Below are positions 1 through 64,000 of a stretch of DNA of 64,000 bases, piece after piece. The position numbers and the translations under genes are program-made. The notes below the pieces were generated by a model. The model searched no databases. It saw nothing but the letters and a program-made list of their open reading frames with translations, and was not told where the DNA came from. The DNA comes from Paludibacteraceae bacterium (GTDB lineage Bacteria > Bacteroidota > Bacteroidia > Bacteroidales > Paludibacteraceae): positions 27,777 to 91,776 of the forward strand of contig JAGCWA010000032.1 of the NCBI GenBank assembly GCA_017962085.1, written 5' to 3'. Within the stretch, counting starts at the first letter, position 1. Every line of letters starts with the position of its first letter.

Positions 1-637
1 TACGCAGCTCTCCATCTTCCAGAGGAGTCTGTTTGTTGAAGAGCGGCACGATCAGGTTGGAGTAGAACATCAGCATGAAGATGGAGATGCCGGACATCAC
101 CGCCCAAGCGATCAGCCAAAAGTAGGTGCCCGTCTCGTTGTAGATGAGCATGAGCAACGCCAAAACACCGCCACCGAGCAACACAGTGAGCAACCAGCCC
201 TTCACCGTATCCGCGGCGAAAAGGGCGGGCGTCATCTTATTGAAACCGAAACGCTCCTCGATCTTGAAGGTATGGTAAATACCGAAAGGGATGTTCAGCA
301 CTTCGTTGGCGAAATAGAGGATGCCGAAGAAGATCAGCGCGATCACGATGGAGTTCTCCGAAAAGCCCCGCGCGATATTGTCCACGAAGGCGAAACCGAA
401 GAGGAAGAACATCAGCATCATGACGACGAAGGAGAAGAGTCCGGAGACCATGCCGAACTTCTTATTGGCCAGGAAATATTGTTGCTGCTTCTTGTACGCC
501 TCAGCGTCGTAAAGGTCTTTCACCTCGTCAGGAAGCGCCTCGCTCACCTGGCTATTGTTCAGGTAATCCAGGTACCACTCCAAGGCGAAGTCGAGCACCA
601 GGATAGCGATGATAATCCAAAATAATGTCGTGTACAT
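1..637 (-). CDS. M48 family (Ste24/CAAX protease-like) membrane metallopeptidase, partial
   Basis: The gene starts at the ATG at 637 and runs off the left edge, so only about 212 N-terminal residues are present. The translation begins MYTTLFWIIIAILVLDFALE and has several hydrophobic segments. The context NIPFGIYHTFKIEERFGFNK is typical of the Peptidase_M48_N region of Ste24/CAAX prenyl protease 1-like enzymes. In this family a zinc HExxH site follows further downstream; it lies outside the window and cannot be checked. Such proteins are integral membrane zinc proteases, thought in bacteria to act in membrane-protein quality control. The gene lies 18 bp downstream of rlmI on the same strand and may be co-transcribed with it. 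Family assignment is confident; the function in this organism is inferred. Confidence 0.8.
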   Translation of the reverse strand, partial: MYTTLFWIIIAILVLDFALEWYLDYLNNSQVSEALPDEVKDLYDAEAYKKQQQYFLANKKFGMVSGLFSFVVMMLMFFLFGFAFVDNIARGFSENSIVIALIFFGILYFANEVLNIPFGIYHTFKIEERFGFNKMTPALFAADTVKGWLLTVLLGGGVLALLMLIYNETGTYFWLIAWAVMSGISIFMLMFYSNLIVPLFNKQTPLEDGELR

Positions 638-655
638 GGTATAAGGGAAGAAAAT

Positions 656-1846
656 TTATTCTACATAGAGCACCAGTCCCTTGAGGTATTCCCCCTCAGG
701 ATGGTAAATATTTATCGGGTGGTCCGCAGGCTGCGTCAGCTGGTGCAGGATACGGACGTTGCGCCCGCTAATGGCCGCCGCACTGAAGACGGCGAGGCGG
801 AACTGCTCCTTGTTCACCGCCTGCGAGCAGGAGAAGGTGAAGAGCACCCCACCCTTTTTGATCTTTTCGAACGCCTTCGCATTGAGCTTCTTATAGCCCT
901 GGAGCGCATTGCGCAACACCTCCCTGTGCTTGGCGAAGGCAGGCGGATCCAAGACGATCAGGTCATACTTGTCCTTCTCCATGTCATCCAGGAACTTGAA
1001 GGCGTCTGTGGCGAAAGCCTCGTGACGGGGATCCCCCGGGAAATTCAGTTCGACGTTCTTGTTCGTCAGGTCGATCGCCTTGGCGGAACTGTCCACAGAG
1101 TGCACCAAACGGGCGCCCCCACGCATCGCGTAGAACGAGAAGCCTCCCGTATAGCAGAACATGTTCAGCACGTTGCGGTCCTTCGCATATTTCTCCAACA
1201 GAGAGCGGTTCTCACGCTGGTCCACGAAGAAGCCTGTCTTTTGTCCGCGCAGCCAGTCCACATGGAACTTGAGGCCATACTCCATGGCGAGGCATTGGTC
1301 GTCGCACTCACCGATGAGGTAACCATTCTCGGAATCGACGTTCGCCTTGAACGGCAGGGTGGTCTCAGACTTGTAATAGACGTTCTCCACACGACCCTCC
1401 ATCACCTTGACGATGGCCTGGGCCAGCTCCATCCGCACCATGTGCATACCGACGGAATGCGCCTGAAGCACAGCGGTCGGACCATAGACGTCCACCACGA
1501 GACCCGGCAGGCAATCACCCTCACCATGCACCAAACGATAGGTGTTGTTGAAAGTGTTGTCCACCAATCCCAAGCGTTTCCTGAGCAGGAAAGCCTCGGA
1601 GATACGTTTCTCCCAGAACGTCTGGTCAGGGTGTTCCCCCTCGAAGGAGAGGATACGCACAGCGATGGAGCCCACCTGATAGTGACCCGTGGCGAGATAC
1701 TCGTTGCCAGAGCTATAGACATCCACCACATCCCCCTCTTTCGGGTTGCCCACGACGCGTTGGATGGCGCCCGAGAAGACCCAAGGGTGGAAACGGAGAA
1801 GGGAATCCTCCTTCTTTGGCTTAAGAAATATTTTTGCGAAATCCAT
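656..1846 (-). CDS. rlmI: RlmI-like 23S rRNA (cytosine-C5) methyltransferase
   Basis: A 396-residue class I SAM-dependent methyltransferase of the RlmI/RlmK family, which makes m5C in 23S rRNA (position 1962 in E. coli). The N-terminal ~75 residues form a PUA-like RNA-binding domain (HPWVFSGAIQRV, then GDVVDVYSSG). The Rossmann domain has the SAM-binding segment NMFCYTGGFSFYAMRGGA. The motif IV-like LDPPAFAK and the later FSCSQ, whose Cys is in the expected catalytic position, are the m5C methyltransferase signatures. The length equals that of E. coli RlmI. The start is an ATG with the usual MDFAKIFLKPKKE opening. It lies downstream of pth and upstream of the M48 protease gene on the same strand. 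The exact target nucleotide is inferred from the family. Confidence 0.88.
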   Translation of the reverse strand: MDFAKIFLKPKKEDSLLRFHPWVFSGAIQRVVGNPKEGDVVDVYSSGNEYLATGHYQVGSIAVRILSFEGEHPDQTFWEKRISEAFLLRKRLGLVDNTFNNTYRLVHGEGDCLPGLVVDVYGPTAVLQAHSVGMHMVRMELAQAIVKVMEGRVENVYYKSETTLPFKANVDSENGYLIGECDDQCLAMEYGLKFHVDWLRGQKTGFFVDQRENRSLLEKYAKDRNVLNMFCYTGGFSFYAMRGGARLVHSVDSSAKAIDLTNKNVELNFPGDPRHEAFATDAFKFLDDMEKDKYDLIVLDPPAFAKHREVLRNALQGYKKLNAKAFEKIKKGGVLFTFSCSQAVNKEQFRLAVFSAAAISGRNVRILHQLTQPADHPINIYHPEGEYLKGLVLYVE

Positions 1847-1978
1847 CTATCAAGAATTATTGGCGGCATCAAAACCCGCCCTGTTTTACTGTTTTGTCAC
1901 ACGGCGGATGCTCAGGACCCACCTTTATGCAAAGGTAAGAAAAAAAGCGAAACGAGAAGTCATCCGCGAGGGAGTTCC

Positions 1979-2545
1979 TCACTTGTTATTGAACTGATTC
2001 ATGGTATTTTGCAAGCCAGCGAGGCAAAAGCTCTTGATGATCTCGCCCGCGATGGCGATGCGTTCCTCCAGACGAGGCTTCTGTTCATCCGTCCATTCGC
2101 CCAGCACATACTCGATCTGCATGCCCTTCGGGAAATCGTTTCCGATGCCGAAACGGAGCCTTGAATAGGCGTTCGTGCCGATCATGGCCTCGATGCTTTT
2201 CAGTCCGTTATGGCCGCCCGCGCTACCATTCCCCTTCAAGCGCAGGGCGCCGAAAGGAAGGGAGAGGTCATCCACGATGATGAGCAGATGGTCCACGTCG
2301 ATCTTCTCCTTGTCCAGCCAATAGCGGACAGCCCTACCGCTCTCGTTCATGTAGGTATTAGGCTTGAGGAGGAAGAGTTCGGCGTTTTTGACGCGGCATG
2401 AGGCGGTCGCACCGTAGCGGTTGCCCGGGTCAAAAACAATATTGGACGCTTTAGCGAAAGCGTCCAATACCTTAAATCCTATGTTATGGCGGGTTTCGGC
2501 GTATTCCTCGCCGATGTTACCCAGACCAACAACCAGATACTTCAT
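1979..2545 (-). CDS. pth: peptidyl-tRNA hydrolase
   Basis: A 188-residue Pth enzyme that cleaves peptidyl-tRNA released by stalled or aborted translation, recycling tRNA in the cytoplasm. Visible signatures are the N-terminal [20 protein letters not shown] with Asn10 and catalytic His20, the substrate-binding [13 protein letters not shown], and [11 protein letters not shown] with the conserved acidic residue that activates the histidine. The length is standard for the family. It begins 8 bp downstream of the rplY stop codon on the same strand. The rplY-pth pairing is widespread in bacteria and supports both calls. Confidence 0.97.
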
Positions 2546-2553
2546 AAGATCGA

Positions 2554-3114
2554 TTAACCGTTATTCCTAGAAGAACGTGTAGCCTTAACAGCCACGACAA
2601 CGTTCACCTTACCGCTAAGGATAGTCAAGTTATCGTATGAAAGATCACGTACCTGGATAGTCTTTCCAAGACCCAAGTTCTCAACGTTAACAGTCAAGAA
2701 TTCAGGGATATTGTTGTAGAGGCCAGACACCTTCAAAGTACGCATCTCTTGGCTCAACTTACCACCGAGGCGAACACCTTCAGCCAAACCTTGAACCTTA
2801 ACAGGAACGTTCATCACGATTGGCTTGTCATCAACAACCTGCAAGAAGTCGATGTGCAGGATCTTGTCGCTTACTGGGTGGAATTGGATCTCCTTCAAGA
2901 TAGCCTTGCAAGCCTTTCCATCGAGGTCCAAGTCTATGATAAAGATATCAGGAGAGTAGATCAACTTACGAACATCCTCTACCTTCACTTGGAAATTCTT
3001 GTTCTCGCCAGCGCCGTAGATAACGCATGGGATCATACCTGTAGCACGAAGTGCCTTTACCTCTTTCTTACCAACTGCAGTTCTGTTGGTACCTTTCAAC
3101 TCAAAAGTTTTCAT
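2554..3114 (-). CDS. rplY: 50S ribosomal protein L25/general stress protein Ctc
   Basis: A 186-residue protein of the long L25 (TL5/CTC) type. Residues 1-90 form the 5S rRNA-binding L25 domain ([20 protein letters not shown], then [11 protein letters not shown]), and the rest is the CTC-type beta domain. It binds 5S rRNA in the central protuberance of the large subunit. The C-terminal tail is short and lysine/arginine-rich, ending in TRSSRNNG. It is the first gene of the rplY-pth pair on the minus strand. The upstream 196 bp (3115-3310) is AT-rich with no gene that I can see. Confidence 0.96.
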
Positions 3115-3310
3115 TTTGTGTTACTCAAAATTAAGTTATACATTCATTCGTAATGGCTTAATTCCCCATCACACTCCTCGGATTGCACGAATCCTAAAAA
3201 GCACCGCGAATTTACAACATTTTTTTCTACGGGCAAAGGGGGAAACGCATTTTTTACGTCTCGAGAGACAAAAGTGGTAAATAGGCCAATCATGACGAGG
3301 CGAAGCCCTT

Positions 3311-3577
3311 TTATTTAAACAACTCGGAATGGCTACCGATACGTTCCACATATATGGCGTCAGTATCTATCCAAATTAGAAGAAAATCATTTCCCACATG
3401 GCATTCCATGCAATCCTTGTATTTCCCTGTCAGCATATGAGCCCGATAACGTGCGTCCAAGATTCCCCCAGAGGCCAAGGTGCTAAGTACCACGAATAAA
3501 TCGTGCATTTTCGCAAGATCATTACGATACTTCTTAAGATCCTTCTTGGCCTTTGTGGAATAACGAACTTCTTTCAT
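3311..3577 (-). CDS. RelE/YafQ-family type II toxin (putative mRNA interferase)
   Basis: An 88-residue basic protein that opens with MKEVRYSTKAKKDLKKYRND and ends in IYVERIGSHSELF. This is the RelE/ParE superfamily pattern, closest to the YafQ subgroup. YafQ-like toxins are ribosome-dependent mRNA endonucleases; the C-terminal GSHSELF segment matches the place where YafQ carries a catalytic His. It overlaps the antitoxin stop by 4 bp and is therefore translationally coupled to it. The antitoxin-first order is typical of such operons. The family is clear. Activity, and the choice between RNase and gyrase poison, are not shown by sequence. Confidence 0.85.
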   Translation of the reverse strand: MKEVRYSTKAKKDLKKYRNDLAKMHDLFVVLSTLASGGILDARYRAHMLTGKYKDCMECHVGNDFLLIWIDTDAIYVERIGSHSELFK

Positions 3578-3831
3578 TCCGCCTCGTCGATGCTATTGAG
3601 AAAATTTTCGAAACTACTCACATTGAGCGTCCCTGCATGTTTGCCGCTTTTGGATTCTTCTATGGCCTGCACAGTCTCATCGTTGGGCGTGTTATACAAC
3701 GCTTCAATCAAAAGGCTTTCCACATAGTTGTTCAAACTACGGTTGCATCTCTGTGCTTGTATTTTCAAATCAGCAAGGAGTTTTTCGCTTAGACGAAAAG
3801 CGGTCTGCTTTCTGACAATTACGGTTCCCAT
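3574..3831 (-). CDS. RelB/DinJ-like ribbon-helix-helix antitoxin
   Basis: An 85-residue partner of the downstream RelE/YafQ toxin. The N-terminal VIVRKQTAFRLSEKLLADLK followed by NRSLNNYVESLLIEAL is a ribbon-helix-helix DNA-binding module. The acidic C-terminal part (about 50-85, ending NSIDEAE) would wrap and neutralise the toxin. I start it at the ATG at 3831 (MGTVIVRK); a TTG three codons upstream would give a slightly longer form but is less likely. The stop overlaps the toxin start by 4 bp. Three evenly spaced GTTATAY repeats and a good promoter lie just upstream, as expected for autoregulation by an antitoxin-toxin complex. Confidence 0.8.
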   Translation of the reverse strand: MGTVIVRKQTAFRLSEKLLADLKIQAQRCNRSLNNYVESLLIEALYNTPNDETVQAIEESKSGKHAGTLNVSSFENFLNSIDEAE

Positions 3832-3851
3832 ATCATGCAAATATTTTATTT

Positions 3852-3880
3852 GTTATACAAGAGTTATATATGTGTTATAC
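3852..3880 (-). promoter_or_regulatory. putative antitoxin operator: three direct repeats at 11-bp spacing
   Basis: The plus strand reads GTTATAC at 3852, GTTATAT at 3863 and GTTATAC at 3874, each 11 bp apart, so all face the same side of the helix. They lie between the predicted -7 box (3890-3897) and the antitoxin start (3831), where a ribbon-helix-helix repressor would block transcription. Function is inferred from position and periodicity. Confidence 0.55.
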
Positions 3881-3889
3881 ATAATATTG

Positions 3890-3921
3890 CAAATATATAA
3901 CATATTCATATTTTCATCAAG
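3890..3921 (-). promoter_or_regulatory. Bacteroidota-type promoter of the toxin-antitoxin operon
   Basis: On the minus strand a TTG (3920-3918) is followed after 20 bp by TATATTTG (3897-3890). This matches the known Bacteroides -33/-7 consensus (TTTG, 19-21 bp, TAnnTTTG) with one mismatch in the upstream element. It lies about 60 bp before the antitoxin start. Confidence 0.55.
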
Positions 3922-4049
3922 CACAATTGATTATTTTTCGATTGATGGAACGGGCAAACACTTCCCTACTCCCACACACTTAAATAACGTTCTATGTTTG
4001 GGTCATCTTTTTACGAAAAGAGACCACAAACCATTGAAATTGAATGATA

Positions 4050-4709
4050 TTACAAATTAATATGGAAGGACAAAAACAGGTGAACCCCCATATCCATACT
4101 CCGCAGTTTGCGTTTCTCCGTGCTCTTGGATTGGCTGTCATAGACATCCATCTCCCGGACATACTCCATCAGCGGGAAGCAGAATCCGACGCCTACCCTT
4201 CTGATGCGCACACCCAACTCGGGATTGAGGTAGAGACCCTTCAGTTTGTCTTGCCGCTCGAAATCCCTATGGAACCATTTGCCATCCGCTCGCTGATATA
4301 ATTCGTAACCTTCACTATCGTGGTCTTTGAGACAAATGCCGGCACCCACCTTCAATCCGACATACGGAGAGACCTTGCGGTCGGAAAGGCTTAACCTGGC
4401 TTCCGCATAAATAGGCAAAGAGAGATGTGTGTAATCCAAATCGTTAAGCCGTTGCCTCAATTCTATTCCTCCACCGTAATAGAGGTGTTCATTGCGTTGG
4501 AACCCGAAACCAAGCGCAAGTGTGTGGGAGAAGGTAATGTCTCTATCTTCATATACCCAATTCTCGTACAAGGTGGGGCCCAATGTGGCACGATCTATCT
4601 TCAGTTTGAATCCATTAGGGAAATATGCGTTCTCGTCTGGCTCTTCGGCAAAGAGATTCATTGCGGAAAAAACGGATAGGAATATGATCAACAGTTTTCT
4701 CATCGTCAT
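4050..4709 (-). CDS. small outer-membrane beta-barrel protein, hypothetical
   Basis: A 219-residue protein with a clear signal peptide (MRKLLIIFLSVFSAMNLFAEE) followed by alternating polar/aromatic strands (HTLALGFGFQRNEHLYYGG, then ARLSLSDRKVSPYVGLKVGAG). This pattern is typical of eight-stranded OmpX/OmpW-like barrels in Bacteroidota. It ends in FLSFHINL, with aromatic and hydrophobic residues as in a terminal barrel strand. An alternative ATG at 4703 gives the same mature protein. It follows the four-cysteine gene by 16 bp on the same strand and probably shares its transcript. The ligand and role are unknown. Confidence 0.6.
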   Translation of the reverse strand: MTMRKLLIIFLSVFSAMNLFAEEPDENAYFPNGFKLKIDRATLGPTLYENWVYEDRDITFSHTLALGFGFQRNEHLYYGGGIELRQRLNDLDYTHLSLPIYAEARLSLSDRKVSPYVGLKVGAGICLKDHDSEGYELYQRADGKWFHRDFERQDKLKGLYLNPELGVRIRRVGVGFCFPLMEYVREMDVYDSQSKSTEKRKLRSMDMGVHLFLSFHINL

Positions 4710-4725
4710 AATTCAACCCATTTGA

Positions 4726-5337
4726 TTAATATGCATATTTAAACACTATTTTCCCGTTTTCGGCATAGTAATTTATTCGGAAAAACCAATCTTCCTGCAA
4801 GGTGTTCAGTTCTTCCTGCGGAATACTCATCAACAAATCGGTGATTTCCGTATGGTACGGGGAGTCCACTTGTCGATCATAAAATTGGAGGGACGTAACT
4901 TCACCAGTCTCAGTTACATTAAAACCGAAACAGAACCATCGAAACGAAGAATCCGGCTCAGCAACAGTGATATTGCTTTGATTGAGCCTATCCAATATAT
5001 TCTGGTAAAGAGTGCTCCTTTCCGCTCTTTCATGCAGGTTATCCTCTCCGAACGGGTAATAGGGCATATCTCCATCCGCATATTCGTCGCAGGACGCAAG
5101 CAAGCCACTACTAGCTACGCCCGCGAGAGTCAGTCCGGCAAGGGTGATGACTTTGCCCAAGTTCCGTCTCTTGTCGAGCTCCTGCTCCAGATAGCGTACC
5201 TCCGCCTCACACTTCGGGCAGGTCCCCTTGCACTCTCCCTTGAAGGTGCACTCGCTCGTCACAAGTGCGATGTCGTTCTCCAAGGCTATTTTCTTTCTGA
5301 TCTCACGCAAGTACTTGCATTTCTCTTTCCCAAACAT
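4726..5337 (-). CDS. hypothetical protein with N-terminal four-cysteine module and internal lipobox-like segment
   Basis: A 203-residue protein of unknown function. Residues 1-55 are charged and contain CKYLREIRKKIALEND, then ECTFKGECKGTCPKCEAE and RYLEQELDKRR. The four clustered cysteines (C-x5-C-x3-C-x2-C) look like a metal-binding knuckle. A hydrophobic stretch follows (VITLAGLTLAGVASSGLLAS, then CDEY) that looks like a membrane anchor with a lipobox-like LLASC. The rest (about 85-203) is soluble and mixed alpha/beta. A lipobox preceded by about 80 residues is unusual, so it may be a single-pass membrane protein with a cytoplasmic cysteine module. From memory, similar N-termini occur on unrelated Bacteroidales proteins, some with TonB-like C-termini. 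No function is assigned. Confidence 0.6.
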   Translation of the reverse strand: MFGKEKCKYLREIRKKIALENDIALVTSECTFKGECKGTCPKCEAEVRYLEQELDKRRNLGKVITLAGLTLAGVASSGLLASCDEYADGDMPYYPFGEDNLHERAERSTLYQNILDRLNQSNITVAEPDSSFRWFCFGFNVTETGEVTSLQFYDRQVDSPYHTEITDLLMSIPQEELNTLQEDWFFRINYYAENGKIVFKYAY

Positions 5338-5460
5338 AATTCAGATGATTTTAAATTTATGCAAAGATAAACAATTCTTGACAGATTCGGCACTTTTTCC
5401 AGCGACGAACAACCGTCCGCCAAGACTTTTGCCTCGACGGACGATCCATTCTTTCACGCC

Positions 5461-5913
5461 TCACTCTCCCTTGTACGGATGCGCCTTGGCGTACTCGTAG
5501 TCCTCTTCGGTGATGACGTAACGATACTTATACAAATCAGGTCCATTCAACAAGCACTCATAATTGTATTGGGAGCCAAACATGTTGGTTTCATATCCTT
5601 CTCCACTACCACATTTATAAGTCACTGTATCATCAAAAGTGACGAAGACACCTCCTGAAGGGAAAGGCTCAAGATCACCCCAATGTCTAAAATACCCATA
5701 AGAAATCATACTATCCTGAAATGATAACAAAACGGAGTCCGTTTTCTCACTTGCAGACAAAGGGTCAGTAGTGATAAGAACACGATGTTCTGTCCCATTC
5801 ACGATAATATAGTTAAACTCACCTGGAGTTACACCATCTACATCATCAGATTCGCATGCAAATAACCCGAATAAAAGGGCGCTCAAAAATAAGGGCTTAA
5901 CTAATTTATCCAT
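5461..5913 (-). CDS. small lipoprotein, hypothetical
   Basis: A 150-residue protein with a lipoprotein signal (KPLFLSALLFGLFACES) and predicted lipidation at the Cys of LFAC. The acidic residues after it (ESDDVDG) suit surface export of Bacteroidota lipoproteins. The mature part is predicted mainly beta (NYIIVNGTEHRVLITTD, GGVFVTFDDTVTYKCG) with two further cysteines. Its start lies inside the 3-prime end of the upstream metalloprotease-like lipoprotein gene (13-bp overlap), which suggests translational coupling and a joint role. The family is not recognised. Confidence 0.6.
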   Translation of the reverse strand: MDKLVKPLFLSALLFGLFACESDDVDGVTPGEFNYIIVNGTEHRVLITTDPLSASEKTDSVLLSFQDSMISYGYFRHWGDLEPFPSGGVFVTFDDTVTYKCGSGEGYETNMFGSQYNYECLLNGPDLYKYRYVITEEDYEYAKAHPYKGE

Positions 5914-7553
5914 TTTTCTCTATAAATTTTTAAGAACGTATTTATTAGATTAATTGTCACATTTGCAGGTCGATTGTTTTTCATAAAGTTTTCCACATCC
6001 ATGAAATTTTTCATCATAGGAAGATTACTGTCTATCAATGACATTGTATACCCAGACACCTCATCAAATGGTCTATACAATACTTCTTGACCCTGATTTT
6101 CCACATCAACCATATCGATAAACAACGGAGAATATATCAACAATTCCGTCTTATGATAATTTGGCCACCAATGGTTATCCATATCAGAACTAAGATCCGC
6201 AATATCTGAAACAGATAATCCCAACTTTCTATACTCATCCAAAGTCATAATCCATCCTACAGCATCCGCCCAACTATCCTTAATGATGCTACTTGTTTCA
6301 TCATACCCACTTCTACTCATACGACATGCATGAGAAGCATGAGCCAACTCATGCAAAGTAACTGAGAACACATCACTTACCAGCTGTGACACAACAACTT
6401 CTTTGTCATTTTCTTTTATTATCTTTTTCCCATAAATCTTAATCGAGTTAAATATCCAATTCCAAGTACGAACATTAGGTGATCTTGTATAACCAAGGGC
6501 TGATCCATTGGGGTCATTTATATTTTCAAATGAAATCTTCAGGCTCTTGCTTGGACGTACCAATCCGCAACAATCGCCATAGTAATACTTATATAATGCG
6601 CGATGAATAGCAGAATAATGCAAAGATTTCGGAGTACCCGTATTAATGTTCAAATTCCACTTCCCCTTCTGGTCTGGTCCATGGTAGTAAGCTTGCGTGC
6701 CATCATCACGGATATCCCACATGTCCCGTTCCCACTCAATACTATACTCCACACTCGTGCGCTTGCTGCTGAATGTCACATTACCGTTCGCATCCGTGTA
6801 GTGGTACGCTTTCAGGAAGGCGAAGTATCGGATGCGCACCTTCACGCCCTGCAGCGGGATGTACTTGCCCATCAGGTCGTCATACGCCTTGATGGTGGCG
6901 GATGGTGTCCACTTCGAACGCAGGGTGGCCTCGCCCACGTTGCCCGTCTGGATCAACGCCTCGTCCACCACGCTCTTCCACGACAAACCCGAGCCCTTCC
7001 CGGAACGGAGCTGCGCATCCCCGACAGAGATGTCCTCCCGCTCCAAGTCCTCGTCCAAGATATAAAGCTCGTCAAGCACTTCATACGTGATGCCAAGCCC
7101 CTTCAAATCGTAATCAGCCGGCACCACCGTGTACTGCCACGTGATGGCGTCCGCCGGCAATGACGGATCGTGGTAGGAATCCCCCTCCGTCAATTCATAG
7201 TCCAACGGATATGGGTCGAAATCCAGCGTGGTGTCCGCCACCAAACGCTCGTACTGCGCCGTGTCAGCCGGCAGAAAACGCACATACAAATGGGTCGGTT
7301 TCAAAATAGTTAGACTCTTCAGCCCTGTCCGAGCCGACAATGAATCCACGGAACGTTGCATATTACGCAACAGGAACGGACTCTCGACCTTGGCCCCAAG
7401 GCGAATCTCACCACTCACGGTCTGTTGCTCACTGACCGGTTCGTTCAACACTTCATCCTTCTCGCAGGAAGAAAACAGGAGGGCAAACAGTAACCCACTC
7501 AAACAAAACAACTTGCGCAAACAAGACCTACTACTCTCTTTGATAGAAAACAT
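5901..7553 (-). CDS. lipoprotein with HELAH zinc-metallopeptidase motif
   Basis: A 550-residue lipoprotein. The signal CLSGLLFALLFSSCEKDE predicts lipidation at SSC. Residues ~30-200 are acidic and unassigned. Around residues 215-265 a carboxypeptidase-regulatory-like stretch (YIPLQGVKVRIRYFAFLKAY, then HYTDANGNVTFSSKRT) suggests an Ig-like domain. The C-terminal half contains VTLHELAHASHACRMS, an HExxH zinc-protease site, followed about 20 residues later by DSWADAVGW, where a third acidic ligand would be expected. Together these indicate a cell-surface or periplasmic zinc peptidase, class not resolved. It overlaps the next lipoprotein gene by 13 bp. GC content is visibly higher in the 5-prime half (6,700-7,450) than in the 3-prime half, hinting at a composite origin. 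Protease activity is inferred from one motif. Confidence 0.62.
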   Translation of the reverse strand: MFSIKESSRSCLRKLFCLSGLLFALLFSSCEKDEVLNEPVSEQQTVSGEIRLGAKVESPFLLRNMQRSVDSLSARTGLKSLTILKPTHLYVRFLPADTAQYERLVADTTLDFDPYPLDYELTEGDSYHDPSLPADAITWQYTVVPADYDLKGLGITYEVLDELYILDEDLEREDISVGDAQLRSGKGSGLSWKSVVDEALIQTGNVGEATLRSKWTPSATIKAYDDLMGKYIPLQGVKVRIRYFAFLKAYHYTDANGNVTFSSKRTSVEYSIEWERDMWDIRDDGTQAYYHGPDQKGKWNLNINTGTPKSLHYSAIHRALYKYYYGDCCGLVRPSKSLKISFENINDPNGSALGYTRSPNVRTWNWIFNSIKIYGKKIIKENDKEVVVSQLVSDVFSVTLHELAHASHACRMSRSGYDETSSIIKDSWADAVGWIMTLDEYRKLGLSVSDIADLSSDMDNHWWPNYHKTELLIYSPLFIDMVDVENQGQEVLYRPFDEVSGYTMSLIDSNLPMMKNFMDVENFMKNNRPANVTINLINTFLKIYREKWIN

Positions 7554-7783
7554 AATCGTAAAAATTTATTTATTAAACATTAGATAACCTTATGCATTTT
7601 CATGATGAAATATTTAAAAACAAACAACTCTAATCACATATTCACTCGACAAAGATATGACATATTTTAATTAAAAAACAATTTTTACCCTAAAATCTTA
7701 CAAAATAAATGTAATTTTTACATAATAATAAGATTATGAAACAGATAGCACGGAAGATTATTTGCAATATAAAATAGATAAAA

Positions 7784-7905
7784 AGATTTACGATTTGACA
7801 ATTTACGATTTACGATTTTAGTCCTGACAGGCGTAAATAGTAAATAGTAAATAGCAACATAGTAAATAAAAAAATCTTAACTCTTACCTCTTAACTCTTA
7901 ACTCA
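7784..7905. repeat. intergenic short tandem repeats with ~7-bp units
   Basis: The 446-bp spacer between the metalloprotease lipoprotein and pfp has no gene. It holds three runs of roughly seven-base units: GATTTAC-like (7784-7820), AGTAAAT-like (7833-7869) and TTAACTC-like (7876-7905). The same units recur at 24,211-24,246 and, in reverse complement, at 47,199-47,236. They are too short and too degenerate to be a CRISPR array. Confidence 0.7.
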
Positions 7906-7910
7906 TATGT

Positions 7911-7943
7911 TTTGTGAAGAGAAAAAATTTTCGCAAATTTGCG
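7911..7943 (+). promoter_or_regulatory. candidate pfp promoter with overlapping palindrome
   Basis: TTTG at 7911-7914 is followed after 19 bp by CAAATTTG (7934-7941), one mismatch from the TAnnTTTG -7 consensus. The -7 box lies inside the perfect 12-bp palindrome CGCAAATTTGCG (7932-7943), which could be an operator. pfp begins about 55 bp downstream. Confidence 0.5.
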
Positions 7944-7998
7944 TGGATTTTTCCAAAAGGTGTGAAATTCATATTTTAATCTAAAAATAGTAATCATA

Positions 7999-9612
7999 AT
8001 GGCAAAAAGTGCATTGCAAATCGCTAGAGCCGCTTACCAACCTAAGTTGCCTAAGGCATTCAAGGGTGGCGTAGCGCTCAAAGAAGGTAAAGCAACTGAG
8101 TCTGTTGCAAACCAAGCTGAAATCAAGAAGTTGTTCCCTAACACTTATGGTATGCCTATCGTAACGTTCGAGGCTGCCGCTTCTAAGTTGTCCATGGGTG
8201 ACTTCAACGTAGGTGTAATCCTCTCTGGTGGTCAAGCCCCTGGCGGACACAACGTCATCTCCGGTCTTTTCGACGGTATCAAGGCTTTGAACCCTAAAGG
8301 AAAATTGTACGGCTTCTTGGGTGGTCCTAGCGGTTTGATCGATCACAAATACATCGAGTTGACTGCTGACATCATCGACGACTACCGTAACACGGGTGGT
8401 TTCGATATCATCGGTTCTGGCCGTACCAAGTTGGAGGAGGAGTCTCAGTTCGACAGCGGTATCGAAATCTGCAACAAATTGGGCATCAAGGCATTGGTGA
8501 TCATCGGTGGTGATGACTCTAACACTAACGCTTGCGTGTTGGCTGAGTACTACTTGGCTAAGAAGGCTGGCATCCAAGTGATCGGTTGCCCTAAGACCAT
8601 CGACGGTGACTTGAAGAACGAGCAAATCGAGACTTCTTTCGGTTTCGACACAGCTTGTAAGGTATACTCTGAGGTAATCGGTAACATCATGCGTGACGCT
8701 AACTCAGCTAAGAAATACTGGCACTTCATCAAGTTGATGGGTCGTTCAGCTTCTCACATCGCTTTGGAGTGCGGTCTGCAGACTCAACCAAACATCTGCA
8801 TCGTATCTGAGGAGGTAGAGGCTAAGAAGATGACTTTGGCTCAGATCGTCAACAACATCGCTGACACTGTTGCAGCTCGCGCCGCAAAGGGTAACAACTT
8901 CGGTGTTGTGTTGATCCCTGAGGGCTTGATCGAGTTCATCCCTGAGATGAAGGTTTTGATCAAGGAGTTGAACGACTTGTTGGCTACCGAATCTGACGTC
9001 AAGACTGCTGTATCTAAGCTTTCTGCTAACTCTAAGTCAGTTTACGAGAGCCTTCCTGAGGCCATCGCTAAGCAGTTGACTTTGGAGCGTGACCCTCACG
9101 GAAACGTACAGGTTTCTTTGATCGAAACGGAGAAATTGCTCATCGAGATGGTTAAGACCCGTTTGGCTGCCATGAAGGCTGAAGGCAAATATGTAGGTAA
9201 GTTCTCTGGCCTCGGACACTTCTTCGGTTACGAGGGTCGTTGCGCCGCTCCTTCTAACTTCGACGCTGACTACTGCTACTCTTTGGGTTACAACGCAGCT
9301 AACTTGATCGCTACTGGCAAGTCTGGTTACATGTCATTGATCAAGAACACTACTAAGCCAGCTGACCAATGGATCGCTGCCGGTGTGCCTATCACGATGA
9401 TGATGAACATGGAGCAACGTAACGGTAAGCAAAAACCAGTTATCCGCAAGGCATTGGTTGAGTTGGACGGCGCTCCGTTCAAGGCTTTGGCCGCTAACCG
9501 CGAGAAATGGGCAATCGAGACTTCTTACGTTTACCCAGGTCCAATCCAATACTTCGGTCCTTCTGAGGTATGCGACCAACCTACTAAGACGTTGGCTTTG
9601 GAGCAGAAATAA
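7999..9612 (+). CDS. pfp: pyrophosphate-dependent 6-phosphofructokinase (long PFP type)
   Basis: A 537-residue enzyme converting fructose-6-phosphate and PPi to fructose-1,6-bisphosphate and Pi, reversibly, in glycolysis. Signatures are [12 protein letters not shown] near residue 75, [11 protein letters not shown] (the GGDDS form with Asp that selects PPi over ATP), CPKTIDGD with the catalytic Asp, [11 protein letters not shown] and [14 protein letters not shown]. The length matches plant-like/spirochaete PFPs rather than the ~320-residue ATP-PFKs. Codon use is strongly biased (many GGT, GTA and GCT codons), as for a highly expressed gene. It stands alone, with its own promoter region and a terminator 20 bp after the stop. 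Confidence 0.96.
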
Positions 9613-9630
9613 TCGTTTGAATTATTCCAT

Positions 9631-9667
9631 AAAAAAAACTTCGGGGCAATCGCTCCGAAGTTTTTTA
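9631..9667 (+). terminator. rho-independent terminator after pfp
   Basis: Stem ACTTCGG (9638-9644) and CCGAAGT (9655-9661) with a 10-base loop, preceded by an A-run and followed by a T-run. It can serve both pfp and the converging barrel gene on the minus strand. Confidence 0.88.
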
Positions 9668-9687
9668 TTTGTTATAGGGAATGTCCG

Positions 9688-10431
9688 TTAAAAATAGAAA
9701 TGAACCCCAAGAGCAGGATTAGCAACTACTGAAAAACTAATTTGAGTCTCTTCCACGTCTGACAGACGAAGATTCTCCCCGTTTACATATATTTCGGTTT
9801 TACCCTTAAAATAGCATCGAGAGAATGACAAACTAAGCAGACTCATGGCAAATCCCCATCTCTTTACCGGACGGAACTCCAGTTGAAAGAATCTAAGATC
9901 GGCTTGAAAGCCATTTAAAGTTTGAGGACCAGAGGAATGTTTGTCCCTATAAGTAATACTTTTACCTGTGCCCAAATTATACTCTTCAATCGAAACATAA
10001 TCACGTCGTATATACTCTCCCTCCACACTTGACTTCATATGCACATAGGAAAGGGCCAACTCTGGCACATAATATAAATTTTCCGAAAGCCTCACATATT
10101 TGGCGAGAGCCGGCCCAACAGCCCCAAAAGATCCCTTCGTGTCGAATATGTATGACGATTCAGATATATCCCTTTCAAAATGATTATTTACAACACCAAA
10201 AGTGAAATCGAGTCCAACCCTAAGATTATTGACAACAAAATAGTGGAATGCGGGGGAAACATAAAAGCCAGTTGTCGGATTATACTCATTATGCTTACTA
10301 CCATCGTAATATACGTTAGAGGATGTTAATTCAAAACCCACCATCGAGCCAATATACATATCGCCCTTTTGCTGTGCGTATACACCAAATGAAACTGCAC
10401 ATAGCAGTATCGCAACGATTCTTTTCTTCAT
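9688..10431 (-). CDS. outer-membrane beta-barrel protein, paralogue of the upstream gene
   Basis: A 247-residue protein starting at MKKRIVAILLCAVSFGVYAQ, a signal peptide cleaved after YAQ; an ATG at 10443 would add four residues. The mature part begins QKGDMYIGSMVGFELTSSN and alternates strands such as LRVGLDFTFGVV and LYYVPELALSYVHMKS. It ends in FSVVANPALGVHFYF, with a terminal aromatic residue typical of barrels. It is clearly homologous to the upstream gene along its length (for example RPVKRWGFAMSLLSLSFS versus RPTERLGFSMSLIDFSFT). It lies 36 bp downstream of that gene, so the two are a tandem duplication and probably one operon. Ligand unknown. Confidence 0.72.
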   Translation of the reverse strand: MKKRIVAILLCAVSFGVYAQQKGDMYIGSMVGFELTSSNVYYDGSKHNEYNPTTGFYVSPAFHYFVVNNLRVGLDFTFGVVNNHFERDISESSYIFDTKGSFGAVGPALAKYVRLSENLYYVPELALSYVHMKSSVEGEYIRRDYVSIEEYNLGTGKSITYRDKHSSGPQTLNGFQADLRFFQLEFRPVKRWGFAMSLLSLSFSRCYFKGKTEIYVNGENLRLSDVEETQISFSVVANPALGVHFYF

Positions 10432-10467
10432 AAAAACATGCATGTATTTATATTGTGCGACATAAAT

Positions 10468-11241
10468 TTAAAAATAGATATAAATGCCAACAGCAGGATT
10501 AACACCTATTTGCAGATTATTATTTTTTACGTTTGGTATGTGATAATCAATTCCATAGGCATGTGCATCCTCTCCCTTTCTGAATATATGGGTAAAAGAG
10601 AAATCAATTAAACTCATGGAAAATCCCAACCTCTCTGTCGGACGGAATTCGAACTGAAGTAGTCTCAAAGTGGATGAAAAACCATTCACAGGTTTTCCAT
10701 CAGTCTTATAAGCACCCACGTTACTTATGTTATCAAGTGGCTCATTCCGATATTCCTCAGGCAGTATAGTATAAGAAACATATTGCTTCTTATACATATA
10801 TACTGCATTCTCATCCACCTTCATACGTATATAGTTCAAATCCAGTTCAGGCACATAATAGAATTTTTCCGCCAGCTTAACATATCCCGCAAAAACCGGA
10901 CCAACAGACCAATACTTGCTCTTCGTATCACTAGTAAAAGACGTAGTTTCCACAGCATATTCTAAATGCTCTTTTGTAATTCCAAAAGTAAAATCGAGAC
11001 CAATTCTAAGATTATTGGCAAAGAAGTAATGGAACCCAGGAGCAATAAAGAAATCCACATTCGGATTACTATCCTTTAATGTCTCATCATAAAGATTCTT
11101 TTTATCCTTGATTTCATAGGACACATTAGAGGATGTTAATCCAACACCTCCATGGAGACCCAAAAACATGTCCCCTTTCTGTTGCGCATACGCACCTATT
11201 GAAACTGCACACAGCAGTAACGAAACAATTCTTTTTTTCAT
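10468..11241 (-). CDS. outer-membrane beta-barrel protein, tandem paralogue
   Basis: A 257-residue protein starting at the ATG at 11241 (MKKRIVSLLLCAVSIGAYAQ, signal peptide); a GTG at 11250 in frame is less likely. The mature part starts QKGDMFLGLHGGVGLTSSN and ends in GVNPAVGIYIYF, a barrel-type C-terminus. It shares order and sequence of strands with the following gene but has an extra variable loop around residues 160-190. The pattern fits an OMP_b-brl-type 8- to 10-stranded barrel. No function is known to me. The upstream spacer (11,242-11,467) is divergent with the methyltransferase gene and holds no other gene. Confidence 0.72.
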   Translation of the reverse strand: MKKRIVSLLLCAVSIGAYAQQKGDMFLGLHGGVGLTSSNVSYEIKDKKNLYDETLKDSNPNVDFFIAPGFHYFFANNLRIGLDFTFGITKEHLEYAVETTSFTSDTKSKYWSVGPVFAGYVKLAEKFYYVPELDLNYIRMKVDENAVYMYKKQYVSYTILPEEYRNEPLDNISNVGAYKTDGKPVNGFSSTLRLLQFEFRPTERLGFSMSLIDFSFTHIFRKGEDAHAYGIDYHIPNVKNNNLQIGVNPAVGIYIYF

Positions 11242-11436
11242 CAAAAACACATATAAAATTCAAATAACACCGCAAATTTAAAAAAATTTCACCACCACGT
11301 CTGCGCAAACACCCGATTTTCATATAAATATTCAACAAACATCAAACTAACGTTCTGATTCTATTACCGCCCCATCTCACCTCAAAAAGAGAGGACAACC
11401 CACTCCTCTGTATGCTATTTTTTTAAGGAAAGATAT

Positions 11437-11444
11437 TATCTTTG
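11437..11444 (+). promoter_or_regulatory. -7 box TATCTTTG upstream of the RsmF-like gene
   Basis: Exact match to TAnnTTTG, 23 bp before the start codon. No convincing -33 element is seen. Confidence 0.45.
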
Positions 11445-11467
11445 CATATGTAGCGTTACTTTAAGAT

Positions 11468-12832
11468 ATGCAATTACCTACTCAATTTGAAGACTCGATG
11501 AAGGCTGCCCTGGGCGGCGAATATGACGCCTTCCGCACTGCCTTGGAGCTTGATCCACAGGTGAGCATCCGCACCAACCCGAGGAAGTTCCCTACCCTGT
11601 CGGAGGGGGACCGCGTGCCTTGGTGCGCCACCGGCCAATACCTGGACAAACGTCCTTCCTTCACCCTGGACCCGCTGTTGCATGCGGGTTGCTACTATGT
11701 GCAGGAGGCGAGCTCCATGTTCGTCGAGCAAGTCTTCCGCCAATTCATCAACACGGAAGCGCCTGTCGTGCTGGATCTCTGCGCTGCGCCGGGTGGCAAA
11801 TCGACCCACTTGGCTTCCCTACTGGACGGCAAGGGTTGGCTGGTCTCCAATGAGGTGATGCGCAATCGTGTGAACATACTGCGGGAGAACCTCATCAAAT
11901 GGGGCGCCCCGAACGTGACGGTGACGAGCAACGACCCTGCCGACTTCGGTCAGCTCACGGGTCTCTTCGACCTGATTCTGGTGGATGCGCCCTGCTCCGG
12001 CGAGGGGATGTTCCGCAAGGACGAGAAAGCGATGGAGGAATGGAGCCCCGAGAACGTGCGCTTCTGCGCCGAAAGGCAACGGAGGATCCTTGCGGATGTC
12101 TTCCCTGCCCTAGCGGAGGGTGGCATCCTAATCTTCAGCACTTGCACCTTCAACGAGGAGGAGGACGAGCATAACGCCCGTTGGATCGCCGACGAACTAG
12201 GTGCGGAACTGCTCCAAGTGAAGACCGAACCCGCATGGAACGTGACGGAGACGGACGCAGGCTACCACTTCTACCCACACAAGACGAGAGGCGAAGGATT
12301 CTTCCTCTCCGCCCTGCGCAAGACGAAGGAGGAACCGACCTTCAAGAAGAAACGTAAACGTGAGAACAAGGTCGCCCTACCCGCCCCCGCCAAGGATCTG
12401 ACGAAGTGGCTCAACGAACCGATGTACCTCACCCCTCATAACGACGTGATCTATGCCGTGCCTGCGGAATATGCGGAGCTGTCACTTACGCTGACGGAGC
12501 AGTTGCACGTGCTGCAGTCGGGCGTCGAGGTGGCCGCTGTCAAGGGGAAGGACTTGATTCCTGCCCAGCATCTAGCTCTCTCCTGGGCTTTGCGGAAAGA
12601 TGCGTTTCCTACGGTGGACCTCTCCTGGCAGGAGGCGATGACCTACCTGAAGAAGGAGAATCTCATGTTGCCGAACGACGCTCCGAAAGGCTATCTATTG
12701 CTGACCTACCGCTCCGTCCCTTTGGGTTGGGTGAAGAACTTAGGCAACCGTTGCAACAACCTGCACACGCAGGAGTGGCGCATCCGCATGCAGGTGGATG
12801 GCTGCGAATTTAAAGACTTTTTGGGAATATGA
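11468..12832 (+). CDS. NSUN/RsmF-like rRNA cytosine-C5 methyltransferase
   Basis: A 454-residue RNA m5C methyltransferase. The N-terminus (QLPTQFEDSMKAALGGEY, VSIRTNPRK) is the RsmB/RsmF N1-type region. The SAM-binding domain has VLDLCAAPGGKSTHLASLL. The two catalytic-cysteine motifs are present: IV, LILVDAPCSGEGMFRKD, and VI, LIFSTCTFNEEEDE. The C-terminal ~150 residues (from about 300) form a PUA-like RNA-binding region seen in RsmF (YebU) homologues. RsmF methylates C1407 of 16S rRNA in E. coli; this target is only inferred. The stop overlaps the next start by 4 bp (ATGA), so translation is coupled to the MBL-fold gene. Confidence 0.88.
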   Translation: MQLPTQFEDSMKAALGGEYDAFRTALELDPQVSIRTNPRKFPTLSEGDRVPWCATGQYLDKRPSFTLDPLLHAGCYYVQEASSMFVEQVFRQFINTEAPVVLDLCAAPGGKSTHLASLLDGKGWLVSNEVMRNRVNILRENLIKWGAPNVTVTSNDPADFGQLTGLFDLILVDAPCSGEGMFRKDEKAMEEWSPENVRFCAERQRRILADVFPALAEGGILIFSTCTFNEEEDEHNARWIADELGAELLQVKTEPAWNVTETDAGYHFYPHKTRGEGFFLSALRKTKEEPTFKKKRKRENKVALPAPAKDLTKWLNEPMYLTPHNDVIYAVPAEYAELSLTLTEQLHVLQSGVEVAAVKGKDLIPAQHLALSWALRKDAFPTVDLSWQEAMTYLKKENLMLPNDAPKGYLLLTYRSVPLGWVKNLGNRCNNLHTQEWRIRMQVDGCEFKDFLGI

Positions 12833-13572
12833 AACTGACTTTTCTAGGAACAGGGACCTCGACCGGTGTCCCATACATAGGCTGTAAATGTGCGGTGTGC
12901 AACTCCTCCGACCCCAAGGACAACAGGTTGCGCTGCTCCGCCCTGCTGGAGACCCAAGGCAAGAAGATTCTGCTGGATTGCGGTCCTGACTTCAGGCAAC
13001 AAGCACTCCGTGCGGGTTTCAAGCACCTCGACCTCATCCTCCTGACCCACAAACACACCGACCATATCGGCGGGTTGGATGACCTTCGCCCCTTCGGACG
13101 GGTACCGATCTATGCCAACAGATCCACCGTCGCACACATCCACGAAGCCTATTCCTACTGTTTCGACAATGATTACAAGGGAATCCCACAACTTGAGCTG
13201 CACCAGATCCGCAACGAGAAGTTCACCGCCTGTGGCATAGAGATCACCCCCGTCTTAGCCTACCACTACAAACTGCCTAACTTCGGCTATCGGATAGGCA
13301 AATTCGCCTACCTGACCGACTACAAAACGATCGAAGAGAAGGAGATAAAGAAACTGATGGGGCTGGATGTGCTGGTATTGGATGCGTTGCGCTACACGGA
13401 GCATTTCTCACACGCCTCCGTCGGCGAATCATTGGCGCTGGTGGAACGCGTCAAGCCGAAGAGCGCCTACTTCATCCATGCGAACCACGACATCGGGCTG
13501 CACGAAACCGTCGAGGCGTCCCTTCCCAAGAACGTCCACCTTGCCTATGATGGTCTAACGATTGAGTTTTAG
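12829..13572 (+). CDS. PhnP-like MBL-fold metal-dependent hydrolase
   Basis: A 247-residue metallo-beta-lactamase-fold protein. It begins MKLTFLGTGTSTGVPYIGCK and has CKCAVCNSSDPKDNRLRCSA, a cysteine-bearing insertion typical of PhnP-type cyclic phosphodiesterases. The metal ligands lie in LILLTHKHTDHIGGLDDLR (HxHxDH). Further family elements are VLAYHYKLPNFGYRIG, YLTDYK, and the C-terminal YFIHANHDIGLHE. PhnP homologues hydrolyse 2-prime,3-prime-cyclic nucleotides or phosphoribosyl cyclic phosphate. The substrate here is unknown, since no phn genes are nearby. It is translationally coupled to the methyltransferase gene upstream. Confidence 0.85.
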   Translation: MKLTFLGTGTSTGVPYIGCKCAVCNSSDPKDNRLRCSALLETQGKKILLDCGPDFRQQALRAGFKHLDLILLTHKHTDHIGGLDDLRPFGRVPIYANRSTVAHIHEAYSYCFDNDYKGIPQLELHQIRNEKFTACGIEITPVLAYHYKLPNFGYRIGKFAYLTDYKTIEEKEIKKLMGLDVLVLDALRYTEHFSHASVGESLALVERVKPKSAYFIHANHDIGLHETVEASLPKNVHLAYDGLTIEF

Positions 13573-13589
13573 GTAATTTTTTCGCCTAC

Positions 13590-13901
13590 TTATTTCACGA
13601 TGAAGATATCCTCGTTGTGACGCTTCATGTAGTATTGTTCCCTGGCATATTTCTCCAGGCTCGCCTTGTCCGTCTTCATCTCGTCCATCTTCTTCTCACA
13701 CTCCGCGATACCCTTCTTGTTCATGTTGATTTCGCTCACCAAATCCCTGATTTTCGAGTCATACTGTATGTAATTCACAATGCTGTTTTCGTCAAGAAGC
13801 GCCAGCCAAAGGGTACCTAAGCAGAACACAATCAGATATTTGCTGGAAACTATCTTCTTGATGTAATGGCCTATTTTCTTGAATATATCTTTAACTGACA
13901 T
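13590..13901 (-). CDS. DivIC/FtsB-like septum formation initiator
   Basis: A 103-residue protein with one transmembrane helix near the N-terminus (YLIVFCLGTLWLALLDENS) and a following coiled coil (SKIRDLVSEINMNKKGIAEC, then EKKMDEMKTDKASLEKYARE). The end (YAREQYYMKRHNEDIFIVK) is the characteristic C-terminus of the DivIC/FtsB family. These proteins join FtsL and FtsQ/DivIB in the divisome, linking the Z-ring to septal peptidoglycan synthesis. It converges with the MBL gene, with stop codons 17 bp apart. The family is confident from topology and the C-terminal motif. Confidence 0.82.
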   Translation of the reverse strand: MSVKDIFKKIGHYIKKIVSSKYLIVFCLGTLWLALLDENSIVNYIQYDSKIRDLVSEINMNKKGIAECEKKMDEMKTDKASLEKYAREQYYMKRHNEDIFIVK

Positions 13902-14039
13902 GCTGCTCCTCCATTTTTCCGCAAATGTATGTTTTAGTTTCCGCTTTTGAAAATTTTCAACTCATTTTTTGGTCAATAGATGCGGGATTTTTACAATTCA
14001 CAAAAGACAATCGCTATCCTTTTTATTGCGAAATTTCCC

Positions 14040-14047
14040 TATATTTG
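14040..14047 (+). promoter_or_regulatory. -7 box TATATTTG of the first YD-repeat gene
   Basis: Exact TAnnTTTG match 30 bp before the chosen ATG at 14078. A related but weaker TATATTTA occurs at the equivalent place before the third paralogue. It supports the start at 14078 rather than the long in-frame extension to 13925, which would place the promoter inside the coding sequence. Confidence 0.5.
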
Positions 14048-14077
14048 CTTATTACCGATTTTAACCCTTCTTATCAC

Positions 14078-15412
14078 ATGAAAAAGACATTCATTCTTCT
14101 AACGCTTATCTGCATGGTCCATACCGCTTTCGCCTGCGAATTCTGCATCATCAGAAACCGCCTGCACGACTACGGACAAATGATGGACGAGGAAGACTTC
14201 CGCACATACCGGTACAAGGGGAACGTGCAAAAAGTACAGATGGTCCAGACATACACTGGGCAAGACGAACTTGGCAGGATGAAGATCGACACGTCAATCA
14301 GCGTGACACTGTCCTATGACAAGGACAAAAAATGGATGTTGGTGGATGCGGCATGTGACGAATTTAAGCGTTACGAAAAGTACGAGAACATCAACGGGAA
14401 GAGGGTGTTAGTGGCGAGGGGGGATGAAAGCTCCCTTCAGGAGTATATCTATTCATGGAACGGCAAACTACGCGCCTCCAAGTATCACAACGCCTCAAAA
14501 TGCACTAAAACGTACTACAACATCAACGAGAAGGATTCCCTCTCCATCATCTACGAGAAGTGGAGAAGTTCAAGGAAGAGAAACGGACGCCATAGACATT
14601 GGGACGATATGCTACGTGAAATAACAGGCTACGAGCTCTTTTTTTACGACAAGAACGGAAACGACACAGCCATCGTATCCTATGACAAAGATTACAACGT
14701 CACACACCGCATCAGGAAGATCTATGACCCCCAAGGCCATCTGACGGAAATGTACGACGATGGTGTGCTGAAGGAATACCACCAATACGATTCGACGGGC
14801 AGGCTCGTGGCGGATTCCTCCCAAGGCGGGCAGGAAAATTATGAATACGAGGAAATAGACGAGGAAACAGAGTTCGCCCACATGAAGGGGGATCTACCGG
14901 ACACGACCATCACCTGCACGACATACGATTGCGACGGGAAAGCACTCTCCCGGACCGTTCATGTCAAATTCAAGAAGAAAACAAAGGCACGCTACACCTA
15001 CAACAGGCGTGGACAACTGCTTTCCATCCAGACGAAGGATTGCCAAATCGAAGTGGATGACATGTCAGACTGGTGGAGACTCAAGGCCGACAAGATCACA
15101 TACAAATACGACAAGAAACACCGCCTTGTATCGGAGGTTTACTCCTGTGGGAAGAATATTGTGCGCCAATTCTCCTACTATTACGATGCGGACGGACATT
15201 TGGTGGAAGGAACGATAGAGACCAACTTCCCTACCAACGCATCCGAATCTGATGAAAAGGGAAGAGGAAAATACCCGGAAGCGAAGATCGTCACCATCCG
15301 ATACGACGAAAAAGGGAACATGATCGAGGGAAGAAGGAAATTCAAGAAAAACGGTAAAATCGAGGAAGTGAAAGGCGGGTTGTTCTTTCGCTACACCTAC
15401 TACGACGAGTAG
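14078..15412 (+). CDS. secreted YD/RHS-like repeat protein, paralogue 1
   Basis: A 444-residue exported protein. Signal peptide MKKTFILLTLICMVHTAFAC is followed directly by a CxxC pair (CEFC) at the mature N-terminus. The body has about eight degenerate repeats built on Tyr-Asp/Gly units, for example YDKDYNVTHRIRKIYDPQGH, YDSTGRLVADSS, YTYNRRGQLLSIQTK and YDEKGNMIEGRR, resembling RHS/YD repeats of surface shells. It ends in FFRYTYYDE, shared by all three paralogues. There is no toxin-like C-terminal extension and no sorting domain. It is the first of three tandem genes (24%-plus divergence by eye, strongest identity at the signal peptide and tail). Function unknown; probably a periplasmic or surface repeat protein. 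Confidence 0.75.
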   Translation: MKKTFILLTLICMVHTAFACEFCIIRNRLHDYGQMMDEEDFRTYRYKGNVQKVQMVQTYTGQDELGRMKIDTSISVTLSYDKDKKWMLVDAACDEFKRYEKYENINGKRVLVARGDESSLQEYIYSWNGKLRASKYHNASKCTKTYYNINEKDSLSIIYEKWRSSRKRNGRHRHWDDMLREITGYELFFYDKNGNDTAIVSYDKDYNVTHRIRKIYDPQGHLTEMYDDGVLKEYHQYDSTGRLVADSSQGGQENYEYEEIDEETEFAHMKGDLPDTTITCTTYDCDGKALSRTVHVKFKKKTKARYTYNRRGQLLSIQTKDCQIEVDDMSDWWRLKADKITYKYDKKHRLVSEVYSCGKNIVRQFSYYYDADGHLVEGTIETNFPTNASESDEKGRGKYPEAKIVTIRYDEKGNMIEGRRKFKKNGKIEEVKGGLFFRYTYYDE

Positions 15413-15483
15413 AATTTCCCTTTCCGAAACAGTGTGTGCGACATCCATCCTCAAACATCATTTTTAACCTATACAGAAGTCAT

Positions 15484-17076
15484 ATGAAGAACCTAATTTC
15501 GACCATCATATTTATCCTGACATCCACAGCCATCGCTAGTGCTTGTGGCCAATGCGTCGTAAAAGAACACATGAACGAATTTGGATTCGGATATAATAAC
15601 GACAGCCATAATGCACACCAACACAAAGGGAAAGTGAAGATGTTCCATATGTCATGGGGGCATGAAAACCCCGAATTTTGCTCATACCTGTTTTATGACA
15701 GAGACCAGGATTTAATGTTGGAGGATCACCGCATCGGGGAAGTGAGTTTCTACAAAAGATACATAAAAATCAATGGGAAGATAAAACTAGCAGAAAAAAT
15801 AGATCGTGGTGGATTTTCATCAGAGTACATCTATTCAGAGGATGGCAAGCTCTTAACTTCCAGAGTTCAATCCATCGACAGAATAATAGAAGACTTCTTT
15901 CTCGACAACGGGAAAGAATACCTCTCAAGGAAATCCGCCAGCCCTCTTCAAAACAAAAAAATCAGTTATAAGTATACCTACTACGACCAGAACGGGAACG
16001 ACACTGCCATCGTCTTTGAAGATAAAAATTACAACATCACACATCGCACCAGGAAGATATATAACCAGCAAGGGCATCTGACGGAGGTGTACGAAAATGA
16101 CTCGCTAACTGAGTATTACAAATTCGATTCGACTGGCTTACCGATAGCCGACACTTGCAAGACGAACCATAGTGTAAGTTTCGAATACGAGGAAGCGGGA
16201 GGGAAGGCAACGTATGAATACTATAAAGGTGCCCTATCGAGCACCACACGCTACGATGCGAAAGGGTATGAGATTTACTTCAAGAACTCTTCCATAGAGC
16301 GCTTCACGAAATATGACGAAAAGCATAGAATAACAGAAGAGAAAACGAACCATTACGGCGAGGATAGCTCCATCTATTCTATTGATGTTGAGACAAGGAG
16401 ATACAGCGATTCCAGCGATGACAAAGCAGAGTTGTTGCAAGAGTCCCGCATGAAATATAAAAAAGGCACGCTGGTTAGCATTAAGAGCTGGGAAATATCC
16501 CGCAACCAGCAGGAAGAGATTCTCACGGAGATGGAGGGGGATAAAAATGATCCCGTCACGGGAAAGCTACGAATCGACACGACCGTCACCCGCACGACGT
16601 ACGGTTCCGACGGCAGGGTCCTGCTCCGTAAGATATCCGTCAACTCCAAAGTGAAGTACATAGACCGTTACACCTACAACGGCAGAGGACAATTGCTCTC
16701 CATCCAATCCAACGGCCGCCATAGAACGTCGGAACATGTGAAGGATTACATATGGGACACAGAGACCGACAAAGTGACCTATCAGTACGACGGGAAGCAC
16801 CGCCTCATATCAGAGGTAACCAACTGCGGGAAACGAATCGTGAAACAGATCGCCTACCGCTACGATGCCGCCAACCATCTGATTTCGAAAGTGACGAGAA
16901 CACCCGATGAATATTATGAGGATGGAACCAAAATCCCAGTGACGAAGGTCGTCACCATGCTTTACGATAAGATCGGGAACCCAACAGAGAGAACAATCAG
17001 CTATATGAAAGGTTCCAAAAACTTATATGAAGAAAAAATTTTCCTTCGTTACATCTACTACGACGACGAGGAATAA
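15484..17076 (+). CDS. secreted YD/RHS-like repeat protein, paralogue 2
   Basis: A 530-residue protein starting at MKNLISTIIFILTSTAIASAC, a signal peptide with CGQC at the mature N-terminus. This start is preferred over the in-frame ATG at 15436 because it places the signal peptide at the terminus. The repeats match the neighbours: YTYYDQNGNDTAIVFEDKNY, KIYNQQGHLTEVYENDSL, YTYNGRGQLLSIQS, YDAANHLISKV and the final RYIYYDDEE. The middle part is closer to paralogue 3, with shared TEVYENDSLTE and IAD(S/T)CK segments. Its signal peptide and leader differ from those of 1 and 3. It lies 71 bp after paralogue 1. Confidence 0.75.
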   Translation: MKNLISTIIFILTSTAIASACGQCVVKEHMNEFGFGYNNDSHNAHQHKGKVKMFHMSWGHENPEFCSYLFYDRDQDLMLEDHRIGEVSFYKRYIKINGKIKLAEKIDRGGFSSEYIYSEDGKLLTSRVQSIDRIIEDFFLDNGKEYLSRKSASPLQNKKISYKYTYYDQNGNDTAIVFEDKNYNITHRTRKIYNQQGHLTEVYENDSLTEYYKFDSTGLPIADTCKTNHSVSFEYEEAGGKATYEYYKGALSSTTRYDAKGYEIYFKNSSIERFTKYDEKHRITEEKTNHYGEDSSIYSIDVETRRYSDSSDDKAELLQESRMKYKKGTLVSIKSWEISRNQQEEILTEMEGDKNDPVTGKLRIDTTVTRTTYGSDGRVLLRKISVNSKVKYIDRYTYNGRGQLLSIQSNGRHRTSEHVKDYIWDTETDKVTYQYDGKHRLISEVTNCGKRIVKQIAYRYDAANHLISKVTRTPDEYYEDGTKIPVTKVVTMLYDKIGNPTERTISYMKGSKNLYEEKIFLRYIYYDDEE

Positions 17077-17159
17077 GGACTCAATGCAAGGACTCCTTCT
17101 TGATATATTACAGATAAATCCTATATTTACTTAATACCAATTTTAACCCTTCTTATCAC

Positions 17160-18668
17160 ATGAAAAAGATATTCATTCTTCTAACGCTTATCTGCATGGC
17201 CCATACCGTTTTCGCCTGCATACACTGCGCGATCGGCCGAGGTACTTTTGATTACAAGTACAAAGGGAATGTCATGTCGGCACATGGCGTCACATACACT
17301 TCGAGTTATAAGGACGACAAAGAAAAGAGAGACACCTTCCATTTCTTCAGGTCTTATGACAAACAGCACAAATGTCTCGTGTGGAGTGACAACAGCAAAA
17401 CAGGATTCATATTCTATAGGTTCGGTGTATTCAACGGCCAATGGAGACCTGTTGAAATAAAGGATGACGTCGTCGACAGATCAAACAACGAGTACGTTTT
17501 CTCTGAGGATGGCAAGCTAGTTGAATCCATTTATCCAAACAGTAAAATTTATTATAATTCAGACGGAAAGGAATACTGCCACATATCCTATATCCGTCCC
17601 AATTTCATCAGAGAATACAAATATACTTACTACGACCAGAGAGGAAACGACACAGCCACAATCACTATCAACAGAATAAAAAACACCACCCATCGCACCA
17701 AAAAGATCTACAATCCCAAAGGATATCTGACGGAGGTGTACGAAAATGACTCATTGACTGAACATTATAAATACGATTCGGCAGGCATACCGATAGCCGA
17801 CTCTTGCAAGATGAACCGCGATATAAGCTTCGAACGCGAGGAGGCGGGCTTGAAGACAACGTATGATTACTATAACGGAGCCCTATCGAGCATCTCACGC
17901 CACGATGCGAAAGGAAATGAGATTTACAGCAGGTACTTCGGCAGTCAACAAAACGACGAAAATTTCATGAAATATGACGAGAAGAATAAACTGACAGAAT
18001 GCAAAACAAATTACTTTGACGAGAATGGTGCGATTTCGAAAGTACATATAGCATTGTACGAAAAGAGCGACAACATTGATCTTCCTGATGGCTACATGAC
18101 CTATAGGCATGACACATTGATCGGCATCAACAGCACAAAGGTAATCCGCACGCAAAACGAAGAGATCATCACGGAGATTGAAGGGGAGGAGGAAGATGGA
18201 AAGTTCAACCCCGACACCACCATCACCCGCACCACCTTCGATTCCAACGGCAATATCTTAAGCAAGAAAGAATTTAAGAATTCCAAGCTGGTGAACCATA
18301 TCAAATACACCTACAGCAAACAAAGGAAACTACTTTCCATACAATCTGAGGAGAGCCTCACAGAGCTTCCTGATGAATTCAACAAAGAAAACACATGGGA
18401 AGACAGACTGACATACAACAAAATAGTATACAAATACGACAAACAAAACCATCTCCATTCGGTGAACGTACTGAATGGCAAAACCATTAAGCTCTCTGGT
18501 TATTACGCCAACGACCGCCTCGTCACCGTAAGGGAAACGACGGACAATGGCACCCAAATCCTAACGACATACACCTACGATTCGGTCGGCAATATAACCG
18601 AGCAGATAAAGGATTCAAAGGGAGTAAAGAAGGTAACAAAAACAACGTTTGTTTACTATGACGAGTAG
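17160..18668 (+). CDS. secreted YD/RHS-like repeat protein, paralogue 3
   Basis: A 502-residue protein starting MKKIFILLTLICMAHTVFAC with CIHC at the mature N-terminus. About 90 bp covering the leader and signal peptide (17,129-17,218) is nearly identical to that of paralogue 1, while residues ~190-270 follow paralogue 2. Repeats include YTYYDQRGNDTATITINR, KIYNPKGYLTEVYENDSL, YTYSKQRKLLSIQSEE and YTYDSVGNITEQIK, and it ends FVYYDE. Such a mosaic suggests recombination between copies. Like the others it has no recognisable enzymatic domain. It is followed by a 154-bp spacer before the RAYT-type gene. Confidence 0.75.
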   Translation: MKKIFILLTLICMAHTVFACIHCAIGRGTFDYKYKGNVMSAHGVTYTSSYKDDKEKRDTFHFFRSYDKQHKCLVWSDNSKTGFIFYRFGVFNGQWRPVEIKDDVVDRSNNEYVFSEDGKLVESIYPNSKIYYNSDGKEYCHISYIRPNFIREYKYTYYDQRGNDTATITINRIKNTTHRTKKIYNPKGYLTEVYENDSLTEHYKYDSAGIPIADSCKMNRDISFEREEAGLKTTYDYYNGALSSISRHDAKGNEIYSRYFGSQQNDENFMKYDEKNKLTECKTNYFDENGAISKVHIALYEKSDNIDLPDGYMTYRHDTLIGINSTKVIRTQNEEIITEIEGEEEDGKFNPDTTITRTTFDSNGNILSKKEFKNSKLVNHIKYTYSKQRKLLSIQSEESLTELPDEFNKENTWEDRLTYNKIVYKYDKQNHLHSVNVLNGKTIKLSGYYANDRLVTVRETTDNGTQILTTYTYDSVGNITEQIKDSKGVKKVTKTTFVYYDE

Positions 18669-18784
18669 GGAAAGCGGGAACGACCGCACCCATCCACCCG
18701 CCTAGACCACAAGTCGAGGCAGGTGAAATCCTTCTTTCTTTTCTGAAAAGCGTTCATAATGCGAGCCATTTGGGAGGAATTTTG

Positions 18785-18792
18785 TACTTTTG
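18785..18792 (+). promoter_or_regulatory. -7 box TACTTTTG upstream of the HUH/RAYT-like gene
   Basis: Exact TAnnTTTG match, 30 bp before the start codon. The gene therefore probably has its own promoter and is not simply read through from the YD-repeat genes. Confidence 0.42.
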
Positions 18793-18822
18793 CGAAAAAT
18801 CTAATGTTTTGAAATACCTGTA

Positions 18823-19971
18823 ATGATGAATTCATCCTATCGTCCACGCAATCCCGGCCACGATTACTATGGCAAGGGTGTTTATCTCATCACGCTGGTG
18901 GTGAGAGGAAGGGAGCCACTACTTGCAACGTTCACGTCTGAGAATAGCTGTGAGAAACTTGTCCCGACAACGCTTGGGGAGGAACTGCTCCGTTTTTGGG
19001 GAGAGACCTCAGAGAGGCAAGCGGCGCATGGCAACCATGTGGTGACACACGCCTGCGTATGCATGCCCGACCATTTCCACGGGGTGATCGAGGTGCTGGA
19101 ACCCATGCAGTGGAATCTGGGGGATATCATGCAGGGACTAAAAGCGGCTTGCACTAGGCAATGGTGGCAGATGCAAGGGATGGCAGCATCTAACGATCGA
19201 CCGAATTCGGTCGATCTGGGCAACCCGAACATTCCAGCTTGGTTGCGGGCAAAGGCTGCCATCCACCTCACAGAGGGCGCTCTGGTCCGCCACCTTTCCA
19301 AAAAACAGCGGCAAGAATACTACGCCCTAGTAGGCCGTGAGCGCCGCCCCCTGTTCGACGACAACTACGACGACACGGTCTGCATCGACGAGCGGCACCG
19401 AGCTGCGATGATCGCCTATGTGCAGGACAACCCACGCCGTGCACTCTTGCGACGAGCCATGCCCGACGTGATGAGACGATGTCTTCATGTGCGGTTGGCG
19501 GGACGTAGCTATGGGGCATTTGGCAACCTCTTCCTGTTACGATGGGCCCGTAGGATACAGGTGCAGTGCCACCGCAAGCATCCCACGACCGGGCAACCCT
19601 ACGAAGAGACGACCGACTATGCCCGCCAGCACGACCGATGGGTGGCAGCCATCCTTGAAGGCTCCACGGTGATTGTGACGCCAAGCATCTCCCGTGGCGA
19701 ACTGCAGATGAAAAACGAATGCTTGGAGAAGGGTTACCCGCTCATCCACATACAGAAAGAACCCATCACTCCCTATTGGAAACCCGAGCGACAACGCTTC
19801 GACGCCTGCGCCAATGGCAGTCTGCTCATCCTTGCGCCTTGGGGACTCGACCAAATGCCGGATGTGGACGGTGTCCCTTCCGATAGCGATTACAGTTGTT
19901 TCCACAACATGAACCACCTGGCAGAGGAGATTTGTTCGTTTATGGGAGAGGCTAAAATTATTAGGAGGTGA
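18823..19971 (+). CDS. RAYT-type (Y1/HUH) transposase-like protein with C-terminal Rossmann/SLOG-like extension
   Basis: A 382-residue protein. Residues ~1-215 resemble REP-associated tyrosine transposases of the IS200/IS605 HUH superfamily: GKGVYLITLVVRGREPLL, VVTHACVCMPDHFHGVIEV (His84-x-His86 metal-binding pair), then LFDDNYDDTVC and AYVQDNPRRAL, the conserved Y..NP..A segment. RAYTs usually have ~150-220 residues and act as single-copy, host-domesticated enzymes on palindromic REP sequences. Here ~165 extra residues follow (from about 215), including STVIVTPSISRGELQMKN, YPLIHIQKE, and FDACANGSLLILAPWG. The beta-strand/glycine pattern recalls DprA/SLOG nucleotide-binding Rossmann folds; this part is my inference. 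A 22-bp palindrome lies within the gene. No terminal inverted repeats of an insertion sequence are seen. Confidence 0.68.
   Translation: MMNSSYRPRNPGHDYYGKGVYLITLVVRGREPLLATFTSENSCEKLVPTTLGEELLRFWGETSERQAAHGNHVVTHACVCMPDHFHGVIEVLEPMQWNLGDIMQGLKAACTRQWWQMQGMAASNDRPNSVDLGNPNIPAWLRAKAAIHLTEGALVRHLSKKQRQEYYALVGRERRPLFDDNYDDTVCIDERHRAAMIAYVQDNPRRALLRRAMPDVMRRCLHVRLAGRSYGAFGNLFLLRWARRIQVQCHRKHPTTGQPYEETTDYARQHDRWVAAILEGSTVIVTPSISRGELQMKNECLEKGYPLIHIQKEPITPYWKPERQRFDACANGSLLILAPWGLDQMPDVDGVPSDSDYSCFHNMNHLAEEICSFMGEAKIIRR
19195..19216. repeat. 22-bp perfect palindrome inside the RAYT-like gene
   Basis: The core ATCGACCGAATTCGGTCGAT (19,196-19,215) is a perfect inverted repeat, and the flanking G/C pair extends it to 22 bp. 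It encodes the in-frame residues DRPNSVD in a stretch (about 118-140) that looks inserted between the HUH core helices. Such a perfect palindrome in coding sequence is unlikely by chance and could be a REP-like substrate of the encoded enzyme. Confidence 0.8.
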
Positions 19972-20075
19972 GAAAGGGTATTTCTCTATTTATTACAGGG
20001 AGGGGAAGCATATCTCGGGATTTCTCATCCGAAATCAGACCCGACCGATCTCCACAACCGAATCCCCTCCCCAAA

Positions 20076-20111
20076 CGAAAAAAGCGGACAGGGATATACC
20101 CCGCCCGCTTT
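20076..20111 (-). terminator. rho-independent terminator of mdh
   Basis: On the minus strand, AAAGCGG (20,111-20,105) pairs with CCGCTTT (20,087-20,081) and is followed by a T-run. It lies 25 bp after the mdh stop codon. Confidence 0.8.
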
Positions 20112-20135
20112 CCTATATCGAATCCAATCCTAGGA

Positions 20136-21128
20136 TTAGAGGTTTGCGTTGTACTTCTTCCAATCAGCAACTGCAGGAAGAACGCCCATGCCGATAACCT
20201 CGTCACGCATCTTGCAAAGGTGCTCGTATGATGCGTCCAAAGCCTTCTTCTCGTCAGCTGAAAGGTTAGCCTCCGTGTATGAAACACCGTTCTCGTCGAT
20301 AGTAGACTTCATGGCCATACATACGTTCTTGTAACCGTACATGCCGTCCTTTACGAAGCAGCCTGCAGGCAAAGTGAACTTCTTACCACCCATAGCAGCC
20401 TCGATCATCTCGATAGCCACGTATGCAGGGCTCAAGTTAGAAGAACGTCCACGAAGAGCGATGATGTTAGAACCGCCCTGGATAGTCTTTTGCTTGATCT
20501 CCTCGAACTTGTCAGCTGGGATGTTGTACTTAGAAAGTGGCTTGCCCATAACCATCACGTCAGAAGTTACAGGGACCATCTTCTCTCCGTGTCCACCCAA
20601 CGTAGCGCAACCGCTAACCGCATACTGAGGGATTCCGAAGTACTTAGCCAACTCGCTCTGAAGACGAGTAGAATCCAAACCTGCCAAAGTAGTCACTTGG
20701 TTAGGCTTCAAACCAGACTTAACCAATACAACCAAACCAGTCACGTCAGCTGGGTTGAAGATAACGACGATGTGCTCGCACTTAGGACAATATTTCTTTA
20801 CGTTGTCACCGAAGTCAGCAGCGATCTGTGCGTTGCCCTTCAAAAGGTCCTCACGGGTCATACCCTCCTTACGAGGAGCACCACCTGAAGAGATGATGAA
20901 AGAAGCGCCAGTCAAAGCCTCCTCCACATTGTCAGTGAACGTGAAGTTAACGCCCTCGAAACCGCAGTGACGCATTTCCTCGTAAACGCCCTCAAGACCC
21001 TTCAAATATGGATCGTAAAGCGTGATATTGTTTGTTAAACCCTTAACAGCGGCCAATTGAGCCATTGTAGAACCGATAGCACCAGCGGCACCAACGATAA
21101 CCAATTTTTTGTTAGATAAGAAACTCAT
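20136..21128 (-). CDS. mdh: malate dehydrogenase
   Basis: A 330-residue NAD-dependent malate dehydrogenase of the Bacteroidales type, interconverting malate and oxaloacetate in the cytoplasm. In these anaerobes it serves the reductive branch to fumarate and succinate. The Rossmann motif is LVIVGAAGAIGSTMAQLA. Substrate-binding arginines lie in SSGGAPRKEGMTREDLLKGN, the Asn in IVVIFNPADVTG, another Arg in LDSTRLQSELA, and the catalytic His in LGGHGEKMVPV. The start is the ATG at 21128, with a TAACTTTG box about 45 bp upstream and a terminator downstream. It is a single-gene unit with highly biased codon use. Confidence 0.93.
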   Translation of the reverse strand: MSFLSNKKLVIVGAAGAIGSTMAQLAAVKGLTNNITLYDPYLKGLEGVYEEMRHCGFEGVNFTFTDNVEEALTGASFIISSGGAPRKEGMTREDLLKGNAQIAADFGDNVKKYCPKCEHIVVIFNPADVTGLVVLVKSGLKPNQVTTLAGLDSTRLQSELAKYFGIPQYAVSGCATLGGHGEKMVPVTSDVMVMGKPLSKYNIPADKFEEIKQKTIQGGSNIIALRGRSSNLSPAYVAIEMIEAAMGGKKFTLPAGCFVKDGMYGYKNVCMAMKSTIDENGVSYTEANLSADEKKALDASYEHLCKMRDEVIGMGVLPAVADWKKYNANL

Positions 21129-21173
21129 ACTATAATTGTTTTTTAAAAGAATTTATCGCATTACAATTTTACG

Positions 21174-21181
21174 CAAAGTTA
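21174..21181 (-). promoter_or_regulatory. -7 box TAACTTTG of mdh
   Basis: Exact TAnnTTTG match on the minus strand, 45 bp before the mdh start. The -33 element is unclear. Confidence 0.45.
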
Positions 21182-21224
21182 AAAAATAAATCACTTCGCG
21201 CATACATTGTGAAGGGGTAATATC

Positions 21225-22505
21225 TTACAATTTAAACAATTTTTTCAAATCGTCCGTCTTATCGGTTTTCTCCCAAGTGAATAGCTCCACCTCCTTCGTG
21301 AAAGTTTTCCCTGAGCGGTCCGTGAAAGTCTTGGTCACCACCTGCGGCGTTCTGCCCATGTGCCCGTACGAAGCGGTCTCCTCGTAGATCGGGTTGCGAA
21401 GCTTCAGACGGTCCTCGATGGCCTTCGGGCGCATGTCGAAGATCTTGCTCTCCGCGATCTTACGCGCGATCTCACCGTCGCTCAGCTTCACCTTTGCGGT
21501 GCCATACGTGTTGACGAAGAGGTTCATCGGGTCGGCCACACCGATAGCGTAGGCCACCTGCACCAGCGCCTCGTCCGCCACGCCAGCGGCAACCAGGTTC
21601 TTCGCCAGATGTCTAGCGGCGTATGCGGCGGAACGGTCCACCTTGGAAGGGTCCTTGCCCGAGAAGGCGCCACCACCATGAGCACCCTTACCACCGTAAG
21701 TATCCACGATGATCTTACGGCCCGTCAAACCAGTGTCGCCGTAAGGACCACCGATCACGAACTTACCGGTAGGGTTCACCAACAACTTATAATCGCCCTG
21801 CAAGAGGGATTTGTATTCGGCATGTTTGCTGACCAAGCGAGGAATCAGGATATTGCGCACATCCGCCTCGATCTTCTTCACCATTTCCTCGTCCGCCTTC
21901 AGCTGGTTCTTCTCGTCCGTGATGAACTCGTCATGCTGCGTAGAGATGACGATGGTGTCCACCCTTTTCGGCTTATTATCGTCGCCGTACTCGATCGTCA
22001 CCTGCGACTTGGCGTCCGGACGGAGGTAAGGCATCTCCTTCCCTTCACGGCGGATCTGGGACAATTCGCGCAACAAGTTATGCGCCATGTCCAGCGGAAG
22101 AGGCATCAGGCTCTTCGTCTCGTTACAAGCGTAACCGAACATCATGCCTTGGTCGCCGGCTCCCTGATCATACGGGTTGGAGCGCTCCACACCACGGTTG
22201 ATATCCGGGGATTGTCCATGGAGGGCGTTCAGGATACCACAAGACTCGCTGTCGAACTTGTAATCGCTTTTCGTGTAGCCGATTTTACAGATGACACGAC
22301 GGGCGATGTCCTGCTCGTTGATTTGTGCAGTCGTTTTCAACTCGCCGGCAAGGATCACTTGACCGGTCGTAACTAAAGTTTCGCAAGCAACCTTCGACTC
22401 AGGGTCTTGAGCCAAAATGTTGTCCAGAATAGCGTCGGAGATCTGGTCAGCGACTTTGTCTGGATGTCCTTCGGAAACGGATTCCGATGAAAAGAAATAA
22501 GCCAT
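21225..22505 (-). CDS. metK: S-adenosylmethionine synthetase
   Basis: A 426-residue MetK that makes S-adenosylmethionine from methionine and ATP. Signatures are [36 protein letters not shown], the glycine-rich [20 protein letters not shown] and [14 protein letters not shown]. It is a little longer than the E. coli enzyme (384 residues) because of an insertion around residues 170-215 and an extended C-terminus, common in Bacteroidota MetK. The 5-prime leader of about 110 nt carries a SAM-II-like riboswitch candidate, and the promoter box lies just before it, so expression is probably repressed by its own product. It lies 96 bp upstream of mdh on the same strand, but mdh has its own promoter. 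Confidence 0.97.
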
Positions 22506-22549
22506 TACTTTAAGACTTTTAAGTTATGTATGTAAGGGGATATAACAGA

Positions 22550-22612
22550 TAGCTCACAATTATCATTTTAGCATTTTTTTCTGTGGTTGCAAGCAATCAA
22601 ATCTATCCACCA
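22550..22612 (-). promoter_or_regulatory. candidate SAM-II-like riboswitch in the metK leader
   Basis: Read on the minus strand, P1 is GUGG (22,610-22,607) pairing with CCAC (22,586-22,583). The P1 loop contains GAUUU and then UUGCAA immediately before the 3-prime P1 strand; after it comes an A-rich stretch and GCUAAAA (22,572-22,566). This order (P1, GAUUU, UUGCAA, P1-prime, A-rich linker, GCUAAAA) is that of the SAM-II pseudoknot aptamer. The gene downstream is metK, and the promoter box is 10 bp upstream, so the aptamer would sit at the very 5-prime end of the transcript, as is usual for this class. P2 pairing is not perfectly resolved by eye. Confidence 0.58.
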
Positions 22613-22621
22613 AATGTTCTG

Positions 22622-22629
22622 CAAAATTA
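22622..22629 (-). promoter_or_regulatory. -7 box TAATTTTG of metK
   Basis: Exact TAnnTTTG match on the minus strand, placing the transcription start near 22,615, just ahead of the predicted aptamer stem. Confidence 0.5.
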
Positions 22630-22694
22630 GGAATATTTTTCTTAATAAAAAATACACGGAAGAATTATTTATTAACAATCACGAATTATAGAAT

Positions 22695-22721
22695 GCAAGG
22701 ACGCACTTGGCACGTCCCTGC
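22695..22721 (-). terminator. hairpin after the DcaP-like porin gene
   Basis: A 9-bp stem with one G-U pair on the minus strand, GCAGGGACG (22,721-22,713) with CGTCCTTGC (22,703-22,695), starts 19 bp after the porin stop. No T-run follows, so it may be a weak terminator or a 3-prime end stabiliser rather than a classical rho-independent site. Confidence 0.45.
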
Positions 22722-22739
22722 GTCTATCAATCCATCTTC

Positions 22740-24086
22740 TTAGAAATAATACATCAGGATGGCCACCACCCTGTTGTTGGATATCTCATGCGAGTCATCC
22801 ACCCTACCGTCCTTCAGATTCAGCTTACCGTAAGCAGCCGTAGTGCGTTCATACTCTACACCGAAAGACCAGTGCTTCAGATCGTAGCAGACCATCGGCG
22901 CGATGCGGTAGACATAATCCAAATTGTTGAAGCCGAAGATGTACGTCGAGGACTCGCTCAACAGTGGCTCATCCGTGCCGAGGTTCTTCATATAGCCCAA
23001 GAAGAGACCGAACTTCCACGTCCTACCATAGACCACATCCACCCATGAAGTGGAGTTCTTCACATTCGTCCAAGAATATACGCCTCTTTTAGGATTGTCA
23101 GCCAAGCCGAATCCGCTGAGGAGAAGGAGGTGAGACATATTACCCCCATAGATGCTCTTCGCCTTCACCTGCAGCTTGCCGCTAGGCGAATGGTACTGCA
23201 CGTAAGCGTCGAACGAGCAAGAGGCGATATGGTCCTTTGCCGCAACTGGTATCTCCTCGCCGGCATGTTGTACCTTCACGGTCTCAGGCATCGAAAGGCG
23301 CATCACATCCGCACCCAGACCCAAGGTCCATCCGTCCTTTTTCCAGTCGTAACCGAGATAGAACTCCGGCATCTTACCCTTCGTCATGTAGGAGGAAGTA
23401 CCCCCATTCGGACCCGTCGTAGTGTATTGGAACTGCCAGATCGCGGAAGTGAAGAGGCGGTTATGGGCATCCATCTGCCAATTCAGGCGGATCTGCGGGC
23501 TTCTGTTGAAAGGCTGGAACGGACTACCCGTCGCCAAGCTCTGGATATTAGGGACCACGTCACCAAACATCGGGTGCCAAGTCTGACCCATGATTAAGGA
23601 GAGCTTCTGCCATTGGAGGTCGAAATGCGCCTGACGCAGACGAACGATTGTCGGGCTTGAACCACATCCGGCGAAATCCCCCTCGACAACGCCCAACGTC
23701 TTGGCTTTCAGGAAGTCAGGACCCGTCACACGCACACCGATACGGGTCGCGATGCTGAGGAAGTTGGTGGATGATTCACCATTCATATCCTGCCCCTCTT
23801 CATTGAAATCTTCGTCTTTCGGGATAATATAGAAGAGACCGTTCGCCGTCTCGAAATTGGTACGGGAGTCATAATAGAAATCATTTCTGAAGAAACCATA
23901 AGGCTTGAACGAGAAATTCTTGGTCTTAACAGCGATCCCCTCGTCGGTTTTCACAACCTCAACCTTCTTGGGCTTGGAGTCTTCAACCTTAGAGATAGCA
24001 TATGAAGACGAAACCTCCTGGGCAAATGCGCTTCCAAAAGAGAAGACCAAGCACGCAACGCATGCGATTCCACGGAATGTAGCCAT
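22740..24086 (-). CDS. DcaP-like outer-membrane porin
   Basis: A 448-residue outer-membrane protein with a signal peptide (ACVACLVFSFGSAFAQ). It contains KPYGFFRNDFYYDSRTNFET near the mature N-terminus, TRIGVRVTGPDFLKAKTLGV, VEGDFAGCG, VRLRQAHFDLQW and LIMGQTWHPMFGDVVP. These fit the DcaP/trimeric porin-like family that Bacteroidota use for uptake of small anionic solutes. A coiled-coil-prone segment after the signal (SKVEDSKPKKVEVVKTDEG) is consistent with the DcaP N-terminal helix. The C-terminus VVAILMYYF is barrel-like. It is monocistronic between a hairpin and an AT-rich spacer. The substrate is unknown. Confidence 0.72.
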   Translation of the reverse strand: MATFRGIACVACLVFSFGSAFAQEVSSSYAISKVEDSKPKKVEVVKTDEGIAVKTKNFSFKPYGFFRNDFYYDSRTNFETANGLFYIIPKDEDFNEEGQDMNGESSTNFLSIATRIGVRVTGPDFLKAKTLGVVEGDFAGCGSSPTIVRLRQAHFDLQWQKLSLIMGQTWHPMFGDVVPNIQSLATGSPFQPFNRSPQIRLNWQMDAHNRLFTSAIWQFQYTTTGPNGGTSSYMTKGKMPEFYLGYDWKKDGWTLGLGADVMRLSMPETVKVQHAGEEIPVAAKDHIASCSFDAYVQYHSPSGKLQVKAKSIYGGNMSHLLLLSGFGLADNPKRGVYSWTNVKNSTSWVDVVYGRTWKFGLFLGYMKNLGTDEPLLSESSTYIFGFNNLDYVYRIAPMVCYDLKHWSFGVEYERTTAAYGKLNLKDGRVDDSHEISNNRVVAILMYYF

Positions 24087-24210
24087 ACAAAATATATCTT
24101 TCTTTTAAAACTGCGCGAAGATAGTAACAACAAATCACAAATCGGTCATTTAACAGATTTTTTTAAACACATTTTCTACGGAGGTTTCATTTACCACAAA
24201 ATATATTCAA

Positions 24211-24246
24211 CATTTACTATTTAACGATTTACGATTTACTATTTTT
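24211..24246. repeat. intergenic heptamer-like repeats
   Basis: Overlapping TTTACTA, TTAACGA, TTTACGA and TTTACTA units lie in the spacer between the DUF349 terminator and the porin start, matching the GATTTAC-type units at 7,784-7,820. Confidence 0.6.
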
Positions 24247-24263
24247 CACAATAAAGAAGAGAC

Positions 24264-24300
24264 CAAAAAACCGGAACCCATCCTAAGACGAATTCCGGTC
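24264..24300 (-). terminator. rho-independent terminator of the DUF349 gene
   Basis: On the minus strand, ACCGGAA (24,299-24,293) pairs with TTCCGGT (24,276-24,270) and is followed by a six-base T-run. It starts about 25 bp after the stop codon. Confidence 0.85.
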
Positions 24301-24324
24301 CAACAAATATATGAACTTAACAAA

Positions 24325-26169
24325 TTACTCCTTGTTCGCCGCCTCATCGAGGAGTCTGATCTTCTCGACGATCGTTTCACGCTCACGTTTCAGCTTCTGG
24401 ATCTTATTGACCATATCCTTGATCAGGCTCTCCGCATTCTTGGAAGAGACGGAGAAGAAACCGATATTGTTCTCGTAAGTGGTGATGTCAGCCGTCAGAG
24501 CCTCGTATTGACGGAGCAAACGTTTCCTTTCGGAGACAATCTTCTGCTCACCCTTACCCACCATGTCCTTGACGTTCTCCTTGAAGACGTCCAATTGGCG
24601 AGCCGACTTGTCCACATTCAACTTATCGAACTTATCATCGATGGCAGCCTTGTAAGCATTATAAATCTTATCCTTATCCTTGAAAGGCACATGACCCACC
24701 GCATTCCACTCCGCGATCAAAGATTTCAGCTCGTTGAACGAAGCGTCATGGTCATCACCAATCGCGATGTTCTTAATCTTCTCGATGATCTCCTTCTTCT
24801 TCTTAAGGTTATCATCCTGCTCCACACGCTGGGACTTGAACTGCTCGCCCTTCTTAGCGAAGAAGTAGTCGCAAGCGGCGAGGAACCTCTTCCAAACCAC
24901 CTCAGACTGTTTCTTAGGCACAGCGCCAATCTTCTTCCAATCCTGCTGCAGCTTCACGAACAAGTCGGACGCAGCCTTCCAGTCCGTGCTATCTTTATTA
25001 GCCTCCGCCTGTTCGCAGAGAGCGATTTTCTTCGCCAAGTTCTCGGAGAGTTGGTCCTTCACGTTGCGGAAGTATTCGTTCTTCGTCTTGAAGAACTTAT
25101 CGCAAGAGGCACGGAAACGTTCGTAGATGGCCACGTTGTCCTTCTTAGGGGCGAAGCCGATCTTCTTCCACTCCTCCTGCAGGGCGAGGATTTCGTTGGA
25201 CTTATCCTGCCACTCCTTGAACGAGTTGATGGCTGAGAGGTCGATCGCCTCGATCTGTTCGCAGAGAGCGGTCTTCTTCGCCAAGTTCTCCACCTCATTG
25301 GAGCGGAGTTGCTCGAAATAGTCGTGGTGACGCTTGTTGATGACGGTCGAAGCCTCCTTGAAGCGGTTCCATATCGGTTCACGGTTCTCGCGTGACACCG
25401 GACCGATTTCGCGCCACTCATCGTGCAACGACTGCAGTTTCCTGAATGCAGAAACGACCTCCTTCTCGTCGGCGAGGGCCTCCGCCTGTTCGCACAAGGC
25501 CACCTTCATCTCCAAGTTCTTGCGGAAGTCATAATCACGCAACTCATTGTTTATCTTCAAGTTATCATAGAAATTCTCCACACAGAGTTGGTAAGCGTTC
25601 CACAAGGAGTTCACCTCGCTTTGCGGCACAGGACCGATAGTTTTCCACTCCTGCTGCAATTTCTGGAAGGCAGGCACCTTCTTACCGAAATCCTCATCGT
25701 TCTCGAGGAGCTGTTTCAGTTCCTCGAGGACACGTTTCTTCTCGGCGAGGTTATTTTGCTTCTCCGTCTCGGCACGCTGGAATTCAGCCGTGCGCTTATC
25801 TTTATAGTTTTGCAGGATTTCCTTCAGTTCCGTATCCAAAGGGTTCTCGGCAGGCTTGAAATCTTCAGGGAGCCCGCCCTCCTCGATGAAACGTTGTTTC
25901 AGTTCCTCGTTCTTCGCGCGAAGTTTCTTATAGAAGTTGTATTTGATGGCATCCATTTTACTCCTTAGCGAGGAATATGACTCAGGATTGCTCTTCATCA
26001 GTTCCTTTGCCTTCTCCACCAATTCACCCTCCGTCATACTTCCGAAATCCTCAAACTCAGGGTTCTCCTCCACAACAGCGGATTCGATCACATCTTGCTC
26101 CGTAGAGACCTCATCAACAGAATCCACTTTCTCAGTAACGTCTTTCACGTTTTGTTCATTTACATCCAT
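24325..26169 (-). CDS. DUF349 repeat coiled-coil protein
   Basis: A 614-residue cytoplasmic protein starting at the ATG at 26,169 (MDVNEQNVKDVTE); an in-frame TTG at 26,178 is not preferred. After an acidic N-terminus (to ~75), five DUF349 repeats of about 70 residues follow. Each has a W-K-x-I/V-G-x-V/A-P core: EWKTIGPVPQSE, EWREIGPVSREN, EWKKIGFAPKKD, DWKKIGAVPKKQ and EWNAVGHVPFKD, each followed by a helix with a W/Y..F motif. The C-terminus is a long coiled coil (about 520-610). DUF349 proteins are mostly uncharacterised; the name reflects the family only. High lysine and glutamate content suggests an extended helical scaffold. It ends in a good terminator. Confidence 0.88.
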   Translation of the reverse strand: MDVNEQNVKDVTEKVDSVDEVSTEQDVIESAVVEENPEFEDFGSMTEGELVEKAKELMKSNPESYSSLRSKMDAIKYNFYKKLRAKNEELKQRFIEEGGLPEDFKPAENPLDTELKEILQNYKDKRTAEFQRAETEKQNNLAEKKRVLEELKQLLENDEDFGKKVPAFQKLQQEWKTIGPVPQSEVNSLWNAYQLCVENFYDNLKINNELRDYDFRKNLEMKVALCEQAEALADEKEVVSAFRKLQSLHDEWREIGPVSRENREPIWNRFKEASTVINKRHHDYFEQLRSNEVENLAKKTALCEQIEAIDLSAINSFKEWQDKSNEILALQEEWKKIGFAPKKDNVAIYERFRASCDKFFKTKNEYFRNVKDQLSENLAKKIALCEQAEANKDSTDWKAASDLFVKLQQDWKKIGAVPKKQSEVVWKRFLAACDYFFAKKGEQFKSQRVEQDDNLKKKKEIIEKIKNIAIGDDHDASFNELKSLIAEWNAVGHVPFKDKDKIYNAYKAAIDDKFDKLNVDKSARQLDVFKENVKDMVGKGEQKIVSERKRLLRQYEALTADITTYENNIGFFSVSSKNAESLIKDMVNKIQKLKRERETIVEKIRLLDEAANKE

Positions 26170-26441
26170 GGCTACCAATTTTAGGGAAGCAACTAAGCTT
26201 CCCCCGATTAAACTTACAATTCAAGCATCCGTTCCGGGAGGGAAAACATTCTCCAACACCCATTCCAGAAGTGCTTGGCACTACAACTCACATCGAAATC
26301 TTCACACCGAAATCTTCGACACGTATCGCAAATTTATGAAAACATTTATTTCACAACAAAACAAAAACGCATAAAATCGCATAAAAATCGAACAAAAAGA
26401 TAAAAATAGACTTTTCGCACCCACCATCCCACAAAAATCAT

Positions 26442-26449
26442 TAATTTTG
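26442..26449 (+). promoter_or_regulatory. -7 box TAATTTTG abutting the DUF456 start
   Basis: Exact TAnnTTTG match ending only 4 bp before the ATG at 26,454. If used, the transcript would be leaderless or nearly so. No -33 element is clear. Confidence 0.35.
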
Positions 26450-26453
26450 GAGC

Positions 26454-26927
26454 ATGGAAATAGCTTTGTACATAATAAGCGGGGCACTCATCCTCGGGGG
26501 ATTGGTCGGTTGCATCCTACCCGCATTGCCTGGTCTGCCCGTAGCCTACGCAGGCATTCTTGCCCTTCATTTCACGGAACGGGTTCAGTTCACCACCGGC
26601 GAGTTAGTCTTCCTGACGGCCATCATGCTCGTGGCACAAGTGCTGGACTATTTTCTGCCAGCCTGGCTCACGAAAAAGGTCGGAGGCAGTAAATTGGGCA
26701 CCATAGGGAGCATCGTCGGGCTCATCGTCGGACTCTTCTTTCCACCCTTCGGAATCATCATCGGTCCGTTCCTCGGGGCGATTGCGGGAGAGCTTCTGAA
26801 CGGGGAAGGGACCAAGACCGCACTCAAGTCCGGAATGGGCTCCTTCGTAGGATTCATTCTGACCACAGGACTGAAAATAGGCGTGTGCGGACTGTACATC
26901 TGGTATTTCATCAAATCATTCATATAA
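26454..26927 (+). CDS. DUF456 integral membrane protein
   Basis: A 157-residue very hydrophobic protein with four or five membrane segments: YIISGALILGGLVGCILPAL, LVFLTAIMLVAQVLDYFLPA, GTIGSIVGLIVGLFFPPFGI, IIGPFLGAIAGELL and a C-terminal one from about residue 128 to the end (GFILTTGLKIGVCGLYIWYF). The PALPGLP, GxxxG-rich middle and FxGAxxGE elements are characteristic of the DUF456 family. Glycine-zipper repeats suggest tight helix packing. The molecular role is unknown. It lies upstream of purU with a 67-bp gap that contains a near-consensus TAAATTCG box, so purU may have its own promoter. Confidence 0.88.
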   Translation: MEIALYIISGALILGGLVGCILPALPGLPVAYAGILALHFTERVQFTTGELVFLTAIMLVAQVLDYFLPAWLTKKVGGSKLGTIGSIVGLIVGLFFPPFGIIIGPFLGAIAGELLNGEGTKTALKSGMGSFVGFILTTGLKIGVCGLYIWYFIKSFI

Positions 26928-26994
26928 AACAAGGCAAACATTTGACAAGCCAAACAAATTAAGTAAATTCGCGAAAAAGAGATATATAAGACAA

Positions 26995-27858
26995 ATGGAT
27001 CAGAAACAGACTGCAATTCTATTGGTCCACTGCCCTGACAAGCAAGGCATTTTGGCGGCGGTGACCAACTTCATCAATGTGAATAAAGGAAACATCGTAT
27101 ATTTGGACCAACACGTGGACTATGTGCAGAACACCTTCTTCACGCGTATCGAGTTCGACCTCACGAACTTCATCATTCCAAGAGATAAGATCGAGGAGTA
27201 TTTCAGAACGCTCTTCGCCAACAAATACGAGATGGACTTCAAGCTCTACTTCTCGGACGTGAAGCCTAAGATGGCCATCTTCGTCTCCAAGATGTCCCAC
27301 TGCCTCTTCGACATTCTGTCCCGCTACTTCAACGGAGACCTCAACGTCGAGATTCCATTCATCATCAGCAACCACCCGGACCTCGCCTGGATCGGAGAGA
27401 AGTTCGGCATTCCTTTCCACGTCTTCCCTATCACGAAGGAGAACAAGGCGGAGCAGGAGGCGAAAGAGTTGGAATTGCTGGAGAAAGAGAAAGTGGACTT
27501 CATCGTGCTGGCCCGCTACATGCAGATCATCTCCGAGGATATGATCAAGGAATACCCGAACAAGATCATCAACATCCACCACTCCTTCCTTCCAGCATTC
27601 GTGGGTGCGAAGCCTTACCATGCCGCCTACGAGCGTGGCGTGAAGATCATCGGAGCGACCAGCCACTACGTGACGACCGAGTTGGATGCGGGTCCGATCA
27701 TCGAGCAGGACGTGGCCCGCGTGACCCACAAGGACACCGTGCAGTCCTTCATCCACAAGGGACAGGATTTGGAGAAGATCGTCCTCTCCAGGGCCGTGGA
27801 GAAACATATCGATCGAAAAGTGCTGGTCTACAAGAACAGAACAGTCGTATTCAGTTAA
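26995..27858 (+). CDS. purU: formyltetrahydrofolate deformylase
   Basis: A 287-residue PurU that hydrolyses 10-formyl-THF to formate and THF, balancing one-carbon pools. Residues 1-85 form an ACT-like regulatory domain (ILLVHCPDKQGILAAVTNFI, then VYLDQHVD). Residues ~90-287 are the formyltransferase-fold catalytic domain: MAIFVSKMSHCLFDIL, then NIHHSFLPAFVGAKPYHAAY (catalytic His), and TTELDAGPIIEQDVARVTH (catalytic Asp). Length and domain order match the family. A strong terminator follows. Codon use indicates good expression. folD, another one-carbon gene, lies about 7 kb away on the other strand. Confidence 0.95.
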   Translation: MDQKQTAILLVHCPDKQGILAAVTNFINVNKGNIVYLDQHVDYVQNTFFTRIEFDLTNFIIPRDKIEEYFRTLFANKYEMDFKLYFSDVKPKMAIFVSKMSHCLFDILSRYFNGDLNVEIPFIISNHPDLAWIGEKFGIPFHVFPITKENKAEQEAKELELLEKEKVDFIVLARYMQIISEDMIKEYPNKIINIHHSFLPAFVGAKPYHAAYERGVKIIGATSHYVTTELDAGPIIEQDVARVTHKDTVQSFIHKGQDLEKIVLSRAVEKHIDRKVLVYKNRTVVFS

Positions 27859-27878
27859 TGCCAGCACTGTCATGAAAC

Positions 27879-27919
27879 AAAAGGATGTGCCGTGGAACAC
27901 ATTGCGGCGCATCCTTTTT
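27879..27919 (+). terminator. rho-independent terminator of purU
   Basis: Long stem AAAAGGATGTGCCG (27,879-27,892) with CGGCGCATCCTTTT (27,905-27,918), one mismatch/wobble near the apex, followed by T residues. It would fall within the coding region if the next gene began at the in-frame ATG at 27,885, which argues for the later start at 28,011. Confidence 0.9.
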
Positions 27920-28010
27920 CTCTACCACGCCATGGGGCACGACATTCTCGACGGGCATCGTCCCTGACATACAAACGGAAAAACATAGTAAACAACAAAA
28001 ATCGACCAAT

Positions 28011-29960
28011 ATGAACAAGAGAAACAAATTTAGCACAACCGTCAGGTTAGTCCTGTTAGGTTATTCAGCCTTAGCCCTTTCGTTGGCATCCTGCTCCAAC
28101 AGCAAAAAGTCAGAGAACAGATGGGAAGACGTGACCGACACAGTCACATACAACAAAGCCCTGGAAAAGAACCATTCCTCGATCAACACAGCATTAAGCG
28201 ACAACGACGAGGTCAAGACACTTCCCATATACGGCAACATAGGTTTGGACAGCGTCTTGATCGAGTCAACGAATCAGACGCAGGAATATTCAAATAAGGA
28301 TGGATTATTCAAGCTACAAGGAATAAAGACACGGAACGGACGATACGTCGTGAGATTCAGCAAGGAGGGGTATTTCCCATTAGTCAAGTCAGAGGCCTAC
28401 AACGAGACGGACAACATCCAAGTGAAGCTCCAGAAGATGGGCAACAGCGAAAGAACCGCCCATGTGGAATTCAATGCGAAAGAAGGCAAGCTCCTGAACG
28501 TGCAAGACATGATGATAAAAATACCAGCCAACTCTTTAGGTTATAGAGATTCAAACGAAGAGTACAACGGGAAAGTGACCGCCGACATCTATTACCTGTC
28601 ACCCAAAGACAAGGAGTTCTCGGAAAGAATGCCAGGCGGAGACCTAGCCGCCAGAAATGCGGCGGGAGAGGATGTGGATCTATTTTCCTATGGTATGGTC
28701 AACCTCATGCTGAAAGATTCGACGGGAACGCCCATCAAGCTCAAGGAAGACAGTGCGGCGACAGTGGTATTCCCTCTACCCCAAGGAATGGGAACAGAGG
28801 TCAAAACTATACCATTATGGCACTTCAACGACTTAACAGGATTATGGGACGAGCAAGGAATCGCCTACAGGCAAGGCGACCTCTTCGTCGGAAAAGTGGG
28901 ACACTTCTCATGGTGGAACCTCGATTACCCTGAGCAAAGAGCCGTTCTAAGAGGAAAAGTGCGCAACAAAGAAGGATTACCTTACAGAGGAGCAGTGGTG
29001 ATTCTATCCGACCAGAAGAGATGCATCACGAACAACAAGGGAGAATTCACATCATATATCCCCGTCAACATAGACATCACGGTCAAAGTATTAGTGATAA
29101 ACGAGAAAATAATGGAGGATAAAATAAGCACCAAACAATGGGGGGACACACTTAAAAAAGACTTCGTCGTCAAAGCGCCAGCCATCAAGATAAGCGCCAA
29201 GGACTGTCACATGTTCAAACAGCCCGTTTATAGCTTGTTCTACGAAATCGAGTCGGAATCCGACACCCTGAGGACGGCCACCACCATAAGGAAAGACAGA
29301 CCGATTCTGATTCCTTTCCTGAGCAACACGAAGAGCACCTCCATCATTCTCCAAACGGACTTTGGCTACATAAAGAAAACTGTCACTCCTCATAAAAACG
29401 AGACGGTCGCAGTCTCTTTCGACCCATGTGAGGAGACGATAACGCCAGGCATGTATTACAACTTCTCACAAAACAACATCGGTTTCCTATGGATCATAGA
29501 CCCTGACGCCAACGAATTCGCCTACCCTCTCACCAAGAAGGACTTGGATTTCAGAAAATCATGGTTTGTCGCAGGAAGTCAGCCCGAATACGATGACAAG
29601 CAGATCAGAAAAATATCCTTCAGGAACCTTATCGGAGAAGTCATAGTCGATTATGACTTGAACGAAAGCACCTACGGCGTTCGGAAACACGTGAAATTCA
29701 ATTGCGCCATCGACAAGAATGATGCTAAAATAGAGCAAAAAAGCGGCCGATTCGGGAAATATCCGGAAGAGGGATACCTAACCATCCGCGACGCAGGATA
29801 CAACAAACTGCTCGTCACATTCGAGGGAGAAGGGGACTTCTTCCAATGCGACAGGGTGTTGACCGGCATATACTTCTCCATCTACATCAAGAAGCACCCT
29901 TCCTTAGGCGAGATGAGCGATTTGCCTCCTGCGGGTGACACACCATTATCACAGAAATAG
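28011..29960 (+). CDS. large lipoprotein with carboxypeptidase-regulatory-like domains, hypothetical
   Basis: A 649-residue lipoprotein starting MNKRNKFSTTVRLVLLGYSA, with lipidation predicted at LASCSNS. An in-frame upstream ATG at 27,885 lies in the purU terminator and is rejected. An N-terminal Ig-like module (NIGLDSVLIESTNQTQEYSN, then KDGLFKLQGI) and a second one near residue 325 (LRGKVRNKEGLPYRGAVVIL, then NNKGEFTSYIP) resemble CarboxypepD_reg domains. Between them lies a segment rich in NAAGEDVDLFSYGMVNLML and PLPQGMGTEV, and GHFSWWNLDYPEQ precedes the second module. This arrangement resembles surface-exposed Bacteroidota lipoproteins with stacked beta-sandwiches. No catalytic motif is seen. 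It ends 17 bp before the methyltransferase gene and may be co-transcribed. Confidence 0.7.
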   Translation: MNKRNKFSTTVRLVLLGYSALALSLASCSNSKKSENRWEDVTDTVTYNKALEKNHSSINTALSDNDEVKTLPIYGNIGLDSVLIESTNQTQEYSNKDGLFKLQGIKTRNGRYVVRFSKEGYFPLVKSEAYNETDNIQVKLQKMGNSERTAHVEFNAKEGKLLNVQDMMIKIPANSLGYRDSNEEYNGKVTADIYYLSPKDKEFSERMPGGDLAARNAAGEDVDLFSYGMVNLMLKDSTGTPIKLKEDSAATVVFPLPQGMGTEVKTIPLWHFNDLTGLWDEQGIAYRQGDLFVGKVGHFSWWNLDYPEQRAVLRGKVRNKEGLPYRGAVVILSDQKRCITNNKGEFTSYIPVNIDITVKVLVINEKIMEDKISTKQWGDTLKKDFVVKAPAIKISAKDCHMFKQPVYSLFYEIESESDTLRTATTIRKDRPILIPFLSNTKSTSIILQTDFGYIKKTVTPHKNETVAVSFDPCEETITPGMYYNFSQNNIGFLWIIDPDANEFAYPLTKKDLDFRKSWFVAGSQPEYDDKQIRKISFRNLIGEVIVDYDLNESTYGVRKHVKFNCAIDKNDAKIEQKSGRFGKYPEEGYLTIRDAGYNKLLVTFEGEGDFFQCDRVLTGIYFSIYIKKHPSLGEMSDLPPAGDTPLSQK

Positions 29961-29977
29961 GAGCATCATTTTCCCAC

Positions 29978-31153
29978 ATGGACATAGACCCTGAGCTTTC
30001 CACCTATATCCGCACGCACCGCAATGACGACGTGAGACGCCTGGCCCTCAGCGACCAAAAGAAGCTGGGCGACTCACTGAACTATGCGATGAACCAGATC
30101 AGCGGATGGCAGAAGGCCAAGGAGAAGATTCCTTCATGGTGCGAAATCGAGGGTCTCGTCTACCCTCCCCACCTCTCCATGGAGCAGTGTTCGTCGGAGC
30201 AGACCGCAGCCTACAAGGCGTCGCTCGTGAAGGGAGATTCCTTCACCGACCTGACCGGCGGATTCGGGGTGGACTTCACCTTCATCGCCCGAAACTTCAA
30301 GGAGGCCACCCTAGTCGAGCGGAACCCAGAACTGTGCGAAATAGCGAGCCACAACCTGCCCCTCCTAGGGCTTCCCCACGCCAAGGTGGTGAATGGTGAC
30401 GGCATCGACCACCTCAACCAGATGGCGCACGTCGACGTCCTCTTCATCGACCCCGCCAGAAGAGACCAGCAAGGCAGGAAAACCATCTCCATCGCAGATT
30501 GCGAGCCCAACCTGCTGGAAATGTTGGAAAGGCTCCGTGCCCGTGCGGGGAAGATATTGATCAAGTACTCCCCCATGCTGGACATCACATTGGCTGTCAA
30601 AGAATTGGGAGGTGCGGAGAGTGTTCACATCGTCTCTGTAGACAATGAGTGCAAGGAATTGCTCTTCCTGCTGAGCGAAGAGGCGACGGAGAACCCACAG
30701 TTCCACTGCGTGAACCTCACCAAGAAAGGAGAAACCCGCTACACCTTCACCCCGGAGGAAGAACGCAACGCCACCATGCACCAAGCGGAGGAAATCGGAG
30801 CATACCTCTACGAGCCCTACAGCTCCCTGTTGAAGGCGGGGGCCTACAAATCCCTCTGCCAACGGTTCTCCGTAGGCAAATTAGCCGTCAGCAGCCACCT
30901 CTACACTTCAGACGAACTGAACGGAGAGTTCCCAGGCAGGGCATTCCGCGTCATCGACACCTTCACACTCAACAAGAAAGAGGTGAAAGAGCACTTGGGA
31001 GGCATCACGAAGGCCAACATCGCCGTGCGCAACTTCCCGCTAAGCGCCAACGAGCTACGCGACAAACTAAAACTCAAAGAGGGAGGGGAACAATACATTT
31101 TCGCCACCACACACAAAGAGAAGCGGTTGTTGATTCTCTGCGAGAAAGCCTAG
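29978..31153 (+). CDS. class I SAM-dependent methyltransferase of the PG_1098 / THUMP-like family
   Basis: A 391-residue protein. The N-terminal helical region (DPELSTYIRTHRNDDVRRLA, QISGWQKAKEKIPSW) precedes a Rossmann domain with FTDLTGGFGVDFTFIARNF (SAM-binding), ATLVERNPELCEIASHNL and DVLFIDPARRDQQGRK (DPAR motif). The C-terminal ~100 residues form the THUMP-like/ferredoxin-fold region with a final ANIAVRNFPLSANELRDKLK. This organisation matches the PG_1098 family described in Porphyromonas, whose substrate is uncharacterised but probably RNA. It follows the lipoprotein gene by 17 bp. Family confidence is high; the substrate is unknown. Confidence 0.85.
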   Translation: MDIDPELSTYIRTHRNDDVRRLALSDQKKLGDSLNYAMNQISGWQKAKEKIPSWCEIEGLVYPPHLSMEQCSSEQTAAYKASLVKGDSFTDLTGGFGVDFTFIARNFKEATLVERNPELCEIASHNLPLLGLPHAKVVNGDGIDHLNQMAHVDVLFIDPARRDQQGRKTISIADCEPNLLEMLERLRARAGKILIKYSPMLDITLAVKELGGAESVHIVSVDNECKELLFLLSEEATENPQFHCVNLTKKGETRYTFTPEEERNATMHQAEEIGAYLYEPYSSLLKAGAYKSLCQRFSVGKLAVSSHLYTSDELNGEFPGRAFRVIDTFTLNKKEVKEHLGGITKANIAVRNFPLSANELRDKLKLKEGGEQYIFATTHKEKRLLILCEKA

Positions 31154-31236
31154 TTGAATCAATTTGCGGCTAAGGGGGAGATATTTCTTGTTAGAAAAAA
31201 ACAAAGACATATATATATTCACAAAAATCTATTTTC

Positions 31237-31244
31237 TATATTTG
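31237..31244 (+). promoter_or_regulatory. -7 box TATATTTG upstream of the GH3 gene
   Basis: Exact TAnnTTTG match, 71 bp before the GH3 start, in an AT-rich spacer. No clear -33 box. Confidence 0.42.
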
Positions 31245-31315
31245 CAGTATGAATGTTTCGTATGACTAAGGTATGGACCTGAGAGCGAATCTATCATACT
31301 TTATACTGACACACA

Positions 31316-33652
31316 ATGAGAAGGAATTTGAAGGAAATCATTCTAATTGGAGCAATGACGATAATGGCATCGTGCGCTAATATAATCATAGATCCCATCG
31401 ATAAGAGAGTGGATGAACTATATGGACAGATGAGCCAAGAGGAACGTATCGCCCAGCTATGCGGCAAGATACACCTTGAGGCGTTCTTCCACGAAGACGG
31501 TAGCCTCGATACCCTGATGTGCGAGCGTGAACTGAAGAACGGCATCGGCCATTTCTCCCAGTACGCCGTCGGACAAAGGAAGAGTCCGGACGAGCTGCGC
31601 GACATGGTGGCGAAGATGCAGGATTGGCTGATCCACAACACGCCCAATGGCATACCCGCCATCTTCCACGAGGAGGTGTTGAGCGGCATCGCCACCTACG
31701 ACGCGACCGTCTATCCGCAACAAATAGGACTCGCCTGCTCCTTCAATCCGGAGTTGGCGGAAACCAAGACTAGGCAGACAGCCAACAATTTCAGAAAAAT
31801 CGGAGGACGCATGGCGCTGTCACCGATGGTTGACGTAGTCCGCAACCCATCCTTCAACCGACTGGAGGAGTCGTATGGTGAGGATGGTTACCTCTCCGCC
31901 GCCATGGGTGTGGCCTTCGTGAAAGGGTTACAAGGCGATGACCTGAAGACCGGCGTCGCCGCCTGCAGCAAGCATTTTCTAGGCTACGGCGGTGGTTGCG
32001 ACGCTCCCGAAAAGGAACTGATGGAGGACATCATCCTGCCGCACGAAGCCATCATACGTGAGGGGAAAAGCCAATGCATCATGACGGGCTACCACCCTTT
32101 CCAAGGAACAAAATGTGTGAGGAACAAGCAGTTACAGCAACACATCCTCCGCACCTACCTGCAATTTGAAGGCACCACCTTCAGTGACTACTGGTCTGTC
32201 GACCAATCGGACGAAAGCGAAGACACGCTGAGAAAGGCGGTCGAGGCCATCAACAACGGTAACGACGTGGATCTACCGAACGGAGACTGTTATAAATTCC
32301 TACCCGAAGCATTGCAAAAAGGGCTGGTCAGCGAGGAGACGCTCGAAGCGGCTGTCAAACGTGTGCTGAAGCTAAAAGCTCAAATGGGACTGCTGGACAA
32401 AGACGTGAAACTCTACGAGGAGGGCCACATTGAATTCGACACCCCGGAAGAGAGGGAAACCGCCTATCAGCTCGCCACACAGTCGGTTGTGCTCCTAAAG
32501 AACGACGGAACGCTTCCGCTCATCCGTCCTGAGAAGATATTCCTCACTGGTCCGAACGCCCATAGCATGTGGGCGATGTTAGGCGACTACACCTACCACT
32601 CCATGCGCTACTTCTGGCAACTGAAGATAGAAGACGACATGCACCCGCATATCGTCAGCCTCAAGGAGGGAATGAGCGCCAAACTGCCTCAAGGATGCAC
32701 GCTGGAATACAGCAGGGGATGCGACTGGACAGAGAAGGTGGAGACCATCATCGCAGAGGGAGGCGACTCACGGGCCGCCTACATGAGATCCATCCAAAAC
32801 CGTCGCATCGACAGCGGGGAGAAGGCAGACAGTGCGACCGCCCTGAAGATGGCCGCCCAAAGCGACGTCATCATCGCCGCCATGGGTGAGAACGTCATTC
32901 TATGCGGGGAGAACAGAGACCGCACCTCCCTCCGTCTTCCTGGCGAGCAGGAGCAATACGTGGAGAAACTCATAGCGACAGGCAAGCCCGTCGTGCTCGT
33001 CCTATTCGGTGGCCGCGCGCAAGTCATTTCCAACATTGCGGACAAATGCGCCGCCATCATCCAAGCGTGGTATCCAGGCGAGGAGGGAGGCAACGCCTTG
33101 GCGGACATCCTCTACGGCAACGTCAATCCGTCAGGCAAGCTAAGCGTCAGCTACCCGGCGGAGGAACTACGCGAACCTATCTGCTACAACTACAGTGTCG
33201 AGATGGACAAGCGAGTAGCCTATCCGTTCGGGTTCGGGCTTTCCTACACCACTTTCGAGTACTCCAACTTAAATATGGACTCCAAATTCCAGACAGCGGA
33301 GCCGGAGATAAATCTTAGTTTTGACGTGACCAACACCGGCAAATATGAGGGCGATGAGATCGTGCAAATATACATCTCGCCTATACACATGCAATTACCC
33401 GCTAAGATAAAACCTATACAACTGCAGGGATTCAAGCGTGTATCGCTAAAACCTGGAGAAACAAAGACGGTGGAATTCACCCTCAGCGCAGAACAATTCG
33501 GCTTTTACAACAAAGGCAGATGGTCCGTCAATGGAGGCAAGTACATCGTGAAAATAGGCACTTCCAGCACAGATATTTGCCTACAAAAGGAGGTTAATCT
33601 CGGAGGCGACCAACGCACCGTCCTCCTCAGGAAAAAATACTTTGCGGAATAG
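31316..33652 (+). CDS. glycoside hydrolase family 3 lipoprotein (beta-glucosidase/xylosidase type)
   Basis: A 778-residue GH3 enzyme. The N-terminus MRRNLKEIILIGAMTIMASCAN carries a lipoprotein signal ending at ASC. The (beta/alpha)8 domain runs from about residue 25 to 350 with ALSPMVDVVRNPSFNRLEES, AACSKHFLGYGGG (the KHF substrate-binding element) and TTFSDYWSVDQSD, where the Asp is the expected nucleophile. The alpha/beta sandwich domain (~390-620) has SDVIIAAMGENVILCGENRD and RTSLRLPGEQEQYVEKLIAT. A C-terminal fibronectin-III-like domain (~670-770) has LQGFKRVSLKPGETKTVEFT. It would release terminal glucose, xylose or a related sugar from beta-linked oligosaccharides; the specificity cannot be read by eye. 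No SusC/D genes are adjacent. The start context lacks a Shine-Dalgarno sequence. Confidence 0.9.
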   Translation: MRRNLKEIILIGAMTIMASCANIIIDPIDKRVDELYGQMSQEERIAQLCGKIHLEAFFHEDGSLDTLMCERELKNGIGHFSQYAVGQRKSPDELRDMVAKMQDWLIHNTPNGIPAIFHEEVLSGIATYDATVYPQQIGLACSFNPELAETKTRQTANNFRKIGGRMALSPMVDVVRNPSFNRLEESYGEDGYLSAAMGVAFVKGLQGDDLKTGVAACSKHFLGYGGGCDAPEKELMEDIILPHEAIIREGKSQCIMTGYHPFQGTKCVRNKQLQQHILRTYLQFEGTTFSDYWSVDQSDESEDTLRKAVEAINNGNDVDLPNGDCYKFLPEALQKGLVSEETLEAAVKRVLKLKAQMGLLDKDVKLYEEGHIEFDTPEERETAYQLATQSVVLLKNDGTLPLIRPEKIFLTGPNAHSMWAMLGDYTYHSMRYFWQLKIEDDMHPHIVSLKEGMSAKLPQGCTLEYSRGCDWTEKVETIIAEGGDSRAAYMRSIQNRRIDSGEKADSATALKMAAQSDVIIAAMGENVILCGENRDRTSLRLPGEQEQYVEKLIATGKPVVLVLFGGRAQVISNIADKCAAIIQAWYPGEEGGNALADILYGNVNPSGKLSVSYPAEELREPICYNYSVEMDKRVAYPFGFGLSYTTFEYSNLNMDSKFQTAEPEINLSFDVTNTGKYEGDEIVQIYISPIHMQLPAKIKPIQLQGFKRVSLKPGETKTVEFTLSAEQFGFYNKGRWSVNGGKYIVKIGTSSTDICLQKEVNLGGDQRTVLLRKKYFAE

Positions 33653-33655
33653 ACA

Positions 33656-33681
33656 TCTAAAGTCTAGAGTCTAAGGTCTAC
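33656..33681. repeat. TCTAGAG/TCTAAGG heptamer repeats at the GH3-rsmE junction
   Basis: TCTAAAG, TCTAGAG, TCTAAGG and TCTAC occur in tandem just after the GH3 stop and overlap the last codons of rsmE. The unit length of seven matches the other intergenic repeats in the window. Confidence 0.55.
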
Positions 33682-34382
33682 AATTCATTCAGCACATGAA
33701 TCGTGTGGCAGGCCATCAAGCCCGCCGTCTCGGTACGTAGGCGGCTGTTGCCCAGGGAGACAGGCACAAAACCGTTCTCTATGGCCAGACGCACCTCCTC
33801 CTCGCTGAAATCGCCCTCAGGACCAATCATGATAATCACGTCAGACGACTTCGTATAGACATTGGCGAGAGATTTCTTGTCCTGCTCGTAGCAATGAGCG
33901 ATATATTTTTCCCCTTGGAAATCAGCATATTTCTTGACAAACTGAGCGAATGGAACCATTTCGTTCAATGTAGGTAGCGTAGCCTTCTTAGACTGTTTCA
34001 TAGCGGAGACCATGATTTTCTCCAGGCGATCCGTCTTCAGCACCTTACGCTCCGAATGGTCGCACAGCAGCGGGGTGACCTCACTCACGCCCACCTCCGT
34101 CACCTTTTCGGCGAACCACTCCATACGGTCCATGTTCTTCGTGGGAGCGATAGCGATATGGATATGGCAAGGGAGCTCATTGAACTCCTCCTTCTTCTCC
34201 AACACACATACTTCACACTTCTTATGATTGGCGAAGGAAATCTCGGCCGTGTAATAATTGCCACAGCCATCCACCAACTCCACGAAGTCACCCTCCTTCA
34301 GGCGGAGGACCTTCACCGCATGTTGGGACTCCTCCTCCGACAGGAAGTTGGATTTTTCTATGTCCGGTGCGAAAAAAAACAT
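33678..34382 (-). CDS. rsmE: 16S rRNA (uracil-1498-N3)-methyltransferase
   Basis: A 234-residue RsmE of the SPOUT class. The N-terminal PUA-like domain has ESQHAVKVLRLKEGDFVELV. The SPOUT knot carries GPEGDFSEEEVRLAIENGFV, then SLGNSRLRTETAGL, the classic RsmE SAM-binding end. It methylates U1498 in the 30S decoding centre. The length matches the family, and it starts MFFFAPDIEKSNFL. It is 64 bp downstream of folD on the same strand. The stop region overlaps a short run of TCTAAGG-type repeats. Confidence 0.93.
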   Translation of the reverse strand: MFFFAPDIEKSNFLSEEESQHAVKVLRLKEGDFVELVDGCGNYYTAEISFANHKKCEVCVLEKKEEFNELPCHIHIAIAPTKNMDRMEWFAEKVTEVGVSEVTPLLCDHSERKVLKTDRLEKIMVSAMKQSKKATLPTLNEMVPFAQFVKKYADFQGEKYIAHCYEQDKKSLANVYTKSSDVIIMIGPEGDFSEEEVRLAIENGFVPVSLGNSRLRTETAGLMACHTIHVLNEL

Positions 34383-34446
34383 AGTCTAAAAAATGAGTAG
34401 GGACATACCGAAACATGCCCCTACATTCTATTTAATTAAAATTCAA

Positions 34447-35328
34447 TCACTTGTAAATCGCCTTCTTGCCTGCGAGCAAAGTGTTCTTCAGCAAGGAGCA
34501 GATCGTCATAGGACCCACACCACCAGGAACCGGCGTGATGTAGCTACACTTAGGAGCCACGTTCTCGAAATCCACGTCGCCCGTCAATTTGAAGCCAGAT
34601 TTAGCCGTAGCGCAAGGCACACGCGTCGTACCCACATCGATCACGACAGCCCCCTCCTTCACCATATCGGCGGTGAGGAACTTAGGGGAACCCATGGCAG
34701 CGATCAGGATATCAGCCTGAAGTGTCAACTCCTTCAGGTTCTTCGTGCGGCTATGGCAGATCGTCACGGTAGCGTCGCCTGGGTAAGCCTTCTGCATCAT
34801 CAGGGAAGCAACCGGCTTGCCGACGATATTGCTACGACCGATCACCACGCAGTGTTTACCCTTCGTGTCGATGTCATAACGTTTCAGCAACTCGAGAATG
34901 CCCGCTGGAGTAGCGGAGACGAACGAAGGCAGACCGATAGAGGTACGGCCCACGTTGATCGGATGGAAGCCATCCACATCCTTGCGGTAATCGATCGCCT
35001 CAATCACCTTCTGCTCAGAGATATGCTTAGGCAAAGGAAGCTGCACGATGAATCCGTCCACATCGTCATCATGGTTCAACACATCAATTTGTTTGAGGAG
35101 TTCCTCTTCCGTCACATCCGCCTCGAAACAGATCTTCGTGGATTTGAATCCGACCTGCTCACAAGACTTCACCTTATGGGCGACGTACGTTTCACTACCT
35201 CCGTCATGACCGACAATGATAACGGCCAAGTGAGGAGTCTTCTCTCCCCTAGCCTTTATGTCAGCCACCTCTTGCGCGATTTCCTGCTTGATTTGATCAG
35301 CAATCGCTTTTCCGTCAATCAATTGCAT
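34447..35328 (-). CDS. folD: bifunctional methylene-THF dehydrogenase/methenyl-THF cyclohydrolase
   Basis: A 293-residue FolD that oxidises 5,10-methylene-THF with NAD(P)+ and hydrolyses the product to 10-formyl-THF. Visible signatures are [16 protein letters not shown] with the catalytic Tyr/Lys, [18 protein letters not shown], the Rossmann segment [20 protein letters not shown] and the C-terminal [16 protein letters not shown]. The length is normal. It starts 13 bp after the ffh stop codon and is in the same minus-strand operon. Together with purU it controls formyl-THF supply for purine synthesis and initiator tRNA formylation. Confidence 0.97.
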
Positions 35329-35341
35329 AACAATATATTAA

Positions 35342-36661
35342 TTATCTACGTCCGATTTTAAATTTACCTCCCTGGTTTTGCGTGATGGCGCGCATCAGCT
35401 TGCGGGTCTCATCAAACTGCTTGATGAGACGGTTCACTTCCTGGATGTCCGTACCGCTACCCTTCGCGATTCGCATGCGGCGGGAGCTATCCAACAATCC
35501 TGGGTTGGTACGCTCACGAGGCGTCATGGAATAGATGATCGCCTCGACGCTTTTGAAGGCATTGTCGTCAATATCCACATTCTTCAACGCCTTGCCGACG
35601 CCTGGGATCATGGAGGCCAAGTCCTTCAGGTTACCCATCTTCTTCACCTGCTGGATCTGCGCCAAGAAGTCATTGAAATCGAACTGGTTCTTCGATATCT
35701 TCTTCTGCAACTTGCGCGCCTCGTTCTCGTCGTATTGTTCCTGGGCACGCTCCACCAAAGAGACGATATCACCCATGCCGAGGATACGGTCAGCCATACG
35801 CTCAGGGTGGAAGACGTCGATCGCCTCCATCTTCTCGCCCGTACCGATGAACTTGATAGGCTTGTTCACCACGGAACGGATGGAAAGAGCGGCACCACCA
35901 CGGGTATCACCGTCCAACTTCGTGAGCACCACGCCATCGAAGTCAAGGCGGTCGTTGAACTCCTTCGCCGTATTGACAGCGTCCTGACCCGTCATGGAAT
36001 CCACGACGAAGAGGATCTCGTTCGGATTGATGGCAGCTTTGATGGCAGCGATCTCACTCATCATCTGCTCGTCGACCGCCAAACGACCTGCCGTATCTAT
36101 GATTACAACATCATGTCCTTTGGATTTCGCCTCTTGGATAGCGTTCTTAGCGATTGAGACAGGGTCCTTGCTCTCCAGTTCAGCGTAAACAGGCACACCG
36201 ATTTGCTCACCCAACACCTTCAACTGCTCGATGGCAGCGGGACGATAGACGTCACAAGCCACCAAGAACGGGTTCTTGGATTTCTTCGTCTTGAGCATAT
36301 TCGCCAGCTTGCCTGAGAAGGTAGTCTTACCGGAACCCTGCAGACCTGACATCAAAATCACCGATGGTTTACCATCCAGATTAATATCCGTGGAGGTGCC
36401 ACCCATCAGTTGCGCCAACTCGTCGTGCACGATCTTGACCATCAACTGGCTCGGTTTCACCGAGGTGAGCACATTTTGGCCCAAAGCCTTCTCCTTCACG
36501 GTATCGGTGAACGTCTTCGCCACCTTATAGTTCACGTCGGCGTTCAAGAGAGCCTTACGGACATCCTTCAACGTCTCCGCCACATTAACTTCTGTAATCT
36601 TACCTTCACCCTTCAAAATCTTGAAGGAACGTTCTAATCTTTCGCCTAAACTTTCGAACAT
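35342..36661 (-). CDS. ffh: signal recognition particle protein Ffh
   Basis: A 439-residue SRP54-type GTPase that targets nascent membrane and secreted proteins to FtsY and the Sec translocon. N-domain helices (ESLGERLERSFKILKGEGKI) precede the G domain with GLQGSGKTTFSGKLANML (P-loop), ACDVYRPAAIEQL, DTAGRLAVDEQMM and TKLDGDTRGGAALS. The C-terminal M domain (about 295-439) is methionine-rich and basic, with IYSMTPRERTNPGLLDSSRR and GSGTDIQEVNRLIKQF. The length is standard. It is preceded by a small exported protein gene 25 bp upstream and followed by folD. Confidence 0.98.
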   Translation of the reverse strand: MFESLGERLERSFKILKGEGKITEVNVAETLKDVRKALLNADVNYKVAKTFTDTVKEKALGQNVLTSVKPSQLMVKIVHDELAQLMGGTSTDINLDGKPSVILMSGLQGSGKTTFSGKLANMLKTKKSKNPFLVACDVYRPAAIEQLKVLGEQIGVPVYAELESKDPVSIAKNAIQEAKSKGHDVVIIDTAGRLAVDEQMMSEIAAIKAAINPNEILFVVDSMTGQDAVNTAKEFNDRLDFDGVVLTKLDGDTRGGAALSIRSVVNKPIKFIGTGEKMEAIDVFHPERMADRILGMGDIVSLVERAQEQYDENEARKLQKKISKNQFDFNDFLAQIQQVKKMGNLKDLASMIPGVGKALKNVDIDDNAFKSVEAIIYSMTPRERTNPGLLDSSRRMRIAKGSGTDIQEVNRLIKQFDETRKLMRAITQNQGGKFKIGRR

Positions 36662-36686
36662 AACTATTTATCTGTCAACAATTTAA

Positions 36687-37259
36687 TTATTTTTCCTTTA
36701 ATTCCGGGATTTGAAAGGAGACGATTTCCTCGACCCATTTCTTCCTGTTCTTATTCACCGTCTTTGTGAAGGATTCCTCCTTCGTGTCATAATAACGATG
36801 ACGGAAGCGGAAGAGCACCACACGGTCCCCCACGCTCTTGTACCGGCAGAAGTTCCACTCAAGCACGAAAGGCTTGCCCCCCTGCACGTTTCCCTGCGTA
36901 TATTCCAACCAGACCTCGTCCGGATAGTTGCTCTCCAATTGGTTGAAACTGAACACGATGCTCTGCTCCTTCATGACAGCCAAATCCGCCATTTGGTTCT
37001 TCGCCTCATCCTCCTTCGTCTTGCCTTTGTTCGAGAGCTCCAGAACAACCTTCTTCTCGAACTTCGCCAAGTTATCCTTCGGACGGATGAATTCCTCCAA
37101 CACACGTCCGTTCCTCGTCTTGGCTGACCATTTCAGTTGGTAGGACTCATCACCCAACGTGAGTTTTTGAAACCCGAAGAAATCCTTTTGGGCGAACAGG
37201 GAAAGCGACACGAACATCATGCCGATCCAACATATAAGAATTCGTCTCATGTTATCCAT
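36687..37259 (-). CDS. small exported protein, hypothetical
   Basis: A 190-residue protein starting near MRRILICWIGMMFVSLSLFA, a signal peptide cleaved after FAQ. ATGs at 37,259 (MDNMRRIL) and 37,250 are both possible; the in-frame ORF continues to 37,415 but with no signal-like start, so the longer form is rejected. The mature part is soluble and mixed charge (QKDFFGFQKLTLGDESYQLK, ELSNKGKTKEDEAKNQMADL, WLEYTQGNVQGGKPFVLEWN). No known motif is recognised. It ends 25 bp before ffh on the same strand, which may be accidental. Likely periplasmic; function unknown. Confidence 0.58.
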   Translation of the reverse strand: MDNMRRILICWIGMMFVSLSLFAQKDFFGFQKLTLGDESYQLKWSAKTRNGRVLEEFIRPKDNLAKFEKKVVLELSNKGKTKEDEAKNQMADLAVMKEQSIVFSFNQLESNYPDEVWLEYTQGNVQGGKPFVLEWNFCRYKSVGDRVVLFRFRHRYYDTKEESFTKTVNKNRKKWVEEIVSFQIPELKEK

Positions 37260-37510
37260 AGCCAATTTAACACCTATAATTGAACGCGTAAAGTTACTAA
37301 TTTTATCAATAGCAAAGTAGATTATTCCGCCATTGCAGGAAAAAAAACGAACAAAAACGCGTCGGGACATAAAAACACAAGAGTCTTCCCACCATGAAAA
37401 CACAGGGGAGCACATAGGTCGGAAAGCACTCTTTTCCCCTGAAAATCAACTGATAGAACAACTTTCATAATGAAATAGGATGCAATTTAACCATAATAAA
37501 AAAAATTCAT

Positions 37511-37518
37511 TACCTTTG
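37511..37518 (+). promoter_or_regulatory. -7 box TACCTTTG upstream of the pentapeptide-type lipoprotein gene
   Basis: Exact TAnnTTTG match, 36 bp before the chosen ATG at 37,555. Confidence 0.45.
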
Positions 37519-37554
37519 TGAAATGTATAATGGTTGTGTACTTCGATAAAAAGA

Positions 37555-38496
37555 ATGAGGAAATTACTGATTATATTATGCTTAGGAATTTGTTTCGTTT
37601 CATGCTCGAAAGCGCAAGGAGACAAAGGTCCCACGATGAAAGAATACCAGGCAAAAGAGATCACCAAGCTCATCAACAAAGGGAAGGCAGTGCTCATCGC
37701 CAATGCCATTATCAAGGGAGATTTGGACCTCTCCGACGTTGAAGACACGGACATGACAGGTCCGAACACTTTCACCGCTCATCTATCCAATTCCATATAC
37801 TTCCAGAGTTGCGTCTTCTTGGGGGACGTGAGAGGGAACGGATACAAGGATATCAAAGGGAAGAAAATACCTATCAAAGCCCGCTTCTCCCGCGACGTGC
37901 AGTTCATGGACTGCGATTTCAGGAAAAATGTGGACTTCAACGATGCGGAATTCCAAGCCTGCTTCAACCTCAGCAAATCCGTATTTCGGGGAGAGGCACA
38001 ATTCAACAACATCCTCTGCCTGGGGCAAAAGAACCAGTGGTGGGAAATAGAGGCGGACTCCACCTTCATGATGTGCGGATCCACCTTCCGGGGCGACCTC
38101 AACATGATGGACGCACAATTCAAGCAAGACGCATCCCTACAAGGAATCAATGTCAACAATTTGCAAATCAGCAACTTGCAGACAGGCGGAAAGTTGGACC
38201 TTTCCAGTTCCAACATCAACGGATTCCTCATCTTCAACTACGGGAACTGCACAGATGAAGTATATCTCTCGTACTGCAGGTTCGCTGGACGGACGGATAT
38301 CATCGGCACCAACTTCAACGGGAACTGCGAGATGGACAAGTCCTTGTTTTACGGCAACGTGAAGCTTGACCGTTCCAACTTCAAAGGCGGGCTCAAGACG
38401 GACGATGCGCATTTCCTCCTTCGTCCCAACACGGAGGAAACGGCCTACGTCAACGACTCAATTCCCTCATTCAAAGGATTTAACATTAACCAATAG
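37555..38496 (+). CDS. pentapeptide-repeat-like lipoprotein
   Basis: A 313-residue lipoprotein starting MRKLLIILCLGICFVSCSKA with lipidation at VSC. The preceding in-frame ATG at 37,534 adds seven residues and does not improve the signal. The body is a series of short F-x2-(S/C/A)-x-F units with D/N turns: FQSCVFLGDVRG, FSRDVQFMDCDFRKNVDFND, AEFQACFNLSKSVFRGEAQF, STFMMCGSTFRGDLNMMDAQ, FKQDASLQGIN and RSNFKGGL. This is the quadrilateral beta-helix pattern of pentapeptide-repeat proteins in degenerate form. Such proteins act by shape or binding rather than catalysis. It is followed after 33 bp by the papain-like lipoprotein gene and probably forms an operon with it. Confidence 0.7.
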   Translation: MRKLLIILCLGICFVSCSKAQGDKGPTMKEYQAKEITKLINKGKAVLIANAIIKGDLDLSDVEDTDMTGPNTFTAHLSNSIYFQSCVFLGDVRGNGYKDIKGKKIPIKARFSRDVQFMDCDFRKNVDFNDAEFQACFNLSKSVFRGEAQFNNILCLGQKNQWWEIEADSTFMMCGSTFRGDLNMMDAQFKQDASLQGINVNNLQISNLQTGGKLDLSSSNINGFLIFNYGNCTDEVYLSYCRFAGRTDIIGTNFNGNCEMDKSLFYGNVKLDRSNFKGGLKTDDAHFLLRPNTEETAYVNDSIPSFKGFNINQ

Positions 38497-38529
38497 CATA
38501 TTATTCATAACTTCAAAAATATTATCATT

Positions 38530-39999
38530 ATGATGAAATTTTTTAGAAAAAAGATTGCCGTTCTACTGATGAGTGTACCTACGCTCTTCATGGCTTCTTG
38601 TACAGACGAAGAAGCAGGCCAAATCGTGGATACAATTATAAACATCCTCGCATCCATGTTGGGATATGACCCTAACGGAGAGAACTGGGAAGACACGGAC
38701 GAGGAATTAAACGACGGTGATGTGACCAGCACTTCCGTTAGTTGGGAGAAATATTGTCCTCCTGTGGGTAACCAAGGCCAATATGGCACCTGTGTTGCTT
38801 GGGCCACCTCTTATGGACTAAAGACTACGATGAACATGATTGACGGTACATGGAATATCTCTAACAAAAATAGCGCGTCATACCAATGTAGCCCTGTTGA
38901 TTTGTGGCACACAATGCGTTCCAGCTACAGCTCTGAGGTTAGCTCCCAGTGCGGTGGTTCGAGCTTCGATCCGGCTTTCAAGGCCATGCAGACGAAGGGT
39001 GTGGCCACATTGGCTAGCGTACCTTTCAACAATCAGAAGATGACTTGTGATGGTGTTTCAGGAAAGGGTCTTTCCAGCAACAAAATCACTACTTACCGTA
39101 CAGTGGCGTATAGCGCGGACATGAGTTCCAATGGCCAGGCTTATGGTATGACAGTCAGCAACATCAAGGCTCACCTGGAGAAGGGACCTCTTGTTATCGG
39201 TGCGAGGTTGGGTGACCGTTTCATGTCATGGAACAGTGACAAAGTCATAGACTTCGACTCGAAGGACTATCAGGGACAACACGCTTACCACGCCATGATG
39301 TTGGTTGGCTTCGACGACAACAAAAAAGCGTTCAGGGTTCAAAACTCCTGGGGTAGGAACGATTGGGGCGACAACGGTATGATCTGGGTCGGCTACAATT
39401 TCTTCGTGAACCAATTCTGCTTCGGTGTATGGGGAGCGAACAATTCCGCATCCGCTTCAAGCGTTTCAACTGTATCCGCTGCCCCTCGCAGGTCTACAGG
39501 CGACGACATCAGCGTGAAGGTCATCTCCGATGTCGAGCAAAATATGGACGGTGACAGAATCGTGAAGTATACGATCACCAACAATGGCACCAACGCCATC
39601 AACACGAAAGACTATTCCATCATTTACTTGCTCTTCCAATCAAGGAATCTCTCCCAAAAACATATCCTCTTCAACAACGAGAAGAATGTAGTATTGGAGG
39701 CAGGACAAAGCGTGACGGTAGAGAAGCAATACAACATCCCTGCCGCAGCGAAAGCGGGCAACTACTACACCGCCCTCATCGCCAACCCTTACGACGAGAT
39801 GGAAGACGACAACCAATCGAACAACTTCAGCTACGTGACGGGCAAGGATTTAGCTTCCTTCTACGTAACAGGCGGTAGATTGTTCAACAATTCCAATGGC
39901 ACTTCAATCGTTAGTTCCATCATTGACAAGGACCACACAAACGCTTACAGAAACAGTGAGGTTCAATATTCTTTAATTAGAATGAAAAAAGCGAATTAA
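38530..39999 (+). CDS. papain-like (C1-type) cysteine peptidase lipoprotein
   Basis: A 489-residue lipoprotein (VLLMSVPTLFMASCTDEE, lipidation at Cys24). Residues ~70-300 form a papain-fold protease. The catalytic Cys88 lies in PPVGNQGQYGTCVAWATSYG with the oxyanion Gln in NQGQ. The catalytic His is in QGQHAYHAMMLVGFDD and the Asn in FRVQNSWGRNDWGDNG, in normal C1A order. There is no long propeptide, only about 45 acidic residues after the lipid anchor. The C-terminal ~170 residues (VEQNMDGDRIVKYTITNNGT) resemble a CARDB-like beta-sandwich (LEAGQSVTVEKQYNIP, DDNQSNNF). All catalytic residues are present, so it is probably an active cell-surface protease. A strong terminator follows. Confidence 0.88.
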   Translation: MMKFFRKKIAVLLMSVPTLFMASCTDEEAGQIVDTIINILASMLGYDPNGENWEDTDEELNDGDVTSTSVSWEKYCPPVGNQGQYGTCVAWATSYGLKTTMNMIDGTWNISNKNSASYQCSPVDLWHTMRSSYSSEVSSQCGGSSFDPAFKAMQTKGVATLASVPFNNQKMTCDGVSGKGLSSNKITTYRTVAYSADMSSNGQAYGMTVSNIKAHLEKGPLVIGARLGDRFMSWNSDKVIDFDSKDYQGQHAYHAMMLVGFDDNKKAFRVQNSWGRNDWGDNGMIWVGYNFFVNQFCFGVWGANNSASASSVSTVSAAPRRSTGDDISVKVISDVEQNMDGDRIVKYTITNNGTNAINTKDYSIIYLLFQSRNLSQKHILFNNEKNVVLEAGQSVTVEKQYNIPAAAKAGNYYTALIANPYDEMEDDNQSNNFSYVTGKDLASFYVTGGRLFNNSNGTSIVSSIIDKDHTNAYRNSEVQYSLIRMKKAN

Positions 40000-40032
40000 A
40001 ACGTCTCTTTTCATTGATTATTAAACAACAAT

Positions 40033-40072
40033 TGGGCGTCCGGACTCAGATCTCGGACGCCCATTTTATTTT
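40033..40072 (+). terminator. rho-independent terminator after the papain-like gene
   Basis: A ten-base-pair stem TGGGCGTCCG (40,033-40,042) with CGGACGCCCA (40,054-40,063), followed by a T-rich run. Confidence 0.88.
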
Positions 40073-40096
40073 AGCTGTGAAGTAAGGGATTTCGAA

Positions 40097-41122
40097 TCAG
40101 GAAAATTTCAGGTCGCTGAAACGCTTCTTGCCGAACAGGTAGACGGAGAATACCAAGCTACGGTTCAGCACCTCCGGGATATCCTTAATCGTCTGGGCGG
40201 AGATGTTTTCCGCACGCTTCGCATCGTATTGATGGAAGACGCGGCGGAACTCACGACGAGCCTTGTATATGGCCTTAGCGTTCTTACAATCCCCCTTGAG
40301 AAGGTACTGGAAAGCTGCCACATAATCGAAGAAGAAACGGGACAACAAGGTCCGTCTCAGATAGGCGTCCGGCACATTTTTATATATCATCAGAAGATTA
40401 TTCCTGAAATTGAGGAAAGTCTTACGAGGGTTGTCCACATTCAACGTACCACCCCCGAGATGGTAAACGACGCTCTCCGGCACACAGACAATCCTGCGTC
40501 CACGGGAGCGAAGCCGCCAGCAAAGGTCGATCTCCTCCATATGGGCGAAGAAAGAGCCATCCAGACCTCCGACAGAGAGGAAATCATCAGAGCGTATCAT
40601 CAGAGCGGCGCCCGTCGCCCAAAAAACATCCGCCACAGTGTCATATTGTCCATTATCATGCTCCACATGACCGAAAAGCCTACCCCTGCAGAAAGGGAAA
40701 GCGTACTTGTCCAGAAAACCGCCACAGGCACCAGCATGCTCAAACTTATCCTTCTCCATGAAGGAACGTATCTTAGGCTGGCAAGCCGCCACATCCTGGT
40801 GTTCGTCCATGTAAGCGACCAACGGGGACAACCAGTTCTCCGTCACCTCGACATCCGAGTTCAGCAACAGGAAATACTCCGCATCCAGCTGAGCCAAGGA
40901 GCGGTTATAGCCCTCCGCGAAACCATAGTTGTCATCCAGCAAGACCAATTGCACCGAAGGGAAATGTTCCTTCACGAAAGCGACGGAATCATCCGTGGAG
41001 CCATTATCCGCCACGACGACCACCGCCCCCTCCATTTGGGAGAAGCTACAGACCGACGGAAGGTAACGCTCCAGCATCGCCCTCCCGTTCCAGTTCAGAA
41101 TGACAATAGCGATTTTCCTCAT
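40097..41122 (-). CDS. family 2 glycosyltransferase (rhamnosyltransferase-like)
   Basis: A 341-residue GT-A fold glycosyltransferase. It starts IAIVILNWNGRAMLERYLPS; the donor-binding region VVVADNGSTDDSVAFVKEHF and YFLLLNSDVEVTENWLSPLV (DxD-like NSDVEV) follow, then ATGAALMIRSDDFLSVGGLD, ShFFAHMEEIDLCWRL with ED-type catalytic acid residues, and VCVPESVVYHLGGGTL. This matches GT2 enzymes of the WbbL/rhamnosyltransferase subgroup used in polysaccharide and LPS O-antigen synthesis. It is cytoplasmic or membrane-associated. Its start overlaps the stop of the acyltransferase gene by 4 bp, implying coupled expression and a role in envelope glycolipid assembly. Donor and acceptor unknown. Confidence 0.88.
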   Translation of the reverse strand: MRKIAIVILNWNGRAMLERYLPSVCSFSQMEGAVVVVADNGSTDDSVAFVKEHFPSVQLVLLDDNYGFAEGYNRSLAQLDAEYFLLLNSDVEVTENWLSPLVAYMDEHQDVAACQPKIRSFMEKDKFEHAGACGGFLDKYAFPFCRGRLFGHVEHDNGQYDTVADVFWATGAALMIRSDDFLSVGGLDGSFFAHMEEIDLCWRLRSRGRRIVCVPESVVYHLGGGTLNVDNPRKTFLNFRNNLLMIYKNVPDAYLRRTLLSRFFFDYVAAFQYLLKGDCKNAKAIYKARREFRRVFHQYDAKRAENISAQTIKDIPEVLNRSLVFSVYLFGKKRFSDLKFS

Positions 41123-42000
41123 TGTTGTATATTACGCTTATGTTTCCAACGTCTATGGGACCACAGCCAACATGTAGGGTCCCGACGGATCGTCCGTTCG
41201 AAAAGCTCCACATACTTGTCCGTGATTTCGTTCTCGGCAGTCTTCTTGGCATCGTCCGTCAACGTGATAATGTCGCAGGTATAGTAACCACGTTCTATCT
41301 TCTTCACATCAAAATAGACCACCGCATAGCCGCCGGAGCGGGCGATACGTTCAGGTCCATTCAGGAAAGGCGTGTCCTGATTCAGGAACGTCTGCCAATA
41401 ATGCAAGTTGTTCGCGGAAGGAGTCTGGTCGGCGATAAAGCCTAGGCCGAAAGTCTTCCCCTCCCTGCGTATGTTGACGATGGCACGGAGCGCATCGTTC
41501 TTAGGGATGTTGACCGTACCGAAGCGGGAACGCAGCTTCAGGAAAAATTGATCGAAATATTTATTGTTCAAAGGACGATACAATTCACCGCCCACAATAC
41601 CGTCGTAGTTCATATAGATGGAAGGAATCCATTCCCAGTTGCCGTAATGCCCCAACAGGATGACGACGCTCTTGCCGTTCTCGAAGAATTCGCCCATCAC
41701 CTCCGGGTTGGAGAACTGCATCCTATGCCGCATCTCATCGTCCGAGATGTGCATCAGTTTGACCGTCTCCATCACGATGTCGGCGAAGTGCAGATAGTAC
41801 CCCTTCTCAATCTTCACGATCTCCTTCTCGGACATTTCCGGGAAGGAATTCTTCAGGTTGGTGCGAACCACCGCCCGACGATACCTCACCACGTAGTAGG
41901 CAAGGAAATAGATCAGGTACGAGAAGATATAGAGCACCCGCAATGGCAGAAAAGAAATCAGCCAAACGAAAACATAAAAAATATAAAATAGAACCACCAT
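41119..42000 (-). CDS. LpxL/HtrB-like lysophospholipid/lipid A acyltransferase
   Basis: A 293-residue inner-membrane acyltransferase. An N-terminal membrane anchor (LFYIFYVFVWLISFLPLRVL) precedes the HX4(D/E) catalytic motif in ILLGHYGNWEWIPSIYMNYD. Other family elements are YRPLNNKYFDQFFLKLRSRF, GFIADQTPSANNLHYWQTFL, RSGGYAVVYFDVKK and PTCWLWSHRRWKHKRN. This is the pattern of late lipid A acyltransferases (LpxL/LpxM), which add secondary acyl chains from acyl-ACP. In Bacteroidales lipid A this enzyme type transfers one chain. It overlaps the GT2 gene by 4 bp and follows engB by 55 bp on the same strand. Confidence 0.9.
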   Translation of the reverse strand: MVVLFYIFYVFVWLISFLPLRVLYIFSYLIYFLAYYVVRYRRAVVRTNLKNSFPEMSEKEIVKIEKGYYLHFADIVMETVKLMHISDDEMRHRMQFSNPEVMGEFFENGKSVVILLGHYGNWEWIPSIYMNYDGIVGGELYRPLNNKYFDQFFLKLRSRFGTVNIPKNDALRAIVNIRREGKTFGLGFIADQTPSANNLHYWQTFLNQDTPFLNGPERIARSGGYAVVYFDVKKIERGYYTCDIITLTDDAKKTAENEITDKYVELFERTIRRDPTCWLWSHRRWKHKRNIQQ

Positions 42001-42055
42001 CGCTATAGATCACTTTAAAGCAGGCCACACGGAAGACCGAGCGACCCATTGTTTT

Positions 42056-42673
42056 TTATTCGACAGATGAATCGTCAGGACTCACCTTCATGATGGAATC
42101 GATATAATCCAGCAGCTCATCCTTTCCCAAGCCCGTCTCCGACGAGGTGACGAAGATCGGAGGCAACTCCTCCCACTCCTCCAGAAGTTTATTCTTATAA
42201 GCCTGCACATTGGTGGAGAGCTTACTTTTGGAGAGTTTATCCGCCTTGGTGAAGATAATGGAGAAAGGGACACCATTGGCCCCAAGGAACTCAATGAACT
42301 CCAAGTCATTCTTTTGTGGCTCGTGTCGACAATCGATTAAGACGAAGAGGTTGAAGAGCTCCTCACGATGGAGCACATAATCCTTGATCATCTTATCTAG
42401 CTTAGCCCTGCCCTCCATGCCGATTTTCGCGAAGCCATAACCCGGCAAATCAACCAGATACCAACTATCGTTCACAAGGAAATGGTTGATAAGCAATGTC
42501 TTACCAGGCGTGGAAGAAGTCTTTGCCAGGCTCTTTTGGTTCGTGAGTTTATTGATCAGGGAAGACTTCCCGACGTTAGACCTGCCGATGAACGCAAATT
42601 CCGGGAGCAGATGTTTCGGGCACTTGCTCCAATCCGAGTTACTTTCGACAAAAACCGCTTTCTTGACTTCCAT
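42056..42673 (-). CDS. engB: ribosome biogenesis GTPase EngB/YsxC
   Basis: A 205-residue GTPase of the YihA/YsxC/EngB family required for late 50S subunit assembly. Signatures are [20 protein letters not shown] (P-loop), [12 protein letters not shown] (G2), [13 protein letters not shown] (G3) and [12 protein letters not shown] (G4). The length is normal for the family. The short acidic tail (SPDDSSVE) is unremarkable. It lies 27 bp after the LysE gene on the minus strand. Its gene neighbours are unrelated in function, so it is simply a housekeeping gene. Confidence 0.96.
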
Positions 42674-42700
42674 GAGAACACAAAATTAGTTAGAAATAAA

Positions 42701-43345
42701 TCACGAGAGGAAAAAGTAAACAATGCTGACCACCGCAATAATCATCAGCGAAAGGCCTGCGCCCCTATTAATCACATAGAGGCCACGCATATTGAACCTA
42801 TCCCTAAAATGGTTAACGATGCCAACGAGGACAGTCCACCACAAACAAGCCCCCATCATGATGCAGAAGATGCCCAAGATACTATCGAAGAGCGTCGTCT
42901 CATCCGTGATGTAAGCGTATTTAGCGAACAATGCGATGAACAGGAAAACGACCAATGGGTTGGTCACCGTCAGCAAAAAAGAGGATATGAAGTCCTGCAA
43001 ATAATTTTGGGAGCCACCTCGCATCTTTTTCAATTTCGAGACGGGGTTGGTCGCATAAGTATATAGTCCGAAGAAAAAAACGATGATTGTGCCGGCGATC
43101 TGGAGCAAAAAACGATGCGAATCAATAAAATCGACCACCATGGACATACTAAAAGCCGCAATAACAGCATACAACAAATCGGAAGCCGTCGCTCCCAGTG
43201 CTGTTGAAATGCCATGTCCCCGTCCACCATTCAGAGTACGTTGAATGCAAAGGATCCCGATAGGACCGACTGGAGCAGAAACAATGACACCAATAATCAA
43301 ACCTTTTAGTATCATCGTCGAAATCATAGACGCAAATATCGACAT
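42701..43345 (-). CDS. LysE/RhtB-family transporter
   Basis: A 214-residue membrane protein with about six helices. It has the LysE hallmark near the N-terminus (GVIVSAPVGPIGILCIQRTL and GRGHGISTALGATASDLLYA). Further helices are seen in VDFIDSHRFLLQIAGTIIVF, YLQDFISSFLLTVTNPLVVF and LSLMIIAVVSIVYFFLS. The TNPLVVFLF element in the fourth helix is also typical. LysE/RhtB proteins export amino acids or related small solutes; the substrate here is not known. It is divergent from the response regulator gene, with 74 bp between starts. Confidence 0.88.
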   Translation of the reverse strand: MSIFASMISTMILKGLIIGVIVSAPVGPIGILCIQRTLNGGRGHGISTALGATASDLLYAVIAAFSMSMVVDFIDSHRFLLQIAGTIIVFFFGLYTYATNPVSKLKKMRGGSQNYLQDFISSFLLTVTNPLVVFLFIALFAKYAYITDETTLFDSILGIFCIMMGACLWWTVLVGIVNHFRDRFNMRGLYVINRGAGLSLMIIAVVSIVYFFLS

Positions 43346-43383
43346 TTTTTAAAAATAAACCAAGAGAATTCAGTTAGTTTACT

Positions 43384-43391
43384 TAAATTTG
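43384..43391 (+). promoter_or_regulatory. -7 box TAAATTTG of the response regulator gene
   Basis: Exact TAnnTTTG match 28 bp before the start codon at 43,420. Confidence 0.45.
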
Positions 43392-43419
43392 CATAGGAAT
43401 CAGAAAAAAAGATAAGAAT

Positions 43420-44721
43420 ATGAAAAAAATTTTAATTGTAGAAGACGACCTGACCTTTTGCTTAATGTTGCGGACATGGTTGGGAAAGCAAGGATTCTCT
43501 GTGGAGAGCGCCCCTACCGTAGGCGATGCGAAACAAAAAATGGGTGCCACAAACTATGACATCATCCTTTCTGACCTACGTCTGCCAGATGACGACGGAA
43601 TCAACCTACTAAGATGGGCTAAGGATAGGAAAATCACCACACCTTTCATCATACTCACCAGTTACGCCAAGATACAAAGCGCGGTCGAATGCATGAAGAT
43701 CGGTGCGAAAGACTATATTCCAAAACCAATCAAACCGGAACTTCTGTTCGAGAAGATGGACGAAGTGCTGAAGCAGCAAGAAGCGGAGAAGAACAAAGCG
43801 ACCAAGAAGGGCTCCACCTACATCACAGGAAACAGCCTTGCCATCAAGAGGCTCTTCGAGATGATCAACAGGGTAGCCGCTACGGAAATGACCGTCTTCA
43901 TTTCAGGCGAGCCCGGCACAGGAAAGAAACAGGTGGCGAAACTCATCCACGAGAAGAGCGCCAGAAAAGACCGTCCATTTATCATCGTCCAATGCGGGGA
44001 GATACCGAAGGAGGATTTCGAGAAGAGATTGTTCGGATACATCAACACGCAAAAGGAGGAGCCAGGCTTGCTCACCAGCGCGGCGAACGGAGTCATCTTC
44101 TTCGAGAACGTGGACGAGATGCCGATCAAAGTGCAGGAGCAATTGCTCTTCAGCCTAAAAGTCAAGAGAATAAAGATGGTGGGCAGCAACGTGGAGAAAG
44201 AGATCAACGTCAGAGTGATCGCCTCCTCCAGCGAGAACATATACAAACTCATCCGCGAGAACAAATTCTCGGAAGACTTCCACCGTTTCCTCAACGAGGT
44301 CTCCCTGCAGGTGCCTAGCCTAAGGGAAAGAAGCGAGGACATCGCGCTCTTCGCCGAAAGCTTCCTGGAAGAGGCCAACGAGGAGTTGGAGAAGAAAATC
44401 ATCGGATTTGACGAAGAGAGCATGCGCATCCTGAACAAGTGCCAATGGTCAGGCAACCTCCGCCAAATGAAGAGCGTCATCAAACGCGCCGCCATGCTTT
44501 GCGAGGACAAATACATCAAGGCCAACCATCTCCCTGACGAAATCATCGGCGAGACCGGCGACACCAGCGAGAACGCGGCGCTCCATAACGAGGAGTACGA
44601 GAAGCGCAAGATCATGAAGGCGCTCGAGGCTTGCAACAACAACAAGAGCAAAGCCGCCATCATGCTGAAGATTGACAGGAAGACACTGTACAATAAGATG
44701 AAACATTACAACATGGAATAA
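43420..44721 (+). CDS. NtrC-like response regulator with AAA+ domain lacking a GAFTGA loop
   Basis: A 433-residue regulator. The receiver domain (1-120) has KKILIVEDDLTF, phosphoacceptor Asp52 in IILSDLRLPDDDG and Lys in KDYIPKPIKP. The AAA+ domain (about 140-365) has VFISGEPGTGKKQVAKLIHE (Walker A), PFIIVQCGEIPKEDFEKRLF, FENVDEMPIKVQEQLLFSLK and VSLQVPSLRERSEDIALFAE. The sequence LFGYINTQKEEPGLLTSAAN stands where sigma-54 activators carry LFGHxxGAFTGA. The Walker B is VIFFEN in place of a canonical hhhhDE. The C-terminal Fis-type HTH is complete (KIMKALEACNNNKSKAAIML). It probably no longer remodels sigma-54 and acts by a different mechanism. The kinase gene follows after 9 bp. Confidence 0.9.
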   Translation: MKKILIVEDDLTFCLMLRTWLGKQGFSVESAPTVGDAKQKMGATNYDIILSDLRLPDDDGINLLRWAKDRKITTPFIILTSYAKIQSAVECMKIGAKDYIPKPIKPELLFEKMDEVLKQQEAEKNKATKKGSTYITGNSLAIKRLFEMINRVAATEMTVFISGEPGTGKKQVAKLIHEKSARKDRPFIIVQCGEIPKEDFEKRLFGYINTQKEEPGLLTSAANGVIFFENVDEMPIKVQEQLLFSLKVKRIKMVGSNVEKEINVRVIASSSENIYKLIRENKFSEDFHRFLNEVSLQVPSLRERSEDIALFAESFLEEANEELEKKIIGFDEESMRILNKCQWSGNLRQMKSVIKRAAMLCEDKYIKANHLPDEIIGETGDTSENAALHNEEYEKRKIMKALEACNNNKSKAAIMLKIDRKTLYNKMKHYNME

Positions 44722-44730
44722 CAGGAAAGA

Positions 44731-47199
44731 ATGGGAAAGAAGAAAGAGAGAGCAACCATCATGAAGGTAGCCATCAGCTACCTGATCCTTATCGCGATAG
44801 GCGTGGGAAGCATCTATTTCGTCTACCGCAACACGGAAACGATCACGGAAGAGATCGGGCAACAGACCACCTACCAACAGCAGGAGGAACTGGTGAACGC
44901 TATCCTTGCGGACCTATTCAACGCGGAGAACCATATCGGACCGATGATGGTAGACACCTCCGACTTTAACCTCTACAAGGAGAAGGTCAACATGGCGGAA
45001 AGCCACATGGACACGCTGAAAAGCCTTCTGTCGGACGCCTTCCAAATCCAATCGCTGGACAGTGTGTCGAACCTTCTGAAGAAGAAGGAGGAGAACTTGT
45101 GCGAACTGATCAAACTGACCAACAAGGACAATCTCCAAGAGCTCTACAAGGCGAACATACGCACCATGCTCATGGAGGATTCCCTGAAAAACTTCGCCTC
45201 CAAGAACAAAAACGCCACGCTCAAACAGGACACCATCATCAAAAAAAGACATGCCAAAAAGAGGAACTTCTTCCACCGCCTGGCAGAGGCTTTTTCCAGA
45301 AATGGAGGTCCTAACGACACGACCATCCGCCTTCTAGGCACTGAAAGGCAATGGATGGACTCCCTTTCCATGTATTACAACCCTACAGACACGGCCCAAA
45401 GCATCCTGGACGACATCAAGGTGAAGATCCGCAACGAGAAGTACAGGACGGACAAAGCCATCATGGAGCAGATCAACACGCTCCGCAACAACAACAATAA
45501 CATCACCATCCAAGCAAAGTCCATCCTCGGCAAAATCGAGTTCGACAACAGGGTGAACATGCAGAAGGCCAAATCGCGCAGAAACGCCACACTCGCCCAA
45601 ACAGCCGAGAAACTACGCTACGTGACGGTTCTCTCCATCATCATCATCCTTATCTTCTGCTGGATACTCTTCAACGATATGAGCCGTAGCCGTAAACTAC
45701 GCGAGGAACTGGAGAAAAAGAGCCTGGAGCAGGAACGGATGATGATCAGCCTGACCCACGACATGAAAGCCCCTATGGGTTCCGCCATCGGCTACATGGA
45801 GTTGATGGGCAACACGCCTTTGTCCGAAAAACAACAATACTACCTTGACAACATGAGGAAATCGTCCAACCAGACGATCCAACTCATCACCAATATATTG
45901 GATAACAATAAGTTGGACAGTTCCAAAATGACGCTTCAACCTACCCTCTTCTCCATAAAAGACTTGATCGAGGAGGTGTACGCAAGCTTCGAGCCTATCG
46001 CCCAGAAGAAAAATATCCTGCTCAAACATCAAGTCAGCGGATTCCCTGACAAGGTGACAGGTGATGTCATGCGCATCCAACAGATATGCAACAACTTGGT
46101 TTCCAATGCCATTAAGTTCACAGACTATGGTGAAGTTAATATTTCCGCCAACGTGGAGGAGGACGAAAACTTCCACATCCTCACCATCAGCGTGGCTGAC
46201 ACGGGCATCGGAATCAACTCGGAAGACATAGATAGTATCTTCGGAGAATACAGCAGAATCATCCGAGAAGACCACTCTCCACAGGAGGGCTCAGGACTGG
46301 GATTGAGCATCGTCAGCAAATTGGTGGACCTCTACAATGGAAACATCAAGGTGAAGAGCAAACTCAACGAAGGCACTACCATCACCGTCACCATCAACCT
46401 GCAGAAAGAGGAGGAGAATGACCTCAACGAAACGCACGAGGCATCTCCTACAAACGTACTCATATTGGACGATGACGACACGCAGCTCACACTCGTCTCC
46501 GAAATACTCACACACGCCGACATCAACGTCTTCGCCAACAAAGACCCGGAAGAGGCGCTGAAGGTGATGGAGAATCAAAACATCGACCTTATACTGACAG
46601 ACATACAAATGCCTAGCATCAACGGCTTCGAATTTGTCAAACTGATCCGTCAGTCCCCTAATATCAGCCATTCCGGCACGCTGCCAATCATCGCGCTCTC
46701 CGCTAGAGCGGACATCTCGGAGGAGAACATCAAAGAGCAAGGATTCAATGGATTCCTCTGCAAACCATTCTCCGCCCAACAGTTGATCGACACGATACGA
46801 CTCCACACAAAAGGGGAAAACATCCCTGTCCTAGAGGAACAGGAGGAAGAGCCTAATGCGGACAACACTCCGTTCTACGGACTGCTCAGCTACGCTTGTG
46901 GCGACAAGGAGTCTGAAGCGATGATTCTGGACTCATTCATCCGGGAAAGCACCTCCAACGCTAAAGAGCTGAAAAAAGCTTGGCTGCTAAACGACACAAC
47001 GAAGATTCACCATTACGCCCATAAGATGCTCCCGCTATTCCGCTCCCTGCAAAAGAAGGGAATCGTGGAGACGCTTACCGTCTTGGAACGGGAAGATAAC
47101 TTCAAGAAAATGATTTCCAGAAAGGAGTTCCATACACTGATTAAAGAGATTAAGATGACCTTGAATGAGGCGAAGGAGTTGATGGGAAGCTACAAGTGA
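44731..47199 (+). CDS. hybrid sensor histidine kinase with receiver and Hpt-like domains
   Basis: An 822-residue membrane kinase. TM1 (about 12-30, AISYLILIAIGVGSIYFVYR) and TM2 (about 292-311, YVTVLSIIIILIFCWILF) flank a ~260-residue periplasmic sensor rich in helices. The DHp H-box is MISLTHDMKAPMGSAIGYME. The ATPase domain has QQICNNLVSNAIKFTDYGEV (N box), VADTGIGINSE (G1) and GSGLGLSIVSKLVD (G2). A receiver follows (VLILDDDDTQLTLVSEI, LILTDIQMPSINGFEFVKLI), then a C-terminal Hpt-like helix bundle with IHHYAHKMLPLFRSLQ, whose His could accept phosphate. It starts 9 bp after the response regulator gene, so the two form a two-component pair. The signal is unknown. Confidence 0.92.
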   Translation: MGKKKERATIMKVAISYLILIAIGVGSIYFVYRNTETITEEIGQQTTYQQQEELVNAILADLFNAENHIGPMMVDTSDFNLYKEKVNMAESHMDTLKSLLSDAFQIQSLDSVSNLLKKKEENLCELIKLTNKDNLQELYKANIRTMLMEDSLKNFASKNKNATLKQDTIIKKRHAKKRNFFHRLAEAFSRNGGPNDTTIRLLGTERQWMDSLSMYYNPTDTAQSILDDIKVKIRNEKYRTDKAIMEQINTLRNNNNNITIQAKSILGKIEFDNRVNMQKAKSRRNATLAQTAEKLRYVTVLSIIIILIFCWILFNDMSRSRKLREELEKKSLEQERMMISLTHDMKAPMGSAIGYMELMGNTPLSEKQQYYLDNMRKSSNQTIQLITNILDNNKLDSSKMTLQPTLFSIKDLIEEVYASFEPIAQKKNILLKHQVSGFPDKVTGDVMRIQQICNNLVSNAIKFTDYGEVNISANVEEDENFHILTISVADTGIGINSEDIDSIFGEYSRIIREDHSPQEGSGLGLSIVSKLVDLYNGNIKVKSKLNEGTTITVTINLQKEEENDLNETHEASPTNVLILDDDDTQLTLVSEILTHADINVFANKDPEEALKVMENQNIDLILTDIQMPSINGFEFVKLIRQSPNISHSGTLPIIALSARADISEENIKEQGFNGFLCKPFSAQQLIDTIRLHTKGENIPVLEEQEEEPNADNTPFYGLLSYACGDKESEAMILDSFIRESTSNAKELKKAWLLNDTTKIHHYAHKMLPLFRSLQKKGIVETLTVLEREDNFKKMISRKEFHTLIKEIKMTLNEAKELMGSYK

Positions 47200-47238
47200 A
47201 TTAAGAGTTAAGAGTTAAGAGTTAAGAATTAAGAATTT
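47199..47238. repeat. TTAAGAG heptamer tandem repeats after the kinase gene
   Basis: Three perfect TTAAGAG units and two degenerate TTAAGAA units start at the kinase stop codon. They are the reverse complement of the CTCTTAA units at 7,876-7,905. Confidence 0.68.
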
Positions 47239-47333
47239 GGGGGGGATGCGCATTGGTAGATGATGCGCACGACTTGAATCCTTTATAATACAGGCAGGGG
47301 CAAAGGAAATTAAGGATTTTGAATCTTGACAAC

Positions 47334-47366
47334 AAAAAAAACAGGGGTGGAAAACCCCTGTTTTTG
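47334..47366. terminator. bidirectional terminator between the kinase gene and ispF
   Basis: CAGGGGT (47,342-47,348) pairs with ACCCCTG (47,354-47,360), with an A-run before and a T-run after. It lies 135 bp after the kinase stop and 51 bp after the ispF stop on the opposite strand. The rest of the spacer holds no gene. Confidence 0.85.
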
Positions 47367-47416
47367 TATTTAAACAATTGAATGATAATTCATGGGGGAT
47401 TGTCCCAGCACGGCAA

Positions 47417-47896
47417 TCAGACCTTCTCGATCAGAACGGTCGCATAGGCGGCGATACCCTCTTCCCTTCCGACGAAACCGAGGTGCTCGGTGGTGGTAGC
47501 CTTGACAGAGACGCAATCCGCATCCACACCCATCACCTCCGCCATGCACTCCGACATACGGTCGATGTGAGGAGACAACTTAGGGAACTGGGCGCAAATG
47601 ATGGAGTCCACATTGACGATGGCATAACCATTCTCCTTCAACATGGCCACTACCTTCCGCAACAATATCTTGCTATCCACATCCTTAAAATCAGAGGACG
47701 TGTCAGGGAAATGATAACCGATGTCCCGCAGGTGCGCGGCGCCTAAAAGCGCGTCACATACCGCATGAATCAATACGTCAGCGTCCGAATGACCCAACAA
47801 CCCTTTTTCGCACGGAATCTGTATTCCTCCCAACCATAGCTCGCGGTTCTCCGCGAACTGATGTACATCATATCCTTGTCCTACACGAATGTTCAT
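47417..47896 (-). CDS. ispF: 2-C-methyl-D-erythritol 2,4-cyclodiphosphate synthase
   Basis: A 159-residue IspF of the MEP isoprenoid pathway. The start chosen at 47,896 (MNIRVGQGYDVHQFAE) gives the family length; the ORF extends to 47,956 but the added residues are basic and unrelated. Asp8 and His10 in GYDVHQF are zinc ligands, with the third in the GLLGHSDADVLIHAVCDALL segment. Further elements are DIGYHFPDTSSDFKDVDSK and VKATTTEHLGFVGREEGIAA. It is divergent from the OmpA-like gene, with promoter boxes on both strands in the 72-bp spacer. Confidence 0.97.
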   Translation of the reverse strand: MNIRVGQGYDVHQFAENRELWLGGIQIPCEKGLLGHSDADVLIHAVCDALLGAAHLRDIGYHFPDTSSDFKDVDSKILLRKVVAMLKENGYAIVNVDSIICAQFPKLSPHIDRMSECMAEVMGVDADCVSVKATTTEHLGFVGREEGIAAYATVLIEKV

Positions 47897-47919
47897 AAAT
47901 AATTGATTTGTCCTTTTCA

Positions 47920-47927
47920 CAAAGTTA
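47920..47927 (-). promoter_or_regulatory. -7 box TAACTTTG of ispF
   Basis: Exact TAnnTTTG match on the minus strand, 24 bp before the ispF start. It supports the short ispF start because the longer ORF would include this box. Confidence 0.5.
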
Positions 47928-47937
47928 AAAAAAATTT

Positions 47938-47945
47938 TAAATTTG
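47938..47945 (+). promoter_or_regulatory. -7 box TAAATTTG of the OmpA-like lipoprotein gene
   Basis: Exact TAnnTTTG match, 23 bp before the start codon and divergent from the ispF promoter 10 bp away. Confidence 0.5.
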
Positions 47946-47968
47946 CATAAACACATAAAGAAAACTGT

Positions 47969-48925
47969 ATGAAAAAAATATTCTATTTTATGCTGATCGG
48001 GGCCTTATTCACTTCATGCGCCTCAAAGAAGACACTTAACCAAGCGTTATCAGACCTCACCAAGAGCGAACAAAGTAACAGAATCTGCGCAGACGAGCTC
48101 GACAAAGCCCGCAAGCATGTCGCCGCACTGCAAAGGGACTCTTCCGCCGCCCACAAGAAAATCGGGCTGATGGCTGAGGATTCCGTGGCTAAATCCAAGG
48201 CATTGCACCAAATAGGATTGGAGAACAAAGACCTGAAAGCGCTCAACCAGCAACTCTCCGACCGTCTGACCAAGACCAGCGCCAATAGCGACAAGGAGAT
48301 CAAGAAACTCCTCGCCGACCTGCAGAAATCACAGGAGAAGCTTCAGGCGCGCGAAGACGCTCTGGACAAGTCTGAGAAGAGTCTGAAAGACAAGGAGAAG
48401 AACCTCGCAGAACTCCAGCGCATCGTCAGCCGTCAGGATAGCATGATGAAATCCTTGAAGAAAAAGGTGTCTGACGCCCTGAAAGGCTACGAAGGCAACG
48501 GTATCGAGGTGGTCAACAAGAACGGTAAGGTGTACGTATCCCTCGACGAGAAACTGCTCTTCAAATCAGGCAAGTGGGACGTGGACGCTAAGGGTGCGAA
48601 CGCTCTGAAGAAACTCTCCAACTTCATCGCGGAGAACAAGGATATCAACATCGTCATCGAAGGCCACACGGACGACGTCCCTTACAAGGGCAACGGCAAC
48701 GTGGAGGATAACTGGGACTTGAGCGCGAAACGCGCCACTTCCATCGTGCGTATCCTCATCAGCAACAAGAACGTGAACCCTTCACAGATCTCCGCTACCG
48801 GTCGCGCGGAATACATGCCTGTAGACAAGGCTAACACCGCGGAGGCACGCGCGAAGAACAGACGTACTGAGATCATCCTCAGCCCTAAAATGGATGAGTT
48901 GCTCAAGGCAATGTCCGGAGAGTAA
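47969..48925 (+). CDS. OmpA-family peptidoglycan-binding lipoprotein with coiled coil
   Basis: A 318-residue lipoprotein starting MKKIFYFMLIGALFTSCASK with lipidation at TSC. Residues ~25-165 form a long alpha-helical coiled coil with heptads (SQEKLQAREDALDKSEK, LKDKEKNLAELQRIVSRQ). Residues ~185-305 are an OmpA C-terminal domain with LLFKSGKWDVDAKGANALKK, NIVIEGHTDDVPYKG and the peptidoglycan-binding SATGRAEYMPVDK, EARAKNRRTEIIL. The domain order matches Pal/OmpA-like anchors that tie the outer membrane to peptidoglycan. It is followed after 6 bp by the GSCFA gene. Confidence 0.92.
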   Translation: MKKIFYFMLIGALFTSCASKKTLNQALSDLTKSEQSNRICADELDKARKHVAALQRDSSAAHKKIGLMAEDSVAKSKALHQIGLENKDLKALNQQLSDRLTKTSANSDKEIKKLLADLQKSQEKLQAREDALDKSEKSLKDKEKNLAELQRIVSRQDSMMKSLKKKVSDALKGYEGNGIEVVNKNGKVYVSLDEKLLFKSGKWDVDAKGANALKKLSNFIAENKDINIVIEGHTDDVPYKGNGNVEDNWDLSAKRATSIVRILISNKNVNPSQISATGRAEYMPVDKANTAEARAKNRRTEIILSPKMDELLKAMSGE

Positions 48926-48931
48926 AAAAGG

Positions 48932-49915
48932 ATGAGACTCATCACAGAAATAACAATTAAACAAGAGGCGAACATCACCTACGAAAGCAGGGTCATGATG
49001 TTCGGCTCTTGCTTTTCTGAGAATATCGGAAACCGCCTGGAGCAGCTTAAGTTCAACGTGTCGAACAACCCGCTCGGTATTCTCTTCAACCCCTGCTCCA
49101 TCAAGGAAAGCATCAAACGCATCGCGGCGAACAAACAATTCGTCTCCAGCGACCTCTTCTGTCGGGACGGTGTCTGGAACTCTTTCCACCTACACAGCAA
49201 ATTCGCCCAACTGAGCGAAGAGGCTTTCCTGCAGAACGCCAACCGGCAAGTGGAAGCGGCTCATCTCTTCCTGCAGAACGCCACGCATATCTTCATCACC
49301 TTAGGCACAGCTTGGATCTATGAGATGTCCAACACCCGTCAAATCGTTGCGAATTGCCACAAAGAACCACAAGAAATGTTTATTCGCAGAAGAATTGGCA
49401 TCGAAGAGTGCTCACAAGCCCTGCGTGACACGGTGGCGACCATCCGCCAAGTCAACCCGAACACTTCCATTATCTTCACCGTCAGTCCGATAAGGCACTG
49501 GAAGGATGGGGCGCACGACAACCAGATCAGCAAATCCACCCTACTCCTCGCTGCGGAAAAAATCCGCGAGGAAGAGCCTTCCGTCCACTACTTCCCTGCC
49601 TATGAGATTATGATGGACGAGCTACGTGACTACCGCTTCTATGCGGAAGATATGATCCACCCGAATGATTTGGCCATCCAATACATCTGGGAGAAATTCA
49701 CAAGCTATGGTTTCTCAGAGGAGACCCTCAACACCCTATCCCGCATCGAAAAAATCATCGCGGCGGTACACCACCGACCATTCAACCCGGAAAGCGAGGG
49801 GCACCGCAAATTCCAGGAGAGGACCCTTGCCGAAATGGAGGAACTCCACCAAACGCATCCTTTCCTCAACTTCCAGAAGGAGAAAGATCAATTGATGCAC
49901 CCTACCCCCGCCTGA
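48932..49915 (+). CDS. GSCFA family protein
   Basis: A 327-residue protein with the defining MMFGSCFSENIGNRLEQLKF near residue 27 and NPLGILFNPCSIKESIKRIA. The block IFTVSPIRHWKDGAHDNQIS, then LLAAEKI, and the later YAEDMIHPNDLAIQYIWEKF carries Ser/Asp/His-type residues of the SGNH/GDSL hydrolase fold, to which GSCFA proteins are related. The substrate is unknown, though an esterase or acyl-transfer role is plausible. It starts 6 bp after the OmpA-like gene and is probably co-transcribed. The family is confident. Confidence 0.92.
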   Translation: MRLITEITIKQEANITYESRVMMFGSCFSENIGNRLEQLKFNVSNNPLGILFNPCSIKESIKRIAANKQFVSSDLFCRDGVWNSFHLHSKFAQLSEEAFLQNANRQVEAAHLFLQNATHIFITLGTAWIYEMSNTRQIVANCHKEPQEMFIRRRIGIEECSQALRDTVATIRQVNPNTSIIFTVSPIRHWKDGAHDNQISKSTLLLAAEKIREEEPSVHYFPAYEIMMDELRDYRFYAEDMIHPNDLAIQYIWEKFTSYGFSEETLNTLSRIEKIIAAVHHRPFNPESEGHRKFQERTLAEMEELHQTHPFLNFQKEKDQLMHPTPA

Positions 49916-50067
49916 CGACACGAAATTTGAGTCAACCGACATGAAATTCAATCGTCAAACGCTCTCACGCCTCTCCCCACAGGCTCCCAAATTTGTATTT
50001 TTACGCTAAAAGCATTCAATAATCTTCCAATCAGACTAAGAGGTGATGAAACATTCGGAGGAAAAAC

Positions 50068-50075
50068 TACATTTG
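50068..50075 (+). promoter_or_regulatory. -7 box TACATTTG of the GH74 gene
   Basis: Exact TAnnTTTG match, 29 bp before the ATG at 50,105. Confidence 0.45.
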
Positions 50076-50104
50076 CAGGCACAAACCAACATCTATTGTC
50101 AATT

Positions 50105-53053
50105 ATGAACAGAAAATTACTCACACAATCAGCCATGCTCTGTCTATTCTGCGCTTTGGCAGGAAACCTCAAGGCGGAGGCACTCTACGATTTCGAAGAC
50201 GGGTCTATCCCTACCGGAGGATGGGGAACGGAGAAATCAATCGTCGCGAACCCTCACAAGTGCGGTAACACCAGCGACCATAGCCTCCTGATGGAGATCA
50301 CGAACTATGGTGGCGTATCCTTCCCTTGCGGTGCTGAGATAGGCTCACAACTGCTGGCGGTGGACGTGTTTTCCACGGTAGACTGCAACATCAAGGCCTA
50401 CTCGAACAAGAATGACGAGAACCTGTACCAAGCCACCAAGGGAGGCGTATGGAACACACTCTATTTCGACTTCACCAAGCACCAAAGCACATCGGACGAG
50501 ATACTCATAGCCCTCGGTGGCGAAAGCGGCACGATATACATCGACAACATCCGTTTCACCTCCGACCAAAGCGACGCTGTACAATGCTCCGAGAAGAAAT
50601 TGGACGAGAAGTGCAGCGCTTCCATCCCTTACACCTACGGCACCCTCGCCATCGGTGGCGGTGGATTCGTATCGGGCATCATCGCCTCCGGCAAGTCCAA
50701 ATACGCCCGCACAGACGTGGGTGGCGCCTACAAATGGAGAGCGGACAACTGCTCTTGGCAGCCTATCACCAACTTCATCTCCGAAGAGGACAAGGGCCTG
50801 CTGAGCATCGAGGCCTTAGCCATCGACCCGCAGAACGAAAAGAATATCTACCTCTTGGGCGGTTGCCAATATTTCAGCAACCAGAAGACTGCCATCATGT
50901 ACTCAAAGGATGGCGGGGAGAGCTTCGAGACGGTGGACGTGACCTCCCTCATCTTCGCCCATGGCAACGGTCAGGGACGTAACTGCGGCGAACGCATCGC
51001 AGTGGACCCAAACAATAGCGACATCATATTCTGCGGCGGACGCGCCAACAACCCACTCATTAAGAGCGAGGATGGCGGCAAGACATGGAAAGCGGTCACT
51101 TCCCTCAATGACGTATACACCAAGAGCGTCAAATGGCCAAGCTGGGGCAGCAACAGCTACCCTACCACCCCTGACGAGAACGGTACCACCGCCATCGTGT
51201 TCGACGGCTCTTCCGTGAAGAACGGCAAGACGCAACGCATCTTCGTCGGCATATCACGCACTGGCGCATCCAACCTGTACGTTTCGGAAGATGGTGGCAC
51301 CTCATGGTCGGACATCGCCGCACTGCCTACGCAATACATCCCTTGCAGGATGAAGATGGACGGCAACGGTAAATTGCTCATCGCCTACTCCAACGCCTGC
51401 GTGTCAGGCACGGCGGGCGCAGTCTTCCGCTATGATCCACAGAGCAAAAAGGCGGAGGATATCTCACCAAGCAAGAACTACGGATTAGGCGACGTGGCTG
51501 TCTCCCCTTCCGACCCTAACAAGCTCGTCGTATCCACCAATAACACTTGGATCCCTCAGCAATGGGACAACGGTGCCAGCGCCAACGGAGACATCTACTG
51601 GACCTCCACCGACGGCGGAAAGACATGGCGCAGCCTGCAGAACAACATGAAACTCACCAGCAACAATGTGACATGGATCCCTGGCTACGCTATCCACTGG
51701 AGCGGCAGCTTATGCTTCGACCCGCAAGACGATAACATCATCTCCACCACTTCCGGCAACGGTATCTTCACCTGCGAGCACATCTGGTGCGAAGGCACAC
51801 CTACCTTCCACTTCGACGTGAACGGACTGGAGGAGACGGTCGCACTGGACCTCGTCAGCGTACCAAACGGTGACCTGATGTCTGTGATCGGAGACTACAC
51901 GGGCTTCATCCACGACGACATCCACCAGTTCGCCCCAATCCACGACCCGGCGCCCGGCACGACAGGCGGTATCAACTACTACAGCAAAGACCCTAAGGTG
52001 ATGATGCGTGTGGCCAACGCTGGCTTCTTCTACACCACCAGCGGTCACAAGGGTTGGAAGGAGTGCGCCAAGACCGATTTCTCCTACCAGAACCCTTACT
52101 GCAACACCTGCGCACCACAAGCCTCCAATGAGGGGAAATGCGCCATCACGAAACGCAACGGCTCCTACCGTTTCTTCATCATCCCTGGTCCAGGCACCAG
52201 CGGCATCTACTATTCGGACAACAATGGTTCCTCGTGGACCAAGATCAGCGGAACGGACGCCGCCACCCACATCCAAGTGGATCCTGAGAACGACGCCTAC
52301 GTCTATGCGGGCGGAAAGAACGCCTTCTACCGTAGCACAGACTACGGAGAGACCTTCACCAAGGAGAACCTCAACAACAACGAATATGGCAGGATAGCCA
52401 TCATACCCGGCAAGGAGGGTCAACTCTATGCGCCAGGCGGTAGCAACGGACTCTACTTCTCCAACGACTACGGAGAGAGCTTCACCAAGGTGGCCAACGT
52501 CAACAGCTGCGAGGCGGTCGGCACCGGCTTAGGCAAGGGAAGCGACTATGCGCTCTACATCTGGGGTAACGTCAATAACTGTGGCATGGGCCTCTACCTC
52601 TCGGAAGACTACGGAAAGAGCTGGTCACGCATCAATGACGATCAGCACCAATTCGGCGGACCAGGCAACGGTCAGTTTGTGGTCGGAGACTGGAACACCT
52701 ACGGCAGGTTCTACATGAGCACGGTAGGCTTGGGCATCGTATACGGTGAAAGGTCTGAGAACGCCACACCAAGCCAATGGAACTGCTACGTGGATAACAC
52801 GAACTGCCAAGTAGACTACACCTTGGTGGAAGAGACGAAGCAATCCGACAACATCGCCTACCCTAACCCATTCAATGTCACCGTCACCATCAAGGGCAAC
52901 GGTCAGTACCATGTCACGAACGCCTTGGGACAAACAGTGGAGCATGGCACATTGTCTGATGAGAAGGAGATTGGTGCAAACTGGTTACCAGGCCTTTACA
53001 TCATCCAAACAGACCATGGCTACAGCAAGGTGGTAAAGGGTAATCAGGAGTGA
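50105..53053 (+). CDS. secreted GH74-like xyloglucanase with type IX sorting domain
   Basis: A 982-residue protein starting at the ATG at 50,105 with signal MNRKLLTQSAMLCLFCALAG and cleavage near KAEA. An upstream in-frame TTG is not preferred. Residues ~25-155 resemble a carbohydrate-binding beta-sandwich (LYDFEDGSIPTGGWGTEKS, then IYIDNIRFTSD). From ~175 two seven-bladed-propeller halves typical of GH74 follow: GGGGFVSGIIASGKSKYAR, TDVGGAYKWR, IALDPQN-like AIDPQNEKNIYLLGG, repeated Asp boxes (SKDGGESFE, SEDGGKTWK, SEDGGTSWS, STDGGKTWR, STDYGETFT, SEDYGKSWS). GH74 enzymes cut xyloglucan backbones. The last ~75 residues are a type A T9SS sorting domain (NIAYPNPFNVTVTIKGNG ... GLYIIQTDHGYSKVVKG), so it is exported and probably attached to the surface. 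No SusCD pair is nearby. Confidence 0.9.
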   Translation: MNRKLLTQSAMLCLFCALAGNLKAEALYDFEDGSIPTGGWGTEKSIVANPHKCGNTSDHSLLMEITNYGGVSFPCGAEIGSQLLAVDVFSTVDCNIKAYSNKNDENLYQATKGGVWNTLYFDFTKHQSTSDEILIALGGESGTIYIDNIRFTSDQSDAVQCSEKKLDEKCSASIPYTYGTLAIGGGGFVSGIIASGKSKYARTDVGGAYKWRADNCSWQPITNFISEEDKGLLSIEALAIDPQNEKNIYLLGGCQYFSNQKTAIMYSKDGGESFETVDVTSLIFAHGNGQGRNCGERIAVDPNNSDIIFCGGRANNPLIKSEDGGKTWKAVTSLNDVYTKSVKWPSWGSNSYPTTPDENGTTAIVFDGSSVKNGKTQRIFVGISRTGASNLYVSEDGGTSWSDIAALPTQYIPCRMKMDGNGKLLIAYSNACVSGTAGAVFRYDPQSKKAEDISPSKNYGLGDVAVSPSDPNKLVVSTNNTWIPQQWDNGASANGDIYWTSTDGGKTWRSLQNNMKLTSNNVTWIPGYAIHWSGSLCFDPQDDNIISTTSGNGIFTCEHIWCEGTPTFHFDVNGLEETVALDLVSVPNGDLMSVIGDYTGFIHDDIHQFAPIHDPAPGTTGGINYYSKDPKVMMRVANAGFFYTTSGHKGWKECAKTDFSYQNPYCNTCAPQASNEGKCAITKRNGSYRFFIIPGPGTSGIYYSDNNGSSWTKISGTDAATHIQVDPENDAYVYAGGKNAFYRSTDYGETFTKENLNNNEYGRIAIIPGKEGQLYAPGGSNGLYFSNDYGESFTKVANVNSCEAVGTGLGKGSDYALYIWGNVNNCGMGLYLSEDYGKSWSRINDDQHQFGGPGNGQFVVGDWNTYGRFYMSTVGLGIVYGERSENATPSQWNCYVDNTNCQVDYTLVEETKQSDNIAYPNPFNVTVTIKGNGQYHVTNALGQTVEHGTLSDEKEIGANWLPGLYIIQTDHGYSKVVKGNQE

Positions 53054-53154
53054 CACATTCCCTTTACGCAGGCTGACAGAGGACAAAATGACAGAAGCAC
53101 ATAACTCATTATAGACAATTTGTCAGAATATAATGATTGGCAAACTATTTGATG

Positions 53155-53162
53155 TATATTTG
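53155..53162 (+). promoter_or_regulatory. candidate clpB -7 box TATATTTG
   Basis: Exact TAnnTTTG match 26 bp before the clpB ATG. The small inverted repeat GACAATTTGTC at 53,114-53,124 lies further upstream and might be an operator, but I cannot tie it to a known heat-shock element. Confidence 0.45.
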
Positions 53163-53188
53163 ATGTGAACATTAAAAACAACAGAGTT

Positions 53189-55783
53189 ATGAACTTTAAG
53201 AATTATACGATCAAAAGTCAGGAGGCGATACAAGAGGCTGTGAACTACGCCAACAAGCGTAACCAGCAGGTTATCGAGCCTGTCCACCTGCTGAAGGGTA
53301 TCCTGAAAGTGGGCGAGAACGTCACGAAGTTCGTATTCAACAAACTGAACGTAAACACCGAACAACTCAATGAGGTCGTCATCAAGATGATCTTGCGTCT
53401 ACCTAAGGTAACGGGGAGCAACGAAGACACCTACTTGAGCAACAGTGCGAACGCAGTGTTGAAGAAGGCGGAGGAGATGTCGAAGGAAGAGGGTGACCAG
53501 TTTGTCTCCCTGGAATATATCTTGCTTGCACTGATCGCGGTGGATAGTCCTGCGGCAGCCTTGCTGAAGGACGCGGGCTTGAACTACCAAGCCATGAAGG
53601 ATGCCATCGCCGAACTGAGACAAGGGAAGAAGGTGACGGACGAGTCTGCCGAGCAGACCTACGACGCCCTCAACAACTACGCGATCAACCTCAACGAGCG
53701 GGCGCAAGCCGGTAAGCTGGACCCTGTCATCGGAAGGGATGATGAGATCCGTAGGGTGCTACAAATCCTTAGCCGTAGGACAAAGAACAACCCTATCCTC
53801 ATCGGTGAGCCTGGTACGGGTAAGACCGCCATCGCGGAGGGTTTGGCGCAACGAATCATGCGTGGCGACGTGCCGGAGAACCTGAAGACCAAGAAGATAT
53901 ACTCCTTGGACATGGGTGCCGTCATCGCGGGCGCGAAGTACAAAGGCGAATTCGAGGAGCGACTCAAATCGGTCATCAACGAGGTGATCAAATCGGACGG
54001 AGAGATCATCCTCTTCATCGATGAGATCCACACCTTGGTAGGCGCAGGCAAGAGCGACGGCGCCATGGATGCGGCTAACATCCTGAAGCCGGCCCTCGCC
54101 AGAGGTGAGCTGAGAGCCATCGGCGCGACTACCCTCGACGAGTACCAGAAATATTTCGAGAAGGATAAAGCCTTGGAGCGTAGGTTCCAAATCGTCATGG
54201 TCAACGAGCCGGACGAGGCGACCACCATCTCCATCCTGCGTGGATTGAAGGAGCGTTACGAGAACCACCACAAGGTGCGTATCAAGGATAACGCTATCAT
54301 CGCGGCGACCCGTCTCTCCAACCGTTACATCACGGACCGTTTCTTGCCAGACAAGGCCATCGACCTGATCGATGAGGCGGCCGCTAAGCTAAGGCTGGAG
54401 ATAGACTCCGTACCGGAGGAGTTGGATAACAAGGCACGTGAGATCAAGCAATTGGAGATCGAGCGTGAGGCCATCAAGCGGGAAGACGACAAGACTAAAC
54501 TCAATAAGTTGGAGAAGGAGATCGCCAACCTGAAGGAGCAGATGCAGGACATCGGCGCCAAATGGACGGCTGAGAAAGAGCAGATCAACATCATCCAACA
54601 GAGCAAAATAGAGATCGAGCAACTGCGCTTCGAGGCTGAGAAGGCGGAGCGTGAAGGCAACTACGGACGTGTGGCGGAGATCCGCTACGGAAAGGTGAAA
54701 GAGGCGGAGAACCGTATCGCCGAGGCCCAGAAGAAGCTGGCCGACATCCAATGCGCCGATCCGCTCGTCAAGGAGGAGGTGGACGAGGAAGATATCGCCG
54801 AGGTAGTCTCCAAATGGACGGGCATCCCTGTCACCAAGATGATGCAGACCGAAAAGGATAAGTTGATGAACCTCGAGGAGGAACTCCACAAACGTATCGT
54901 CGGACAGGACGAGGCCATCAGAGCGGTCTCCGACGCCGTGAGACGAAGCAGGGCGGGTCTGCAAGACCCTAAGAAACCTATCGGCTCATTCATCTTCCTG
55001 GGCACGACAGGTGTGGGTAAGACCGAGCTGGCGAAGGCTTTGGCGGAACTGCTGTTCGACGACGAGAATATGATGACCCGTATAGACATGTCCGAGTACC
55101 AAGAGAAGATATCCTCCACCCGACTCATTGGTTCACCTCCGGGATACGTCGGCTACGAGGAGGGCGGACAACTGACCGAGGCCATCCGTCGTAAACCATA
55201 CTCGGTGGTCTTGTTCGATGAGATCGAGAAGGCGCACCCGGATGTCTTCAACACACTGCTTCAGGTGCTGGACGACGGACGATTGACCGACAACAAAGGC
55301 AGGGTCGTCAATTTCAAGAACACGATCATCATCATGACCTCCAACCTCGGTTCTTCCCTCATCGCGGAGAAGTTCGAGAACATAACGGACGAGAACCGTG
55401 AGAAGACACTGGCGGAGGCGAAAGAAGACGTTTTGGGTCTGCTGAAGGAGACCATCCGTCCTGAGTTCCTGAACCGTATCGACGAGATCATCATGTTCTC
55501 CCCTCTTTCGAAGGAAGACACAAAGGCGATTGTCGACATGCAGATCGCCAGTCTCCACAAGATGTTGAAGGAGAGCGATGTGGAGCTGAACGTGACGGAA
55601 GACGCGAGGGCATTGATCGCCCAAGAGGGTTACGACCCTCAGTTCGGCGCAAGGCCTATCAAGAGGACCATCCAAAGGTTGTTGCTGAATGAGCTCTCCA
55701 AAGCGCTCATCTCCCAATCGGTGAACCGTGACAAACCGATCGTGGTGGACAGGGACGGAGACCATCTGAAGTTCACCAACTAA
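53189..55783 (+). CDS. clpB: ATP-dependent chaperone/disaggregase ClpB
   Basis: An 864-residue ClpB. It starts [20 protein letters not shown]; a GTG at 53,165 would extend it but is not preferred. The Clp_N domain (1-145) is followed by AAA1 with [19 protein letters not shown] and [20 protein letters not shown], the ClpB-specific middle coiled coil (~405-530, [20 protein letters not shown]), and AAA2 with [40 protein letters not shown] and the sensor-2 [13 protein letters not shown]. It works with DnaK to dissolve aggregates. The length agrees with the family (E. coli 857). It is followed by a strong terminator and then the AT-rich island. Confidence 0.97.
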
Positions 55784-55849
55784 ACGGTGGGCAAAGCTTC
55801 TAACCGCAAGAGTTTATGATTCAATAAGCGATATGCTTACCCGATATGA

Positions 55850-55894
55850 GGGTGCAAGCATAGTTCATACAGAACGTGCCTGCACCCTTTTTTT
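55850..55894 (+). terminator. rho-independent terminator after clpB
   Basis: Long stem-loop with GGGTGCA (55,850-55,856) and TGCACCC (55,881-55,887), an inner GTTC/GAAC pairing and a seven-base T-run. It marks the left edge of the AT-rich island. Confidence 0.85.
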
Positions 55895-55970
55895 GAATAT
55901 AATCAATCAACACTTGAAATTCTCTCTCTTTAAAGAAAAAAGGCATAAACAGAAATATTAATAAAAAAAA

Positions 55971-58900
55971 ATGAAAGATATATTGCGTAATTTTTTAGAA
56001 ATCAACGATCAATCTTCTGGATTAATGTTATTGCCATTAACAACTGGTTCTGGCAAGACTCACCATGTCCTTGAATATATTGCCGATTTGCTTTTACGCA
56101 ACCGAGAACAGAAGGTGTTTTTCATTACAACTCAAAAGAAGAATCTTCCCGTTGATAAATTGCGAAGAATGTACAAAGGTGATGATTTTGACGAAAGAGT
56201 TTTAAGGATTCAGTCAGTAATGGATTGTATAAAAGAAAACCTGACTGACAATTTGGTTAAAGAGATTAAATTGGAACAACAAACTCTTGCTAGTTCCTCT
56301 AAACTAAATATGTTAGTTGCTGTTCGCAAGGAAATACTACGTATTGGTGATGAAAACATAGAAACTGGTCGTGTCGCAGAACGCGAATTCCGTAATGAGT
56401 TGTTATATTTTTTAACAAAAGAATGCAAGAAAGATGAACTACTAGAAAAAATAAAAAAAGATAAAGCGTGGCATTGGGTTGGCAAATTATATCCGATGGT
56501 TTACACATCAGAGCGGCAAGTATATTTTATGAGTATGGACAAATTCATGCTGCCATATAATACTCTTGTAGACCCCACAGAAAAACTTATCGATAGCAAG
56601 TGGTTTAAAGGTGCATATGTTTTCATCGACGAATTCGATGCAACAAAAGAAACTATTCTCAACAGAATCATCGGTGATAAAAACAACAAAATCAATCTGA
56701 TAAGTTTAGCGAAAAAAATCACACAAGGATTAAATTATACCGATTTTCCAACTATCTATACAGGGACACCATACAATACAAATACAATTGATAATAATTT
56801 GAAAAATTTCAATCAATTAAGCGAAGACTATTGTTTAAAATACGTGTTCAAGACATCAAATGAAATTAAATCTACAGATAGTTTTTTATTTCATGATAAT
56901 GGATATTGGGGACTAACTACAGAAAAGAATCTAATAGTGGAAACTGACCCCAAGAAAAAACAGAACATTATTAATGATAAATCAGAAGATAACAACAATA
57001 AAACATATACACTTTATGAACTTTTGTCTAAAATACAAAGTAAACTGACGTATTTCCAGAATGGAGTTTCATATATCGCCAAAGACTATATTAGCAAAAA
57101 AGGTGTGAACCTTAAAACCGCCGTTGATTCTTTTCTGAACTTATTTCTTGACAATCCATATAGCGACTACATTTCTACTCAGGTGATGTCGATTTTACGG
57201 GCAGAGAATGATAAGAAAAGTGAGATTTCTAAAATGGATAAATTCGATACATCATTCTATAAAAATGGATTTCGCTATACACGACTGGAGAATGACGAAT
57301 TTAGCAATGCGGAACAATCAGAAGTAACTTTATACTCCTATAATGAAACACCTGAATCTGTGATGGAGAAAATGGCTAAAGTTGCAAAGATTGTTGGTAT
57401 ATCGGCGACGGCCACACTTAAAACCGTTTTAGGAAACTACGATATTGATTATTTGCAACGCAAGTTGCTTGATAAATACTATGTCTTGACGGAAAGAGAA
57501 CAAAAGCAATTGAAAGATTTCCTTGACAAATCAAGGAAGGATTATCATAAAACTAATATCAATGTTAAAATCAATAAAATTTCAGAAAAAGAATATGCCG
57601 ATGATGCATGGTTGGACATTGTTCCAGAAACAGATGCACAAGAAATAACAGAAGCATTAAATAACAGTTATGGCACTGACAATTATAAAAAATATAGATT
57701 TTACAAAATATCGTGGGCATTCAAACAATTCTATTCGCACGATGATATTAAGTCTTTCTTGTGTTTTATGAATTTACACCCCAAAAAAGGAAATGATTTG
57801 GATAGTGAAATATTATCATTAATTTTTGATAGAATAACAGGAGAAAAAGGTGGAGCTAAGAATTTTGTAGAATATTTAAATAATGAAGGAGATGGTTATG
57901 ACAATAATCTAAAGAGAATAACAGATCGATTAAGCCAAGGAGAAAAATTATTTGTGATATCTGTTTACAAAACCTTAGGTACTGGACAGAACCCGCAATA
58001 TATAATCCCCAAAGATATCGAAGTGGAGAAAATAAATGACCTATACGAGGATAATAAGAAAGATTTTGATGCAATCTATTTGGACAAACCTACACATATA
58101 ATCAGCAATTTATATGATACTTCACAGTTGAAATGGAATGATAATGATTTCTTGAAGTTTGTTTTTGAAATGGAGTATTTGTGTCAGAACGGAGATATAA
58201 GTGAGACTCAAAAAAGAGAACTGATAAATATTGGCTCTAGAAAGTTGTGTGGCATACCATGCACAAGAAAAAAAGAAATGAACTTTGAAAGTATGCAACC
58301 ATACAAAGGATTAGCAACACAAGTGATAAATCAAGGTTGTGGGCGTATTTGTCGTACCAATAAGAAGAACAAGAACATATACATTTTTGCAGACAAAGAT
58401 ATTTCAAATGTAATTGATCCTTTGGTAAGAACGGCAATTCCGTTGAGTCCTGAATTTGAAAAACTACTTTATGAATTAGAGAAAAGTGGCATTCAGCCTT
58501 CCGCACCAACATTATATGAAGATAAGGCTAAAAAAATCGAAACAGACACATCACGAACAATTAGTAATTATTTAAGTTGGGAAGATAAGTGGACAGCTAA
58601 CAAAATAGATGATTGGAAACAAATGCGATCGTACGTATTAAAATTACCAGCTCCAAACGAGCAAGAATTCAAAACTTTTCCACTTTATGACAGGTATATT
58701 GAATTGCCAGAAGAACAATCTGCATATTGGTATGACCAGTCAGAGGACTACTGGAAGATTAATGCAATTAGTTTTAAAAAGAAATTATCTCAAGAAGTAT
58801 CCGAAGATGATTGCCAGTTGAAAACGCTAATGAAAATTCCAGGTATCAAAGAAATGTTTGTGAGGAAAGGCTATGCTACATCATGGAAACCAAGCAAATA

Positions 58901-59333
58901 TTTGATGTCACCATCTTTATATAGTCGAATATATAAGGGAGCATTGGGCGAAGTTGTAGGAAAACAAATCTTTAAAGACACAATAGGTGTTGAATTGGTT
59001 GACATAGAAGATAGTTCGGTCTATGAATTCTTTGATTATCAAGTACCAAGTAAAAACATTTATGTGGATTTTAAAAAATGGAAAGAAATTAATCTAGGCC
59101 TAGAGCAATCAGAAAAAATACGCTCAGAGATTTTTGCTAAAGCAAAAAAATGCGGAGCAGAAAAGGTGTTAATTGTTAATATTTATTCGACAACCGAACG
59201 CCAATGTAAACCACCATTACAAAGAGAAGAGTGTTCATTAATAGAAATACCACAACTCTATGTGGAAGATGGAAAACAGGTTAAGCTTTCTATTGATTCA
59301 ATAAATGTTATTAATAAGTACTTATGGAAATAA
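55971..59333 (+). CDS. SF2 helicase fused to a PD-(D/E)XK nuclease, DdmD-like
   Basis: A 1,120-residue protein. The N-terminal helicase has LMLLPLTTGSGKTHHVLEYI (Walker A, residues 24-30), AYVFIDEFDATKE (Walker B DEFD, 220-223), VGISATATLKT (motif III-like SATA, 478-481), FVISVYKTLGTGQNPQYI (motif IV/V region, ~662-678) and INQGCGRICRT (motif VI Q-x-x-G-R-x-x-R, 788-795). The last ~140 residues form a restriction-endonuclease-like domain: GALGEVVG (Glu994), EFFDYQV (Asp1022) and YVDFKKWK (Asp1033-x-Lys1035), fitting E...D...(D/E)xK. Helicase-nuclease order and size match DdmD of Vibrio cholerae (about 1,190 residues), which degrades plasmids with DdmE. The nuclease assignment is by motif. Its stop overlaps the next gene by 10 bp. 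Codons are AT-rich, unlike the neighbours. Confidence 0.82.
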   Translation: MKDILRNFLEINDQSSGLMLLPLTTGSGKTHHVLEYIADLLLRNREQKVFFITTQKKNLPVDKLRRMYKGDDFDERVLRIQSVMDCIKENLTDNLVKEIKLEQQTLASSSKLNMLVAVRKEILRIGDENIETGRVAEREFRNELLYFLTKECKKDELLEKIKKDKAWHWVGKLYPMVYTSERQVYFMSMDKFMLPYNTLVDPTEKLIDSKWFKGAYVFIDEFDATKETILNRIIGDKNNKINLISLAKKITQGLNYTDFPTIYTGTPYNTNTIDNNLKNFNQLSEDYCLKYVFKTSNEIKSTDSFLFHDNGYWGLTTEKNLIVETDPKKKQNIINDKSEDNNNKTYTLYELLSKIQSKLTYFQNGVSYIAKDYISKKGVNLKTAVDSFLNLFLDNPYSDYISTQVMSILRAENDKKSEISKMDKFDTSFYKNGFRYTRLENDEFSNAEQSEVTLYSYNETPESVMEKMAKVAKIVGISATATLKTVLGNYDIDYLQRKLLDKYYVLTEREQKQLKDFLDKSRKDYHKTNINVKINKISEKEYADDAWLDIVPETDAQEITEALNNSYGTDNYKKYRFYKISWAFKQFYSHDDIKSFLCFMNLHPKKGNDLDSEILSLIFDRITGEKGGAKNFVEYLNNEGDGYDNNLKRITDRLSQGEKLFVISVYKTLGTGQNPQYIIPKDIEVEKINDLYEDNKKDFDAIYLDKPTHIISNLYDTSQLKWNDNDFLKFVFEMEYLCQNGDISETQKRELINIGSRKLCGIPCTRKKEMNFESMQPYKGLATQVINQGCGRICRTNKKNKNIYIFADKDISNVIDPLVRTAIPLSPEFEKLLYELEKSGIQPSAPTLYEDKAKKIETDTSRTISNYLSWEDKWTANKIDDWKQMRSYVLKLPAPNEQEFKTFPLYDRYIELPEEQSAYWYDQSEDYWKINAISFKKKLSQEVSEDDCQLKTLMKIPGIKEMFVRKGYATSWKPSKYLMSPSLYSRIYKGALGEVVGKQIFKDTIGVELVDIEDSSVYEFFDYQVPSKNIYVDFKKWKEINLGLEQSEKIRSEIFAKAKKCGAEKVLIVNIYSTTERQCKPPLQREECSLIEIPQLYVEDGKQVKLSIDSINVINKYLWK

Positions 59334-61132
59334 AGACTAATCGAATTGTATACGAATTAGATGCTGTACAAATGGCCTCGATATATGATGTTTATTCGTT
59401 GAAAACGACAGATGATCGGTTTCCATCAGGAGCGAAGATGATTGACGAATTGTCGGCCAACAAATGCATTATATCAACAGTGTATGTTTCGATAAAAGAA
59501 TATTTGCTAATGCTGAAGAAAGGTATGGAAAGCAAGCATGATTTATTGGAAAATATTCACAAACTGAAAGATGGTGACAAGATCACCCTAACTGATTACT
59601 TGTCGGGGAAAACCAATGATTATTACTTGTTGCAACTTCTTTTGAATGCAATTGGCACACGTCAGACTAAGTTTGAATCGTATAATAATGTCACAGGACA
59701 TTTGTATTGCTTCCATCCCAATTGGATAAAACGAATCAAATCGGAAATCATCAGTATTCCTACCATGGACATTCGTTTGACATCGGGTATATTAACTTGG
59801 AATATTTGCACGTTCAACACATTGAAATATAAAAACGCAATGGATTTTGGCAAGCGGAAAATATCGGAGTTCCCGCGATACACAATTTCTGCCAATTATT
59901 CATTACGTCGCAAACTCAAAGACGACGAAAAGCAGGATGAATTTATTCAGCGTAAGATATTCGATAAAAAGACAAGCAAAACGTTTCTCGACATTTCTAA
60001 TGAAAATGCTTTTGACGAAAGTAAGATGGGAATCATTGCAAAAGTGATTTCGCAATTCAACGAGAAATATAATGGACTTGCTAAATTAGACTTTGAACCA
60101 CAAGAAATAGAGTCATCCATAGAATATTCGAGTAATAGAGAAAAAAATTTGCTAAGCAAAAGACTCACTGATTTGCTATCAAAACAAAAAGTTGTTTTAG
60201 TCGATTTAGTAGAGAATGAGAAGTCGGCAATTCAATGCGAACAAATAACATCTGTATTCAAGTCAAATTTTGGAATATCCGTAAGAAAAACCAAAAGATT
60301 GTCGAAGGGTGCATATAATTTACGGTTGATACACAACGATGAATATTATGGCAAAAACATTGCTGACCCACACGATGAAGACCTGTCAAAATATACCGTT
60401 CAGCACATAACGACGGACAATTTTAATGACAAAGGTTCTGACACGTATCTTCGAGCAGTCGCTTTCAATGTTGCTGAAGAATTAATCATTAAAGATGATT
60501 TAAGAAATAAAACAATCTCTATTGTCAATTGGTCTGAATTTCAATTCGATAACAATTTGATATTTGGCATAGAGCACGATATACAAACTGAAAATGGAGG
60601 AAAAAACAGACAATTCTATTTTATGACCATAAAACCCAACGGTCAATTTGAGATACGACAACAAGAGAATGATTTGTTCTCATCTGATGAATACCATAAA
60701 TATTTGAAAATCTTCACATCCTGTGAGAAAGAGACTATAAAAGGCATTGTTAAATATGGAGCCGATATCAATGTTATCCATGAGACTGGATTACATACCG
60801 TTCCAGACATATTGGGGTTAAAAGAAGAATTGGCAAAAGGCAATAACAAACTAAAAAATAAAGAAGCACGCAACAACTATTTGTCAGCATTACTTGACGT
60901 GAAAACATTTAAAAAAGACAATCAATTGCACTATTTTGTTGGAGAGATGGGGGTTGGAATAAATAGCACTTTATCAGGCGTCCCTATTCGTCGAATAGAA
61001 TCGTATGAGGGATCATCGCTATTCTTCGACAAACTTTTACCTCTTATGGGTGTGACATTTGTTCGTAACGGGCAATTAACTGTTGTTCCTTTCCCATTTA
61101 AATATTTGAGGGAATATATCAAGTATTACTAG
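59324..61132 (+). CDS. inactive PIWI/Argonaute-like protein, DdmE-like
   Basis: A 602-residue protein starting inside the helicase gene (ATG at 59,324). Residues ~1-270 contain beta-rich segments (RLTSGILTWNICTFNTLKYK) that could be N/PAZ-like. From ~288 a Rossmann-like MID pattern appears (KVVLVDLVENEKSAIQCEQI, then FKSNFGISVRKTKRLSKG). Then come TVQHITTDNF, AVAFNVAEELIIKDDLRNK and an RNase-H-like PIWI region: NLIFGIEHDIQ (where Ago has GxDxS), INVIHETGLHTVPD (where Ago has IHRDG) and the closing LTVVPFPFKYLREYI. The catalytic Asp positions appear to be Glu/His and Thr, so slicing is unlikely. It would act as a guide-binding partner for the helicase-nuclease, as DdmE does. The fold call is by eye; a pPIWI-RE protein is the main alternative. 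Confidence 0.6.
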   Translation: MEIKTNRIVYELDAVQMASIYDVYSLKTTDDRFPSGAKMIDELSANKCIISTVYVSIKEYLLMLKKGMESKHDLLENIHKLKDGDKITLTDYLSGKTNDYYLLQLLLNAIGTRQTKFESYNNVTGHLYCFHPNWIKRIKSEIISIPTMDIRLTSGILTWNICTFNTLKYKNAMDFGKRKISEFPRYTISANYSLRRKLKDDEKQDEFIQRKIFDKKTSKTFLDISNENAFDESKMGIIAKVISQFNEKYNGLAKLDFEPQEIESSIEYSSNREKNLLSKRLTDLLSKQKVVLVDLVENEKSAIQCEQITSVFKSNFGISVRKTKRLSKGAYNLRLIHNDEYYGKNIADPHDEDLSKYTVQHITTDNFNDKGSDTYLRAVAFNVAEELIIKDDLRNKTISIVNWSEFQFDNNLIFGIEHDIQTENGGKNRQFYFMTIKPNGQFEIRQQENDLFSSDEYHKYLKIFTSCEKETIKGIVKYGADINVIHETGLHTVPDILGLKEELAKGNNKLKNKEARNNYLSALLDVKTFKKDNQLHYFVGEMGVGINSTLSGVPIRRIESYEGSSLFFDKLLPLMGVTFVRNGQLTVVPFPFKYLREYIKYY

Positions 61133-61172
61133 TGCCCCGTTAAAATCGGGACGAGTTAATTAAGGACCAACC

Positions 61173-61218
61173 GCACTTGGACCCTCATACGCAATGTATG
61201 AATCCAAGTACGTTTTTT
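61173..61218 (+). terminator. rho-independent terminator after the DdmE-like gene
   Basis: ACTTGGA (61,175-61,181) pairs with TCCAAGT (61,203-61,209), with an inner TCATAC/GTATGA pairing, followed by a T6 run. It marks the right edge of the island. Confidence 0.85.
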
Positions 61219-61225
61219 ATATCTA

Positions 61226-61257
61226 GGGCTCTCTGACCGCATAGTAGGTCAGAACCC
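61226..61257 (-). repeat. hairpin spanning the stop codon of the tandem-AAA gene
   Basis: TCTGACC (61,232-61,238) pairs with GGTCAGA (61,247-61,253), with an outer GGG/CCC stem. It includes the stop codon (61,249-61,251) of the minus-strand AAA+ gene and lacks a T-run. It may stabilise or process the 3-prime end. Confidence 0.6.
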
Positions 61258-63279
61258 TACCCTATTCCTGCCGGTCGTCAGTTTCTCGCTGAATTCCTTC
61301 TCCGATTTGGCGGCGAAGAAATCCTCCTGGCATAGAACAACCTCCTTCTGCCCATTGAGCTGCGCCCGCATCGCCGCCTTGGACCATGTGCGCTCATAAA
61401 GATTACGCACGAACCTGGCGTTCGAGAACTCCTCCGAACTGATGTAGCTTTGCGGCAACTCGTCGAAGTACTGCTCCACGGCAGGCTTCAGCTCCTTCTG
61501 GCAGGCGAAATGTTTCTCCGCCATCAGCATGAATATTTGGGCAAGTTGCTCCTTCGTGTAGGAAGGAAACTCGACCAGGAAAGGCATACGGCTCCGAAGC
61601 CCGGTGTTTCCCTGCATCAGCTTCTCCATCTCCGCCTTATACCCGGCCATGATGACCACAAGGTTGTCACGATGGTTCTCCATCTCCGAGATGAGCGTGG
61701 TGAGAGCCTCCCTACCATAATCGTTTTCAGACCCCACGCCCCCTCTGTAGAGGTCATAGGCCTCGTCGATGAAGAGGACCGAGCCATAGGCGTCACGACA
61801 GATCGCCGCGGTCTTAGGGGCAGTCTGACCGATATATTCCCCACAGAAATCACGGGCGCCATATTCGAAGAAATAACCATTGCTAAGCAGTTTATGCTCG
61901 GCGAAGACTCGTCCGACGATACGCGCCACCGTCGTCTTACCCGTACCCGGCGCACCTACGAAACGCATGTGCATGCACGGACGTTCCAGCTTGTCGTTCT
62001 GAATAGAGACCTCCACCTGCGCCACGATCTCACGGATACGCTCGGTGATCTTCTCCATGCCTATCATTTCGGACAACTCGTCGAAGGCATCTTTCCCCTG
62101 GACACCGTATGTGACCGAAAGGGGCTTAATCTCCTCACGACGTATGGTGTCGTCGGAAGCGCCACGGTTCCGGGCATCCGCCTGATGTTTGAGCAATACC
62201 GTCTCGTCGAAGACCTTCTTGACGGTGCGTAGGCCGTAGAAGCGTCCGTCACTCTTCTCCTCCCTGATCCGGGCGAAGAAAACCTCCCAGGCGTCCTCCT
62301 CCATCTCAAGGCGTAGCGGGTCGAGCATACGCTCCGCATACTGCCGGATCTCCTTGTCCGAGAAAGGCGGGATGGTGAATGTCTTGATGAAAAGGATATC
62401 GGAAAGCGAATCCTCTATTTTCTTGAGCTCATGAGGCTCTATGTAAGGGACACGGAAGACGAAATTGAAGTTGCCGGAGACGTGCGAAATCTCCAGAAGC
62501 AGATCTTTCAGCTCACGCTGCTTGGATTTGACCATGAACTCGCTGATGTCCAGACAGACAAGCTTGTCATAATTCTCCTTGTCGTAAAGGATGTTCAACA
62601 AGTCTTTGACATTGATCTTCCGTCCCTGCGTCTCATCGGAGAGCACGAACTCGAAATAGAACTTCTTGGTGAAAACGCCCAACTCCACCTCGAAAAGGGT
62701 GAGCAGGTTGATGACCCGCGTCAGGCCGCATCCGTCATTGACCGAGAAGAGATAATTCTGCGCCTTGAAACTGTCCAGCGAGTCCCTTTTGTGCATATCG
62801 GCGACGACAGGCACCGCCTCGTTGACGAACTGCTTGAAGGAGTCCCAGCCGATGAGGTTGTTGATGTTTTTGATGATATCGTCCAGCTCCTCCTTGTTTT
62901 TGAAGACGCTATAGTCCACCTCGTTCTCCTCCTCCTGCGGTTGTTCCCCTTCGTTCTTCAGGGAAACATGGACAGAAGATTTCTCCCCGAGTTTATAGTT
63001 TATCCGCTCCTCATCTCCGCTCTCGTGAATCATCGCGATGTGGGGGCAGACCTGCTCCATTTTCTTCACGATGGCGTCAGCGGTCTCCTGCAAGTTCTTA
63101 TCCGTCTGCACCTTGCAACAGATCAGTTGAGGTCCGCTCAGCACCGTCGTCACGCAGCTTTCTCCGAAACAAGACTCTATGAGGCAAGGAATCAATGAAC
63201 CATTCAATTCGGGATCATGGTCAAACAACCCATCCTTGACTTCTCCGATATCAAATATTACTTCATATGTGCTATTCAT
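61249..63279 (-). CDS. tandem AAA+ ATPase of the CbbX/SpoVK type with degenerate first AAA domain
   Basis: A 676-residue protein. The C-terminal AAA+ domain (~400-660) is a full CbbX/SpoVK-type module: MRFVGAPGTGKTTVARIVGR (Walker A), SVLFIDEAYDLYRGG (Walker B), LVVIMAGYKAEMEKLMQGN (sensor 1), GLRSRMPFLVEFPSY (arginine finger region) and EEFSNARFVRNLYER (sensor 2). The N-terminal half (~125-370) resembles a second AAA domain without catalytic motifs: LFSVNDGCGLTRVINLL stands at the P-loop and KLVCLDISEFM at Walker B. An N-terminal ~110 residues are unique and acidic. CbbX-type ATPases remodel protein complexes; the target is unknown. It is preceded on the same strand by a 40-residue ORF and a hypothetical gene, probably one operon. 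Confidence 0.85.
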   Translation of the reverse strand: MNSTYEVIFDIGEVKDGLFDHDPELNGSLIPCLIESCFGESCVTTVLSGPQLICCKVQTDKNLQETADAIVKKMEQVCPHIAMIHESGDEERINYKLGEKSSVHVSLKNEGEQPQEEENEVDYSVFKNKEELDDIIKNINNLIGWDSFKQFVNEAVPVVADMHKRDSLDSFKAQNYLFSVNDGCGLTRVINLLTLFEVELGVFTKKFYFEFVLSDETQGRKINVKDLLNILYDKENYDKLVCLDISEFMVKSKQRELKDLLLEISHVSGNFNFVFRVPYIEPHELKKIEDSLSDILFIKTFTIPPFSDKEIRQYAERMLDPLRLEMEEDAWEVFFARIREEKSDGRFYGLRTVKKVFDETVLLKHQADARNRGASDDTIRREEIKPLSVTYGVQGKDAFDELSEMIGMEKITERIREIVAQVEVSIQNDKLERPCMHMRFVGAPGTGKTTVARIVGRVFAEHKLLSNGYFFEYGARDFCGEYIGQTAPKTAAICRDAYGSVLFIDEAYDLYRGGVGSENDYGREALTTLISEMENHRDNLVVIMAGYKAEMEKLMQGNTGLRSRMPFLVEFPSYTKEQLAQIFMLMAEKHFACQKELKPAVEQYFDELPQSYISSEEFSNARFVRNLYERTWSKAAMRAQLNGQKEVVLCQEDFFAAKSEKEFSEKLTTGRNRVGF

Positions 63280-63311
63280 CTTCTTCGTTCTATTTAGGCA
63301 ATCATTCGCTA

Positions 63312-63434
63312 TTAATCATCCAAAGTTATATTTTTCCGTGCAAAAAAGCACGTGATTTCACGGATTATCTCATTGTTTAGGATATCGACGCCTGATTCTT
63401 CATCATAGATCAGATCGACAAAATTCTCATTCAT
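63312..63434 (-). CDS. small hypothetical protein (40 residues) between AAA+ and hypothetical genes
   Basis: The minus strand encodes 40 residues from the ATG at 63,434 (MNENFVDLIYDEESGVDILN, then NEIIREITCFFARKNITLDD) and stops at 63,312. A rare Shine-Dalgarno-like GAGGTGG lies 8 bp upstream of the ATG. A GTG at 63,446 in the same frame is an alternative start only one base after the stop of the preceding gene. The protein is acidic and could be a small adaptor or fragment. It lies 32 bp before the AAA+ gene start. It is too short for certainty. Confidence 0.45.
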   Translation of the reverse strand: MNENFVDLIYDEESGVDILNNEIIREITCFFARKNITLDD

Positions 63435-63447
63435 GTATTCAACCACC

Positions 63448-64000
63448 TCATTCTATTTCCTTTGTTTTCCGCAAAGACCATCTTGGGGCTATAGAATCAA
63501 TTCCTTCTGAAGCAATCGTGTGATCTAAAATGCTACAATCAGGATAACTTATGTGCATGGTGTCATGAGTTTCTTTATAACGGACTTCGTGTGGACGGTA
63601 ATACAAATGTACATTTTCATGATTCCCATTCTGCCCTAAATCGATGGACATAAATCCATTTTCATGGTGTATTCTAATCTCATATATGCCATAATTGTAA
63701 ATAAAATCGAATATTTCCTCCACTTTAGAAAGCCTTTTCACATCTATGGACTTCGATATTTCATAGTTTTCCGGCAAAGACCTTATGCTATCCAAATCTA
63801 TGAGTCTTTCTTGTCGAAGATAAAATTTGTCATTTGATCTAAAGATTATAAGACATACATTTTCCGGGGAAGTCTTTTCATATGATTTAAAGATTATTCC
63901 ATCTATGTATCTGAGACACACATACGCAAATTCACAGAATAAAGTATCCATCAAAAAATCCTCTTTGGAGGCCCAATCTGACAGGAATCTTTCCTCGTCA
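63448..64000 (-). CDS. hypothetical protein, partial at its N-terminus
   Basis: The reading frame is open to the right edge of the window, so the start lies outside; the in-frame TTG at 63,954 and ATG at 63,951 are not convincing starts because the upstream codons (DEERFLSDWASKEDFL) continue in the same style. About 183 residues are visible. It is a soluble, predicted alpha/beta protein with IIFRSNDKFYLRQERLIDL, KVEEIFDFIYNYGIYEIRIH and YYRPHEVRYKETHDTMHISY, but no known motif. Base composition is lower in GC than the AAA+ gene downstream, suggesting an accessory origin. It probably shares an operon with the small ORF and the AAA+ gene. Immunity-type proteins can look like this, but I make no such claim. 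Confidence 0.6.
   Translation of the reverse strand, partial: DEERFLSDWASKEDFLMDTLFCEFAYVCLRYIDGIIFKSYEKTSPENVCLIIFRSNDKFYLRQERLIDLDSIRSLPENYEISKSIDVKRLSKVEEIFDFIYNYGIYEIRIHHENGFMSIDLGQNGNHENVHLYYRPHEVRYKETHDTMHISYPDCSILDHTIASEGIDSIAPRWSLRKTKEIE

Follow-up and report, generated by a model that had tools for sequence, protein, structure and literature searches.

A pair of genes on contig JAGCWA010000032.1 of a Paludibacteraceae bacterium (the window, i.e., the whole stretch of DNA analyzed, spans 64,000 nucleotides) raises the question of whether a helicase-nuclease and its Argonaute-like neighbor constitute a version of the DdmDE system and, if so, how this version departs from those with solved structures. 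We consider it very likely that the pair is a DdmDE system carried on a recently exchanged cassette. Its two members are:

55971 to 59333, + strand: ddmD, 1120 aa, SF2 helicase with a C-terminal PD-(D/E)XK nuclease
59324 to 61132, + strand: ddmE, 602 aa, short-form, presumably inactive Argonaute-like guide protein

Both are intact, adjacent and co-directional open reading frames (ORFs) with a 10-bp overlap, and these boundaries are the same as those in the initial annotation of the window. In four comparisons with two close relatives, the dN/dS values are 0.08–0.11 for DdmD and 0.05–0.08 for DdmE (at dS of 0.86–2.9, which is partly saturated); given this overall range of 0.05–0.11, both genes look to be under selection at the protein level. 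Analysis of the gene neighborhoods (169 neighboring ORFs of at least 150 aa from 39 loci, with four duplicate loci removed beforehand) uncovered no recurrent third gene, no group being found in more than three loci; two groups found in three loci each were rejected as such a gene, as by eye they resemble a two-gene insertion element.

The translation of the first gene displays the SF2 helicase motifs that had been proposed for it from the DNA: a Walker A motif TTGSGKT with K29, DEFD at 220–223, GISATA with S478-A479-T480 and QGCGRICR at 788–795. The E/D/DxK nuclease site proposed for its C-terminus is likewise upheld, with E994, D1022, D1033 and K1035 being invariant in 36/36 aligned DdmD rows, our own included, as are Q788, G791, R792, R795, S478 and A479, while K29 and D220–D223 are kept in at least 90% of these rows. 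This alignment leaves out the cut or interrupted copies L046, L056, L057 and L059 and the same-locus copies L015, L016, L024, L043 and L054. The motifs are not a chance constellation: the PADLOC DdmD model matches the protein with E = 7.9e-46 and it retrieves six distinct sequences among the solved chains with E of about 1e-44, one labeled DdmD and five labeled 'Helicase/UvrB N-terminal domain-containing protein'. A profile of the 36 rows recovers solved chains with E of 1.3e-162 and 3.2e-126, and the Pfam and NCBIfam matches are weak helicase or irrelevant ones, all under their cut-offs. Some of the PDB entries with the solved matches also contain DdmE.

The second gene product is more divergent: as a single phmmer query it retrieves solved DdmE chains with modest scores (9iw3, E 3.3e-9; 8u0j, E 1.7e-4), and nothing is found over the cut-off in Pfam or at E<=1 in NCBIfam or PADLOC. 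A profile of 27 DdmE rows, our own included (with two near-duplicate pairs, L041/L045 and L051/L052), recovers the solved DdmE chains at E of 2e-60 and 9.4e-41 and no other family among the solved chains at E<=0.1. The similarity of both proteins to their solved counterparts is low; the matches to the PADLOC DdmD model and to solved chains nonetheless show, at the level of sequence, that the first is a DdmD homolog and the second a DdmE homolog. N6, N122, D348, Q360, G440, T586, P589, K593 and E597 are invariant in the 27 rows, and conservation reaches at least 90% at N332, Y342, T363, E386, K390 and others; the aligned Vibrio DdmE chain has the same residues at N332, Y342, D348, Q360, K390, T586, P589, K593 and E597. 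From these shared columns, rather than from a pocket, we infer that the protein binds a DNA guide, and a MID/PIWI fold is predicted for it on the strength of its homology to solved DdmE. In the part of the protein that starts at residue 395, just two columns with an acidic residue or His reach 70% conservation, D525 (19/27) and E597 (27/27, in the C-terminal tail). The PIWI half thus has no conserved catalytic acidic set, which agrees with a catalytically inactive PIWI domain. The initial annotation had placed Glu/His and Thr where Argonautes have catalytic Asp; in the alignment, T488 is shared by at least 90% of the rows, with the residues immediately N-terminal of it varying.

What distinguishes this DdmE is a shortened architecture, unlike that of the solved systems, which is the new element here. 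The difference maps to a single stretch of the gene:

60803 to 60898, + strand: short stretch of ddmE, residues 494–525, 32 residues where long-form DdmE has 98–157

Between columns 494 and 525, 12 of the 27 rows have 27–32 residues and the other 15 have 98–157, with nothing intermediate, such that the short form lacks at least 66 residues of the long form in the presumed PIWI half. Since their alignment runs through the segment absent from our protein, the solved DdmE chains are of the long form. The 12 short rows (577–634 aa) come from five Bacteroidota (our own included), six Bacillota and one Alphaproteobacteria MAG; a gut or rumen source is named in many, though not all, of the record titles. 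In a DdmE tree built without the segment columns, nine of the 12 group in one clade (support 99/97) and the other three lie elsewhere. Parsimony on this tree, which is rooted at the midpoint only, needs two changes for the presence or absence of the segment, yet the AU test does not reject a constraint uniting all 12 (p-AU 0.143), so that one and two events are indistinguishable. A very divergent Bacteroidales group (L128–L130), with DdmE of 661–662 aa (E 2.7e-28 to 6.4e-34) paired with DdmD of 1256–1263 aa, also seems from its sequence to be without the segment. The DdmE match in G662 skips from profile position 505 to 574 over 15 bases, those in G602 and G806 have about 115 residues against about 180 profile positions, and two more long-form DdmE are found in G938 and G892.

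A concomitant change in DdmD was sought and not accepted, there being almost no matching length change in the partners of short DdmE: the differences tracking the short form amount to a single gap of three columns close to residue 627 plus four residues (in this comparison and in the DdmD tree, L031 and L049, whose DdmE is split, were set to 'long' by default). The near-constancy of DdmD offers a weak argument against the missing segment being a large part for docking DdmD. Since, in addition, short forms are found in Bacteroidota, Bacillota and an Alphaproteobacteria MAG alike, the segment is probably dispensable for the DdmDE mechanism. Should it be needed for DdmD recruitment, the short DdmE must use another route; these proteins represent a natural deletion for probing what this segment of the PIWI half does. 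Among the papers listed in literature searches (40 of 1,043, 9 of 9 and 4 of 4), no title or abstract opening deals with short DdmE or with Bacteroidota DdmDE; papers such as PMC12259885 and PMC13064858 mention DdmDE in passing.

The pair occupies a chromosomal slot delimited by the following features:

53165 to 55783, + strand: clpB flank, near full-length match in 16/16 same-genus genomes
55849 to 55903, + strand: cassette end on the clpB side, hairpin at 55849–55888 plus a T run; other occupants are homologous up to 55898–55903
61133 to 61249, + strand: cassette end on the ATPase side, imperfect hairpin at 61169–61215 and then a T run; homology resumes at 61249
61249 to 63279, − strand: flanking SpoVK/CbbX/EccA-like AAA ATPase gene, TIGR02881 at E 7.3e-73 and 244.8 bits (curated cut-off 422.95)

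The first flank we take, from its sequence, to be ClpB; position 61249, where homology to other occupants resumes, coincides with the end of the ATPase gene. There is no ORF in the cassette other than ddmD and ddmE. Its GC content is 33% (31–35% in the two genes) against 49–57% in the adjacent flanks, dropping to 39% past 63 kb. In five of the 16 same-genus genomes, our own included, clpB and the ATPase gene lie close together on one contig, and the slot between them holds ddmDE in two (our own, G000, and G007), 2.3 kb in another two (G010 and G015), where the genes by eye are one like Fic and one like WG-repeat genes, and 5.9 kb of other genes in the last (G001). G010 also carries a copy among the loci of the DdmD scan. 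Between G000 and G007, ddmDE differs at 4/5162 bases, as against 41/2619 for clpB, 61/2031 for the ATPase gene and 129/2958 for the gene before clpB, i.e., a divergence of 1.6–4.4% in the flanking genes. Because the changes in ddmDE are far fewer than those in the flanking genes, we read the cassette as one recently exchanged between genomes of a single genus; such whole-cassette exchange at one slot shows how a defense system can spread with no integrase of its own. We also considered whether the 3′ end of the cassette is a repeat and set this aside, as the sequence is single-copy in our genome. In G007, a second DdmE, 37% identical, lies about 87 kb off on the same contig with a DdmD of its own.

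DdmE is rare and sporadic: it is found in 3/120 related genomes (our own included), in 2/395 genomes of the phylum (our own and a doubtful one) and, within the order, in 6/393 genomes by single-protein search and 10/393 by profile (our own included, one doubtful). We did not count as DdmE the matches in G319 (phylum scan; E 3e-4, 117 residues) and G690 (order profile scan; 17 profile positions). Six DdmD queries against genome contigs yielded at least 37 loci, those listed coming from Bacteroidota, Bacillota, Cyanobacteria, two methanogens, an Alphaproteobacteria MAG and Spirochaetota. Among the 37 loci listed, DdmE adjoins DdmD in 29 (five of these being split or partial at either gene), seven have no DdmE in the fetched flank (up to 6 kb) and one stops within DdmD. 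With this recurrent pairing, and with both proteins matching solved family members, the suggestion in the initial annotation of a Bacteroidota version of DdmDE holds. Phage spread was considered and rejected, there being no relative in viral contigs in pattern-based scans with P0001, A1 and A3; a tblastn search of phage records with DdmD also found no relative. Plasmid carriage was likewise rejected, with three plasmid records recovered by DdmD (E<=1e-10) and two by DdmE (E<=1e-3), and with identity not exceeding 60% in any of them. The PADLOC DdmD model finds 35/36 DdmD rows (E<=1e-5), and the DdmE model of PADLOC 2.0.0 finds 6/27 DdmE rows (E<=0.01), including 2/12 of the short ones, our own being among those missed. 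Rules requiring both models would overlook the present locus, and since the DdmE model misses 21/27 rows, DdmDE is probably under-counted in rumen and gut anaerobes.

The loci with DdmD only include seven intact genes that fall in two groups (L034, L037, L038 and L053; L040, L044 and L050), with SH-aLRT values of 100 and 99 in a quick tree made with no bootstrap, in which L050 is a long branch. A search for DdmE in their genomes, six of which are MAGs and possibly incomplete, found 0/7 at E<=0.001, with both controls (2/2) recovered. Their neighbors vary and include type II restriction genes, an HsdM-like gene (by eye), Fic with GIY-YIG, and AAA_13. In the class to which one such genome belongs, 22 of 291 genomes have some match and three a full-length DdmD, namely the DdmD-only one and two that adjoin a long DdmE; with two of the three thus paired, DdmD together with DdmE remains the usual state. 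One may speculate, with considerable doubt, that DdmD is a multi-mode helicase-nuclease module, for which DdmE has been trimmed in largely gut bacteria without loss of guided recruitment and lost in two Bacillota lineages, where guidance would be provided by other means, possibly the restriction-modification genes next to some of these DdmD.

The most likely function of our pair, by analogy with the described systems, is the elimination of plasmids. As outlined in the review PMC12409362, known DdmE takes up DNA guides, is directed against plasmid DNA and brings in DdmD, an autoinhibited dimer that opens and loads onto the non-target strand, with helicase translocation and nuclease cutting following; PMC12904381 assigns the roles of the two proteins in reverse. 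By the same analogy, for every step we infer that the present DdmE would hold a short guide DNA in the MID domain and, when thus loaded, pair with plasmid DNA with no cutting by itself; it would then recruit DdmD, which would exit the autoinhibited dimer, load onto the displaced strand, translocate and cut with its nuclease domain, with plasmid loss as the outcome.

The pair might be DdmDE by descent with phage or conjugative-element DNA as its main natural target, and plasmid loss a secondary effect. Some DdmD loci, chiefly the DdmD-only ones, adjoin restriction genes and the slot has other cargo in relatives, both of which point weakly in this direction, but DdmDE and ApsAB, as described, are directed against plasmids, and we regard such a target as unlikely. 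A second reading would have the short DdmE as a degenerate, non-targeting protein, with DdmD working without guides, in keeping with the absence of the segment in 12/27 DdmE rows and the seven DdmD in genomes with no DdmE match; set against the low dN/dS of DdmE (0.05–0.08 in two comparisons) and its retention of the shared conserved columns, this is quite improbable. The pPIWI-RE modules combine an inactive PIWI protein with a helicase and a REase-fold nuclease, a similar parts list, and the initial annotation had offered an intermediate between DdmDE and pPIWI-RE as an alternative. That proposal is disfavored by the direct homology to DdmD and DdmE and by the Pfam search, in which neither the 27 DdmE rows (0/27 at E<=0.1) nor the first gene product matches a pPIWI-RE family, for which Pfam presumably has models; we give it next to no credence.

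Among known systems, the Vibrio cholerae DdmDE shares with our pair the combination of a helicase-nuclease and an Argonaute-like protein, inactive in Vibrio and presumably so in ours, with homology along both proteins that includes the C-terminal tail of DdmE. Its DdmE chains (8u0j, 8u3k, 9ezy) have 677–690 residues and contain the segment that ours lacks; its DdmD chains (8u3k, 9bgk, 9ezy and others) are the ones that mostly bear the helicase/UvrB label. A second solved DdmDE (9iw3, 9ix4, 9ixm), which we take to be from Lactobacillus casei, scores best against both profiles (2e-60 for DdmE and 1.3e-162 for DdmD); its DdmE chain, at 715 residues, is of the long form, whereas ours is short. The anti-plasmid ApsAB of Escherichia coli also pairs a helicase-nuclease with an Argonaute-like protein (PMC11096173), whose authors did not find sequence similarity between ApsB and DdmE; membership in that system goes by ApsB homology with a Y-K-Q-K MID motif, and we liken ApsAB to our pair by description. 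DNA-guided anti-plasmid DdmDE is already known from other bacteria, and the present system is a useful rather than a revolutionary variant of it, one that takes DdmDE into rumen and gut anaerobes, with an architecture that the solved systems do not share.

Within the genus, the interval between clpB and the SpoVK-like AAA ATPase gene (window positions 55784-61248) is a cargo slot of differing contents: its occupant is ddmDE, a combination of Fic-like and WG-repeat-like genes, or a different gene set spanning 5.9 kb. One genome of this genus (G007) has two distinct DdmDE systems (loci L015 and L016), separated by ~87 kb on contig C32. Gene pairs that resemble insertion elements by eye interrupt ddmE in locus L031 (L031:9443-14091) and ddmD in locus L057 (L057:5947-11887), and both are akin to the pair adjoining ddmDE in L019.

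We also found a highly diverged Bacteroidales DdmDE group, with a DdmD of 1256-1263 aa and a DdmE of 661-662 aa, at three loci:

L128:4287-10051, divergent Bacteroidales DdmDE
L129:3519-9290, divergent Bacteroidales DdmDE
L130:5947-11723, divergent Bacteroidales DdmDE

Intact DdmD proteins from seven further loci form two supported groups (L034, L037, L038 and L053; L040, L044 and L050), and the genomes carrying them, six of the seven being MAGs, returned no DdmE match. The genes adjoining these DdmD copies are restriction or defense genes of varied kinds.

Distant DdmD and DdmE matches lie near each other on large Nostoc and Lactobacillus plasmids (NZ_CP117770.1 and NZ_CP072985.1), and potentially represent an anti-plasmid system that is itself borne by plasmids.
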